Below are positions 1 to 52,319 of a DNA stretch of 52,319 bases, piece by piece. The notes below the pieces were generated by a model that searched no databases, was not told the origin of the DNA, and saw only the letters and a list, made by a program, of their open reading frames with translations. Origin of the DNA: a virus; the IMG/VR virus record IMGVR_UViG_3300007539_000027, positions 1 to 52,319 of that record; one strand, 5' to 3'. Both the position numbers and the translations under genes were made by a program. Within the stretch, counting starts at the first letter, position 1, and each line of letters starts with the position of its first letter.

Positions 1-293
1 AGATCCTTCATCTTCTTATGAAGATCCTGTAGTTTCTCAGTCATGTCTGCAACGTGCTTCATTGCCGCTACAGCGACTTCATATGCTCTAGGGTGTCCAC
101 TCTCCTGAGCGACCTCTAAGGCACCTCTGACCGCCTCCTGACCCTGATCTATGAGGGTGTATAACTCACCCCTGGTATATTCATAGTCTTTCTGGCGATC
201 GTCATCAGTTTTCTCAACCTTTACTGGTGGTTTATCTACCACAGGTTCAGCACTGATATTGAGGATCTCCTCCATGTTCTCTTCTAGGCTCAT
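1..293 (-). CDS. 16: Small terminase subunit gp16 (partial, N-terminal part)
   Basis: The frame opens with ATG at 293 and runs off the left edge of the window, so only about 97 N-terminal residues are visible. In T4 the small terminase binds DNA and regulates the large terminase during head filling. The assignment rests mainly on position, directly after gp13, gp14 and gp15 as in T4. The visible part is acidic and charged at first, then helical, with a tyrosine-rich YEYTRGELY stretch and a lysine-rich helix at the window edge; this agrees with my memory of cyanophage gp16. Its start overlaps the gp15 stop in an ATGA tetranucleotide, implying translational coupling. The C-terminus lies outside the window. 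Confidence 0.8.
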   Translation of the reverse strand, partial: MSLEENMEEILNISAEPVVDKPPVKVEKTDDDRQKDYEYTRGELYTLIDQGQEAVRGALEVAQESGHPRAYEVAVAAMKHVADMTEKLQDLHKKMKD

Positions 294-1090
294 AAGAATT
301 CAATTCCTTCATTAAATCCAAAGTCATCTCCAGCATCAACCAGGGCATCATCATTGACATCAATGACACCATCTGAGTTGATATCTGTAACTGCTTTTGG
401 TGTGTATGTTCTTGTAATCGCTCTACGGTTGACAGATGTATCTCCAAGCGTCTCATGAATGATTGCTTTCTTAATAACATCTGAGGTGTTGTATGGACCG
501 TAGAGATATGTTTTCATTGTGAAGTTGAGAGTATAGACAATATATCTACGTTCGTAAAAACTATCATCCCACTCGTCTTCATAACTAATACCATTCAATA
601 CAATAGCAACATCTCTCTTCTCATTCATGTCTGGGATCATGTTGAGAGTGATGCTGAAAGATGGTTGGAAGTATGGTAAAATTTGCTCTGTAATTTGTAG
701 TGCATCATCCTGAGACTTTGCAATAACTCCCAATTGGAAACTTAAATTATAAGGAACAGGAACATATTGAACTCTGACTTCATCACCATTACCATCAATG
801 ATAGTTCTGTATTTTTGAATTGGTGATGTCTTACGGGTAGGATCGTAATCAATGCTCGTCATCTCAAAATAGAGACGTGGTAGAGTAATTGCTACTTTCC
901 TGTTCGTGTTGTTTTCTTCTAGACGAACAAGGAATTTCTGTTTAGGACCATATGCTAGGGGAACTTTCTGCTCCTCTAAAACAGTACCATCACTAGGATC
1001 TGTGCTCTTTAGTGTGATGTTATTAAACATCGTACCAAAAGCAACAATGTTCTTACGAACAATCTGATTGTAAAAATGTGATCCTAACAT
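290..1090 (-). CDS. 15: Proximal tail sheath stabilizer gp15
   Basis: 266 residues, close to the 272 of T4 gp15, which caps the tail tube and sheath and joins the tail to the neck. The N-terminus (SHFYNQIVRKN, then MFNNITLK) and the central segment with YDPTRKTSP resemble the T4-like family, and the gene sits between gp14 and gp16 as in T4. The start ATG overlaps the gp14 stop (TAATG) and its stop overlaps the gp16 start (ATGA). The odd part is the C-terminus: residues 236-247 have D, N, D, G, D and D at positions 1, 3, 5, 6, 9 and 12, a calcium-loop pattern of EF-hand or dockerin type, followed by an acidic tail ending FGFNEGIEFL. Calcium binding is inferred, not shown. Confidence 0.9.
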   Translation of the reverse strand: MLGSHFYNQIVRKNIVAFGTMFNNITLKSTDPSDGTVLEEQKVPLAYGPKQKFLVRLEENNTNRKVAITLPRLYFEMTSIDYDPTRKTSPIQKYRTIIDGNGDEVRVQYVPVPYNLSFQLGVIAKSQDDALQITEQILPYFQPSFSITLNMIPDMNEKRDVAIVLNGISYEDEWDDSFYERRYIVYTLNFTMKTYLYGPYNTSDVIKKAIIHETLGDTSVNRRAITRTYTPKAVTDINSDGVIDVNDDALVDAGDDFGFNEGIEFL

Positions 1091-2214
1091 TAGATGCTAC
1101 CTGTAAAATTACCAAACTCACCAAATGGATTAGTCTCAGACCAATCCACAATGTTATCAGCATCATCTTCGATCTGTCTATTCTGATCGTAGTTGCTGTT
1201 CACATTATTTAGAGTGTCAAATGTCTCTGGAGACCACTTAGCACCAGAAGTTAGACCAGTAATTACTTCAGCAGTAGTGAAGGTTCCTGTTCTGTTGATG
1301 ACTTGGAGAGATCTGGTTGTGCTATCCCAGGACTTGACTTCTGCTCTGTTATCTTTAGGTGAGTAGTCAATAGTAACAGTAGGAGCAGTTGTATACCCAG
1401 TGCCCCCACTAGTAATAGTGATGCCATTAACAATACCAGTCGAACTAACTGTTGCAGTTGCTGTTGCACCTGTACCACCTCCTCCAGAAATAGTTACCGA
1501 TGGTGGTGTTGCTTGCTTGTAGTGCGATCCACCGTCAGTAATAGTTATGCTGGTAACAGCATCTCCTGTAATAGTAGATGTTGCTTTTGCTAGGAACTCG
1601 TCACCAACAATCTCCTCACCTACAGTAAAGTCTCCTGTTCCACCAGGATCCATAAAGAGTTTGATGGCATTGTCGAATAGTTGTTCCACTGCATCGATCT
1701 CTGCAACACCAGTATCAAAGTCGTCCTGACCGAATTCATAGATTTCAGCGGTAATGGCATAGAATTGGATCTTGCCAAACTGGAAGAATGGTTCTTCCTT
1801 ACCGACAAATTTGATCTCGTAAATATCTGTTGTAAGTGGGAAGTATAGAAGATCTCCTTCATTGGGTCTACTATCCAATGTCAGGGTGGGATTATACTGT
1901 GCTACAGCTTCATCCCATCTTCTACTAGAAACACGGAAGATAATTTCGTCTGTAATCCTTAGACCGAACTTGGAGATGAACTCTGAGTTGTCACCAAAAC
2001 CCGTGACGTTCTGCAACAGCATTTCAATCTGGAATTGTTCCTGATACTTCGAGTATCTAACTTCTTCCAGAGTGCTGTCTTGTAGAACTATCCTAGGGAT
2101 ATAGTATACGTCTGAACCAAACAATTTGATTTGCTCATCCACAAGATCCTGAATGAGACCTTGTTCGCCACTGTAACCTTGGTAGTAAGTTGGAAAGTAG
2201 GGACTGGTAGGCAT
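1090..2214 (-). CDS. 14: Neck protein gp14 with inserted Gly-rich beta repeat
   Basis: 374 residues, compared with 256 in T4 gp14, a neck protein that joins the filled head to the tail. The first 185 or so residues (SPYFPTYYQGYSGEQ onward) and the final WSETNPFGEF segment look like ordinary T4-like gp14. Between them, about residues 190-325 is an insertion that accounts for the extra length. It contains FTVGEEIVG and FTTAEVITG half-repeats and one GxGY repeat (GGSHYKQATPPSVTISGGG, then TSGGTGYTTAPTVTI) of the kind found in the large tail proteins of this phage. The start ATG lies one base after the gp13 stop, and the stop overlaps the gp15 start. Confidence 0.9.
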   Translation of the reverse strand: MPTSPYFPTYYQGYSGEQGLIQDLVDEQIKLFGSDVYYIPRIVLQDSTLEEVRYSKYQEQFQIEMLLQNVTGFGDNSEFISKFGLRITDEIIFRVSSRRWDEAVAQYNPTLTLDSRPNEGDLLYFPLTTDIYEIKFVGKEEPFFQFGKIQFYAITAEIYEFGQDDFDTGVAEIDAVEQLFDNAIKLFMDPGGTGDFTVGEEIVGDEFLAKATSTITGDAVTSITITDGGSHYKQATPPSVTISGGGGTGATATATVSSTGIVNGITITSGGTGYTTAPTVTIDYSPKDNRAEVKSWDSTTRSLQVINRTGTFTTAEVITGLTSGAKWSPETFDTLNNVNSNYDQNRQIEDDADNIVDWSETNPFGEFGNFTGSI

Positions 2215-2215
2215 C

Positions 2216-3016
2216 TTATCCGATCATATCCATTGGTGGGATTGCATACTTGCTGAGAACTTCGCTTTCGATTTTCTCAATTTCTGCTAGTGCGTCTGTG
2301 TAGATCTCTCTGCCGTTGAGAGTAACACCGCCAGGTAACTGGACGTTGTTATATTTGATCAAGTTCATACCCCACATCTTTTTCATGAGTGCGGTAGCAT
2401 ACTTCTTGACAAACATATCATTGTACATCTCAGTAGCATCTGTAGGATCGATAAGACGATGACACTCAATCAGGATGTTAGATCCTTCTTTGAGGAAGTC
2501 TTTATCAAGATCCATATAGAGACGATCACGACGCATGGTGTATCTGAACTGCTGGAATGATCCATTATTCAGGACCATATCCAGTGTCTCTAGATACTGC
2601 TTGTTTATAAAGTAGTTGAGGATATCAAGTGATCCGAATGCATAGAGATCATTCAGGAACAATTGATACTCAACGCCAAATAGATTAGAACGGATTGAAT
2701 TACTGACTAGACCAAATACTCTAGTGATACCGACTACGTGGTCTGGAACTGGAATATAATTAGTTGTCTCTTTCCAGTCGGTTGTACCACTAGTTGTTGT
2801 TACACTAGCAGCAAACCTTGTCTTATCGTCAGCAGTGATTTCATGGAATAGATATGCACGCTCCATACCATTGTAACAGTTCTCTTGGAAGAACTGAATG
2901 GTATCGTCAATAACATTGTTTACCTGTTCGTCGTCAATATTAACTTGGAGGACAGGCTCACCAAGCTGTCTCTTACAATATGTGATGAGTTCAGCTCTTG
3001 AATTTGGAGATGCCAT
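2216..3016 (-). CDS. 13: Neck protein gp13
   Basis: 266 residues; T4 gp13 has 309. It works with gp14 to form the neck that caps the filled head and receives the tail. The start MASPNSRAELITYCKRQLG is typical of the T4-like family, followed by an N-terminal acidic helix (VIDDTIQFFQENCYNG). I chose ATG at 3016; an in-frame TTG at 3025 would add three residues but lies in the U-run of the hairpin just upstream. No clear Shine-Dalgarno precedes the start. It is the first gene of the gp13-14-15-16 run, behind a late-type promoter box and an intrinsic-terminator-like hairpin. Confidence 0.9.
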   Translation of the reverse strand: MASPNSRAELITYCKRQLGEPVLQVNIDDEQVNNVIDDTIQFFQENCYNGMERAYLFHEITADDKTRFAASVTTTSGTTDWKETTNYIPVPDHVVGITRVFGLVSNSIRSNLFGVEYQLFLNDLYAFGSLDILNYFINKQYLETLDMVLNNGSFQQFRYTMRRDRLYMDLDKDFLKEGSNILIECHRLIDPTDATEMYNDMFVKKYATALMKKMWGMNLIKYNNVQLPGGVTLNGREIYTDALAEIEKIESEVLSKYAIPPMDMIG

Positions 3017-3023
3017 TACACAC

Positions 3024-3061
3024 AAAAAATCCCTTCTTACCTATTTAGGAAGAAGGGATTT
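3024..3061 (-). terminator. Intrinsic terminator-like hairpin ahead of gp13
   Basis: On the plus strand 3027-3038 (AAATCCCTTCTT) is the exact complement of 3050-3061, and the inner triplets CCT (3040-3042) and AGG (3047-3049) also pair. Read on the minus strand the stem is followed by six T residues (3029-3024). It lies just after the 64-residue gene and ends only 7 bases before the gp13 ATG, so it could stop the upstream unit or attenuate gp13. Confidence 0.8.
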
Positions 3062-3063
3062 AG

Positions 3064-3070
3064 TATTTAT
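3064..3070 (-). promoter_or_regulatory. Late-type -10 box ATAAATA upstream of gp13
   Basis: Minus-strand ATAAATA, one base short of the T4 late consensus TATAAATA, overlapping the stop codon of the 64-residue gene and about 48 bases before the gp13 ATG. The hairpin at 3027-3061 would lie in the leader of any transcript started here. Assignment is by motif and position only. Confidence 0.5.
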
Positions 3071-3261
3071 TCTTCTGAGGTTACTGGTTCTGCTTCTGGT
3101 GCTGCACCTTCGCCTTCTAGAAGTCCGAGAGTTTCGAGACCACCTTGGAGTTTAATTCTGTATTCTTTTGCTTTAGTTAGGTTTGTTTCCAGTTCGCTGA
3201 TTTGTTTATCAGTTTCAGCAATCTGATCTTCGAAGTTCTTTTTTAGTGTTGCGGGATCCAT
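3067..3261 (-). CDS. Small coiled-coil protein, unknown function
   Basis: 64 residues from ATG at 3261. Residues 1-45 are predicted by eye to be one amphipathic helix (LKKNFEDQIAETDKQISELE, then a lysine-rich continuation), and the tail is Ala-, Pro- and Glu-rich and acidic. This suggests a small coiled-coil oligomer. A late-type ATAAATA box (3290-3296) precedes it and an intrinsic-terminator-like hairpin follows it, so it may be transcribed as its own unit as well as by read-through. It stands immediately before the neck genes, but no function can be assigned from sequence. A similar small protein is, from memory, common near gp13 in cyanomyoviruses. Confidence 0.75.
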   Translation of the reverse strand: MDPATLKKNFEDQIAETDKQISELETNLTKAKEYRIKLQGGLETLGLLEGEGAAPEAEPVTSEE

Positions 3262-3289
3262 AGTTATCAGTGCAAATGATATGTGATTA

Positions 3290-3296
3290 TATTTAT
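3290..3296 (-). promoter_or_regulatory. Late-type -10 box ATAAATA
   Basis: Minus-strand ATAAATA in the context AATAATAAATATAATC, 29 bases before the ATG at 3261. It overlaps the end of the preceding gene. It resembles the T4 late element TATAAATA, recognised in T4 by gp55-type sigma. Confidence 0.55.
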
Positions 3297-4009
3297 TATC
3301 TCAAGAAAGCGTTGAATGTCAATCTATTGGTGTGCCAACCCTCCTTAGAAAAATAAGGACTATGCCACAATGCACCTTCATAGAATATAATGCTGTTGAA
3401 TTCATGTGGTTCAATGTGATATCTTTCCCACTCTTTTAATTTTACGTTAGCAGGATCGAAGGAAGTCATTGCTTGCACTTTGTTTGCAATTCTTTCTGTT
3501 CTGTAATTCCTTTCGGCAGTTACATACTCTTCCCCAGTTTCTTTAATGCGCCAGAATGCAGTTCCATTTGGTATCTCGTGATCATAGTCATCATCTTCAT
3601 TGAATGACAATACAGAAGCATATCTAACGTAGTCTGAGTGTGGATACAAACTCATAAACCTTACTTTATCCTGAGGATCATACATTTGCAAAGTAAAATT
3701 GCTTTGCTCTGGATGTCTCAGTAGATCATCACTAGCAGTGAAGTAATGCTTACAGGCAAATCTCACAGGAGAATACAATTGATTTCTATAGTTTCCAATC
3801 TGGTGAAGATATCCAGGTAGATTGGTAACTTGTCCTTTTGTGGTGTCAACATAGTCTACAGACTTAGCAAACAACTTAAGTTGTTCTGGGTTTACAAACC
3901 AATTCTTAATAATGACAAGTTTGTTCTTAAAATTGCCAATATGTTTTTCTTCAACCTCCCAGTGTTGAGGGTGGTTTACCTCAAATAATTGAGGATCAAT
4001 TACTTTCAT
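3296..4009 (-). CDS. 2OG-Fe(II) oxygenase-like protein (DUF6445-like)
   Basis: 237 residues from ATG at 4009; a GTG at 4012 is one codon upstream. The C-terminal half has the layout of a double-stranded beta-helix dioxygenase: PHSD with H124 and D126 as candidate first iron ligands, an NGTAFW segment followed by KETG at about 148-158, H216 (LWHSPYF) as the distal ligand and R229 (NRLTFN) as a candidate 2-oxoglutarate anchor. The NGTAFW and KETG spacing resembles DUF6445 proteins. The substrate is unknown. Its start overlaps the end of the upstream gene by 14 bases, so it belongs to the cassette with the second oxygenase and the U32-methyltransferase fusion. I am fairly sure of the fold, not of activity. 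Confidence 0.75.
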   Translation of the reverse strand: MKVIDPQLFEVNHPQHWEVEEKHIGNFKNKLVIIKNWFVNPEQLKLFAKSVDYVDTTKGQVTNLPGYLHQIGNYRNQLYSPVRFACKHYFTASDDLLRHPEQSNFTLQMYDPQDKVRFMSLYPHSDYVRYASVLSFNEDDDYDHEIPNGTAFWRIKETGEEYVTAERNYRTERIANKVQAMTSFDPANVKLKEWERYHIEPHEFNSIIFYEGALWHSPYFSKEGWHTNRLTFNAFLR

Positions 4010-4712
4010 CACAAACTCCTATCTTAATTCTGTATGGTCCTGTAGTAACAATGTCGGGACAAGCATTCATAGCTAGCGTAATTCTTTCTTCGCTATAGTC
4101 ATTCTTTACCTGATTGAACCCATGGTATAAACCAGATTGCCAAATAAGTAAAGTTCCTTCTTGTGCATTAGTTGCAATAGTTGGAACTGTGTATGGTGTA
4201 TGATTTTCTGTGTTAATAGAAAATGCTGGATGTGTACCATTGGGTCTGAATGGATTGCAAAATTGTAAGGGAGTATGTTCCTCTTTAAAATTTACAAAAT
4301 AATTACAAGCAAGAATACAATTACCATGGAAGTGTTGGTCTAACCAATTTCCTTTTCGTGTAACGTTAATCCAACTATTTGTAATTAACATCTCATTATA
4401 TTCTGCTTTACCAAAGGTGTCAACAAAGAAAGAGTTTAAACATGTTTTGGTAAACAACTCAAAGTCTCTAATAGCTTCTTGAAATTCTGGTTCTTTTACA
4501 TTTCTAAAAATGTCTTGATCATATGAATTAAAGAAGTGTTGGATGCCACCTTGATCTTCTGGCATCTCATACTTAGTGTCACTATATTTTTGGATAATTT
4601 CGTATACTACCTTTTTCCATTCTTTATGGTGTGGATATTCGTAGAGACCTATTGGTACTACGAATAGATCCATAATTTGAGACTTGATTTTTTCCGCTGA
4701 TTTAATCTTCAT
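3996..4712 (-). CDS. Putative 2OG-Fe(II) oxygenase (TIGR02466-like)
   Basis: I take ATG at 4712 (238 residues): it overlaps the upstream stop by 11 bases, whereas an earlier in-frame start at 4775 would bury over 60 bases in that gene. ATG at 4673 is the other candidate. The motif order fits the putative 2OG-Fe(II) oxygenase family TIGR02466: NSWINVTRKGNW, then H127 and H129 in DQHFHGN, a LACNYFV strand, EGTLLIWQSGLYHGF with H197, and EERITLAMN with R210. These would bind iron (H127, H129 or a neighbour, H197) and 2-oxoglutarate (R210). The substrate is unknown. A second, unrelated-looking oxygenase-like gene follows directly, which suggests a shared pathway. Confidence 0.78.
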   Translation of the reverse strand: MKIKSAEKIKSQIMDLFVVPIGLYEYPHHKEWKKVVYEIIQKYSDTKYEMPEDQGGIQHFFNSYDQDIFRNVKEPEFQEAIRDFELFTKTCLNSFFVDTFGKAEYNEMLITNSWINVTRKGNWLDQHFHGNCILACNYFVNFKEEHTPLQFCNPFRPNGTHPAFSINTENHTPYTVPTIATNAQEGTLLIWQSGLYHGFNQVKNDYSEERITLAMNACPDIVTTGPYRIKIGVCDESN

Positions 4713-6432
4713 TTGTTTTTTCAAGAACCATGATATAAACACCATTCCACCAATGGTGTGGATTTTCAATGACACCGCTTAGAAGTTTACGTTCGAAGTA
4801 AACATCCAACTTGTTCTCTGATACAAACTGAATAGCACTTTCGACAACACCATCAAAGTTAGCATCATCAATAACTAGAATAAACTTGTCTGCCAAGAAA
4901 GGAAGTACATGATTTAGATTATTGAGTTGCTCAACATAATCATGGTTAGCATCATAGAAAATGACATTGGGTTTCTTACCTTCAAAATCTTCTTCTTTAA
5001 GATCCTTAATCGATGTGCCAATGAACGTGGTTTCTCCATTCTCATACTTATCAAAGTTAACTTTGAATTCTTCTAGAGGATTGCCACATTCTGTCCAGTA
5101 CACATTTTTAGTCATTGGTTGACAGTTTGGTTCTGAAAAATTATCTACACCAAAACAAGGGATATTATTATCCATGATAGCAGCAAAGAATGTACTGCCC
5201 ATGTAAGTGCCTAGTTCTAGATAGACAGAATTATCATAAGAACAAAGATTATTAAGAAGGTGTCTTACTCTAGGAGAACTCAAACCTCGTGCAGAATATA
5301 CCTCTGGTCTAAACTTAGATTTATTTTTCAGAGCATCATCAATCGCATCCATAGAACGCTGAGTATACTCTTCAATGTTATCTGTTTCTCCTTTTTTCTT
5401 GAGGGAAGAATCTACTACTGCTTCACAATAGTGACAATCCCAACAATCAAACTTACATGTTTTGATCTTTTCTCTCCAGAGATTGATGGGAGCATCTTTG
5501 ACCTCTAGGTCATCCATATAATCGTCAAACTCTGGGAACAAAAGATCTTCTTTTCTTGCCCAACGTTCAATGATATCCATGCTTTCTTTCAAACGCATAG
5601 AGTTTTCTCTGCCATGCATTTTGAAAACATCAATACCTAGATCAAGAAACTCTTCCCAATCTTCACGCCACGGTGGCAAGTTTGCAGACTTTAGAGCAGA
5701 AGCATTATCTTCAATGTCCCACTTAGAACAAGAATTTGTACTAATGGGATCCATGAAGTATTGTGGTGCCTGATTTCCTCTGGTGTTATTGAAATGGTAG
5801 TGCTCATCCATCATAGAGCAACCACCCCAACATCCTTCATTTGCAAGGATAGATAGCTCTACTGGTTTACCAATCTCGGCACAGTATTCTTTTGCTCTCT
5901 TGATCTCCAGAAGCGCATTTCTATCTCGCATCAGATCTCTATCCAGATTGATGTAATGGAACCCCGCCTTAGCGAGAGATACAATCTCATTTGCTTTGGT
6001 TACGTTTCTGAGAATTGTGTTCTTGATTTTCAGTTCTGGGAATTCTTTTTGCAAGATGCCAGTAGCAACCCAACTGGTGTGTGGAATTGTAGCAATCTTC
6101 ACTCCCATTTCATAGACAGCACGGAAGTTGTGTACGAACAAATCCAGTGTCTCTAGGTCAGGGCGAACGTAAATGTTATTGAACGTTGCTGACAGAGGCA
6201 ACTCTGCTTCTCTGGCGATTACAATTGCATTGTAGAGTAGTTGCCTGGTGTCTCCATTGAAAACGTCACCCATTGCATCTTGCTCAAATGGGGGCATTCT
6301 ACAGGTAAAATACAGGTCTTTAACAAAACCTCTATATTTCATCAACCAAGGAATGACAACAGAATCTACAAAGATTTTATCAAGCTTGGGATTTATTGGG
6401 AGACTGAATACGGAGTTTTTCACTTGTGACAT
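4702..6432 (-). CDS. U32-like Cys-rich barrel fused to class I methyltransferase
   Basis: 576 residues in two parts. Residues 1-345 resemble a TIM-barrel of the peptidase U32/UbiU-UbiV type: LPLSATFNNIYVR, then a NEGCWGGC segment with C201 and C205, then C235, and a cluster C326, C330, C333, C336 that could complete an iron-sulfur site. Residues 375-570 form a class I SAM-dependent methyltransferase of the Methyltransf_24 type: motif I at 406-414 (ELGTYMGST), an acidic D430 after the next strand, and FYDANHDYV and VIDDANF further on. The start ATG at 6432 has an AGGT ribosome-binding site but lies 53 bases inside the upstream gene. Substrate unknown; the two oxygenase-like genes follow in the same run. 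Confidence 0.75.
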   Translation of the reverse strand: MSQVKNSVFSLPINPKLDKIFVDSVVIPWLMKYRGFVKDLYFTCRMPPFEQDAMGDVFNGDTRQLLYNAIVIAREAELPLSATFNNIYVRPDLETLDLFVHNFRAVYEMGVKIATIPHTSWVATGILQKEFPELKIKNTILRNVTKANEIVSLAKAGFHYINLDRDLMRDRNALLEIKRAKEYCAEIGKPVELSILANEGCWGGCSMMDEHYHFNNTRGNQAPQYFMDPISTNSCSKWDIEDNASALKSANLPPWREDWEEFLDLGIDVFKMHGRENSMRLKESMDIIERWARKEDLLFPEFDDYMDDLEVKDAPINLWREKIKTCKFDCWDCHYCEAVVDSSLKKKGETDNIEEYTQRSMDAIDDALKNKSKFRPEVYSARGLSSPRVRHLLNNLCSYDNSVYLELGTYMGSTFFAAIMDNNIPCFGVDNFSEPNCQPMTKNVYWTECGNPLEEFKVNFDKYENGETTFIGTSIKDLKEEDFEGKKPNVIFYDANHDYVEQLNNLNHVLPFLADKFILVIDDANFDGVVESAIQFVSENKLDVYFERKLLSGVIENPHHWWNGVYIMVLEKTNED

Positions 6433-7204
6433 TTTTTACCTCAGGAAGTTTTAATGGTTCGTTTGATAGTTGTTCTCCTAGAAGAGTTGGAAGTGCGACA
6501 TCATCATATGCTCCTTCCATAATTTTTCTCACTTCAGGAAGCATACGTTGCTGCATTTTTTCAATGCCTGCAGTCAATAGTGTAGCATGTTCCACAGCAC
6601 CACGGATAGCAGAAATCTGATCTTCCTTGGGCATGTTAAGAATGGAATCTAGATTACCACTACCTAGTCTTCCAATAGCATGTACATCAACAGCAGCTTG
6701 TTTTGCCATTCTAGCAATCCAATACTGCCTGTCTTCATGTTCCTGGGTCAGTCGATAGTATTCCATATCGACACCTTCATCCATATGTTCACGAACGATG
6801 TCACAAAACTCAGAGATTTCTCTTTCTACTGTGACAAATTTTCTTTCGTAAACAGTGAGATCATAATTTTTTCTTTCCAGTTCAATCTCTAGTCTTTCAA
6901 TCTCCAGGTCATCTGGATTTTCGAGAGACTTTTCAAGCTTCAGAGATCTTTCTAGTCTTTTCTTATCATTCAAGCACAGTTTGTATTTGTAATGAAGTTC
7001 GACATCAACTTGATGTCTTGTTTCCAGTTCAAGCAACGCCTGTTGAACTTTTTTGTACGGCGTTACTTGGGATCCAACAACAAACGTGTTATTCTGATAG
7101 CGTGTTTGTCCTTGCTGCAGGTGAATAGCAGCTTGGATAATTTGATCGTTTGAAATATTATCTTTGGTTAGTGCTACTAGTTCACTAGAATCCGAAGGTT
7201 CCAT
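6380..7204 (-). CDS. Coiled-coil protein of unknown function
   Basis: 274 residues that I do not recognise. Residues 45-165 are strongly helical and charged (KKRLERSLKLEKSLENPDDL, then an ERLEIELERKNYDL stretch), consistent with a long coiled coil or helical hairpin. An aromatic segment (EYYRLTQEHEDRQYW) and a MAKQAAVDVHAIGRLG stretch follow, then a helical C-terminal third. The start overlaps the upstream stop by 20 bases, and the 3' end overlaps the next gene by 53 bases, which is long for this genome. It lies between the fibre-assembly-like gene and the modification cassette, so it may act with either. No enzymatic motif or membrane segment is seen. Confidence 0.75.
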   Translation of the reverse strand: MEPSDSSELVALTKDNISNDQIIQAAIHLQQGQTRYQNNTFVVGSQVTPYKKVQQALLELETRHQVDVELHYKYKLCLNDKKRLERSLKLEKSLENPDDLEIERLEIELERKNYDLTVYERKFVTVEREISEFCDIVREHMDEGVDMEYYRLTQEHEDRQYWIARMAKQAAVDVHAIGRLGSGNLDSILNMPKEDQISAIRGAVEHATLLTAGIEKMQQRMLPEVRKIMEGAYDDVALPTLLGEQLSNEPLKLPEVKNVTSEKLRIQSPNKSQA

Positions 7205-8129
7205 ACTTTACTTCATCCCCAATGCGGTTGTAATTAGAATCACAACGCCCCATTTTCTCTGCTTGAATGAATGGCATTCCAACGTTCAAGTAATCCTCAT
7301 AGAGGATGTTCATATCCCACATGTTATCACAATGTTTGAATTGAGATTTAATAGCGTGATACTTACCGAGCAATGCGGCGTATTCCAATACATATTTATC
7401 ATGGTTCTTGATGACCTTTTTCGCAAGAACCGTCTTATCAATACCTCTAGTTACTGCTAGAATATTGAGAAATGGTGTAGACGCATCGGGATTTTTTAGT
7501 AGTTCTTTTGCTTCGGGAACTTGATACGCCCAAGATTCTTGTTCTACATCATGGCAGTTTTTGAAGTTCTTGAAACGAAGTTCAAATTCTCTTTCGATGA
7601 CTAGAATTGCCATCTTCTTCATGAAGATCAAAGCATTATCGATCTTCGATTGGGTCATGGGGTTTTTTACTTTTTGATACTTGATTTCCCCATCATCATT
7701 CATGTATCCTTCGTAGTCCTTTGAGTAAGACCTAATTTCACCTTGATAGTTGATACCATCATGTAGTTCTTTTGGAGTAAATTCGATATATCTTTTTAGT
7801 CCAGACTTAAGAGTATCGAATACATCTCTCTTCATTCTGACTACAGAAATGTTGAAGAAAGTAAAAACATTAATGAAAGTTGTTTCGTGCTGCTTCAATT
7901 CCATAGCACGAAGGTCTTCTTGACAAAGACCCATGAGGACATCGCCCTTTTGTACTTCTTTTCTATCTTTAATATATTTTTTAACTTCTAACTCAAGAGG
8001 ATGTTGTGGTTTATACTCTGGAATAACCAGATCACCATCCGTAATCATTTGAGTTGGAATTTTTGTTGGAATACTCTCTTTCCATGCAAGATCCCAAGGC
8101 TTCTCGTCGATAAGAATTTTCTTTTTCAT
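7185..8129 (-). CDS. Possible tail-fibre assembly protein (DUF4376-like segment)
   Basis: 314 residues from ATG at 8129, which overlaps the stop of the fibre gene in TGATG; an upstream in-frame start at 8174 would run into that gene. Most of the protein is unrecognised. Around residues 195-270 there is an EQESWAYQVPEAKELL helix followed by PDASTPFLNILAVTRGIDKT and a further helix. This resembles the DUF4376 helical segment found in many phage tail-fibre assembly proteins (W...A...L.....TPFL..LA..RG). Together with coupling to the fibre gene, this suggests a role in fibre folding or attachment. The N-terminal 190 residues, with EFTPKELHDG and a DYEGYMNDDGEIKY segment, are of unknown role. The assembly role is an inference. 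Confidence 0.6.
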   Translation of the reverse strand: MKKKILIDEKPWDLAWKESIPTKIPTQMITDGDLVIPEYKPQHPLELEVKKYIKDRKEVQKGDVLMGLCQEDLRAMELKQHETTFINVFTFFNISVVRMKRDVFDTLKSGLKRYIEFTPKELHDGINYQGEIRSYSKDYEGYMNDDGEIKYQKVKNPMTQSKIDNALIFMKKMAILVIEREFELRFKNFKNCHDVEQESWAYQVPEAKELLKNPDASTPFLNILAVTRGIDKTVLAKKVIKNHDKYVLEYAALLGKYHAIKSQFKHCDNMWDMNILYEDYLNVGMPFIQAEKMGRCDSNYNRIGDEVKYGTFGF

Positions 8130-9523
8130 CACTGATATCTGGTAGAGGTTACAGTAAATGCGCCAGTGTGACAAGTACCAGAGGATTGACCCTGGTGTCC
8201 TTTAGGTTCTGTTTTAAATCCACACATAACAAAACTATCGTTTGAATGGAAGATCTTAAATGTTCTGTTGTTTTGACGAGCGTTACCAGAACCACCAGAA
8301 CCAGAATAGTTACCTACACAATAACCCCAGTCCTGTCCCATTTCCATGTTTTCTTCACCAGAAGCAACATCAGTCTGATTAAAGTTAGAAATTCTACTTC
8401 CAGTATTATGGGTAAACTTCATCCACTGCTGAGTTACGTTGCCACCATTTCCGTGGTAACCAACGTTCCACTTAGTAGATAGCGATTTTTTCCAACCATC
8501 ACCACCGATATTCGTTGTGGACCAGTTACCAGTAGATTCTGTAGCAAATTCAATGTATCTTGAGTTACTTGTGTCACCATAAGAATAACCTCTGTTTTCA
8601 CCCTCAGTAGCAGATGCGTGGTTGTTACCATGACCTCCGCTAACTCTTGACATAATCTCAGACATAAAGTTTAGTCTATTCCAAGACTGAGAACCTAGGT
8701 CACCACCACCAGTAACGTATCCTCTTTGTGTGGTCTGACCAGATACTGCACCAGGGTCATCGCACGATGCATAAAGGTCCCAGGTAGCACCAATGCTATC
8801 AGGTGTGGTAGAATAGTTATCAGTGTGGTTGTAGTCAGGAGATGAACCAGCAGTTCTGCCTGTTCCCGTGTGCAAGTTAATAGAAGAGGTGTGTGGGGAG
8901 TTACTACCCCAACCGTTGTTACCACCATAAACATAACCGTTGTAGTCACTAAAGTTACCATCAACGTATGTTGCTGCTCTGTCTAGTTGGTCACCACGAC
9001 AAATAGTAACGTCTGTTGCGTGGAATGTTTGGTTGACAGTTCTCCATGGGTTAGCACCACGATATCCTCCACACAAGAAACCATGAGTGAAGATACTTCT
9101 GTATTTAAATTCGGAACCAATCGTAATGTTATAAGTGTTGCCACCACTGTCAATCCATTGTCCTTGACCAGAGAATGGTAGATATCCACTGGAAGGAGTA
9201 GATGGGTTTTGTAGGTTAGTGTTAAAACTTGGTGCGTTATCTCCAGTAGTAGCACCACCAGCAGGCATTGATGAAGTGCCGCTAGGGTTACCACCTACAA
9301 ATGCAGCAGTGGGTGATGCCCAGTATGCTGTTTGTCCATCAGAGAACAACTGTGATCCAGCAGTCTCTATTGATTGTTCTGGAAGCGAAGCGAATGGCTG
9401 ACCATTTCTAAGCAGACTACCAGTGAAATTAATATCACCAGTAATATTGGCACCGACCTCAATGTCGATTGATCCAGCACCAGCTATATTGGTAATGTTA
9501 TCTACCCTAATTTTGGACGCCAT
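8129..9523 (-). CDS. Tail-fibre-like protein with kelch-type repeats
   Basis: 464 residues. The N-terminus (MASKIRVDNITNIAGAG, then a GDINFTGSLLRNGQPFASLP segment) is the type often seen on marine phage virion fibres and may attach to the virion. From about residue 130 to the end, Gly-Gly-Tyr blades recur roughly every 40-60 residues: GFLCGGYRG, GYVYGGNNG, GYVTGGGD, GYSYGDTSN, VGYHGNGGN, YCVGNYSGSGG. This looks like a kelch- or galactose-oxidase-like beta-propeller, a plausible glycan-binding receptor tip. Trp, Asn and His are abundant. A CTAAATA box lies 27 bases upstream of the ATG, so transcription may start here; the putative assembly gene follows directly. Confidence 0.75.
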   Translation of the reverse strand: MASKIRVDNITNIAGAGSIDIEVGANITGDINFTGSLLRNGQPFASLPEQSIETAGSQLFSDGQTAYWASPTAAFVGGNPSGTSSMPAGGATTGDNAPSFNTNLQNPSTPSSGYLPFSGQGQWIDSGGNTYNITIGSEFKYRSIFTHGFLCGGYRGANPWRTVNQTFHATDVTICRGDQLDRAATYVDGNFSDYNGYVYGGNNGWGSNSPHTSSINLHTGTGRTAGSSPDYNHTDNYSTTPDSIGATWDLYASCDDPGAVSGQTTQRGYVTGGGDLGSQSWNRLNFMSEIMSRVSGGHGNNHASATEGENRGYSYGDTSNSRYIEFATESTGNWSTTNIGGDGWKKSLSTKWNVGYHGNGGNVTQQWMKFTHNTGSRISNFNQTDVASGEENMEMGQDWGYCVGNYSGSGGSGNARQNNRTFKIFHSNDSFVMCGFKTEPKGHQGQSSGTCHTGAFTVTSTRYQ

Positions 9524-9544
9524 TCTGCTACCAGCTTTACACTA

Positions 9545-9889
9545 TTAATTATTTAGACGGTCAACAACCTCTTTATACTCGGTCAACAACTCCAAATACT
9601 GATCTTCTGTCAGCGACGTTCCTTCTTTCAATCCTGCTGCAACGAACTCTTTGTCAATAATATGACTTTCGATACTTGCTTTTAAGATAGATTCGGATCT
9701 AAGATCTGTTCCTGCTTGTTTTGCAGTTTTAACAGCACTTGGTTGTTCGTAGTCAACAATAATTCTACCTTCATCAATAACTAATTGTTCTACATGAAGT
9801 ACATTATATTCTTGAGCACCAACAGGAGCATATTCTAAAACTGGTGTAGTGATGATAGCATTATCATCGATCCATGCGTATAATTTCAT
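9545..9889 (-). CDS. Small protein of unknown function next to fibre genes
   Basis: 114 residues from ATG at 9889, which overlaps the previous stop (TAATG); an in-frame TTG- or GTG-type start at 9910 is less likely. The N-terminal half looks like beta structure (KLYAWIDDNAIITTPVLEYA, then VEQLVIDEGRIIVDYEQP) and the C-terminal half is helical (SIESHIIDKEFVAAGLKE, then DQYLELLTEYKEVVDRLNN). No family is recognised. Its place between two fibre proteins and the strong coupling to the upstream one suggest a fibre-associated or chaperone role, but that is only positional. Confidence 0.7.
   Translation of the reverse strand: MKLYAWIDDNAIITTPVLEYAPVGAQEYNVLHVEQLVIDEGRIIVDYEQPSAVKTAKQAGTDLRSESILKASIESHIIDKEFVAAGLKEGTSLTEDQYLELLTEYKEVVDRLNN
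9550..9556 (-). promoter_or_regulatory. CTAAATA late-type box upstream of fibre gene
   Basis: Minus-strand CTAAATA, 27 bases before the ATG at 9523 and overlapping the end of the preceding ORF. The same heptamer stands in the gaps at 10653, 20011, 33999 and 35970, which supports a functional late promoter variant. Confidence 0.5.
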
Positions 9890-10626
9890 TATGCTACTCT
9901 CCTTACCCAAAAACGTTTGTTGTCACCGTTGAATGCGTGATATCCAATCCAATCCCAGTTTCTACTGTTGTTAGTCCACTTGTTATAACCAATAACAAGA
10001 GATGAAGTATCACTACCAACATAGTACATGTATTTATTTGTAGGACCAGTGGTAAACCAAACTTTACCAGCAGGGTCAGCACCAGATCCTCCAAAGAAGT
10101 GGTCAAAGTAAAAATGACTTAGAGTTTGGTCAGCTCTGTTAAAGTTTGCAGAACCATCTGTTGCTCTATAGTGTGCTCTAAATTCGCTACCATAGGTAGA
10201 ACCATTTGGGTAGAGATACAAGTCAACGTTGGAAGCACCACCTGAAGATGTATACCACATCTCATACACAGCATTAGGCACGAGACCAGTTCTCATGTAC
10301 ATATCGTTGTTACTACTATAATAGTAGTGAACATCATTAAAGTTCTCAAGTAGAAGTAGGGGTTCACTAGAACCAGGGTCACCACGTTCAATAATATTTT
10401 GACCGCCGCCCTTGCCAATCTCTGCCCAAGTACCATTATAGTAGAAGTCTACCCATCCTTCATCGTTAATACCTACAGTACCCTCCTGTGGATTTGAAGG
10501 TCTATTGGAACTAGTCCAATGATTGACCTTCAATCTTCCTGGTGTGGTATCTAGTGTATTGCCACTGTAGAGATGGATATCATCATCTGCAAGACCTCTC
10601 AGTTCTTGCACACGTAAAATACTCAT
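9889..10626 (-). CDS. Small tail-fibre or virion structural protein
   Basis: 245 residues. The N-terminus (MSILRVQELRGLADDDIHL) is a virion-attachment-like start, similar in style to the 464-residue fibre protein. Residues 40-75 contain a RPSNPQEGTVGIN...GTWAEIG element related to the repeats of the 1712-residue protein. The remainder is Gly, Tyr, Asn and Trp rich beta sequence (YEMWYTSSGGASNVDLYLYP, FDHFFGGSGADPAGKVWFTT) and looks like a compact receptor-binding or decoration domain. CTAAATA lies 27 bases upstream. The stop overlaps the next start. A role in host recognition is inferred from composition and neighbours. Confidence 0.7.
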   Translation of the reverse strand: MSILRVQELRGLADDDIHLYSGNTLDTTPGRLKVNHWTSSNRPSNPQEGTVGINDEGWVDFYYNGTWAEIGKGGGQNIIERGDPGSSEPLLLLENFNDVHYYYSSNNDMYMRTGLVPNAVYEMWYTSSGGASNVDLYLYPNGSTYGSEFRAHYRATDGSANFNRADQTLSHFYFDHFFGGSGADPAGKVWFTTGPTNKYMYYVGSDTSSLVIGYNKWTNNSRNWDWIGYHAFNGDNKRFWVRRVA

Positions 10627-10652
10627 TGTGATAAAAGTCTCTGTGTATGATA

Positions 10653-10659
10653 TATTTAG
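10653..10659 (-). promoter_or_regulatory. CTAAATA late-type box
   Basis: Minus-strand CTAAATA overlapping the stop codon of the 3106-residue gene and 27 bases before the ATG at 10626, the same spacing as the box before the 464-residue fibre gene. Confidence 0.5.
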
Positions 10660-13600
10660 ATGATCACGAAGGTGCTGGAATTTCCGACCGTTACGGTTAC
10701 CCCGTTAGCAATTTCTAGATCACCACACGCAAATGCGTTAGTGTTTGCTGGAACTGTGATACTCTCATTGAGAGAGTTTGGATTACTCTTGATAACACCG
10801 TAAGTATCCAACCATTGAGCAGCACCGTTAGCACGTAGTTTTCCAGTGACATTGATATCACCAGTGACTTCTAGTTCGTATTGTGGGTCAGCGCCATTGA
10901 TACCGACCTTAGATAGTCTGTAAATGTCAGTGCCATTAGTTGCTTCAGTCCATCTAGAAGTTACGAACTCTGCGTTGTTCTGGAATAGTTGACCATTGAA
11001 GTTAACGTCACCCTGAACATTGAGTTGATAGTTTCTAGTGATGTTTGCACCATCAGTTGTATCAACACCAGAGAAAGCAGAAGTGTTGATTGCAACTCTA
11101 TTGGTAGTACCCTTGATTGCAAGAGCTGGTGTTGCTTGATAAGTAGCAGCACCAGAACCGTCAGTTGCGTTGATCGCAAATACGTCATCTGCAATAACTT
11201 GGTTGGTGAGACGGAAGTTAGATAGATGACCACCAGAGTAAGATCCACCAGTTGCACCTTGTAGATATAGATAAGCTCCAGTGTTAGTGGTGCCTCTATT
11301 AACTGCCATGTACTCGGTGGCATGTACTTCGTCAGCATGGAGTTTATCCCATCTTACTGTTGAAGTTCCTAGTTCACCATAACCATCTTGCTTAGGAATT
11401 AACTGACCAGTTCCTTTAACGATCAGTACAGTGTTAGCAGTTGCTGCTGGAGCTTCTGCAACAAAGTAGAACGATGCTTGATCACTACCACTGATATCCT
11501 TCTTATACGCAATTCTACCGTCTGCGCTTTCAGCACGGAAGTCAAGAGCAGCAAATGTATTTGCGTCGCTGTTGGTATTTTGAATTAGAGCACCAGCAGA
11601 AGTTCCTGCTGCCATTCCAATTACGTCAGCAGCAACATCAGTTTCTGTAGAAGCATAACTTACATGCAGTGGGCGTTTTGCATTTGCTTGTGAAGTTCCA
11701 ATACCAACTCTGTCGTTGGTGTAGTCAACAGTAAATACGTTACCGTCAACATTGAGGTTGCGAGCAAATGCAACTTCTCTCTGAACTGTTAGTGTACCCT
11801 CAACATAGAGGTTTGAAGTTGGGTCAGTTGGACCACCAGAGTTAAGGATGTTCAGCGTTCCAGTCATGCTGTCGCCAGCTTTCAGAACGTTGAGTGATGC
11901 AGCACCAATTACTTGACCAGGAATACCATTGCCATCAGCAACTAGTGTGATATCATGTGCTTCAAAACTTCCAGTTGCATCACGCATAACAGCGTTTCTG
12001 ATGCTTGGGTTTCCTAGTGCATCATAGACGGTTGCACCATTAGCAGAAGTGAATACTGTGTTTCCTTCATGCCATGCAGGACTATTATTAACAGTAAATG
12101 AATTATTACTACCTACAATAATGTTTAGAGAACCACTGCCATCAGCAGCAGTACCACCAGAAGCAACAATTGCAGAGTTGTAGTTAGGAGCAAACTGCTG
12201 AGAAGAACTGAAGTAGATACCAGGAGATGTACCTGTATTAGCAGCAATTCTTCTACCAAGTCTTAGGTTTGCTGTACCAGAATCAACTTCAAGAGATGCA
12301 GCAGCATATGTATTGCTATCCGCAAGAGCATAGTCAGTCCATGCAGCATACTTAGTAACTGCATTAGAAGATGCAAGACCTAGTTGATATGAACCAGCAA
12401 ATCCACCAGTCAATAGAACTGCGGTTATAATTGTAAAATTGTTGGATGCATCTTGTGTGTCCTGTTGTGGATCTCTGTTGGTAATGTACATTGTGCCCAA
12501 TGCCTGAGCACCAGTAACATCGTAGATGTTGACCTGCTTACCACTATCAAAGATACCTCCATATTGAGAATCGTTTAGCAGAACACCATCAAATAGAATT
12601 TGATATGCTTTCTTACCAGATAGTAGAGAGTTACCAGATTGTGCTAGTGGTTCTTTAATTTCAATCTTAGTATCAAATGCCTTCTCTGACATGAAAGAAG
12701 GAAGTCTGCTATCAAAGAACTCACCTTCGTTAGTGTGAACAGCATTTCTATACCAAGCAGCAGTCTTATTCTTAAGTCTATAAGCGTCTGGTCCTTCAGG
12801 TCTTCCTGAGGAAGCGTCGTTACCAGATGTCCAAACTTTATTCCAATCACCAAACTGCGATACACCAAAACCAGTACCACGAAGGTAAATATTGGCTCTT
12901 TCATCATTACCAGTATCTGGGAGTGCAAGTTGCTTAATACCACCATATGAAGTATCAAGGTCAATACCGCCAGGTCTGATAGTTAGAAGTGCGTGCTTAC
13001 CAGAGTTACCTGTAGTAGCGTTCTGCAGTCCTACCTCAGGCCATTCTTGATATAGATTAGTAACGTTGTTGAACTTGTTCTCTACTGTCAAACCTGCGCT
13101 ATACAGGTTAGGAGCAGAGTTCGTTACGTCACCGCTAGTATCAGAAGTAATTAGTTTTGCCGATGTAGCAGTGCCTTCAATATCAATCTTATATTCTCCA
13201 CTTAGTCTATTCTTAGGAAGAGTACCTTTGATTTGGTTACTGGAATCTTGGTAGAATTCACCATCTCTTCCAGCAGATCCTAGGAATTCTGCAATCAGAC
13301 CAGATCCAGCACCAGTCTTGAGCGTGACGGATCCGTTTCCGTCTGCTCCGACAATAAACTGTGCCTTCTTAAGTCTTACAACACCAACTGTTCCATACTC
13401 ATCAATAGAACCTGTAGATCCTTCTCCACCTGCTCTAGCAACGTCAATAGAGACGTTTGCAAACTGCTTGGAAACAGTGGATCTTTTTGCTACAAGTTGA
13501 AGATTATTACCATTGCCAATTTCTGGTGGATCTTGCGAGATTGTAAAGTCTGTATCATAACCAGTACCAGGAGAAGTAACAGTTACTTTAGTAACTACGC

Positions 13601-16600
13601 CATTATCAACTCTGATGTTTGCCTTCAGACCTGTACCATTACCACCATCTAGTCCAACGTCAAAGAATACGTTGTTACCACCAAGATCAGAAGCATATCC
13701 ACTACCACCATTAAGAATGATAACCTGATCAATAAATTCAGATCTTTGTAGAGATGCGTCAAAAATTAGTGGAGAAGAACCTCTACTGAATTCTAGGAGA
13801 GTTCCTGCAGGAATAGCAGCAGTTAGTGGTTGATCAATTGTAATCGTTGTTGTTTGATCATCGGTAGATACACTATCAATAGATGTTCCTTGTTGTATAC
13901 CATTACCAGTGGCAAGAGTATGACCAACCAACATGTCACCATTATCATCAAATACAAGTGTGGTTGCGTTGATAGCAGCATTTGTTGCAAGAGCATAGAA
14001 GTATCTGGTTTCTGCACCCTTGATAGATTGTACTGTTTCTGCATAAGACTGGTCACCTCTTAGGAAGGTGAAGGAGTTTGCAGCAGTATCATTGTTTGCC
14101 AATCTTGCTGTAGAAATAATACCAGAAACAATCTGATCAGCAGAGAAGCTTGTAGATGCAAGAGATACCCAGTTGTTAATATCGGAAGCAGATGTGTTAA
14201 TAACACGATCAACATTAACCTCAACTGGTACAGTATCACTACTGTTAATAGCATCAGTTTCAAGCATCTTGATGTTATTAACAATGTCACCATACAGTCT
14301 GCTTTCAATGTTGGCATCTGCTTGTGCAGAAACACCGTTTGCACCTAGACCACCAGAGAAGGTAACCGTAGGAGCAGTGGTGTATCCGACACCACCTTTA
14401 TAACCGTTAGCAGTAATGATGGTGACAGAAACAACTTGACCACCTGCAATTTGTGCAGTGGCTTGTGCTCCAACAGCACCTGCTTGTGGACTACCACCAG
14501 AGATGTTAACTGTTGGTGGAGTGATGTAACCAGAACCAGCGTCAGTAACAACAATCTGATAGACAACACCTTGTCTATATTCAGTTGCTTGCAAACGACC
14601 ACCAGATACATCACCGATGAATACGTCACCGAGTGTAAACTGGATAGTAGGATCAACACCAAATCCTAGGAATAGACTGTCATTATCATTATTAAGAATG
14701 AACGAACCACTAATATCTTGTTGGATAGCAATGTCACCAGCAAGCGCACCTTCAAGTGCTAGTCTTTCCGTTTGATCGGCAACAGTATAGACATTGAATG
14801 GTCTTAGAGCAGGGATCTGGTCAATATTAATCTTACCACTATCGGTAAGTTCTACCAGTGCTCTAGGAACTGGGTTGGTAGAATATGGTTTGTTGAGGTA
14901 TGGACCCAGGTTGTTGATAATAAAGTTTCTAACTGCTGCCTGAGTTGGTAGTTTAGAGTTACTTGCGTTAGCACCACCAAGACTTTCAGATGCGTCGAAA
15001 CCAGTAACAATGACATCACCACCTCTGAGTTTCAAGAATTCAACTTCCGAGATGGTAACCGTACCAGTGAAGGTGATATTACCAGTTCTGTTTTCAATCT
15101 GAGCAAATGTACCAACCTTAAAGTCACCAAGTTCATCAGTACCTGAGCAGTAAACACGACCATAATTCTGTGATACCTGCTCAAATGCTTCAATCTTAGT
15201 ACCACCGTTTTCTGGTAGTGCATTGTAAGTAGTACCAGAACCTGCAAATTCCCAAGTGTGGGAAGAAGAGTTAACAATAGATGGTCTGTGTAGACGTACT
15301 TTTAGAGTTGTGCCATATGTTGCTTGATGATAGTTGACCAGTGCTAGGTGATCAATTTCTTGACCAGTCAATTCATCAACAAATCTTGCAGAACCAGCAC
15401 CAGATCCATCAGATAGAGTAACTTTTGCACCGAAGTTAGGACCTTCAGTTACAGAGACTGGATCAATATAGTCAATGAAGTATTCAATATCTGGATCATA
15501 TGTGCGATATCCGTCAAGTTTGACGATGTAGTGCTCAAGTGGAGATCTGCCAAGTTTAGTAATGCTGAATTCTGTTCTACCAGTAACAGATTCTGTTACC
15601 GTGTCAACGGTTGCTCTAACGTAACTCGCACCTTCACCAAATCCTTGGTCAAATTCATATGCCTCGTCTCTATATCCTGATGCTCTTAGAGCGTAGACAC
15701 CAAAGTTTGTAGCGGAGTTAGTGATAGATGCATAACCACCACTTTCAGCAAGAACGCCATCCTCGCAGAAGATAACGAAGACGGAAACCAACTGGGTGTA
15801 ACCATCATTGATAACTTTATATCCAGTACCACCCTGTGAGACAATAGTGAATGCAGATGCAACCATGGACTTACCCTGGTTGGGGAATTCTGCAGTTCCA
15901 TCAGCATTTAGACCAGCAAATGGACAGTTAGGTTGCTTGACCTTAGAACCGTCAATCAGAGCACCACTACCACCCAAGAAGGAGATAATAGAAGAGTTCT
16001 GAGTATATGGAGACGCTTCAATGATTGGGAAATCATCAACAACCGATCTAATAGTTGCGATATTACCAGCAGCATCTTCAATATAGAATTCTGGTTTTTG
16101 TTCGATGCTGGATGTATCATATAGTATTCCATAAGTTCTGGAAGTAGATCCAGCGGCGACTGTCTCATCTAGAATATCTTCTAGAAGATCCATTGCAGTT
16201 GTGATCGAAGACGCTACGTTATCACACAAAGGTGTGGTGTTGTAGAGAAGAATGTTCCAATCTTCTTTCTGTGGAATTGGAGAAGTTGTAGTTACAGGAT
16301 CGTAGATAACATATGTTTTATCTGTTAGAGCAGATACAAACGTATGTGCATCACCAGAGGCAGTTCCTGCATTTCCCACATTACATGTGATTTGGATTGG
16401 ACCAGAACCACTAACATTAGTAATTGGATAACTATCACCCCAGTTAGAATCAAATCTATCAGGACTTGCGTGTTGACCACCTTGGCAAGAGAATGTGATT
16501 GCTCCTTCAGCAAATGCAATTCTGTCGCTGGTAGTTGGAATACCATTAGCAGGTGCAGCAATTGTGACAGTAACATCACCTGTTGCTGGATTGTATGTTG

Positions 16601-19600
16601 CAGTTGTGGGAGTTGCTGCTTCTACAGTTCCATCAGTCCAGTTGCGGATTGCTTGAATTACAAGATTTTTGGTCTGCTGGAAAGCATAGATGGTTTCATC
16701 TCTTTGTGCTTCGGGGATACCAGTTAGAGAAGTACCAGTAAAGTAGAATTCTGCAGCATTGACAATACCAGCGTTGCCACCAAGACATAGATCTCGGATC
16801 AAACCAGATAGGACATGGTTGATATCTCTACGGCACTTTCTCTCGTTAACGTCACTGAGACCAAGAGAAGGATACTGAGTTTTGGTGTTGAGGTATGCTT
16901 GATCAGCAATAAGATCTCTGTTAGCAGCAATAAGATATGCTGCATCTAGATAAGTTCCAGATGTGTTGTTTGTAATAACATCAACAAAGAGATATGCTAG
17001 AGTATCGATAGCAGATGCTACGTTTGCACAAGCAGGAGTTGCTGTGTCATCAATGATAGTTGGGTCAACATATGGAATGAGACTGGTATACTCAGCAGCA
17101 TATAGTGGTTGTGTTAGAGATCCATCTCCAACTCTCCACTTTCTCATAGCAAAGATCATTAGTTCACGTACATATTCAAATGCACGGACAGTCTGGATTA
17201 CTTCATTGTCAACAAAGCCAACTTGTGCTCCAGTGATGTATCTCTTGGCAGCTCTGATAGTGTGAATATTGCTACCAAATTCCAAGTCCTGTAGAATAGC
17301 GTTGATAAAGTGACCGATGTCTCTACGGCACTTCTCATCACTAACAGGAATACTGAAACTTGGATAAACCTTCTGTCCAAGAGAACAACTTAGAAGTAGG
17401 TTCTCGATCTTGACGGTTTCATCTTCTGCAATAGAAACAATTTGATCAAGAGTTACAGTTGCTTCTCCAGTAGTGAAATTATCCCAAACAAAATTATCTA
17501 CATTATATGCAGTACCACCTACGGTTACAGTACCACCGCTAATATAAGTATGGGAATAAGTGCTACCACCAAGGAAAATCTTAAAGGTTGTATTTAAACC
17601 TACGTTAGTTACATCGTAAACGGAGTAGTAGAACTTAGCAAATTCTGCATTTACTTTTCCTAGAACTTCATCGGCAATGTAGTCGATGTTGTTTCTAATT
17701 TGTAGGCAAGCATCTTGGAACCTTCTTGCAACAGGAGGTGTTGCCTCAAATTTGTTTGGAGAGTTAAGTAGAGAGAACGTTACCGAATGTGATGCATAAG
17801 AAACCTTAGCATTTGATCCAGGTTGGAAGTTATCATTTCCATTAAGTCCTAGTGATGCAGAGACTTTCTTGGGAAGAACAAATCTTCTGGAACGACCGTC
17901 TGCATCTTCTATAACCTTGTAAATTCTTTGATATCCATTTAAGAAAGAAAGGTCTGGAGAATTAGTTGGCATTCCTTCGATGAAAATTTCATCGCCTTCT
18001 TTGAAATCGTGAATACCAGTAAATCCTAGAAGTTGGTTTGTATAGAATACAACACCACCAACATCATCATCGCCACCAAATCCACCAGTAAATGTTCCTT
18101 GTTGAGTAAAATCTAGACGAACGATAGAGAGTTTTGTAGTGGTATCTGTATCGTCAAATACAACCTCACCTTCTGGACGTGTAGAACGGATCTGTTGTGA
18201 GTTAAACAGATATGTTGTTCTAATATGTGTTAGTTCAACTGTACCAAGAGTTACCACACCTTGATCGTGGACTGGAGCACCAGTTGCGGGAGATGTACCT
18301 GCTTGTGTAACTTGATACGTATGTTCTGGTGTCCATACGTATGAATTAAGTGGATAAAATGTACTGTTTGCATACAGGGGAATATGATCTCCCGTAACAG
18401 GATCTAGACCACCATATCTAAAACGATCGGTTTGAGTAAAATTACCTGCTTGTACAATGAATTTTGCTTTACCAGCAACAGCAAAGTCTGGTTCGTTAGT
18501 GTCGGTTTCATCAAATGTAACCGCTTCAATAATACCTTGAGATGCACCGACAGAACCACGAACAATCTGACCAGCAGTCAATTGTGCGGGATAACTAGTA
18601 CCAATTGCAATACCAGTGTTTCCTGTGAAGGTAGTTTCAAATTTTTGTACAGCAAAATATTGCTGACCAATTGGCCAACTAAATCCAAAATCACCATTAG
18701 TAGTCATGTCATATGTGACACGCTGCTTGTCATCAAAGACCATCGCATAGTCCCATGTATGCGCTGATCTTCCAGTAGTCTGGTTGATATAATCTCTATA
18801 AGTAACACCAATAACGTAGTTCTTATCGCCAAATTTAAAGATGTGCTTATCTGGATTTTCTGGTCTGATAATTACCAGACGGAGGTTATCACCAACGATG
18901 GATGCATCTGGTGGAATAGAAATAGGGTTATCTTCAACATAATCACCACCAGAAATGATAATAGATTCCTTAACTCCAGGAGTTGCCCATGCTAGTTGAC
19001 ATGCTCTCTTAATGGTTCTAACAGGAGCAACAGCCGAGCGACCGTCGTTAGCATCGTTACCAATCTGTTGAGAAACATAAATTCTACCACCAACGTCGTT
19101 TGTTGCTAGGTTAAGGACGTACTCTGTAGTAGCGATCTTATCAGATCTATCTCCTAGTTGGGGTGTGATAGAACGTGGGAATACACCACCTTCATCACCA
19201 GTCTCATTGTAGAGGTAACCATTGGGGTCTACAATTCTAAAACCAATGTGTTTAAAGTTAACAGTACCATTCAGTTCAATTCCATCAGTGTGGATGGGAA
19301 GTGATGAAGAAGTAGTACCATTATTTAGTGCTTCATAGATATTGTTACCAGCATAACGGTAATCACCTTTTGCTAGAGTGGTTGGGTTAGATGTTAGTTC
19401 AATACCCGTATTGTTCATGTAAGTCTTGAACTGCGGACCACGCAATTCAAGGTCAGGCGTGATAAAATTATCAACGTCCATGTTGAGAATTCTCGCCGTA
19501 TCAGAAATGATAGACGTGGACGTTCTAATAGCACCATTAATGTCAAGTTCATAATCAATGGTGTCAAGAATTGCTTCTGCAGTAGCACCACCACCATTAC

Positions 19601-19976
19601 CACCAGTAATTGTTACAGTAGGTGGAGTTGTATATCCACTACCACTATCGTTAACGAGAATACCGCTAACTTGACCATTGAAAATACTAGCACTTGCAAA
19701 TGCTTGATCTCCAGTTGGATCATCTGGTGGTCCAATTGTTACAGTTGGCAGCAAAGAGTATCCAGAACCACCGTTTGTTACCGTAATACTTTCAACTCTG
19801 TTGCCACTTCTATTAATACCAACACGGGGAAGATTTGTTGTTGGATCGATTTGAGCACGAATGATCTCTACTTCCTGAGATCCGCTTCCAGATCTAAGAG
19901 TAACTTCATTTTTTCCTAAAATACTAGTCTTATTGCCAGTAATTTTTTCCCTGTCGGAATTAATCTGAAAGCTCAT
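10656..19976 (-). CDS. Giant tail-fibre-like protein (3106 residues)
   Basis: A mosaic fibre. Residues 60-135 are two GxGY repeats (TNGGSGYSLLPTVTI and DSGSGYTTPPTVTI). Residues 290-390 resemble the first coils of a right-handed beta-helix (VSQQIGNDANDGRS, then PVRTIKRACQLAW). Residues 750-1290 hold two helical CRRDI modules also present in the gp7-position protein. Residues 1330-1450 are another beta-helix-like stretch (GYTQLVSVFVIFCEDG, ASITNSATNFGVYALRA). GxGY repeats recur at about 1805-1885 and 2080-2145. Residues 2690-2780 have MTGTLNI and a DRVGIGTS fibre motif, and the last 35 residues (ITVPANTNAFACGDLEIANG onward) are a marine-phage fibre ending. No S74-type chaperone end is seen. 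It lies where T4 encodes short fibres and whiskers; a fibre or tail-tip role is likely. Confidence 0.8.
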   Translation of the reverse strand: MSFQINSDREKITGNKTSILGKNEVTLRSGSGSQEVEIIRAQIDPTTNLPRVGINRSGNRVESITVTNGGSGYSLLPTVTIGPPDDPTGDQAFASASIFNGQVSGILVNDSGSGYTTPPTVTITGGNGGGATAEAILDTIDYELDINGAIRTSTSIISDTARILNMDVDNFITPDLELRGPQFKTYMNNTGIELTSNPTTLAKGDYRYAGNNIYEALNNGTTSSSLPIHTDGIELNGTVNFKHIGFRIVDPNGYLYNETGDEGGVFPRSITPQLGDRSDKIATTEYVLNLATNDVGGRIYVSQQIGNDANDGRSAVAPVRTIKRACQLAWATPGVKESIIISGGDYVEDNPISIPPDASIVGDNLRLVIIRPENPDKHIFKFGDKNYVIGVTYRDYINQTTGRSAHTWDYAMVFDDKQRVTYDMTTNGDFGFSWPIGQQYFAVQKFETTFTGNTGIAIGTSYPAQLTAGQIVRGSVGASQGIIEAVTFDETDTNEPDFAVAGKAKFIVQAGNFTQTDRFRYGGLDPVTGDHIPLYANSTFYPLNSYVWTPEHTYQVTQAGTSPATGAPVHDQGVVTLGTVELTHIRTTYLFNSQQIRSTRPEGEVVFDDTDTTTKLSIVRLDFTQQGTFTGGFGGDDDVGGVVFYTNQLLGFTGIHDFKEGDEIFIEGMPTNSPDLSFLNGYQRIYKVIEDADGRSRRFVLPKKVSASLGLNGNDNFQPGSNAKVSYASHSVTFSLLNSPNKFEATPPVARRFQDACLQIRNNIDYIADEVLGKVNAEFAKFYYSVYDVTNVGLNTTFKIFLGGSTYSHTYISGGTVTVGGTAYNVDNFVWDNFTTGEATVTLDQIVSIAEDETVKIENLLLSCSLGQKVYPSFSIPVSDEKCRRDIGHFINAILQDLEFGSNIHTIRAAKRYITGAQVGFVDNEVIQTVRAFEYVRELMIFAMRKWRVGDGSLTQPLYAAEYTSLIPYVDPTIIDDTATPACANVASAIDTLAYLFVDVITNNTSGTYLDAAYLIAANRDLIADQAYLNTKTQYPSLGLSDVNERKCRRDINHVLSGLIRDLCLGGNAGIVNAAEFYFTGTSLTGIPEAQRDETIYAFQQTKNLVIQAIRNWTDGTVEAATPTTATYNPATGDVTVTIAAPANGIPTTSDRIAFAEGAITFSCQGGQHASPDRFDSNWGDSYPITNVSGSGPIQITCNVGNAGTASGDAHTFVSALTDKTYVIYDPVTTTSPIPQKEDWNILLYNTTPLCDNVASSITTAMDLLEDILDETVAAGSTSRTYGILYDTSSIEQKPEFYIEDAAGNIATIRSVVDDFPIIEASPYTQNSSIISFLGGSGALIDGSKVKQPNCPFAGLNADGTAEFPNQGKSMVASAFTIVSQGGTGYKVINDGYTQLVSVFVIFCEDGVLAESGGYASITNSATNFGVYALRASGYRDEAYEFDQGFGEGASYVRATVDTVTESVTGRTEFSITKLGRSPLEHYIVKLDGYRTYDPDIEYFIDYIDPVSVTEGPNFGAKVTLSDGSGAGSARFVDELTGQEIDHLALVNYHQATYGTTLKVRLHRPSIVNSSSHTWEFAGSGTTYNALPENGGTKIEAFEQVSQNYGRVYCSGTDELGDFKVGTFAQIENRTGNITFTGTVTISEVEFLKLRGGDVIVTGFDASESLGGANASNSKLPTQAAVRNFIINNLGPYLNKPYSTNPVPRALVELTDSGKINIDQIPALRPFNVYTVADQTERLALEGALAGDIAIQQDISGSFILNNDNDSLFLGFGVDPTIQFTLGDVFIGDVSGGRLQATEYRQGVVYQIVVTDAGSGYITPPTVNISGGSPQAGAVGAQATAQIAGGQVVSVTIITANGYKGGVGYTTAPTVTFSGGLGANGVSAQADANIESRLYGDIVNNIKMLETDAINSSDTVPVEVNVDRVINTSASDINNWVSLASTSFSADQIVSGIISTARLANNDTAANSFTFLRGDQSYAETVQSIKGAETRYFYALATNAAINATTLVFDDNGDMLVGHTLATGNGIQQGTSIDSVSTDDQTTTITIDQPLTAAIPAGTLLEFSRGSSPLIFDASLQRSEFIDQVIILNGGSGYASDLGGNNVFFDVGLDGGNGTGLKANIRVDNGVVTKVTVTSPGTGYDTDFTISQDPPEIGNGNNLQLVAKRSTVSKQFANVSIDVARAGGEGSTGSIDEYGTVGVVRLKKAQFIVGADGNGSVTLKTGAGSGLIAEFLGSAGRDGEFYQDSSNQIKGTLPKNRLSGEYKIDIEGTATSAKLITSDTSGDVTNSAPNLYSAGLTVENKFNNVTNLYQEWPEVGLQNATTGNSGKHALLTIRPGGIDLDTSYGGIKQLALPDTGNDERANIYLRGTGFGVSQFGDWNKVWTSGNDASSGRPEGPDAYRLKNKTAAWYRNAVHTNEGEFFDSRLPSFMSEKAFDTKIEIKEPLAQSGNSLLSGKKAYQILFDGVLLNDSQYGGIFDSGKQVNIYDVTGAQALGTMYITNRDPQQDTQDASNNFTIITAVLLTGGFAGSYQLGLASSNAVTKYAAWTDYALADSNTYAAASLEVDSGTANLRLGRRIAANTGTSPGIYFSSSQQFAPNYNSAIVASGGTAADGSGSLNIIVGSNNSFTVNNSPAWHEGNTVFTSANGATVYDALGNPSIRNAVMRDATGSFEAHDITLVADGNGIPGQVIGAASLNVLKAGDSMTGTLNILNSGGPTDPTSNLYVEGTLTVQREVAFARNLNVDGNVFTVDYTNDRVGIGTSQANAKRPLHVSYASTETDVAADVIGMAAGTSAGALIQNTNSDANTFAALDFRAESADGRIAYKKDISGSDQASFYFVAEAPAATANTVLIVKGTGQLIPKQDGYGELGTSTVRWDKLHADEVHATEYMAVNRGTTNTGAYLYLQGATGGSYSGGHLSNFRLTNQVIADDVFAINATDGSGAATYQATPALAIKGTTNRVAINTSAFSGVDTTDGANITRNYQLNVQGDVNFNGQLFQNNAEFVTSRWTEATNGTDIYRLSKVGINGADPQYELEVTGDINVTGKLRANGAAQWLDTYGVIKSNPNSLNESITVPANTNAFACGDLEIANGVTVTVGNSSTFVII
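16160..17720 (-). repeat. Two copies of a Cys-Arg-Arg-Asp helical module
   Basis: Within the 3106-residue protein two segments share the layout CRRDI(G/N)H, a helix, DLxFGSN or DLCLGGN, a helix, then AFxxxxxLxxxAIRNW or MRKW, and a later CANV or CDNV helix. Key motifs lie near 17270-17340 and 16790-16840. The same layout occurs twice in the gp7-position protein. Confidence 0.75.
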
Positions 19977-20010
19977 TTCTTACAGCCTGATCATGCCTTG
20001 TATTCCTATC

Positions 20011-20017
20011 TATTTAG
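20011..20017 (-). promoter_or_regulatory. CTAAATA late-type box upstream of giant fibre gene
   Basis: Minus-strand CTAAATA in the 44-base gap, 35 bases before the ATG at 19976. Spacing and orientation match the other boxes in this window. Confidence 0.55.
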
Positions 20018-20020
20018 CAC

Positions 20021-20527
20021 TCAGGTCCAATCGATACTGACGACTTGGACGTATGCAAACCATTTAACAATAGGACCTACACCAGATTTGCTAGCACTAT
20101 AACTAAATCTGTAAGCAGCACCAGTAGTATAAGGAACCACTGTCCACGCTTCTCCAGTAGGAACGCTATCCTTAATGATAGTTTCCATGGTTGACAATTC
20201 TTGTATAAGTCCTACTGAATTGCAAGTGATTGCACTCTCTAATTTTTTAGTTAAAAAACCAGCACCAGTTGAGTTCACACCAGCGATATAAGTGTTAATG
20301 AAGTTCAAAGAATTTTGTCTAAGAATAATAGATTCTGCTGTGGTGTTTAGAGATAGAATAAGTGTATCTGTACCAGTAAGAACATAGTTAGTCGTTCTTG
20401 CGTTATCGAAGTTTGAATTTTTTACTTCGAGTGAGTTGACGTTGCGAAGATTTCTCTCGAAGTCAACAACAGATGTCTGATCGACAGACAATCCACCTAG
20501 GGATTCAAAAGATTTTAAGTTTGCCAT
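20021..20527 (-). CDS. Probable virion structural protein, unknown function
   Basis: 168 residues, start ATG at 20527 one base after the stop of the 1712-residue gene. The N-terminal 50 residues look helical or extended (MANLKSFESLGGLSVDQTSV, then a FERNLRNVNSLEVKN segment); the rest is beta-rich (TNYVLTGTDTLILSLNTTAE), and it ends in aromatic WFAYVQVVSIDWT. I do not recognise a family. Placement between the gp10-like protein and the giant fibre suggests a tail-tip or fibre-connecting part. No catalytic motif is seen. Confidence 0.7.
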   Translation of the reverse strand: MANLKSFESLGGLSVDQTSVVDFERNLRNVNSLEVKNSNFDNARTTNYVLTGTDTLILSLNTTAESIILRQNSLNFINTYIAGVNSTGAGFLTKKLESAITCNSVGLIQELSTMETIIKDSVPTGEAWTVVPYTTGAAYRFSYSASKSGVGPIVKWFAYVQVVSIDWT

Positions 20528-20528
20528 T

Positions 20529-23500
20529 TTACTTCTTAATTGTGCGGGAGACTACTGTAATATTTACATTCTGTGCGTTTGTAACATTAGACGATAGTGT
20601 GAAATTAAATCTCACATTTCCCTGAACGTTGAAGTCAAGGGTATAATCAACAAGAGAATTAGCAGTTTGAACTGTGCCAATCTCTGTAAAGTAAATATCA
20701 GTTCCGTCATCGATAACAGACAATTCAATAAATTCTTTCGCGCCAGAAGATGTGTTGTGGACAATTACTTCTACTCTAGAAGATCTATCAAGTAGTGGAT
20801 CGTAAAGAACTGCAGCACCACTATTTGTTGTTCCCTTGATAAGAGGAGTTACTGCTGTGGTGATCCTGTAGTTTGAAATTTCAATTGCAGATAGGTCTTT
20901 ATCAAAGATTTTCACACCATCAAATACGCCAGTGCCAAAACCAGTGTTGAGGTAAACATCACCCTGATCATCTAGTCTCAATACAGGATCTACATTCAAT
21001 CCAGTAGAAAGAGCAAGATCAAGATATTGTTTTGATGTGCTCAGTACAGTTCTGTCTGTATTAGTGTTATCAATAGTTGTGGAGTTTTGTGCTAATGTAA
21101 ATGTGTTAGCAGTAACTTCAAGACTATTATCAAACGGTGTTGTGATGGTATTGATACCAGTAAATCTCAATTCTGTAGTTGTTAGTTCTACAGTCTTAAT
21201 GTTGTCGTTATAGAAGTATAGAATATTTTCATTAGCACCAGGAGATGTTTCTGGGATAATGTAAGTGTTTTGGTCAACGTCTTTGACGCCACCTAGGGAT
21301 CCCCATTGAGCACCGTTGAAACCTTCAAAGTTTTGGTTAGTTGTGTTGTAACGAATAGAACCTGTTTCTGCAGATCCTTTGTCATTTTCACTACCAACAG
21401 GAATTACAAGAGATGTAACAGCATCACACTTAATCTTATTACCAGTATTTGGCTTTAGTAGAAGATCACTAATTTGTGTAGAAATTACATTTGTTTGTAG
21501 CTTGAGATCACCGTTAATTGATAGTGGTACAGTGTCTGTAGTATTACCAATTTTGAGTTCTGCAATCTCAGAGAACAGTAGATCTTTTACTGCTGTTTCA
21601 TGCCACTGTAGAGTAGCAGAACCATTGACAAATGGGTTACCAGAAGTATCACTTGGTTCGCTACCAGAAGTAGCAGTAGTACCACCAATTGTAACTAGGT
21701 AAATATCAGAACGATACTTGAGATACTGACCTGCAATTACAGGAGCATTTGCGACCCAATTAGTATATGCAGGAGCAGTTGTGCTTAGAGATCTGATTGC
21801 GTCTGCATTCAAGAACTCCAACCAATCTTTAGTTACTCTTAGACTGAGAACCGCATCATTATAGAACCACAGTTTGTTATCATTAGCACCTGTGGTTTCT
21901 TCTGCCAAAATGTAAGTGTTGCCATCAATATCTCTAACACCACCAAGAGAAGACCATGCACTAGATGCAGACGAGTAACCTTCGTATTGATTTGTTTCAG
22001 TGTTAAATCTAATCAAACCATCAACCAACTGTGAAAGAGGTGGTCTGTCAGCAGTTACACCAGCAGGAATACCAAATGCAGTGGTTGTGTTGACCATCGC
22101 TTTTCTACCACCAACTGGTTTTAGAACGAGGTCAAGATTGGCAAGAGATCTAACTTCGTTATTAACAATCTCAAGTTGATCGTTTACATTAACGGCAGTG
22201 ATTGATTTCAGTGTTCCCTGTGAAGTTAGATCACCATTAGTATTGTCAACAGTTAGTGTTGGTGTTTGACTTGGTTCTCCAATGTTTAGGAGAGAATGGA
22301 AACTATATGTTGTAGCGGTTGTTACAATATCTGTACCAGTAATGGTTGCAATATCAAGCGCAGTGCCATCAATATCAGGTGCGGTTAGTGTTCCAGTGAT
22401 ATCAGCATCTAGAGAAGTGATGCTAGCAGCAGCGGTAAATGTTTCTGCAGCAAAATCTCCAGAAATAATACTACCTTTGATGATATCTGAACTATCAACA
22501 GCATCAACAGTTAGTAAGAAACCAGATCCAAATACCCTTGGATTGTTTGGATCCATGGTGATGGTTTTTGCAACACCAAATAGTTTGCCAGCTTCGGTTT
22601 CAGCACCATCTCCAATGTCATAGTAGTATAGAGTTGGAGTGTCGGAAGTTACCTTGATTGTTATATCAGTAGCAGTTCTGGTTACGCCTTCGGTATACTC
22701 GGCACCTGTGAATGCCAGGATAGATGCACCAGCACCATTTGGAAGTGTATCTAGTGTAATCTGAGATGGACCATCAACACTAGCAATCTTTGTTCCAGTA
22801 GTAACACTACCAGCACCAGAGGAAGTTACTAGCATTCCTGGTAGCAGTCCAATTGTACTACTCAATGCAACAACTAGAGAAGTCTCTGATAGAGTTACTG
22901 CATATCCAGAGAAAGAAGATGGTGCTTTGTCACCACCTTCAAATCTAGATAGTCCAAAATTATAAGAACCGTTAGATGAATCTGAAATATCAAACTTATA
23001 CGTGTTTCCAACAAAGAAACTTAGATCTGGTGTAATTACGCCATCAATAAAGATTTTAGTTTCATTACCTACTGGAGATGCGGTATTGATAACATAAGAA
23101 GGAGAAGTAGCTCCATTAATGATAACAGTAGATCCATCACTGAAATCAGTATCAGCACCAGAATCTAGATCATAAACAACAAGAGATTGAATATTTCCAC
23201 CAGATACATTTTTTGCTGCAACGTAATAAGTGGTAAATGTGGTAACACCCTGAATAGTGAATTCAATATCATCAGCAGGAGAAGTACCGCCAACTAGATT
23301 ACCAGCAACAGTAACTGTGTCTCCATCTGTATATCCAAAACCACCGTTGTCAACAAAAGCAGATGGAGCACCATCTCCTCCTCTGAATACGGTTAGAGTA
23401 AGACCAGTACCAGTGCTACCAGATGCAGCAACTCCAGTATATGTTGCGTTTGCCTCAGCAAGAATACTAGTACCAGAACTAAATCCAACGTTACCAACAC

Positions 23501-25667
23501 CACCATCTCTTTGCTTGATAGTATCTCCAACAGAAATAGCACCATCTGCTACATTTGTTGTAAATGTTAGTGTCTGAATTGGATACCACTTGACAACTCT
23601 ATCAATTGGTTGAATTAGATTGGTTGCAACAGCAGTTAGAGTATCACCAACAGAGTAACCATTACCACCGTCAGTGATTGTTACGTCACCAACAGTTCCT
23701 AGTGCTGTAATCTGGAAACTAAATGATGTAGTTCCAAGTCCAAAAGTTGGAGCAAAAGTTAGAGTTGCAGAACCAGGAGATGTTGGTGGTGAGCTAAGTG
23801 TAATTACAGGTGGACTTGCTAGTCCATCAATTGCCTGTACTGTTGTACCAGGAGAAAGAACACCAGAACCTGCTGTTTGTGTAACACCATCACCAACAGC
23901 AATACCAAGAACAGAAGTAACATTAATCTGTTGTGTGTTTGGTGATGTAAATGTCAAACTTGCTGCACCAGAGGCGTCAGCAGGGAAAGACATGGTTAGA
24001 GTAGTTCCACTGTCAATACTTTGAATTACAGCACCCTGTGCAACAAATCCAACGTCACCTTGACCGTTGAAAATATTCATACCAACAGCAAGATTGCTAG
24101 TATCAGCAACCGTAATCTGGGATACACCAGCAGTCAGAGTTGTGGTTACACCAGTGATAGTACCAGGAAGGACGGTTGTAATACCACTAACACCCTGTGG
24201 AAGACCTAAAGTATCACCTACTTGATAACCAGATCCAAAAGTAGTTAAATCAAAATCGGAAATAACACCAGGATCAGATGTGACAGTAAATTCAAATCCA
24301 GAACCAACGCCACCAATATTAGCGTTACTTACGGATAGAACTTCTCCCGATACGTAATTTTGACCTTGCTGATTAACAAACGCAGCAGTAACACTACTGA
24401 CATAAGATACTGCGGTAATATTAACTACAACTCCAGTTGTATTACCGATTTGTACAGGAATAAATTGAATTTGGTCGCCAGCGTTATATCCAGTACCAGC
24501 ATTAGTAATAGTAACTGATGATACGTTTCCGCTAGCATCAACATCAACAGTTGCTGTTGCACCTCTACCAGAAGTTGTTTCTGCACCAGTGATAACCGCA
24601 TTAGTTGCCTGTCCCATACCTCCATGGTTTACGCAACCATAACCAACAGCGTTAGGTGCGTCTGGATGGACAACTAGATCATAAAATGCTCCAGCAGTAC
24701 CCTCGGATCCGAATACTACTTGGGTGAATTGATCGGGAAGTTGGTTTAGTGGATCACCTGCACCATGGAAGAACATGGGGTGACTAATAACACTAGGATC
24801 CGATACATCAAATCTGTATGTGTTTCCTCTTTCAAATGTAAATGTGGGTCTAGTAACACCATCAATTACATATTCGTATGGAATTGCGCCTCCATCTCCA
24901 TTTACGGTAACAATATAGGTTTGACGTGGAACGTTGTAGACATCTACAGAAGGATAAGAACCTTGACTTCCACCAGTACCAGAATTATTAATGCTTAAAG
25001 TTAGAGATGTATCACCAGTTACTGTTAGGTCGAGAGTTGCTCCTGTACCAGATCCAGAACTGGTTGTTGGGATATCTAGGTATGCTCCAGGTGGATAACC
25101 ACTACCAGCATTAGTAATACCACCCTCTAGTTCTTCAACGACAAATTCACAAGATGCACCAGTGCCACTGCCACCAATCAAGTCAATACCTGTAAATTGA
25201 CCTGGGTTATAGTTTGCACCATTGTTTAGAATATTGCCAGCAAATCCTTCAACGATTAGTGTTGCAATACCACCGTCACCAGTACCACCAACCAAAGGTG
25301 TTAGTTCATATGTACCTTCATCATATCCACTACCAGTGCTGGTAATAGTAACACCATCAGTAAGGAGAATTTTCTTTTGAAAGACAAAATCTTTATATGT
25401 CTTCGTATTAATATCATTGAAGTCGATTAGTTTCTTGGTGTTAGAAACAAATCCAAGTGTATTATTGTCTGCTTTGTATAAACCGAGTTGACTGTCGCTT
25501 ACAAAAGCAAGAGATGGTGCAGATCTAGTACCGTCACCTAGTTTAATATTACCTGCTGAGAGATCTGATCCACCAGCAGAGATACTAAAAAGTTGAGTTC
25601 CTATCTCATTAATCTTGACCCTTTGTTGTTCAAAGGTGTCAGTACGTGCTACATTAATTGCTGGCAT
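20529..25667 (-). CDS. gp10-like baseplate/fibre protein with cupredoxin-like domain
   Basis: 1712 residues. The N-terminus (INVARTDTFEQQRVKINEIG) resembles the attachment segment of T4 gp10 and gp12-type proteins, and the gene follows the gp8 and DUF4815 genes. From residue 100 there are at least eight GxGY repeats. Residues 250-360 form a cupredoxin-like domain with all four candidate type-1 copper ligands: H296, C345, H348 and M351. A second copy at about 870-1025 keeps the GNTYKFDISD strand but lacks these ligands. Two tandem units with LGGVRDIDGNTYI and LGGVKDVDQNTYI follow near 1200-1490, and the C-terminal 150 residues are beta-rich. The start overlaps the upstream gene by 14 bases. 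The gp10 name is positional, hence no symbol. Confidence 0.78.
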   Translation of the reverse strand: MPAINVARTDTFEQQRVKINEIGTQLFSISAGGSDLSAGNIKLGDGTRSAPSLAFVSDSQLGLYKADNNTLGFVSNTKKLIDFNDINTKTYKDFVFQKKILLTDGVTITSTGSGYDEGTYELTPLVGGTGDGGIATLIVEGFAGNILNNGANYNPGQFTGIDLIGGSGTGASCEFVVEELEGGITNAGSGYPPGAYLDIPTTSSGSGTGATLDLTVTGDTSLTLSINNSGTGGSQGSYPSVDVYNVPRQTYIVTVNGDGGAIPYEYVIDGVTRPTFTFERGNTYRFDVSDPSVISHPMFFHGAGDPLNQLPDQFTQVVFGSEGTAGAFYDLVVHPDAPNAVGYGCVNHGGMGQATNAVITGAETTSGRGATATVDVDASGNVSSVTITNAGTGYNAGDQIQFIPVQIGNTTGVVVNITAVSYVSSVTAAFVNQQGQNYVSGEVLSVSNANIGGVGSGFEFTVTSDPGVISDFDLTTFGSGYQVGDTLGLPQGVSGITTVLPGTITGVTTTLTAGVSQITVADTSNLAVGMNIFNGQGDVGFVAQGAVIQSIDSGTTLTMSFPADASGAASLTFTSPNTQQINVTSVLGIAVGDGVTQTAGSGVLSPGTTVQAIDGLASPPVITLSSPPTSPGSATLTFAPTFGLGTTSFSFQITALGTVGDVTITDGGNGYSVGDTLTAVATNLIQPIDRVVKWYPIQTLTFTTNVADGAISVGDTIKQRDGGVGNVGFSSGTSILAEANATYTGVAASGSTGTGLTLTVFRGGDGAPSAFVDNGGFGYTDGDTVTVAGNLVGGTSPADDIEFTIQGVTTFTTYYVAAKNVSGGNIQSLVVYDLDSGADTDFSDGSTVIINGATSPSYVINTASPVGNETKIFIDGVITPDLSFFVGNTYKFDISDSSNGSYNFGLSRFEGGDKAPSSFSGYAVTLSETSLVVALSSTIGLLPGMLVTSSGAGSVTTGTKIASVDGPSQITLDTLPNGAGASILAFTGAEYTEGVTRTATDITIKVTSDTPTLYYYDIGDGAETEAGKLFGVAKTITMDPNNPRVFGSGFLLTVDAVDSSDIIKGSIISGDFAAETFTAAASITSLDADITGTLTAPDIDGTALDIATITGTDIVTTATTYSFHSLLNIGEPSQTPTLTVDNTNGDLTSQGTLKSITAVNVNDQLEIVNNEVRSLANLDLVLKPVGGRKAMVNTTTAFGIPAGVTADRPPLSQLVDGLIRFNTETNQYEGYSSASSAWSSLGGVRDIDGNTYILAEETTGANDNKLWFYNDAVLSLRVTKDWLEFLNADAIRSLSTTAPAYTNWVANAPVIAGQYLKYRSDIYLVTIGGTTATSGSEPSDTSGNPFVNGSATLQWHETAVKDLLFSEIAELKIGNTTDTVPLSINGDLKLQTNVISTQISDLLLKPNTGNKIKCDAVTSLVIPVGSENDKGSAETGSIRYNTTNQNFEGFNGAQWGSLGGVKDVDQNTYIIPETSPGANENILYFYNDNIKTVELTTTELRFTGINTITTPFDNSLEVTANTFTLAQNSTTIDNTNTDRTVLSTSKQYLDLALSTGLNVDPVLRLDDQGDVYLNTGFGTGVFDGVKIFDKDLSAIEISNYRITTAVTPLIKGTTNSGAAVLYDPLLDRSSRVEVIVHNTSSGAKEFIELSVIDDGTDIYFTEIGTVQTANSLVDYTLDFNVQGNVRFNFTLSSNVTNAQNVNITVVSRTIKK

Positions 25668-25860
25668 TTTTGATTACTTCTCGCAGTAGGGATTTAATCT
25701 CAGAGAGTTCATTCTTCAACATATTTATGTCATCTAACGCGGAACTTAGCTGCTTGGATTTACGCCTAGCAGCTATAGCAGAATCGTCTCGATTGATGAT
25801 GGCACCTGTGTTTTGGTCTCGTACAAGACCATCGTGACCTTCAACCTTGAGGAAATCCAT
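25654..25860 (-). CDS. Small coiled-coil tail-associated protein
   Basis: 68 residues from ATG at 25860. An N-terminal motif MDFLKVEGHDGLVRDQNTGA is followed by a charged linker and a C-terminal helix (INMLKNELSEIKSLLREVIK) that should form a coiled coil. From memory, the GLVRDxxTGAIIN motif is widespread in marine T4-like phages next to fibre genes; its function is unknown. It sits 9 bases after the DUF4815-type gene and its end overlaps the gp10-like start by 14 bases, so it is probably co-translated with the baseplate proteins. Confidence 0.75.
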   Translation of the reverse strand: MDFLKVEGHDGLVRDQNTGAIINRDDSAIAARRKSKQLSSALDDINMLKNELSEIKSLLREVIKNASN

Positions 25861-25869
25861 ACGCGGAAA

Positions 25870-28800
25870 TTAGAAAGAAGCAACAGCGCGAATGTCTTGA
25901 ATTTTAGGAGCGAATGCAGGATCCACAGTATTCATGACAATCTTGACAGCAAACGAAGAGAATTCGGGTAGAGAATCTACACTGTATTGCAATTCTTGGT
26001 AAGAAGATTGTTTCTCAACAGCACTGGAAATACTGTTCTCGCTGCTAGCAATTTCAAAAACACTTGGGGAACCATCGCCATTGAAATACTCCCACTCAAT
26101 ATCTTCAAAGTTTTCCTGACTAGAAGACTTCTTAATCTTATAGAGAACTTTTACATTAGTGATGTCCTTGACATTAGCAGTTAGTCTTACATCAATAGAT
26201 GTAGCTGGGTTGCTAATTCCAATCTCTTTGGTAACATACTTAGCAATAGAAGAACTATTCTTAGATGTATCCTCTGCAACAAAGTCAATACCATTGGTAT
26301 ATGTAATAGTTCCAATTTCCAGATAATTATCTTCCTCATCAGGTTGTGTTGGATATTTAATAATATCTCCTACACGGAAGATATCTGCAGACTGCTCATT
26401 TGTAGTAGCATTTCTGGTGAATGCAGCATTATCAATAATTCTAGAAGTGAAATCGTCGTTGATTGGTTGAACATCTGTTCTTAGTGTCAACTCTTGAGAC
26501 TTGTTATTCCACAAGACTGCTTTACCTGTAATAACATTATCATAAGTTTGTGCAAGTACGTTTGGATTACGTGCTACAATAGTAGCGCCATCCGCAATGT
26601 CAAAGAACAATTCTGTTGGATTAGAATCCACAGTAACTCCAGTCAAAGATAATTGATTTCCTAGTTCTACAGTTTCTCCTTTTTGGAAGAATTGAGCGGT
26701 TTTTACTCTAACATAAACAACAGAACCATTCACTCTTGCAACAATACCAGTTGCTTTAGTTGTAACACCTTTGATGATTTGATTTTCTTGAATTTCAGTT
26801 CCTCCGTTGCCTGCCAATTGGAATTGATATACAGGGAAGAACTTAATAATTTGATCTTTTCTACCATATCTACCTTCCTGACCAGAAGCATTTTCTACTC
26901 TACTGGAAGATGTCTTAACAGACGCACTGGAAAGATCTACAAGAGGTGATAGATGAGACTTAGTAGACGAGAGAACCATCTTGTAAGTCAAAGAACTAGA
27001 CAGATTATTGAGGGTTTCGTTAATCTGAGAAGCAATCATCTTCTGGTTAGTGAAGAAGTGTGGTTCATTCAGGAACGTCTTCTCGTAATCAGACTGGGAA
27101 TATGAGACATAGTTTGTTGTTCTAGAATCTACAGGAATAACGTTGGTTGTTCTTACTGTATTTTCTAGTTTAGTTCCTGTAAACGATAGGTAATTAACCT
27201 GTGGATATAGAACTTCAAACTTTCTGTTGTGGGTTGCATACGCTTGTACTCCACCACCAACAGAACTACTAGAAGCTCTGGTAGCAGAAGTAATATTGTA
27301 ACTATCCACACCAGCATTGCTAACTGCAAATAGTTCGCTATTTAGAATATCCGCTGTAATACCACCAGTTTCTAGAACAGATCTGAAGAAAACGTAGGAC
27401 TTGCCGCTATCTTCAAATCCATGATCTCTATGAGAAATTTTTAGAACTCTGTTATTATTCTTAAAGAGTAGGGAAGTAGCATTAGTATTAGCACTAGCAC
27501 TAGTTTCAATTGGGTTTTCTTGCAAGAGTTCGTAACCTAGATTTTCGTTCTTAAGTTCTAGAGTTGCAGGTCTGCTAATATCAAACTCTGCACGGTATAG
27601 AGTAAACTTAAGATCTTCAAAGATATCCTCAGTCCAACTCTCTGTATTCTGAGACTTATAAACAGATCCTAGAGAAGGTTGTGTTGTAATAACAGTGCTG
27701 GTAGAAACATCAGTTTCTCCAAGTTTCGATGTCCACATTTGATAATCAGTAGAATCTGTTTCTACAACCAGAGCATACTCTGTATCATTCTGTAGATATA
27801 CAGGATGCTCAAACGCAAAGTATGTTGGTGTGGTAGATTCTGTTGTTCCTTCTTGGTCAGTTGCAACACCCATTCTAACTGCAGGTGTATCAATTTCGAT
27901 GAAAGTTTGAATGGTGCATCCGCCAGCGCCATTGCCAACACCCTTAACAACAACAGAAGGTGCTTCGGTATATCCAAAACCATTTAGAGAAACTTCTGCG
28001 TTGTAAACTTTACCACCAGAAACATCAATTCTTGCGGTAGCAGTAGAACCACCAGGAAGTTGTGGACTTTCGATTGTTAGGATTGCGCTATCATAGTTTA
28101 GACCAGGATTTGTAACTCTCAAGGCAGAAACTTTTCCACTGTCTTTTGCAATGGTAAGTTTGAGTTGTGTTCCATTGAGGTTATTAGCTTGTGTTACTGA
28201 AGGAATACTTAGATCTTCATTCTGAACAAAAGATTTGCCATTGTGGTTGCTAAGAACTACAGTGTAAACCTGTTCATTAGTTAGACTATACTTACCAGAT
28301 GCAGTTGCGACTAGCTCTACATTGTTTTTATCAAAGATCTTTAGAATAGGACCAGATGCAGCAGAAGAATTGCCTGTTACAACGTCTCCTTTGTAAACAG
28401 AGACATCGCCGTTAGCATAACACTTCAAGAATGTATTTGGTGGCAAAACTTTTTCAGAACCAGGAACAACATTCTTGCCTGGTTTCTCTGCATCTACATT
28501 AGTAATATAAGTCTTAATTGGTACATTTGTACTCTTCTTACTGAAGAAGAGATCTACACCAGTGACAAAACACCCACCATCTAGATTTTCAACTTTAAAG
28601 GTCTGTGCTAGTGGATTGGGTCTTACAGGATTGTCAGTATTGCTCTCGATCAACTGAACACCTTCATTCGATTTGAAGTAAGATGGTTTTGTCGATACAA
28701 TGCTGCCTGGGTTCTCGGGTAGAATACCAGTAGCATAATACTTGACTTCAGTATAACTATCTACTTCTGCTTTAGGTGCATTGGTAGAACTAGAAGTAAA

Positions 28801-31800
28801 TCTGAAAGTTAGAGTTCCCGAAGTAATTGATACTTCATCTGCAGAACTATCATAATCAACAGTATCAACATCTCCAGTCCAAGTTGCATTCTCTAGTGGT
28901 GGTTTTCCTGCAGGGAGAATGATTAGACCAGATGCATTACCATATTCATCAGTTGTAATTGTTCCATTAAATGCAGATAGAGAGTTACCAGCAATACCAG
29001 TAAATCTCAAGTCTGGATTGACCCAACGAGAAACATCTCTTCCTTCTAGGAAAACATACATTCTCGTGTTTGGTTTCATTCTTCTAATCACATACTTAAC
29101 TGCCGTAGATCTAGCAAAGAATGATAGTGAATTAGAAACAATATTTCCTCTTACGGTCTTAGACTTGACACCTTTACCAACCTCATTGTTTTGAGGACTA
29201 ATATTAGAAGAACTAGATACCGATGCCATTTCGACAGTAGCACCAGATTGTTGAGTGTTAACTTCTCCAAGAGAATTGATAGAAGTGAATGCTGGTGATG
29301 CACCAACCCAGTTTACAACAAACGAATTATGAATACTCGCAAATGCTTCTTTAATGTCTTCTTTTGCCAAGAAGATATTGAAAAGACTTGTATTTGTATC
29401 TACGACTAGTGGTTCTTCAGTCTGATCGTACCATTGATCAATTGATGGAGACAGTTCACCATCACCAACATATTGTAGAACAACAAATGGATTTGGATTA
29501 ACTTTGGTGGAAGCAAAACTGTTACCAAGAAGAGATAGATTTGTATATGGTAGAGTTATAATATCTCCAGTTTTCTTATATCCAGAAACAGATCTTTGAT
29601 CTTCACGAACATTTACTTCTTTTAGTTTGATGTTATCTTCTTTAGATTGAGGACGTAGAACAGACTGTTGAGGATCGATAGCACAACGATGATCCAGTGA
29701 AGTTAGATTTCCTCTATGTGTTTCAAAGTTATCGACAAAGAAACCAGACTTAAATCTATCCAGACCTACACTATCTTTAACTTGCATGTTCAGAGCTTGT
29801 TGCTCTAGGATGCTAAGAGTGGTATAATACTCAAGGCGTTCAATACGCTTCTCTAGTTTACCGATGTCACGCATTGTGTAACGACGGTTATCAACTGGAG
29901 TAATTCTCACATCTTTGCTGGTTCTAGTATATGCTGGAATGTATGCATAGAAGAGAGCAACAGCGTCCTCAATGGGATCTGGTTTGGTTGGGTTCAGTGA
30001 AGAGTTGCCTTCCTTAACAAGGAACTCACCTTTCTTATTAAGGAAGATGCCATCAATACGATCTAGGTATTGGACTTGACTGAAAGAGAATGTATACTCT
30101 AGATTTTTATCGGGAGCAGGACTACTGGAAATAACTGCACCAGCACCAGCAAAAGATCCTTCAGTGACTTCTAGAATTGACTTGTCGAGATAACCTGGGA
30201 TGATAGCATTAGCATCAACTTTTGGACGGAAGTCAATTACATTCTTGAGTTCGATATTTCCTAGTACAGGAGAATTAAAGGATGGAATTTCATCCTCAGG
30301 AACACCTGCCTCATGTAAATAACTATCGATGGTGACAAAATCACCCTGAGAATGTACAAAATAGTCAAATGCAATAACTAGTTGTCCACCTGCTGCCTCA
30401 AATCCTGGTTTGAGAACTAGTCTAGAAACGTCATATACTGTGTCTCTTTGACCATCATCAAATGTATAACGTGAAGTAACGTCTGTACCAGATACTAGGT
30501 TACCAGCTGTATCAACTTCAGGTGGTTGAGATGGTGTACCCTCATAAACATATCTTAGTTTGAATACATCAGAGTAAGAAACTAGTTCGATGACTTCACT
30601 GTCATAGTCATTACCTCTCAAAGGAATAACACGGTCACCAGATGCAGTAACAATAATTCTCTTATTTCTAATAGCAGTCTTAAGTCTTGGTTTCGCATTA
30701 GAAACTTCCAAGGTTGCAGTCAACTTAAGTTTAGGGAACGTTCCATTGCTAGGAATAGTTCCAAAATATCCACTAGGAATTTCTAGACTGATAGAACCAG
30801 AAGTTAGACCACTTGCAGTATCAGTAGAAGAAGCAATTGATACCGAATCTGCTGGAATGTATACAATATCACCTTTTACAATATCAGGTGCATCACCTGG
30901 GTCTAGAACTGTGATAAGGTAGTTTTCTTCTGTGAATGCTGTAAATCTTTGTGTACCAAATGGTAGTTGAGCAGCAAAAGTGATGACACCATCACCAGAT
31001 GCAGCAGTTGTGACAAAATCTCTACGGAAGTAATACTTAATCTTAGTATCATCTCCACCAACAGAAATTTGTTCTACTTGTTTACTGCCAGTTGGGAATA
31101 GCAGTGTACCAGAAGTTGTGTTAGTTGCTTTCGGACGCAAACGCACAATACTTGTGTTGGTTACATCTCCAGGAAGTGCAGTGTCTAGATAAATTCTAGT
31201 CTTAGATGCACCTCCAGCTTGAGTTGCATATTGTACAATAGCACGAACCAAATTGTTATCAGCATCAGAGAACTGAATAAGATCTCCTTGCTGAACCAAA
31301 GCAGAAGCATCAGCACTAAAACTGGTGGATTCTACATACATTGTTCCTTTCTTACCAAAGAAAGTAAAGTCGGTTACAGATGTAATAGAAGAGTAAGTCT
31401 GATCATCAACTACTAGATCAGCACTAAAACTATTAGTTCCACCAGAACCATAAGTTCCAGCAACAGATTTAATATTTTGTGGAGTGAAGGTAGTTACTGC
31501 ATTTCTTACTAGGACAGGACGAACAATAGCAACTCCACCACTATCTGCAGTTCCAATAGCTGTAACTACTGGTGGTTGAACAAACTCAAGATTACGTGCA
31601 AATGCTTGGTTAGCAATTTCAATTTTAGTAACCTTACCACCAAAAACAGTTACTGTAAACTTGGAGCTATCGTAAGTAACACCATTGAGTTGAACTTTTG
31701 CATCAGTTGCCGTGTAACCACTTCCTCTCTTTGTTACAACAAAATGGGACAGTGTATTGTTTTTAGCAATTCTTACTGTATTGCCATCTTCATCTCTGAC

Positions 31801-33963
31801 AGTTTCACCAGACTTAAAGTTGCCTGTAAGTGTCTTGACAAATAGTAACCTTCCTGTAGAATAAACACCAGAAGCAGGACCTTCTACAACACCGTATGCG
31901 CCACTTTCTAGACCAAATACATATTTACCTTCATCAAACCCAGAAGGAACGGTTTCTAGAAGAATTCTGGTAAAGAACTGAGGATCAAAATAAGACAATC
32001 CAAAGATACTGTTGTAACTAGCAGTACCACCTGCAAGACGACCTCTAGATAGAACGATGTCACTATCAGAGTTAAAACCCTCGCCACGCTTTTGTAGGAA
32101 GAAGTTGTTTGGTTTTACCTTACCAATTACAGGTGTAATGCAATCACTATAGTCCCTGATCTCTCCCCAGTATACGGTATCAGCATTGGCAGATTCTGCA
32201 TCTGCTTCAGTGAGATACAGTTTTGTTAGTTTCTCTGCATCACCATCATTATGCTCAATCAGTAGTTCTTCTAGATCTTTCTTGTTTCCAAACAAAGTCA
32301 ACTCAAGAAACTGAGCATTTTCGTTTGTGTCGAGTTCTGGTCTGTTGATGGTAGCAAAAGAAAGAGTTTTTGCAACTCCAATATCAGTTGCAGTTCCTTC
32401 TGCACTTCTTGCTTTTACATAGTAAACATTAGCATATGTTGTTTCAAAATTAGCGTCAGTGATAGCACCTAGAGTTGGTTGACCATTAGTTCCAGTAATC
32501 CTAAGAGTAACTGTCTTGATAGCATCATTTGCTGTAAATGTCAGACCACGCCTTGCAATAGTTTGTCTATGATCTGTAGATCCTTCCGTTCCATTAGTTC
32601 CAATCGATCCATCTGAGAATGATCCATATAGGAAGATATCTGGGTACGCTGTAAGATCCGAACCTTCCTTATTAAGAGGAACGCTACCATACACATTAGT
32701 AACAGACAGAGTAGGTAGACCTCTGGACTTCAGCGTTACGTTATCAGAAGATGTGCTTTCCCTTGCTTTATTGATCTCAAGATACTTAGTCTCTTTGTTG
32801 ACGATCTCGTATCCTTTGATGTATGCTTTACCAGGACCAATGCTAGCAACCATCTTTCTGGAAGCTTCTCCAGCATCATATCCATTGTAACGACCAAACT
32901 CATCAGCACCGTAAATGCCTCTGTTGCCATCTTTTTGTGCCCATTCGCGCATGTCGATGTCGAAGTTATCGACAACGTAGTCACCACTCTCATCAAATGT
33001 TCTGCGAGCAAGAGTTTGCTCTAGAACACTAAAGTCTGTTGGACTAACTTTTCTTTGTACAATACCTCTCTTAACTGTGAGAAGTTGAATAAAATTCTTA
33101 TCAGTAATCGCATCCAGAGCAAACTCTCTAATTTCTAGACCAATTCTTAGTCTGTGTGCTCCAGGTGCAGTGTAATTAGAAGAACCAATAGCATTATCAT
33201 ATAGAGACGCATCTGCTTCTGGTGTTACAATATCCTCTTTAATTGTAAATCCTACTTTCGCGGATGGTTTATCGTAATACTCTTCAATGACAAGAAGTTG
33301 CTCATCATTACGGACAAAATAACCGTTAACAAAATAGATACCTTCTTGTACTTTAACAGCAGAACCAAATCCCATTGCAGGACTTTCTAGAGAAGTGACT
33401 TCTCCAGTATCTGGATTGGTTATCTGAATACTAGTTGGCAGAACACTACCATCAGTACCAACAACTAGAAGTGGTGTGTTGACACCATCAACAACCTCTA
33501 GAGTTTCGCCTTGACGGAAAGTAGGTTCAGTGTTAGAATTACCACTGTTAATGTAACTAACGAATAGAGTATCTGCTGTGCTCTCTGTCGCTAGTTTTGT
33601 TGACAAAACAGTGCCAACAACACCAGAAGTTAGACCTAGAAGTTGTTGTCCAACAAGTTGTGAAATGTCATATTTCTTATAGACAATTTCATTTCCTTCT
33701 GAAATAGCAACCTCAGAAACAGAAGACAACTTAACATAGTCTAGTTTTGTATTAAGACCTACCTCACCAGGAATTACCTGTTCTCCCTGCTTGAAAGCAT
33801 ATCTACCAAAACTCTCAATTTGGTTTTGGAGAATGGATTGAACTTGGGTTAATTCCCTACCTTGAATAGAGTATCCAGGACGGAATAGAATCTTATAGAA
33901 ATTCTTACTCGCGTCAAAGTCCTCATAATAAGGATTTACATTTAGGTTAGTCTTCTGTGGCAT
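25870..33963 (-). CDS. DUF4815-type baseplate/tail-fibre protein (2697 residues)
   Basis: The N-terminus (NPYYEDFDASKNFYKILFRP, then GYSIQGRELTQVQSILQNQI and FGRYAFKQG) is the signature of DUF4815 proteins of T4-like marine phages. The gene occupies the gp9/gp10 slot directly after gp8. GxGY repeats occur near residues 740-820 (KRGSGYTATDAKVQ) and 1950-2010 (NGFGYTEAPSVVVKG). Around 1785-2140 there are lectin-like beta modules (PLAQTFKVENLDGGCFVTGV, then EYALVVETDSTDYQMWTSKL). The C-terminus is beta-rich. It is likely a large peripheral baseplate or fibre-connector protein. It begins its own unit: a strong intrinsic terminator and a CTAAATA box precede the start. Its exact T4 equivalent is uncertain. 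Confidence 0.8.
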   Translation of the reverse strand: MPQKTNLNVNPYYEDFDASKNFYKILFRPGYSIQGRELTQVQSILQNQIESFGRYAFKQGEQVIPGEVGLNTKLDYVKLSSVSEVAISEGNEIVYKKYDISQLVGQQLLGLTSGVVGTVLSTKLATESTADTLFVSYINSGNSNTEPTFRQGETLEVVDGVNTPLLVVGTDGSVLPTSIQITNPDTGEVTSLESPAMGFGSAVKVQEGIYFVNGYFVRNDEQLLVIEEYYDKPSAKVGFTIKEDIVTPEADASLYDNAIGSSNYTAPGAHRLRIGLEIREFALDAITDKNFIQLLTVKRGIVQRKVSPTDFSVLEQTLARRTFDESGDYVVDNFDIDMREWAQKDGNRGIYGADEFGRYNGYDAGEASRKMVASIGPGKAYIKGYEIVNKETKYLEINKARESTSSDNVTLKSRGLPTLSVTNVYGSVPLNKEGSDLTAYPDIFLYGSFSDGSIGTNGTEGSTDHRQTIARRGLTFTANDAIKTVTLRITGTNGQPTLGAITDANFETTYANVYYVKARSAEGTATDIGVAKTLSFATINRPELDTNENAQFLELTLFGNKKDLEELLIEHNDGDAEKLTKLYLTEADAESANADTVYWGEIRDYSDCITPVIGKVKPNNFFLQKRGEGFNSDSDIVLSRGRLAGGTASYNSIFGLSYFDPQFFTRILLETVPSGFDEGKYVFGLESGAYGVVEGPASGVYSTGRLLFVKTLTGNFKSGETVRDEDGNTVRIAKNNTLSHFVVTKRGSGYTATDAKVQLNGVTYDSSKFTVTVFGGKVTKIEIANQAFARNLEFVQPPVVTAIGTADSGGVAIVRPVLVRNAVTTFTPQNIKSVAGTYGSGGTNSFSADLVVDDQTYSSITSVTDFTFFGKKGTMYVESTSFSADASALVQQGDLIQFSDADNNLVRAIVQYATQAGGASKTRIYLDTALPGDVTNTSIVRLRPKATNTTSGTLLFPTGSKQVEQISVGGDDTKIKYYFRRDFVTTAASGDGVITFAAQLPFGTQRFTAFTEENYLITVLDPGDAPDIVKGDIVYIPADSVSIASSTDTASGLTSGSISLEIPSGYFGTIPSNGTFPKLKLTATLEVSNAKPRLKTAIRNKRIIVTASGDRVIPLRGNDYDSEVIELVSYSDVFKLRYVYEGTPSQPPEVDTAGNLVSGTDVTSRYTFDDGQRDTVYDVSRLVLKPGFEAAGGQLVIAFDYFVHSQGDFVTIDSYLHEAGVPEDEIPSFNSPVLGNIELKNVIDFRPKVDANAIIPGYLDKSILEVTEGSFAGAGAVISSSPAPDKNLEYTFSFSQVQYLDRIDGIFLNKKGEFLVKEGNSSLNPTKPDPIEDAVALFYAYIPAYTRTSKDVRITPVDNRRYTMRDIGKLEKRIERLEYYTTLSILEQQALNMQVKDSVGLDRFKSGFFVDNFETHRGNLTSLDHRCAIDPQQSVLRPQSKEDNIKLKEVNVREDQRSVSGYKKTGDIITLPYTNLSLLGNSFASTKVNPNPFVVLQYVGDGELSPSIDQWYDQTEEPLVVDTNTSLFNIFLAKEDIKEAFASIHNSFVVNWVGASPAFTSINSLGEVNTQQSGATVEMASVSSSSNISPQNNEVGKGVKSKTVRGNIVSNSLSFFARSTAVKYVIRRMKPNTRMYVFLEGRDVSRWVNPDLRFTGIAGNSLSAFNGTITTDEYGNASGLIILPAGKPPLENATWTGDVDTVDYDSSADEVSITSGTLTFRFTSSSTNAPKAEVDSYTEVKYYATGILPENPGSIVSTKPSYFKSNEGVQLIESNTDNPVRPNPLAQTFKVENLDGGCFVTGVDLFFSKKSTNVPIKTYITNVDAEKPGKNVVPGSEKVLPPNTFLKCYANGDVSVYKGDVVTGNSSAASGPILKIFDKNNVELVATASGKYSLTNEQVYTVVLSNHNGKSFVQNEDLSIPSVTQANNLNGTQLKLTIAKDSGKVSALRVTNPGLNYDSAILTIESPQLPGGSTATARIDVSGGKVYNAEVSLNGFGYTEAPSVVVKGVGNGAGGCTIQTFIEIDTPAVRMGVATDQEGTTESTTPTYFAFEHPVYLQNDTEYALVVETDSTDYQMWTSKLGETDVSTSTVITTQPSLGSVYKSQNTESWTEDIFEDLKFTLYRAEFDISRPATLELKNENLGYELLQENPIETSASANTNATSLLFKNNNRVLKISHRDHGFEDSGKSYVFFRSVLETGGITADILNSELFAVSNAGVDSYNITSATRASSSSVGGGVQAYATHNRKFEVLYPQVNYLSFTGTKLENTVRTTNVIPVDSRTTNYVSYSQSDYEKTFLNEPHFFTNQKMIASQINETLNNLSSSLTYKMVLSSTKSHLSPLVDLSSASVKTSSSRVENASGQEGRYGRKDQIIKFFPVYQFQLAGNGGTEIQENQIIKGVTTKATGIVARVNGSVVYVRVKTAQFFQKGETVELGNQLSLTGVTVDSNPTELFFDIADGATIVARNPNVLAQTYDNVITGKAVLWNNKSQELTLRTDVQPINDDFTSRIIDNAAFTRNATTNEQSADIFRVGDIIKYPTQPDEEDNYLEIGTITYTNGIDFVAEDTSKNSSSIAKYVTKEIGISNPATSIDVRLTANVKDITNVKVLYKIKKSSSQENFEDIEWEYFNGDGSPSVFEIASSENSISSAVEKQSSYQELQYSVDSLPEFSSFAVKIVMNTVDPAFAPKIQDIRAVASF

Positions 33964-33998
33964 TGTTTTCCGCCAAATCGCTAGTATCTAGTCTCTAG

Positions 33999-34005
33999 TA
34001 TTTAG
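33999..34005 (-). promoter_or_regulatory. CTAAATA late-type box upstream of DUF4815-type gene
   Basis: Minus-strand CTAAATA, 36 bases before the ATG at 33963 and just downstream of the terminator at 34013-34040. The surrounding bases contain repeated CTAGT(A) tracts. Confidence 0.55.
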
Positions 34006-34012
34006 TAGAGAT

Positions 34013-34040
34013 AAAAAAAATCCCCCCATCTCTGGGGGGA
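34013..34040 (-). terminator. Strong intrinsic terminator after gp8
   Basis: On the minus strand TCCCCCCA pairs with TGGGGGGA around a GAGA tetraloop (34040-34021), followed by eight T residues (34020-34013). It separates gp8 from the DUF4815-type gene and is the clearest terminator in the window. Confidence 0.92.
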
Positions 34041-34058
34041 CTTAATCTCTCTTTCACA

Positions 34059-35915
34059 TCAGAATTCGATTACTAGTTTGATGTCTTCAATCTGGTCAGG
34101 AGCACGGGTGATTAGACGACGGTTCTCAACGTAGATAACCTCGCCAGAGTTGTTCAGAATTTCAGAAGGTGCAATACCATTTGTGAAATCGGAACCTCCA
34201 CCACTACCAGTGAAGTTAGCAATGCTTGCAGAAGCAGAAGAAGATTCTCCAGTGACTGCACCAGATGCTTGATTAAAGTCTCTGACTACACCCTGATCGG
34301 TGTGTGCATCAGTTGTTTGGATGTACTTGAGAATACCATTGGTTGTCGAACCACTATCAAGTGTCCAAGAAACTACTGTACCCTTTGCAGTGCCACCAGG
34401 AACGGTCTGAACGATGGTCTCGTCAACAGAGAAGTCTGCAGAACCACCAGATAGAGTGACCTTAAGTGCCTTTAGACCAGATAGAGTATCTTCAATTGCA
34501 ACGTTGCCAGGACCATCAGTAAGAAGTGGGTCGGCAATGATGCCAATACGACGGAAGTCATTGTCTACTGGGAAGTCACCACCACCCTCAGCATAGGTTA
34601 GGCGAATGTTGGTCATTACGCGCTTACCGTTCAGTTCCTCTTCCATGTCGGAACCATGACCACCTGCAGGTGGCAGGATAACCTCAATAGCACCAGCTCC
34701 TTCCCATGTTCCAGGGGTTGTTACGGGGTTGGTTAGAACACCATTCGTGTTTGTACCGAAGAGGTTGCCATTGGATAGTAGAACGTTACCATAAGTGTAA
34801 CCAGATCCACGCTCTACCATTCTAGCAGAGTTAATAATACCGCCACCAATAGTGCTGATTTCTACGATAGCACCAGATCCATCACCCTTGACTTCAGTAA
34901 AGAAGGTTTGGGAAGCAGGAAGAAGAGCACCAGGATCTTCAATGATACATGCATCAATAGCACCATTAACTGCTAGAGATTCGGTAGCAACACGAGAAGC
35001 ATTAGCAGGAAGAACGATTGGCATGAAGTCAGAAGAAAGGAACTTCAGAACATCATCGGTTGGGATGGTGTACATGTACTTCCAAACATAGTTCTGACCA
35101 GCAGTGTTTGTGGTCTCGGTGTAAAGACCAGTTGAAGCATCGTAGTTTGCTCCACCTACGACTGGTTCTTCTAGAGCATCGGGAACTACGGGGGATGCGC
35201 CAGTCTTCTCTCCGTTGAAGATGCACTTGAATACTTCGTACTGAGAGTTCATTACGTAGAACTTAGCATCGGCAATGCTGGTAGCACCAGTAACACCTGC
35301 TTTACCTACTTGACCGCCACCACCAGGGGTAGCAGAGTAATCAGGCTTCCACATGTCAAACTTAGGGTTGACATTGGTATCCCAGTTGTAACGTCTGATA
35401 ACTGTTCTTGCAAAAGCATCAGAAATACGCTTAGCAGCAATTAGTTCATCATATAGGTTTCTCTTCTCTCTTTGGTTGTCTAGAGGTAGGGGAGGAACGT
35501 TTTCGTCAGCATAACGATAGACACCTGCTTTAGCAGTAGCGTCTGTAACGTCGGAACCAGATCCAGCAGTTCCATCTCCACCAGTGCGGACTGCTAGAGA
35601 AGCACCAGCACTAGGAGCGGAATTAATACCATTGCTGCCAAATACGTCGGTCAGGATCAGGGCACTATCATAAACTGCAGCAATAGTAGCACGGAAGGTT
35701 CCAGGGTATGTACCCTCATAAACTTCATCGCCTACCGAGAATGTACCAGTTCCTCTGGAATAAGTTTCTAGGTATGCCTTCCATGGTTGCGGACGACCTA
35801 CAAAGAAATACATCTTAGTACGATTTGGATCAGTCGCGGAAGATCCCTCTGTCAGGGATTCTAGGAATTGTTTCGCGTTAAAAATACGAAACTTATCAGA
35901 AATAATAGCAGCCAT
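34059..35915 (-). CDS. 8: Baseplate wedge protein gp8 (enlarged)
   Basis: 618 residues, compared with 334 in T4 gp8, a dimeric baseplate wedge protein. Family landmarks are SDKFRIFNAKQFLESL and YFFVGRPQPW at the N-terminus (T4 has SKFRTEKML and FGRSEPW), NYVWKYMYTIPTDDVLKF in the middle (T4 WEYLFEIPPD) and a C-terminal VIYVENRRLITRAPDQIEDI matching T4 MIYMENRPPI...DQTEEI. Extra length comes from inserted beta modules: FSVGDEVYEGTYPG early on, a GxGY repeat near residue 360 (ERGSGYTYGNVLLSNG) and an LSGGSADFSVDETIVQ stretch. Two overlapping TATAAATA boxes lie just upstream, and a strong terminator follows, so gp8 may be transcribed alone as well as from upstream. Confidence 0.9.
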   Translation of the reverse strand: MAAIISDKFRIFNAKQFLESLTEGSSATDPNRTKMYFFVGRPQPWKAYLETYSRGTGTFSVGDEVYEGTYPGTFRATIAAVYDSALILTDVFGSNGINSAPSAGASLAVRTGGDGTAGSGSDVTDATAKAGVYRYADENVPPLPLDNQREKRNLYDELIAAKRISDAFARTVIRRYNWDTNVNPKFDMWKPDYSATPGGGGQVGKAGVTGATSIADAKFYVMNSQYEVFKCIFNGEKTGASPVVPDALEEPVVGGANYDASTGLYTETTNTAGQNYVWKYMYTIPTDDVLKFLSSDFMPIVLPANASRVATESLAVNGAIDACIIEDPGALLPASQTFFTEVKGDGSGAIVEISTIGGGIINSARMVERGSGYTYGNVLLSNGNLFGTNTNGVLTNPVTTPGTWEGAGAIEVILPPAGGHGSDMEEELNGKRVMTNIRLTYAEGGGDFPVDNDFRRIGIIADPLLTDGPGNVAIEDTLSGLKALKVTLSGGSADFSVDETIVQTVPGGTAKGTVVSWTLDSGSTTNGILKYIQTTDAHTDQGVVRDFNQASGAVTGESSSASASIANFTGSGGGSDFTNGIAPSEILNNSGEVIYVENRRLITRAPDQIEDIKLVIEF

Positions 35916-35951
35916 GGGTTTCTTTATCCGACGTTATGTTTGTGCCTGAGT

Positions 35952-35965
35952 TATTTATATTTATA
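35952..35965 (-). promoter_or_regulatory. Two overlapping TATAAATA late promoter boxes upstream of gp8
   Basis: The minus-strand sequence TATAAATATAAATA contains the exact T4 late -10 element twice, sharing two bases, 36-37 bases before the gp8 ATG at 35915. A CTAAATA lies a few bases further upstream (35970-35976), overlapping the gp7-position stop codon. Confidence 0.75.
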
Positions 35966-35969
35966 GCAA

Positions 35970-35976
35970 TATTTAG
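35970..35976 (-). promoter_or_regulatory. CTAAATA box next to the gp8 late promoter
   Basis: Minus-strand CTAAATA overlapping the stop codon of the 3459-residue gene. It may be an auxiliary element of the adjacent TATAAATA pair. Confidence 0.4.
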
Positions 35977-38900
35977 ATGATTGTGAACGGGATGACATCA
36001 TCACCATTTGCAACCGCATCTGGTCCTCTAAACAGTGTACAACCAGTGAATGCAGCTGGTTGTTTACCAGTATATTGGATAACGGATCCGCTACTGGTGA
36101 ACAAATACCCTTCAGATGGGAAGTGTGTGGTATCCTGTACAATTAGTGTAGATGGAACTGTTCCCGTAGTAATCGTTGTTGTAACTGGGTTCTGGATAGA
36201 AGGTGGAGCATAGTTGAAGTAGAGACCAGATTGTGTATAACTAGAATTTCCTCTTTCTGCAAAGTCAGAAATCCTCAATGTTGGGAAGTAAAAATCAATA
36301 TCCGAAAGTGTATATCCAGATACATTTGCAAATCCAGGATCGAAGATGCCGTCAAACATACTGATTGTGTGACCAGCATTTGTTCTGGTATAATTACCAA
36401 CATACTCTGAAGTTGCGCGGAACAAACTGTTGAATATTTCAACTTCAGTTGTGTCTCTCTTAACTACAGTATATTGACCATCAACATCAATAAGGTCAAC
36501 AGCATTGCCATTTCTCTGAATTAGAGGATCTGATAGGAAAGCAGTCTCTTGATAACCATCAATCACACCTCCTGGTGGAGGAGTAATTAGCATTTCAGGT
36601 GTTACAACATTGATGGAGAAGTCTGCAGGGGCAGCAACCTGTCTCTGTACTTTTCTTTCAAATCCACCTGCTGCAGCAGATGCACTAACCATAGTGACAT
36701 CGCTTTCGCTTTCGATTGTAACAATACCAACGGATGCAACAGATACAACCTCTGGAATTTGTCTCAGGAACGTTCCTGCTGCCCAGAACTGTGCGGTTGT
36801 TCCCTTTCTTCCTCTAGTTACGTTGAGGAAACGATCATTGATCTTACGGGCGTACTCAACCATCTCATTACCAATGAGAAGTTGACCCATTGCCTTGAAC
36901 TTAGCAGTATCAGCAATGTAAACAACGTTATCAGTAGGATCGAGGTCAACCTGTAGATATGCACCAACCTCAAAGAAGTTGACGTTACTGATTGCAGTGT
37001 TAGGAATTTCAATTTGTTCAATCTGAGTGATTACTCTACTTACAGTAGAAACAGAGTTGAAAGTCTGTACAGACTGTACTCCAGAAGTTACTTCAGTAGC
37101 ATCATAGAATACATCAATAACTTGTACTTCATCAGCAGAAGTTCCTGTTTCACTGAAGATTTGTATATAATCTCTCTTAGGATCAAGAGTTCCACCAATA
37201 GAGAATACTTCGATTTCATCTGGAGTTAGTTGTCTATTGATTGTGATATTGGCATCAGTGATTGCACCAAATGTAACACTAGAGATACTATCGATAGCAT
37301 TGATACCAGCATCACTAATAGTATCAATGGTGGAAACACCATTCATACCAAATCCAGTAATATTGGTATTAATACCGATATTGACTAGAGATACACCGAT
37401 ATCTCTTTCTTGGAGAATATCAAATCTTCTAGAAACAACAACTAGTGGTGCTTCAGTGTAACCAGAACCGCCATCAATCAGGTCAACGCTAAGAACTTGA
37501 CCTCTTAGAGGTTCAACTAGAACATGTGCTTTAGCGCCACCACCCTGTCCATTTCCAGGAATGAATTTAAGAACTGGTGGTGTAAAATAACCATATGCAG
37601 TTGGTTGTGTGATAGGATCAAAACTACGTTGGTTCCATGTCAAAGAAACAACAACACCATTCTCTACATTAGCAATTACACTAAGACCTTCACCACGAGT
37701 AACACCTGTGTAACTTTCAATGTTTACAGCACCATAGATTTCATTGCTAAGTGGAGTATTGTCTCTGCCTTCTTTGGAAGTTGCTTGTTCTGGAAGTTGT
37801 TTAATGCTTCTAAATTCATTCTCACCTTCTACACGGATCTTATCACCATTGGATAGATAAACGAATGGATTTCTGTAAGATTTTCTAAGAACAGTTCCAA
37901 ACCACTTAGCGTTGTCATCTCTTAGAAGTTTTCTTCCAGCATCATCAGTTTCATATACAATAGATGCATTGCTAAATGCGCTAGAAGGAATAGTGTAAGT
38001 TCTATCATATGCACCTGCCACAGCAAATACAATATCAAGGGATGTATCAACTACTGCGTTTTGCGTTTTAAGGTCCCAAGTAACATCTGTACCATCAAAA
38101 TAGTAATTGGACACTTCACCAATCATAGTCTTAAGACCAGTTGGTTGAATTTGCCATACTTGGATTGGGAAACCAATCTTATCACCCATCCACTGATACT
38201 TGGTATAATTGTCTAGTACAGATGTATCAATATCATTAATCGTGAACACACCTCTAGCATAGTATGTGTCTGGAGAATAATCATATAGGTTTAGGATCTG
38301 ACCAACATCTCTACCATATAGGTAGCGCATATCAATCTTAACTTCCTTCTGAATAGGAACAGTGAAATAGATATTCGGACCAGCAACTGAATAACTATAT
38401 CCTTCTCTTTGAAGAACACCATCTAGGAAGACATATAGATTGTCTTTTGCATCAATAGATTGTACTTTATAATCTTCTACATCTAGAATTAGGAAAGGAC
38501 CAGACTTAACGCCATCAACTAGTTGATAGTCAACAGTAAGTCTCTTATAGTTACCAACACCGATCATGGAGATTTTCTCCATTGCAGTTGGTTCACCAAT
38601 TGTCTTGGCACCCAGATCTTGATCCCAAATAGGTGCTACATCAAATTTAATTTTATTAGGAATTACAGATCTGTCAATAAAGTATGCGTCTTCTCCAGGA
38701 TAGTCTTCTGTATATTTTGGTCTCTGTAGTACAGCGTTAAGTGTTACAAATAGATCTTCATCTTCTTGTGTGTTTACAGGATCATTGTTATCCCAATATA
38801 GTTCAAACTCTTTTGTCTCACCATCAATAAAATCTGGTAATGCTTGAGTTACCGATTGTTGTGCTAGAATAGAGGAGATATTTGCAGACAGAGAATCTAC

Positions 38901-41900
38901 AGAAGAAATTACATCATCACACTCTTGTGCAAGTAGAAGAGGATCTTCAATAATATTGTAATTGGAATATGTAAGAGTTCTGGACCAGTTACCTGCTCTG
39001 TTTGGATTTTGAGGTGTAATAGTTACTAGACCTCTTCCCTCGGACAAGATGGTATCAACAATACCATAGTATGTGTCTAGTGCGCTTTCTACTTCAGCAC
39101 AATATGGAACTTGACTATCTACAAGAATTGTATTATCAACTACAGGAGTAATTGAGGTGTATGTTCCAGCAGCAAGAGTGTTTCTCATTGCTAAGATCAT
39201 AAGATCCTTTGCATATTCAAACGCTGCAAGACTTTCAGTCAACTCATTGTTGATAGAGAGTAGATTTTCGGAATATGGATACTTTGCTTTCTCGTAGTAG
39301 AGTTGTCCAAACTCTACAACTTTTTGGTTACCACCAAACTTAAGATGATAAACAAAAGCATCAACCAAGAAACCTAGATCACGCTCACACTTAGCACCTT
39401 TTGCATTCCAATTAACACCAGGATAATTTGCTTGCGCCCATCCGATAGTTTCTTCTTGGATATATGCTTTGTTTGCTGCGATTAGATTACCAGCATCATA
39501 GAATGTTCCGTTGTTGATACCACTGAGTGAGAATGTTGCTTGGTCTGTACCAGAGAACGAAATTGGAGCAGTAACCGTAATGCCAGGTGGAACACTGTAA
39601 GTATTACCAGGAGCAACTACACCAGTAGAAGTGGCAAAAGAACCAGTAGTTGCTGTGCCACTTAGTAAAGTGGTTCCTTGAGGAGCACCACCGCCACCAC
39701 CAGAGTTTGCCAACGCTGCTCTATTAACAGTTACTTGAGTGTCACTGTCGATAGATACAATCTTAGTATCAGCATGGAATGCTCTACCAGAACTGACATA
39801 CATGCCAACAGCAACGTTTGCAGTATCGGTTAGAGTGATAACAGAAGATCCTTGAATGTAGTTTACACCAATGTCAGTCCAATCCCAGTTTCTAATAGCA
39901 AGTTTTGCTAATCTAGAAGCATAATCAAAGATTGCTGTGCTTTCTGTTCTATTGTTTTGAATATACAGGAACTCATCGTCGGTATTGAAAATTTCAACAT
40001 AGTTGATTGTTTTTACATTACCACCAAATCTGACATCATGATCGTATGCTTCTACAATAGATCTAATGTTTCTTTCATAATCATCTTGTTTGGTGCTCCA
40101 ATCTAGATTTGGATATGTTGCTTTTGCCCAACCAATAGTTTCTTCAATAATAAATTCTGTATTTCTTTCAATTTGATTTGCAGCATCAATCCATCTACCA
40201 TTACGCTGGAAGATGTTTCTTACTTTTCTGAAGTGAATATCGTTATATTCGTTTCTCTTAAATGCAACATACTTACCGTAGAATGTTACTCCCTTATACT
40301 CGGTAACATCACTCTGGGCATTGCCAGTTTGTTTTTGGTTTGGACCCAGAGGTGGCTGACTAAAGATAATACGATCACCAGAAATAGTATAGGATATTCC
40401 TGGTTCTTGTAGAACACCATCTAAACTTATAATAAGGTTATATGCTGTGTATGGATATACGTTTACATTGTCCAAATCTTTAATTTGGAAACTTGTAGTT
40501 CCTTGCAGTCTACCGTCACTATCATAGTAACCATCAAAAGGTGCCGCCAGTTTAACTGGGAATGCACGCATTTCGTTGAAATTGAATTCACTGGTAGCAG
40601 CAGAACCAACCGCTTTCTTAATTCTTTGATTTTCAATCTTCTGAATAGACTGAGTAACAACTCTATGAGTGCTTTCAACAGTAATCTTATTCTTTTCTGG
40701 ATCCCAGAGTTGAATGACAGAGAAGTGGGAAGACTTTGGCATCTCTTCTGGCATTTCTGTGCCAGCTGTTACTTCAATGTCTACCTGACCAAATAGTTTG
40801 AAACCAGCAGGGTGTGTAGTAGATTTGATTAGTTCACGCCACTGATCAATTGGTGTCTTAGATTTGACAACGTAAGAATAATCTTGGTAGAAATTACTGT
40901 CAGTAATTCTTTGATTAGAATTACCAAGTCTACCTTTATCAGATTTATAATAACCAGAGTTATCATAAAATGCTTTTATATTATCAGTAAATGTTGATAC
41001 AAATACTTGACTAATAGTTGCGGTGATTGCAGGTCTTGGTAGAGATACAATCTGTTGGTTTTGTCTGAAAGTTCCTTGAATATTTCCAACTTTCAACAGG
41101 TTTGTATTTGATCTCCACTCTACAACTTCTGCTCTTGCAACTTCAGTGCCATTAATACGCTGTACAATAACTTCTCCCTTCAAGAAGTCTTCGGTAATAT
41201 TTGTAAGGTAGAATGTTGTACTTGAAGAGAAAGTAGATGAAACAGTCTTATCTAGATGATATGCTGCACCGTTATTAACGATAGAGACACTTCTAGGAAC
41301 ACCAATGTTGGTGCTAGTAGCATATAGTTCTGTATCTCCTTCGATAATTTCAATTTCTGGTTTGTAAGTATAACCTCTTCCAGGATTTACAAGTTTAATG
41401 TTATAGATCTCACCGTTTACTACAGTTATAGAGAATTGTGCTCCAGCTCCATCGCCATCAACAATAACAACCTTTGGGTTAACATAATTCGATCCTCTAG
41501 AAGTAACTTCAACATCAAGAATGTTTTGCGTCGCAATATCAAACAAAACATTTCCAGTTGCTTTAAAACTTGGAGATGGATCAACACCAGTGATTACAGG
41601 GACTTTCTTATAATTCAGTCCAAGGTTTGTGATGAGGAAAGAATTAATTTCCCCAACAGCAAACTGACCAGTAGTAGTATAAGTGATAGATCCAGAACCA
41701 TCAAATAGAGGAACTGAAGTAACCGAATATACAAAACGATTACTAGTAACATAAGTTACTTTCTTTGTTCCTTGTAGTGGATCTGTAATAATTTTAAGAT
41801 ATGCACCATCAGACGTTACTACATTCTTTCTATCATAGTAATAGAAATTAGTAAAATCTGTTCCTGTTTTTGTGCTATAATTATTAGATGCTATTCTGCT

Positions 41901-44900
41901 ACCAAAACCAAACTTGACTTCTGTAAAAGAACCTGGGTTTCCTGGTTGAATAAATGATGCAGTCTTCTCTACTGTCTCAAGGTTGAAACTTCTACTTGGA
42001 GACAAATCAAAGTAAGTCCCAGTTAGAGACGAATGAGACGTGTCAAACACATACTTGTAAAACTCCTGAATATCAATATTTGGATTGGGAGTAAATGTAG
42101 TATTGTCTTCTGAGAATTCAAACTTGTATGCTGTTTCTCCTGCACTAAAAATTTTAACCTGTCTGGCAGGAGTAGAGTTATCAAAGAAAGAAGAACTTTG
42201 TCCTACTTGTGCTGCATTTGATAGTAGAGTTGCATAGTCATAAACAATCTCAATTTTTTGAGTGTCTCTATCGTAAGATTGAATATATCCAGAATTGTTT
42301 CCAGTGAAGATTTGGAAGTTAGGATTAAAATTATACGTTGGTTTGTATAGGGATACTGCTTGACCATCATAGTGATCAACTGCTTTAGTTCCTTCTCTAG
42401 CGGTAAGCACAGTAAGTGTACTACCACTAACATTAGTGATTTCTAAAACTTCTTCGCCAACCTTGATAAGGTCACCGCTTGCATATCTTAGGGGATCATC
42501 AACAATCAATGCATTGGATCCTGCACCAAAACCAACATGGTCAACATATAGAACAAGACGTTGATTGCCCAAAGATCCACCAGATCTTACTAGACTTTCA
42601 TCATCAACGCCAAGATAGTCTGCTTTACTGTAACCAGAACCTTTTGCTTGAATAGTAACGCTAGAAACTAGTCCAGAGGTAGAAACTACGATGTTGGCAG
42701 TTGCACCTGTACCAGTTCCACCAGTAAGAGGTACATTATTATATGTGCCTGCAGTGTAATCAGAACCACTGTTCAATAGTTGGAACCTACCAACTCCAGT
42801 ATCATTGATAGTAGTATTTGCTACAGGAGTTTGTAGAACTGCTTCTTGATATAGTCTCTTTCTAAGATAATATGTCTTCGTCTTTGTTGTATCGTCTGGA
42901 TTGATACTAATAGTAACATCGTCACCAATACCCAGACCATGTGGTGCATCTGTTTCAATCAAAGCAACACTCTGATCAACAATAAATGGTTCTAGACCAT
43001 CACTCAAAGAGGTAAGTCTTACAAGTCTAGTTCCAGTGGTATCAAAGGTGCTTTCGGATTGAATGAAGTAATCGTCATCAATTCTCCAGTCACTAGTAGT
43101 GGGTGTAGCATATCCTTCCTCTTCTCCTAGATCAACCACTTTAATAGTAACAACATTTTGCTTGTTTGTTCCCTCTAGAACAATACCTTTAGCAATTGGG
43201 TTGTCTACACCATTCGTTAGCAGAAGTTCGTTTCCTTCTCCATAAGAACTATTTTGATCCAGTAGAATAGAGAAGGTTTTGATATCAGCAGAGAATGTTC
43301 CAGTCGTGTCAAACGTACCATTAACATCCTTAAGAACAATTAAGTTATCATTAGCAACTGTACCGACAATTTGACCAGACGCACCAGAAGATGGTTGTCT
43401 CAGGAAATCATCAGCAAACAAATATGCAGTTTGAATAGTTGTTAGTTGTACTACCTTTGTCTCTTTGCTTTGCAGGTAGTTTACACCTTTACCTTTGACG
43501 CTAGAGACTAGTGCCTCTACCTCAGATCCTTCAGTTCCCGAATTGTCAAAATATGCTTTTGAGTTTACCGAGAAATTGCCAGAAGAACGATATACATCAA
43601 TTCCTTCTACATTGCCAGAAGAAACATCAGAAATAAACCCGATAAATCCATCACCATTCCTAGTAATACCAGGAACAGAAAATCTCTTTGCGGTTTTTGG
43701 AATATCGTTTTGATTTATGTTAGAATTGTAATTGCTGTCTACTGGTAGAGAGTAGAAGCTATCACCTAGAATGTATGGATATTTCGGTACTTGATTGCTA
43801 TCAATAGTAATGAAATAAGCATAAGTTCCTTGCGGAAATTCTGGGGTAACACAAATTCTTCCATTGTTCTTGTCTAGTGAACCACTCTTGTGGGTATAAG
43901 TGTAGTCATTGACAAATGTGCCCAGTGGAAATCTGTTTATAGCAGGACCACCAGAGCGAGATCCATTGAGAGAATAACTAGAAGTCATCCTAACAATAGG
44001 AGACTGGGGATCTAGTGGGTTCTCGTGTCCAAACGGACCATAGATTGGATTGCCATCATAAGCAAAACCTATGATAGGTGAGTGAGTTTTAGTTGCTGGT
44101 TCTGTTCCAGCACTGTTAAGATTATCACTAAGACCAACTCTTAGTGTTTTAGGGTTAGCAAGATAACCATATCCATACTTAAGAACAGGATCATAGTTTT
44201 CAAATACATAACCATTCTCAGTGTCAACATCTGTTCCAAGTTTGGTGTATCTGTTGTAGTTCCATTCTTTTAGTTGAGGAATACCAACTGCACCAGTACC
44301 AGCGGGAATGATGTCTACAATGACACTTTCTTGGGTGTAGAAATTGCCTTCATCAATTTTCTCAAAACCAATGATCTTTCCATCGCCACCAACGATTGCA
44401 TTGTAACTAGCAAATCTACCACGACCAGCATTATCTCTAATTCTTACTAGAGGAGGTGAGGAATAATATTCACCAGGATTGTCAATTTGTAGACTAGTTA
44501 CCTTACCACCAGTAACAACAGCACGAACTACTGCTTCTCTACCAGAAGTAATGGTAATTTCTGGAGTTGTTGGGAAGATGTCATCAGTATCTACAATAAC
44601 ACTCTCAACAACCTGACCAGAAAGAATTGCTCTTGCTTTACCAGGAACTTGGTCAATCAATACATATGGTGGTGCATCATATCCTCTGCCCTGTGCATTA
44701 ATAGTAATCTTCTCTAGTTTGCCATAGTAAACGCTTTCAGTATCTTTGTAACTGTATCCTCTAACACCATTCAGAAAAATGCAAGTATCTGCTTTTGGTG
44801 TTTTGTATTCTTCAGTAGTTACTGTTGCTCTTTTACGGATTAATCGTAGGATGTTTTGATCCAGTACATCTACGGTTACTTTAGAACCATCTAAAATATT

Positions 44901-46352
44901 ATGTGATGGATAACCAGAAGATGTGATATAATAGTATTGGTCATCTTCATGAATAGAAGTTACATTAGTTGTAACTTGATCTAGTCCTGCTTGGACTGAT
45001 GGTAAAGTGGAAGCAGATACTGCTTGACCTTGATCTAAGATCCAGCGGGTATCATTTGTGCCAACTTTAACAATCTTAGGATCAGATGTAGTAAATCCAG
45101 GAGAAGATACTTCAATCTTATCACCAACACTGGAATATGGATGACTATCACTTGGATTTGCAGTGTAGATAACACCAAACGATAGGAGTGTTACTCCAGA
45201 ACCAGAAATAGTAACTGGTTTATATACAGGAGTATCTAGAGGAATAGGTTGAGCACCAGATACCTGTCTTTGATTAATGATAAACTGTGTTGCGTTCTTT
45301 TCTTTGAACGTAATCGTCTCATTGCCAACAAAAACAGATCCTTCATTACTCCAACCACGAGTTGAGAATACGTTAATTCTATCCCCCGAGGATGCAGTTC
45401 CTGCAAGGGATCTCGTCAGTCTAGTTTTGGTAGATACAGCAAATTCACCATTTACCGTCTCTGGAGCAAGAATAATCTTATAGATGGTTTCTCCATCTCT
45501 CTTGCCATCAGTTTGTACATTGTCTACAGTAGCAGATGCATATCCATATTCATCTGTTGCTTCTTGTACAATAACTTTTCCAATCAAAGTTTTTGGATCA
45601 CCACTAAGTGCAGTACACTTAATAGCAAAAGTATTAATCCAATCAGCATTAGAAGACTTGTATGTAAAGTCTCTTGGTTTGTATACCTCAGGTTTGTCAT
45701 TTACATCCTGAGTTACAATAGTATTAAAGATAAACTTGATAGAACTTGTTGTTCCTTTTGCCTTATAGAACTTCTGAATGTTCTTGATAAGGGTTCTTTT
45801 ATCGATTTCACCTCTGAGATACTTCTCGGGGAATGAACCAAGGTACTGGTTCTCAAAGTTCTTAACTAGTGCATACAAGAATAGGTTACTTACATTGTAA
45901 ACCTTTTGTCCTGAAGAGTGCGCTGCGGCATCTGTACTAATAAAATTGCTTGCCTCATATAGGTCACCAAGAGATGTGTTGCCACTAATACCTCTAGAGC
46001 ATTCTTGGAATTCGGTGTCTGTCCTGCTAGCATAGAAGATGATCTCATCGCCAATGCGGATGTATCCGTTCTTCTTTGGGAAGGATTGTGCATCTGTTAC
46101 AGTGATTGTAGTATCGCTGCTGGTAATGTCTGCTGTTAGACTATCATGCTGCTTGAGAATGTTTTTCTCGTAGTAATCGATATCAGCATACTTCTGAATG
46201 TTGTTAATAACATCCAAAGTGCCACCTTGTACTTCCTGTGCTTCATAATACTTCTGAACGAACTTACTAAACTGTTCGTATTCATCAGAAATAAAAGCAG
46301 GAAGCTGCGATTCGATCAGAGTGGAAATTCTCTTAGTCTTTACAGCGGGCAT
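35973..46352 (-). CDS. 7: Giant gp7-position baseplate wedge protein (3459 residues)
   Basis: It lies between gp6 and gp8, where T4 encodes gp7 (1032 residues), the initiator of wedge assembly. The N-terminus (RISTLIESQLPAFISDEYEQ, then FSKFVQKYYEAQE) is of a kind common in marine-phage baseplate proteins. Beyond it the protein is a chain of modules: IG(D/N)E repeats near residues 100, 345, 1300 and 3165; GxGY repeats near 540-680, 1190-1245, 1570-1665 and 2915-2975; a YHYH-like domain near 755-865 (GFAYDGNPIYGPFG); two CxRD helical modules near 2050-2430; and DGVLQ repeats near 1985, 2545 and 2650. It is one uninterrupted frame. The gp7 name is positional; the added modules could form peripheral fibres or an adsorption apparatus. 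Confidence 0.78.
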   Translation of the reverse strand: MPAVKTKRISTLIESQLPAFISDEYEQFSKFVQKYYEAQEVQGGTLDVINNIQKYADIDYYEKNILKQHDSLTADITSSDTTITVTDAQSFPKKNGYIRIGDEIIFYASRTDTEFQECSRGISGNTSLGDLYEASNFISTDAAAHSSGQKVYNVSNLFLYALVKNFENQYLGSFPEKYLRGEIDKRTLIKNIQKFYKAKGTTSSIKFIFNTIVTQDVNDKPEVYKPRDFTYKSSNADWINTFAIKCTALSGDPKTLIGKVIVQEATDEYGYASATVDNVQTDGKRDGETIYKIILAPETVNGEFAVSTKTRLTRSLAGTASSGDRINVFSTRGWSNEGSVFVGNETITFKEKNATQFIINQRQVSGAQPIPLDTPVYKPVTISGSGVTLLSFGVIYTANPSDSHPYSSVGDKIEVSSPGFTTSDPKIVKVGTNDTRWILDQGQAVSASTLPSVQAGLDQVTTNVTSIHEDDQYYYITSSGYPSHNILDGSKVTVDVLDQNILRLIRKRATVTTEEYKTPKADTCIFLNGVRGYSYKDTESVYYGKLEKITINAQGRGYDAPPYVLIDQVPGKARAILSGQVVESVIVDTDDIFPTTPEITITSGREAVVRAVVTGGKVTSLQIDNPGEYYSSPPLVRIRDNAGRGRFASYNAIVGGDGKIIGFEKIDEGNFYTQESVIVDIIPAGTGAVGIPQLKEWNYNRYTKLGTDVDTENGYVFENYDPVLKYGYGYLANPKTLRVGLSDNLNSAGTEPATKTHSPIIGFAYDGNPIYGPFGHENPLDPQSPIVRMTSSYSLNGSRSGGPAINRFPLGTFVNDYTYTHKSGSLDKNNGRICVTPEFPQGTYAYFITIDSNQVPKYPYILGDSFYSLPVDSNYNSNINQNDIPKTAKRFSVPGITRNGDGFIGFISDVSSGNVEGIDVYRSSGNFSVNSKAYFDNSGTEGSEVEALVSSVKGKGVNYLQSKETKVVQLTTIQTAYLFADDFLRQPSSGASGQIVGTVANDNLIVLKDVNGTFDTTGTFSADIKTFSILLDQNSSYGEGNELLLTNGVDNPIAKGIVLEGTNKQNVVTIKVVDLGEEEGYATPTTSDWRIDDDYFIQSESTFDTTGTRLVRLTSLSDGLEPFIVDQSVALIETDAPHGLGIGDDVTISINPDDTTKTKTYYLRKRLYQEAVLQTPVANTTINDTGVGRFQLLNSGSDYTAGTYNNVPLTGGTGTGATANIVVSTSGLVSSVTIQAKGSGYSKADYLGVDDESLVRSGGSLGNQRLVLYVDHVGFGAGSNALIVDDPLRYASGDLIKVGEEVLEITNVSGSTLTVLTAREGTKAVDHYDGQAVSLYKPTYNFNPNFQIFTGNNSGYIQSYDRDTQKIEIVYDYATLLSNAAQVGQSSSFFDNSTPARQVKIFSAGETAYKFEFSEDNTTFTPNPNIDIQEFYKYVFDTSHSSLTGTYFDLSPSRSFNLETVEKTASFIQPGNPGSFTEVKFGFGSRIASNNYSTKTGTDFTNFYYYDRKNVVTSDGAYLKIITDPLQGTKKVTYVTSNRFVYSVTSVPLFDGSGSITYTTTGQFAVGEINSFLITNLGLNYKKVPVITGVDPSPSFKATGNVLFDIATQNILDVEVTSRGSNYVNPKVVIVDGDGAGAQFSITVVNGEIYNIKLVNPGRGYTYKPEIEIIEGDTELYATSTNIGVPRSVSIVNNGAAYHLDKTVSSTFSSSTTFYLTNITEDFLKGEVIVQRINGTEVARAEVVEWRSNTNLLKVGNIQGTFRQNQQIVSLPRPAITATISQVFVSTFTDNIKAFYDNSGYYKSDKGRLGNSNQRITDSNFYQDYSYVVKSKTPIDQWRELIKSTTHPAGFKLFGQVDIEVTAGTEMPEEMPKSSHFSVIQLWDPEKNKITVESTHRVVTQSIQKIENQRIKKAVGSAATSEFNFNEMRAFPVKLAAPFDGYYDSDGRLQGTTSFQIKDLDNVNVYPYTAYNLIISLDGVLQEPGISYTISGDRIIFSQPPLGPNQKQTGNAQSDVTEYKGVTFYGKYVAFKRNEYNDIHFRKVRNIFQRNGRWIDAANQIERNTEFIIEETIGWAKATYPNLDWSTKQDDYERNIRSIVEAYDHDVRFGGNVKTINYVEIFNTDDEFLYIQNNRTESTAIFDYASRLAKLAIRNWDWTDIGVNYIQGSSVITLTDTANVAVGMYVSSGRAFHADTKIVSIDSDTQVTVNRAALANSGGGGGAPQGTTLLSGTATTGSFATSTGVVAPGNTYSVPPGITVTAPISFSGTDQATFSLSGINNGTFYDAGNLIAANKAYIQEETIGWAQANYPGVNWNAKGAKCERDLGFLVDAFVYHLKFGGNQKVVEFGQLYYEKAKYPYSENLLSINNELTESLAAFEYAKDLMILAMRNTLAAGTYTSITPVVDNTILVDSQVPYCAEVESALDTYYGIVDTILSEGRGLVTITPQNPNRAGNWSRTLTYSNYNIIEDPLLLAQECDDVISSVDSLSANISSILAQQSVTQALPDFIDGETKEFELYWDNNDPVNTQEDEDLFVTLNAVLQRPKYTEDYPGEDAYFIDRSVIPNKIKFDVAPIWDQDLGAKTIGEPTAMEKISMIGVGNYKRLTVDYQLVDGVKSGPFLILDVEDYKVQSIDAKDNLYVFLDGVLQREGYSYSVAGPNIYFTVPIQKEVKIDMRYLYGRDVGQILNLYDYSPDTYYARGVFTINDIDTSVLDNYTKYQWMGDKIGFPIQVWQIQPTGLKTMIGEVSNYYFDGTDVTWDLKTQNAVVDTSLDIVFAVAGAYDRTYTIPSSAFSNASIVYETDDAGRKLLRDDNAKWFGTVLRKSYRNPFVYLSNGDKIRVEGENEFRSIKQLPEQATSKEGRDNTPLSNEIYGAVNIESYTGVTRGEGLSVIANVENGVVVSLTWNQRSFDPITQPTAYGYFTPPVLKFIPGNGQGGGAKAHVLVEPLRGQVLSVDLIDGGSGYTEAPLVVVSRRFDILQERDIGVSLVNIGINTNITGFGMNGVSTIDTISDAGINAIDSISSVTFGAITDANITINRQLTPDEIEVFSIGGTLDPKRDYIQIFSETGTSADEVQVIDVFYDATEVTSGVQSVQTFNSVSTVSRVITQIEQIEIPNTAISNVNFFEVGAYLQVDLDPTDNVVYIADTAKFKAMGQLLIGNEMVEYARKINDRFLNVTRGRKGTTAQFWAAGTFLRQIPEVVSVASVGIVTIESESDVTMVSASAAAGGFERKVQRQVAAPADFSINVVTPEMLITPPPGGVIDGYQETAFLSDPLIQRNGNAVDLIDVDGQYTVVKRDTTEVEIFNSLFRATSEYVGNYTRTNAGHTISMFDGIFDPGFANVSGYTLSDIDFYFPTLRISDFAERGNSSYTQSGLYFNYAPPSIQNPVTTTITTGTVPSTLIVQDTTHFPSEGYLFTSSGSVIQYTGKQPAAFTGCTLFRGPDAVANGDDVIPFTII
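38850..40200 (-). repeat. Two copies of the CxRD helical module in gp7-position protein
   Basis: Two segments share the order ETIGWA(K/Q)AxYP, W(N/S), (C/Y)ERx(I/L), a helix, (V/L)xFGGNxK, then ESxAxFxYAxxLxxLAxRN. The central motifs lie near 40020-40085 and 39330-39395. They resemble the pair inside the 3106-residue fibre. Confidence 0.75.
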
Positions 46353-46356
46353 TTAC

Positions 46357-48150
46357 TTACTCTTTGTATGCAGTGAACGAGGAATTCGCAACGTCAACGT
46401 CAAGATAGACCTCACGGACTGCCTTGATATCATTAGAAAGTGGTTTTACTCTTACCGAAATACGATTGTCAAAGAAACTGCCCTTGATAATAGTCAGGGC
46501 ATACATTTTCAGTTCACCTTTTGCATAATCAATATCGCCAACTTCGCTGTCGAGGACAACTTTTTCACCAGTTACGCTATCTAGTCTATATAGGACGATT
46601 TTACCATCCTTGTCCTCCAGATAAACATCAAAATTAGGGTATTCAGTAACCCTAAAACCAGTAGACGAAAGAACAGGGTCGTCGCAGTCAACGTCGAACG
46701 CATTTTGGAAACAAATTTCATAATAGAAAGTAGAATTGAGTTGAGGATAAAAGTCTTTCCTCATTGTAACAGATGTTAAGTTAGAGTTGATAGCACGGTC
46801 TGTGTCATCAATTACAGCAATTGCTTTACTGTATCTAAACTTACCATTGAACTTCTCAGTATCACTTGTATCAAGATAAGACTGCATCGCACCAATCACT
46901 TTGTCTCTGATCTGAGCAGGTGTCTCATCAGTCTTGTTTCTATCATAGTAGATCTTACTGTTCAACTCAACAAACAGAATTGATGGGTCAATAATCCTTG
47001 GTTCGACAGATGCAACAGTATACTTCTCTAGTTGTTCGACAATTTCTGCTTTTGTTAGAGAAGATAGGTAACTTGCATCCTTTGGTTTCAATGCAATAAA
47101 AACTTTACCGTATTCTGGTGGATCTTGATCTTCACCACCAAAGATAATGATATCACTAGTTGCTGGATAGATCTGACGAACGATTGCTTCATAGTCACCA
47201 GAGGTCACTGCACGGTCCTGTGTGCCGTATGCCTTCGGTGCAGTGTATTTGATGCTAGCAGTGCTTTCAATCTCTTCACCGCCTGCAGAGGCGATTGTAG
47301 AGGTGATAGAGACGTTAGTATTAGGTGTCTGACCATTGTTGTTCTCTAGAACACCAGAGAAGATGAATGCTCTTACACCATTGCTGTCTGGACCAGATGT
47401 GGTGATGTACGATACTTCAATACGAGCACCGTTCTCTAGTTTCCTTCCTAGAACACCGTCACCCATAAGAATTTCATATCTTTCATCCTCAATCTCATCA
47501 AGGAAGAATACTTTAGATGTGCTATCTACACCAAGAATATTTTCTGCTAGTAGATATGGTTCATTGAAACTACCACCAGTAGGATATACTTTTACTCTGA
47601 TGGTGTTTGTGTCAATGTTACGGTTGTCAAGAATAAACCTTTGCGACTTGAGTGCCGTATTGACAGTAAATGTATTTGTGAGATATGTTCCCTCTCTTAC
47701 AGGAACATCTGTGAAAGTGGCGACACCATTTGCTACTTGTGCTTTTGCATCATCAGTAACAACATACTGATATAGTGTCTCATCATAGTTTGCTACAAAT
47801 CCTGTGCCTGCTCTTAGATTGAGTTCAGTATCAGTTGTAGGATTAACATAAGTTGCCGTAAAAGAGACATATGCAGTAGGAGCAGTAGCACTCTTGGGTC
47901 TGTACCCTAGTTGCTTCGCAATCGCTACTACGTTGTCCCTCAAGGTGGCGCTATCAATGAATAGTTCATTGACCACCATATTGGTGTTAAAGGCAGTATA
48001 ATACGTGTTATACGCCAGTGTGTCGATTAGAACGGATAATGCACTACCTTCAAAATCGTAGTCAGTAAAATCCGACTGTGCTCTCAAGTAGTCCTTGAGT
48101 TGCGCTTTGATTTGTTCAAAGTCTAAATTGGCAACCTGAGTATAAGGCAT
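46357..48150 (-). CDS. 6: Baseplate wedge subunit gp6
   Basis: 597 residues (T4 gp6 has 660). The N-terminus DFEQIKAQLKDYLRAQSDFT, then DYDFEGSALSVLIDTLAYNT, is the hallmark of gp6, the baseplate wedge protein related to the P2 gpJ family; it forms the ring that holds the iris of the baseplate. The C-terminal half has a typical EAIVRQIYPATSDIIIFGGE segment. The start ATG overlaps the gp25 stop (TAATG), and gp7 follows four bases later in translation order. No unusual insertion is seen, in contrast to its neighbours gp7 and gp8. Confidence 0.95.
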   Translation of the reverse strand: MPYTQVANLDFEQIKAQLKDYLRAQSDFTDYDFEGSALSVLIDTLAYNTYYTAFNTNMVVNELFIDSATLRDNVVAIAKQLGYRPKSATAPTAYVSFTATYVNPTTDTELNLRAGTGFVANYDETLYQYVVTDDAKAQVANGVATFTDVPVREGTYLTNTFTVNTALKSQRFILDNRNIDTNTIRVKVYPTGGSFNEPYLLAENILGVDSTSKVFFLDEIEDERYEILMGDGVLGRKLENGARIEVSYITTSGPDSNGVRAFIFSGVLENNNGQTPNTNVSITSTIASAGGEEIESTASIKYTAPKAYGTQDRAVTSGDYEAIVRQIYPATSDIIIFGGEDQDPPEYGKVFIALKPKDASYLSSLTKAEIVEQLEKYTVASVEPRIIDPSILFVELNSKIYYDRNKTDETPAQIRDKVIGAMQSYLDTSDTEKFNGKFRYSKAIAVIDDTDRAINSNLTSVTMRKDFYPQLNSTFYYEICFQNAFDVDCDDPVLSSTGFRVTEYPNFDVYLEDKDGKIVLYRLDSVTGEKVVLDSEVGDIDYAKGELKMYALTIIKGSFFDNRISVRVKPLSNDIKAVREVYLDVDVANSSFTAYKE

Positions 48151-48542
48151 TATCGTGTACGCTCTAGAAATAGATCAACCGTAATTGCATTGTCATCCCT
48201 TCCAACAAGAGTAAAAGACAATTCGACTTCATAACCATTGTTTTCATAATCAGGGAAACAGAAGATGTTATCAACCTTTACCCTAGGTTCATACTTGTTG
48301 ATTACCTCAGCAACAACCGACTTGATTTGAGCACTAGTAGCATAATCAAGTGGTTCAAATAGCATACGACGAAGATTAGATCCCAACTCAGGTTGAAATG
48401 GACGCTCACCTTTATTTGTCAACAGCAAATTAGAAATAGACTGCACAACTGCAGCCTTATCCTTCACCTGCACCAAGTCATTTGATACAGGATGCTTCTT
48501 AAAAGTAACACTCAAATCTTTGAATGTCGGGAAGGTAGGCAT
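48150..48542 (-). CDS. 25: Baseplate wedge subunit gp25
   Basis: 130 residues, matching T4 gp25 (132). The family layout is clear: an N-terminal FPTFKDLSVTFKKHPVSNDL, a helix with AVVQSISNLLLTNKGERPFQ, the conserved PELGSNLRRMLFEP motif, and a C-terminal IxxxYEPRVKVDNI strand segment. gp25 is the sheath-initiating wedge protein, conserved in contractile tails and type VI secretion (TssE/GpW-gp25 family). A late-type ATAAATA box lies 25 bases upstream. It is coupled to gp6 by a TAATG overlap. Confidence 0.96.
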   Translation of the reverse strand: MPTFPTFKDLSVTFKKHPVSNDLVQVKDKAAVVQSISNLLLTNKGERPFQPELGSNLRRMLFEPLDYATSAQIKSVVAEVINKYEPRVKVDNIFCFPDYENNGYEVELSFTLVGRDDNAITVDLFLERTR

Positions 48543-48566
48543 CTAGACACAGCAATAGGCTGAATC

Positions 48567-48573
48567 TATTTAT
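48567..48573 (-). promoter_or_regulatory. Late-type -10 box ATAAATA upstream of gp25
   Basis: Minus-strand AATAAATA context, 25 bases before the gp25 ATG at 48542. It differs from the T4 late consensus TATAAATA by the first base and would start the baseplate transcript gp25-gp6-gp7. Confidence 0.6.
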
Positions 48574-48789
48574 TCACTGATGCCAACGCTCTACAAAGTC
48601 ATCAAATCCACCAGCACCACCACAAGGGCGCTCTAGACGATCTTCGGGTAGTGGATATAGTTCTTCCCTTTTCTTTGCTTCACGTTGCTTTCTAGCAAGA
48701 TCTAGATAACGATCAGCATCGGTTTCAGTAATAAGGGTCATCCCTTCATCAATAAAGTTTTGTCCTTTATCAACTCTGCTGTTGCCCAT
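48574..48789 (-). CDS. Small conserved-looking protein of unknown function
   Basis: 71 residues from ATG at 48789. The central part is a highly charged helix (TDADRYLDLARKQREAKKRE), and the C-terminal 20 residues hold a CGGAGGFDDFVERW motif. The start overlaps the end of the upstream gene by 20 bases, showing co-translation. From memory similar proteins stand beside gp25 in cyanomyoviruses, but I cannot assign a role. The Cys-Gly-Gly-Ala-Gly-Gly segment and terminal Trp-His-Gln are its most distinctive features. Confidence 0.75.
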   Translation of the reverse strand: MGNSRVDKGQNFIDEGMTLITETDADRYLDLARKQREAKKREELYPLPEDRLERPCGGAGGFDDFVERWHQ

Positions 48790-49435
48790 TTTCTTTCTCC
48801 TTTGGTGTTTCCCAGAAATAATCGTCTGTGTCTCCTAAACGCCCCCAGTCTGTCCCTGCTTCGACTTGGTATTCTATGGTGGATACCTTGAAGTCTGGCA
48901 TTAAAGGGTCTTGTGGGGTGATAGAGAGGTCATAGAAACGCATCCTGTTATTGGGATACAATCCAAACTGACCATTCTCTAATGCAACACAATTATGTGA
49001 CTTGTGCTCTTGTGGCACCTCACTCACATTATTATCTATCACGTCAATATTAGCATGATAGTTATCTAACGTAAACAAGTAAGTTCCCTTAACAAAACCA
49101 TGGTTTCTTGTATACACTTCACAATCCATAGAGGATACAAATCCCTTATTGATTGCAACTACTCCATAGTCCATACAATTCCAAAATTGTAGGTTCTCTA
49201 GAGACATATCTGGCGTCGGTGTTTTCGGCGCTCTCGTGAATGCAGATATCGGAAGTTTATCATACATCGCACCATACTCAGGTAAATACGTCTCAAAATA
49301 AAAAGCACGCCCAGGTATCGACTTTGCCGATACCCAGACGCCCTCTACAAACTCCCCATGACCATCTACATGATCTCGGAGATATTCGCGCCTTACCCAT
49401 ACTTTCTCAGCAGGAAGATTGCAAATTAAATTCAT
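48770..49435 (-). CDS. Protein of unknown function, coupled to 2OG oxygenase
   Basis: 221 residues from ATG at 49435, which overlaps the oxygenase stop in ATGA; a TTG in frame at 49450 is rejected. The N-terminus MNLICNLPAEKVWVRREYLR is followed by beta-rich segments (GVWVSAKSIPGRAFYFETYL, then YGAMYDKLPISAF) and several aromatic strands. Aromatic and Asp/Asn residues are abundant and there is no membrane segment. I do not recognise a family, though the protein seems typical of cyanomyoviruses. Tight coupling suggests function alongside the oxygenase or the small basic protein upstream. Confidence 0.75.
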   Translation of the reverse strand: MNLICNLPAEKVWVRREYLRDHVDGHGEFVEGVWVSAKSIPGRAFYFETYLPEYGAMYDKLPISAFTRAPKTPTPDMSLENLQFWNCMDYGVVAINKGFVSSMDCEVYTRNHGFVKGTYLFTLDNYHANIDVIDNNVSEVPQEHKSHNCVALENGQFGLYPNNRMRFYDLSITPQDPLMPDFKVSTIEYQVEAGTDWGRLGDTDDYFWETPKEKENGQQQS

Positions 49436-49986
49436 AACAACTCTGTCCAACCTGTAATAATCATTTTCTCATTCTCTGGATCTACTCTAGATTTATGAGT
49501 AAACATCCACTCTGCTGGCCAGATTAACGTTTTGCCTCTCTCCGCAGGAATATTCAAATCCTGATAAAGAAACTGGGTTCCCCCATCTGGATTATCAGTG
49601 AGATATGTCATCCATACAAGATGGCGATATACTGCACCCTTCCTACCAGTGCGTTCAAAGTGCCACGTCTTATATCCTCCCCCTGGTTCATAATGTTGAA
49701 TATTAAACTTGGGTGATATACGACTAGGCATTGATGACTTACGGTACGTCTTGTGATACTTCTCAATAAGACTATCTAAACAATTCAGATAATCTTTGAT
49801 ACGATTATCAAAGTCAGCATAAGAGGTATGCACAGTCATATCCATTGACTGCTTCACTGCATCGTTAGTTCTTGGAGCATCTCTGTCGCCCCCTATAACG
49901 CCTGGTTTTGCACTATAGTTATCGTTGTGGTAGAAGAAGTCCACAACGCCGTCACAGACGCTTAGAGGGACCTCTCCTGCCATCAT
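49432..49986 (-). CDS. 2OG-Fe(II) oxygenase, prolyl-4-hydroxylase type
   Basis: 184 residues from ATG at 49986 (a second ATG follows directly); a longer TTG start would overlap the 48-residue gene. The dioxygenase core is clear: NIQHYEPGGGYKTWHFERTG, RHLVWMTYLTDNPDGGTQFL, then AERGKTLIWPAEWMFTH and an EKMIITGW strand. Candidate iron ligands are H109, E111 and H164, with K174 as a possible 2-oxoglutarate anchor. HxE replaces the usual HxD; I recall WHxE also in other cyanophage members, so it is probably not a disabling change. The substrate is unknown; phage structural protein or host protein hydroxylation are possibilities. It starts five bases after the stop of the basic peptide gene. Confidence 0.85.
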   Translation of the reverse strand: MMAGEVPLSVCDGVVDFFYHNDNYSAKPGVIGGDRDAPRTNDAVKQSMDMTVHTSYADFDNRIKDYLNCLDSLIEKYHKTYRKSSMPSRISPKFNIQHYEPGGGYKTWHFERTGRKGAVYRHLVWMTYLTDNPDGGTQFLYQDLNIPAERGKTLIWPAEWMFTHKSRVDPENEKMIITGWTELL

Positions 49987-49990
49987 AAAC

Positions 49991-50137
49991 TCACTTACCT
50001 TGTCCACGATAACGCTTCTTTGCTTTGTTACGACTGGTTGCCGAATACAACGTGTTCTTTGAACTCCCTTGACGGGTCTTCTTGGGCTTGCTCTCAATAA
50101 TCTTCTTACCGCTTAGTCCAACTTTTGCTCTTGCCAT
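49991..50137 (-). CDS. Highly basic 48-residue protein
   Basis: A short frame, ATG at 50137 to TGA at 49991-49993. Of 48 residues 16 are Lys or Arg and one is acidic, in a sequence beginning MARAKVGLSGKKIIESKPKK and ending with an Arg/Lys-rich KAKKRYRGQGK. It fits exactly between the PAAR-like gene (gap 5 bases) and the oxygenase start (gap 4 bases), which supports that it is translated. It may bind nucleic acid or an acidic virion surface. I recall similar small basic proteins in cyanomyoviruses, without known function. Confidence 0.75.
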   Translation of the reverse strand: MARAKVGLSGKKIIESKPKKTRQGSSKNTLYSATSRNKAKKRYRGQGK

Positions 50138-50142
50138 ATTTT

Positions 50143-50547
50143 TTATGTAAGTGTTCCAATAATTATTGTAGGATATTCTGACCCACCTGTCAAGGGTCTC
50201 GGATTAGGTGCCGCACCAGGCGCTTGTATGCCGTCTCCAATGACAGTGACTAACATACCCTCAAAGAATACGCCACGCTCCTCTGCGTTGATTATACCGT
50301 CCACTGAGACCCTAGGAAGAACTGGGGGTACGGGAGGAACTATTGGGTTTGTAGGAGATCCTGGGACGTTGCTATAAGGTATCACAGTCCTATCAATGAT
50401 ATTTACTGTGCTATTGTTTGACTTGATTGTGGTACACACCTTCATCGTAGGTCCTACAGCTGTCGCAGGATACGTTGCAGTAGGGTTAATTGAAGTTGTG
50501 TCAACAACACTCGCAGGCGCTATTTGTCCAATTCCAGGTACAGTCAT
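50143..50547 (-). CDS. Possible PAAR-like spike-tip protein
   Basis: 134 residues from ATG at 50547. It is Pro-, Gly-, Val- and Ile-rich. The N-terminal half has TMKVCTTIKSNN and VNIIDRTVIPYSN strands, a Pro-rich linker follows (NPIVPPVPPVLPR), and the C-terminal half (GVFFEGMLVTVIGDGIQAPG, then GSEYPTIIIGTL) resembles the repeat pattern of PAAR proteins, which sharpen the central spike of contractile tails (T4 gp5.4). A tail-spike context is plausible just before gp25. The assignment is tentative; the zinc-binding residues of PAAR proteins are not clearly seen. Confidence 0.55.
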   Translation of the reverse strand: MTVPGIGQIAPASVVDTTSINPTATYPATAVGPTMKVCTTIKSNNSTVNIIDRTVIPYSNVPGSPTNPIVPPVPPVLPRVSVDGIINAEERGVFFEGMLVTVIGDGIQAPGAAPNPRPLTGGSEYPTIIIGTLT

Positions 50548-50556
50548 TGTTAGTTA

Positions 50557-50784
50557 TTACCCAAACCTTGCAATGTTTGCTACATCTCTCTTTAACCCTT
50601 CTACATTGTTGTGTAGATAGTCTAAAGTATTACTTAGTGGTTCGTGCTGATCAAGGGTCGGTCTCTTGTACAGCAGCGAAGGGTGCTCCACTTGGGACAT
50701 CCGCTCCTCCAGGTGCTTCAATCTCTCCTGCAGCTCCAAGATCTTGTTCTCCAACTCTAGATTGCGCTTCAGTAACTCTTCCAT
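50557..50784 (-). CDS. Small coiled-coil protein, unknown function
   Basis: 75 residues from ATG at 50784, preceded by a GAGAGGAGA ribosome-binding site 8 bases upstream. Residues 1-33 show leucine heptads (MEELLKRNLELENKILELQE onward), followed by HPSLLYKRPTLDQHEPL and a second helix (TLDYLHNNVEGLKRDVANIA). It is likely a helical oligomer. It overlaps the upstream 82-residue ORF by 134 bases in a +1 frame, one of the most notable overlaps in the window. Function unknown. Confidence 0.75.
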   Translation of the reverse strand: MEELLKRNLELENKILELQERLKHLEERMSQVEHPSLLYKRPTLDQHEPLSNTLDYLHNNVEGLKRDVANIARFG

Positions 50785-50899
50785 CGTTTTGATCTCCTCT
50801 CATGAATGCATTGGATGCTCTACTCTCAAACTCATCGCAAAATGCATCAAAGTTATTCAAAATAGCATCGTAGTTTTCAAAGTCAACTTTTTGGGGCAT
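50651..50899 (-). CDS. Small acidic protein overlapping the next gene out of frame
   Basis: 82 residues from ATG at 50899. Residues 1-33 form a plausible acidic helical segment (VDFENYDAILNNFDAFCDEF). Residues 35-82 (RGDQNDGRVTEAQSRVGEQD, then a Gly/Ala/Pro-rich end) are read from the same DNA as the coiled-coil protein in another frame. A late-type promoter box lies about 43 bases upstream, so this is the first gene of the unit. The alternative is that the true gene is shorter or that the frames were once joined. Confidence 0.55.
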   Translation of the reverse strand: MPQKVDFENYDAILNNFDAFCDEFESRASNAFMRGDQNDGRVTEAQSRVGEQDLGAAGEIEAPGGADVPSGAPFAAVQETDP

Positions 50900-50941
50900 T
50901 TTTTTCTGGGCAAATTTTTTTATATACGACCTTTCGAAGAA

Positions 50942-50948
50942 TATTTAT
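50942..50948 (-). promoter_or_regulatory. Late-type -10 box ATAAATA within an inverted repeat
   Basis: Minus-strand GATAAATAT, 43 bases before the ATG at 50899. It sits between ACGACC (50926-50931) and GGTCGT (50950-50955), which are exact reverse complements. It is the only candidate promoter for the gene run from 50899 toward gp25. Confidence 0.55.
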
Positions 50949-51022
50949 CGGTCGTCTGGATACTTTTGTAGGTTAGGAAGGACCCGCACTTTTGGAAACC
51001 GCTTGGCGCTTGGGGGTCACAT

Positions 51023-51046
51023 AAAAAAGGGGCACAATACTGCCCC
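51023..51046 (-). terminator. Intrinsic terminator after the small-gene block
   Basis: On the minus strand GGGGCA (51046-51041) pairs with TGCCCC (51034-51029) around a six-base loop and is followed by six T residues (51028-51023). It closes the run of small genes from the right edge and separates it from the late unit that starts near 50.94 kb. Confidence 0.85.
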
Positions 51047-51069
51047 CCTGTCCCCAGACTGTGATATGC

Positions 51070-51333
51070 TCAGAGGTCTGCCATCATGTCGTTCATCTCG
51101 TCTGCATCAATGGCAGGATCTGCCCATGCCACACCGTCGCCAGTCTTGACGAGGTGGCGACCGATCTGCCCGTCAGTCATGCAGCGCACGAACTTCTCCC
51201 AGGGGGTCTCCCAGTCTGCACAATACTCGACACACGCCTTAGCGGTGTTGTACAGAAACTCATCGTTCCCCATCCACAGGGCAGCGTTCCAGGTCTCGTA
51301 GTTTGCCCAACCGTTGAATGTGGTGCTGGTCAT
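51070..51333 (-). CDS. DUF7249-like small protein
   Basis: 87 residues from ATG at 51333; a longer frame to 51411 overlaps the upstream gene and lacks homology-like sequence. The start MTSTTFNGWANYETWNAALW, followed by MGNDEFLY, is the conserved NGWxNYETWNxALWxGNDE motif of small marine phage and plasmid-type proteins (DUF7249, from memory). Cysteines at positions 33, 37 and 51 and several Trp residues are notable. It is the last gene before the terminator at 51.03 kb. Function unknown. Confidence 0.75.
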   Translation of the reverse strand: MTSTTFNGWANYETWNAALWMGNDEFLYNTAKACVEYCADWETPWEKFVRCMTDGQIGRHLVKTGDGVAWADPAIDADEMNDMMADL

Positions 51334-51377
51334 GTCGTTGTGTTTGTGTGTTGTGTGTATCCTAGTCGGTCTGTGCC

Positions 51378-51551
51378 TCAGTGGCGGTCGCTGATGTTCC
51401 AGATCCCCCACTGTCCACTCTCAGGGGCAGGGGTCAGGATCTCAGTGCCTGCTGCCACGTCTGCCTTAGCGGCGGCGGATCGTGCCATCATGGCGTTATG
51501 CTGGCGGGTGTAGTCTGCCATGATGGCGGCGAGGTCAGGTGTTTTGTTCAT
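51378..51551 (-). CDS. Small Ala-rich protein of 57 residues
   Basis: ATG at 51551, TGA at 51378-51380. The first 33 residues are helical and Ala/Met-rich (MNKTPDLAAIMADYTRQHNA), then a short Pro segment and a WGIWNISDRH tail. No Shine-Dalgarno is obvious. It fills the gap between two other small genes in the same direction. DNA here is strongly GC-rich (51421-51480 has 40 G or C of 60). Function unknown; coding status moderately likely. Confidence 0.55.
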   Translation of the reverse strand: MNKTPDLAAIMADYTRQHNAMMARSAAAKADVAAGTEILTPAPESGQWGIWNISDRH

Positions 51552-51568
51552 GCTGTTATTCTACAGGG

Positions 51569-51685
51569 TCAGGGGCGGACAATCTGGGCAACAGTGGACA
51601 GTGCGTCTGCTGTCACATTCCTAGCGGGTTCGCTTGTGTAGAAGAGGACAGACAGCACCACGAGGCAGGTTGCTTTAAAGATCAC
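51569..51685 (-). CDS. Tiny putative membrane peptide with GTG start
   Basis: 38 residues. The GTG at 51685 overlaps the upstream stop as GTGA, and GGAG lies 7 bases before it, which together support translation. The sequence opens with a hydrophobic segment (MIFKATCLVVLSVLFYTSEP with GTG read as Met), long enough for one membrane span, followed by a short polar tail with ARNVTADALSTVAQ. It could be a small inner-membrane or lysis-related peptide, but no motif supports a specific role. Confidence 0.5.
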   Translation of the reverse strand: MIFKATCLVVLSVLFYTSEPARNVTADALSTVAQIVRP

Positions 51686-51903
51686 TTGCAAACTCCAAAG
51701 ACGAGATCAGCGATGGCGTTGGTGTTGGTATCGGTGCGACACCAGCGGATGGGTTCACCAGAGGGAGGGCACATCCATATCATGCACTCCTCTCCCCACA
51801 GTTGACCGATCCTGAAAGCGTGGTTCATGTCGGTCGCCCAGTCGCACCCGTTAGGATCGAACTTGCCCCATGCTGTGGGTTGAACTGCGATGGCGTTGGT
51901 CAT
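51682..51903 (-). CDS. Small Trp- and Cys-rich protein of unknown function
   Basis: 73 residues from ATG at 51903. Trp (positions 12, 22, 36, 43, 54) and Cys (20, 40, 45, 55, 72) are unusually frequent, with segments FDPNGCDWATDMNHAFRIGQ and GEECMIWMCPPSGEPIRWCR. It looks like a small disulfide- or metal-binding fold, though no known family is recognised. Its stop overlaps the GTG of the tiny membrane peptide. It is read in the same direction as the rest of the GC-rich block. Confidence 0.65.
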   Translation of the reverse strand: MTNAIAVQPTAWGKFDPNGCDWATDMNHAFRIGQLWGEECMIWMCPPSGEPIRWCRTDTNTNAIADLVFGVCK

Positions 51904-51924
51904 TTGCTCTTGGTGGTTGTTCTC

Positions 51925-52062
51925 TTAATTATACAGGCAAGGCGGGTCACCGCAACGACCGATGTTCGGATTGTTGACTGTCCACTGTGAGGCAGATACG
52001 GCAAGGAATAGTGAGACAATGGAAACGATCCCAGACACTAGTACAATTGAACGCTTTGACAT
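51925..52062 (-). CDS. Short secreted or membrane-anchored peptide
   Basis: 45 residues, ATG at 52062 to TAA at 51925-51927. The N-terminus has a positive start and hydrophobic core (MSKRSIVLVSGIVSIVSLFL then AVSAS), a good signal peptide with possible cleavage after VSA; two cysteines lie in the short mature part (NIGRCGDPPCLYN). A GGAGG Shine-Dalgarno lies 8 bases before ATG, inside the final codons of the upstream gene. A secreted or periplasmic role is likely; the exact function is unknown. Confidence 0.7.
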   Translation of the reverse strand: MSKRSIVLVSGIVSIVSLFLAVSASQWTVNNPNIGRCGDPPCLYN

Positions 52063-52065
52063 GTA

Positions 52066-52254
52066 TCAATCCTCCAGCAATTCTGGATAGTATTCTTTCA
52101 CCTCTTCAATCAACTCATCTACAGTGTACTTGTCCAAATTCTCATCGAATTGATCATACAAAATACGCATCATGTCTTTGATGTCCATACCATCCAAGAT
52201 GGTGTTGATATAGTTCGCTTGCAGTTCATCGCGGTCAATGATGTTGTCAGTCAT
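52066..52254 (-). CDS. Small acidic helical protein
   Basis: 62 residues from ATG at 52254. It is acidic and helical: MTDNIIDRDELQANYINTIL, then a GMDIKDMMRILYDQFDENLD stretch and TVDELIEEVKEYYPELL. Similar small proteins occur, from memory, in many cyanomyoviruses; their function is unknown. Its last codons contain the Shine-Dalgarno of the next gene. The 65 bases to its right show no clear element. Confidence 0.75.
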   Translation of the reverse strand: MTDNIIDRDELQANYINTILDGMDIKDMMRILYDQFDENLDKYTVDELIEEVKEYYPELLED

Positions 52255-52319
52255 GATGATTGTGTGATGATGGTGTTACGAAAGACCCGCTCAAGAGAGC
52301 AGCAGTTGATGAGACAGAG

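Follow-up and report, generated by a model that had tools for sequence, protein, structure and literature searches.

The window analysed here, a 52-kb virus record (52,319 nucleotides) from a T4-like marine cyanophage, encodes a 1712-amino-acid virion protein in which residues 244–357 probably form a cupredoxin domain with a working, predicted type-1-like metal site. The domain descends from the blue copper proteins, which serve photosynthesis and respiration, and putatively works as they do, and we consider it very likely that this divergent cupredoxin binds copper. The site recurs nearly unchanged across many marine viruses, which suggests that the tails of these viruses may carry copper. 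The features discussed below are collected in Table 1.

Table 1. Cupredoxin copies, predicted ligands and associated features in the window.
Feature	Position	Strand	Remark
Gene of 1712-aa virion protein, T4-GC 829 type	20529..25667	minus	holds cupredoxin copy 1
Cupredoxin copy 1, aa 244–357, full H-C-H-M set	24597..24938	minus	profile match E 7e-37; AlphaFold; Foldseek
His296 codon, predicted ligand 1, directly before a strand	24780..24782	minus	H in 102/103 relatives
Cys345 codon, predicted thiolate ligand, strand end	24633..24635	minus	C in 102/103 relatives
His348 codon, predicted second His ligand	24624..24626	minus	H in 102/103 relatives
Met351 codon, predicted axial ligand	24615..24617	minus	M in 101/103 relatives; Gln in four orthologues
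Cupredoxin copy 2, aa 845–1039, split by inserted domain	22551..23135	minus	without all four ligands in the window
Beta domain inserted in copy 2, about aa 910–988	22704..22940	minus	model residues 66–144 match phage decoration/tail domains
Third, partial cupredoxin-like copy, in 3459-aa virion protein	41913..42137	minus	no ligands

The gene lies within the baseplate gene cluster. Its product matched the PHROGs family phrog_6005 (virion structural protein) and, more weakly, phrog_32294 (baseplate wedge subunit), and its neighbours encode the baseplate wedge families phrog_219 and phrog_438, the 3459-aa virion protein, a DUF4815 protein and a large tail fibre, in the same order as in Kyanoviridae cyanophages such as S-CAM4 and S-PM2. 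From these neighbours and annotations we infer a baseplate or virion place for the protein. The preliminary description had called it 'gp10-like'; for a possible relation to T4 gp10, the analysis gave the weaker baseplate wedge match in PHROGs and the position among baseplate wedge genes, and the name is best kept as a candidate label. Mutations in S-PM2d089 (PMC9910659) were wrongly considered to belong to this protein, the S-PM2 orthologue being S-PM2d086, in which a single late SNP arose in one chemostat (PMC9910659). Also encoded close to the tail genes, at 48770–49450, 3996–4775 and 49432–50097, are a member of the ferredoxin family (phrog_3704) and two members of the 2OG-Fe(II) oxygenase family.

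The predicted ligands had been named beforehand as H296, C345, H348 and M351, and these assignments proved correct to the residue, residues 250–360 corresponding exactly to positions 24588–24920. The motifs that had been quoted, GNTYRFDVSD, SHPMFF (containing H296) and YGCVNHGGMG (containing C345, H348 and M351), were likewise all found. Since C-x2-H-x2-M occurs a single time among all long open frames of the window, and the 1712-aa protein has three cysteines in total, the ligand motif is unlikely to be a chance occurrence. The Met spacing is indeed tighter than in plastocyanin, but because amicyanin has the same C-x2-H-x2-M spacing, this is no obstacle to a copper site. The residue following the first His is Pro (SHPMFF) in the window and most relatives, rather than the Asn that is usual at this position in plastocyanin and azurin; His-Pro is found after the first ligand in multicopper oxidases.

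The proposed cupredoxin fold was borne out by structure prediction and comparison. An AlphaFold2 model built from a 103-row alignment was confident (pLDDT 89.3, pTM 0.83) and placed the first His just before strand 54–58, the Cys at the end of strand 97–101, and the second His and the Met in the loop before strand 113–116. This predicted distribution of ligands over strands and loops is the cupredoxin arrangement, as in blue copper proteins. The best solved matches returned by Foldseek were rusticyanin and the blue-copper domains of nitrite reductase (E 1.3e-3), and VIA-align gave Z scores of up to 7.9 against laccase and NirK domains, a middling score.

By sequence, the window domain matched no Pfam family and had no usable match to a solved copper protein in the PDB, and PF00127 was hit neither by it nor by 13 close relatives. 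Since direct searches were unproductive, a bridge through sister domains was needed. Such a group, with the pattern SGHPFYIK ... YYxCxxHxxM, has members in the fibres of cyanophages and in a single cellular protein; when it is aligned with the window domain (99% probability), its ligand residues fall at matching positions. Its profile retrieved plastocyanin (E 6e-5), auracyanin, amicyanin and rusticyanin from the PDB, and its cellular member scores above the PF00127 cut-off. The homology to known blue copper proteins indicated by these alignments is transitive only. Overall, the interpretation offered in the preliminary description is largely or partly supported: in its type-1 copper reading, the fold and the full ligand set in the expected order stand, on the combined evidence of predicted structure, fold search, transitive homology to plastocyanin and the joint variation and loss of the ligands.

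This last point emerges from the relatives. The strongest argument that the motif is real is its conservation. Across 13 sequences, from the window and 12 phages, at 31–52% identity to the window, His, Cys, His and Met do not vary. At least 101 of 103 aligned relatives have H-C-H-M, against a mean column identity of 40%, and the set was not selected for the ligands, since the search pattern used to assemble it lay upstream of them. The two exceptions are L069, a mere alignment shift (CSVHGRVM), and L033, which is without all four ligands. The majority of members have C-x2-H-x2-M, and the Met is kept both where the spacing is x3 (L010, L046, L069 and L075) and where it is x4, as in plastocyanin (L020, L022, L023 and L125). 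In four orthologues (L211, L217, L244 and L245) the axial Met is replaced by Gln, which is the axial residue of stellacyanin (PMC4059628). Copy 1 is broken in four orthologues (L033, L285, L314 and L370), and in each of them all four ligands are gone. Joint loss, combined with variation in the loop and axial position, is the behaviour to be expected of residues that would serve as ligands of one metal site.

Orthologues of the 1712-aa protein also contain a second, split cupredoxin, which is described here for the first time. Profile searches located its first half at residues 860–915 and its C-terminal half near residue 1015. In its AlphaFold model (pLDDT 91.8), rusticyanin aligned over both halves (model residues 24–195), while the best single match was a phage protein covering just the inserted domain; this insert matched phage decoration and tail domains with Z scores of 8.4 and 7.3. 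The window copy reads SYNF and YYYDIGDG at the ligand positions. The ligands are intact in many orthologues, and H-C-H-M is complete in isolate orthologues without copy 1, namely ACG-2014i, S-RSM4, Sf-FR1, Sf-FP1, one S-RIM44, one ACG-2014j and Sf-CH11. Many orthologues (for example L223, L340, L248 and L208) have a copy 2 with Glu for Met (His, Cys, His, Glu; C-x5/6-H-x2-E-G-G); L208 itself reads C-x2-H-x2-E, whereas its near twin L204 has Met. Such H-C-H-E copies may represent another kind of metal site, or else an intermediate on the way to decay. Equivalents of the third copy in large proteins of other cyanophages are ligand-less like that of the window, apparently a purely structural use of the cupredoxin fold. 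Since the fold persists in ligand-less copies (copy 2 of the window and the third copy), metal is not needed for folding; the site is therefore probably kept for the action of the metal and not for folding alone.

The coexistence of two copies raises the matter of whether one site can replace the other. Orthologues were fetched from viral contigs through the N-terminus of the protein, regardless of their domains, and loci from earlier searches were added; the classed set comprised 99 non-redundant full-length orthologues and L033, with L184, L310, L124 and L286 classed by hand. Where the copy-1 site was present (n=63), copy 2 had H-C-H-M in 8 cases, H-C-H-E in 27 and no site in 28. Where it was missing (n=37; absent in 33, broken in 4), the corresponding numbers were 23, 3 and 11, so that an intact copy 2 was found in 23/37 orthologues without a copy-1 site and 8/63 with one (Fisher p 4e-7, uncorrected for kinship). 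Correction for kinship left 11 supported independent pairs, of which a mean of 4.3 differed in opposite directions, 0.1 in the same direction and 6.6 showed no difference (median p 0.125, not significant), on a tree in which long branches meet and which was built from the C-terminal part, which may recombine against the domains. We regard these sequence patterns as suggestive of one site standing in for the other. The stricter rule of exactly one intact site per orthologue was rejected: eight orthologues keep two (L018, L204, L218, L256, L272, L282, L286 and L346) and eleven have neither H-C-H-M nor H-C-H-E (L122, L250, L291, L301, L304, L305, L306, L314, L341, L344 and L351). In whole-genome searches (E 0.01), S-WAM2 had no intact site and S-PM2 had an H-C-H-E copy only. 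Since some phages are without any intact site, it is useful but not essential.

The copy-1 domain was found by tblastn in 48 phage records, all below 60% identity, from cyanophages, pelagiphages, Methylophilales phages and a few other marine viruses; the proteins concerned carry the annotations structural protein, tail fibre or baseplate wedge. A scan of viral contigs confirmed at least 530 places that encode it, and a fold search of BFVD with the copy-1 model retrieved similar predicted structures from many cyanophages, with giant viruses giving weaker matches. The preliminary description was thus right that virion proteins of other marine phages contain similar domains. The giant-virus matches belong to Marseillevirus and Pithovirus metagenomic lineages and are named beta-sandwich proteins (E about 1e-5). 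Further C-x2-H-x2-M cupredoxins lie in other structural or fibre proteins of P-HM1 (L163, 50700–51700), P-SSM2 (L162, 25400–25984) and S-CAM4 (L165, 166300–167100), the P-SSM2 copy adjoining collagen-like GPT repeats. An additional 24 places are in bacterial or mixed assemblies, long Flavobacteriaceae contigs among them. On long marine Flavobacteriaceae/Bacteroidetes contigs the H-C-H-M domain sits inside large proteins (L109, on QFDA01000001.1 of 1.06 Mb, L098, L100 and L106), and a second, ligand-less copy is present in L106, L107, L098 and L100.

Among known systems, the plastocyanin/azurin family (PF00127 Copper-bind, including amicyanin, pseudoazurin and auracyanin) has in common with the phage domain the cupredoxin fold, the order H ... 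C-x2-H-x(2–4)-M and the Y-x-C motif. However, its members are small, soluble, exported electron carriers, whereas the phage domain is part of a large virion protein, has Pro in place of Asn and is too divergent for the family profile; since no direct profile match was obtained, we have not filed it in PF00127. Rusticyanin and the blue-copper domains of nitrite reductase and multicopper oxidases are closest by fold, and the multicopper oxidases share the His-Pro, but identity is about 10–16% and the phage domain has no type-2 or trinuclear site. PetE, the plastocyanin encoded by cyanophages, is listed in PMC3037559; it is a copper protein that belongs to one superfamily with the domain described here and occurs in the same phages. 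But petE is a small gene of its own, which resembles that of the host and serves photosynthetic electron transport, whereas the domain would be a part of the particle. Phage tails are also known to hold metal sites with a proposed role in host contact, as in the iron-binding tail fibre domains (PMC11705849) and the Ferrojan horse idea, although there the fold, ligands and metal all differ, copper being predicted in our case. Among open-access papers we found no earlier description of cupredoxin domains in phage tails.

How such a site might act is a separate matter. The cupredoxin domain would be part of a baseplate protein or of some other tail protein, and each copy of that protein would most likely carry a single copper ion once the virion is complete, its high-affinity site having formed beforehand and acquired the metal either at lysis or from the surrounding seawater. 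By capping the thiolate outside the cell, the copper would make the domain more stable and shield it chemically, so that the tail contact module would stay in working shape. Stabilisation of a tail contact domain is the role we prefer, though only tentatively. The points that weigh against a working copper site are the absence of a direct sequence match in Pfam or the PDB, the middling Z score, the Pro for Asn, the dispensability of the site and the survival of the fold in copies that have no ligands. Moreover, virions are assembled in the cytoplasm, where free copper is scarce, and structural metals are established in many phage tail parts; both facts, together with the iron-binding tail fibre domains (PMC11705849), speak for another metal in the living virion, such as zinc, which would enter the site while the particle is put together in the cytoplasm and would act there only as a structural clamp. 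We nevertheless think this unlikely, since the ligand set, the variation in loop length and the exchange of Met and Gln at the axial position are as in copper sites, since zinc is poorly bound by Met, and since the fold persists without any ligands. That same persistence (in copy 2 of the window, pLDDT 91.8, and in the third copy) would fit a tail beta-sandwich that binds no metal, mediates protein contacts and keeps H, C, H and M for packing only. Packing, however, fails to explain the joint loss of four residues, the retention of Met across three loop lengths, the change of Met to Gln or the match of the sister domains to plastocyanin, and we find this explanation highly improbable.

More room is left for a redox or receptor-contact device on the tail, serving in electron exchange, in protection from oxidants or in binding a host copper-handling surface protein as a copper Ferrojan horse. 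Copies 1 and 2 are some 600 residues apart yet tend to substitute for each other, as if one site anywhere were needed and not a fixed contact, and many tail, fibre and baseplate proteins that are otherwise unrelated share the domain. On the other hand, neither a partner nor a receptor nor a path for electrons is known for such a device, the substitution of one copy for the other is not significant once kinship is allowed for (11 pairs, median p 0.125), and the hosts (cyanobacteria, SAR11 and methylotrophs) are diverse; we therefore hold it to be rather doubtful. The same degree of doubt attaches to the broadest proposal, namely that copper-loaded type-1 sites are widespread on the tails of marine phages that infect cyanobacteria, SAR11 and methylotrophs, as a functional device for redox chemistry or copper-dependent host contact. 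These sites would be movable between domains and proteins, each tail protein would tend to retain one or more of them, and together they would constitute a hitherto undescribed class of virion metal centre.

With no fewer than 530 confirmed places in viral contigs, the domain occurs in phages of the most abundant marine bacteria. Natural comparisons are offered by the second copy, which is decaying within the same protein, and by phages that have no intact site. If copper is bound, it would be a new virion cofactor; and if tails hold it, phage particles would carry a redox metal, and copper levels in seawater could affect infection.
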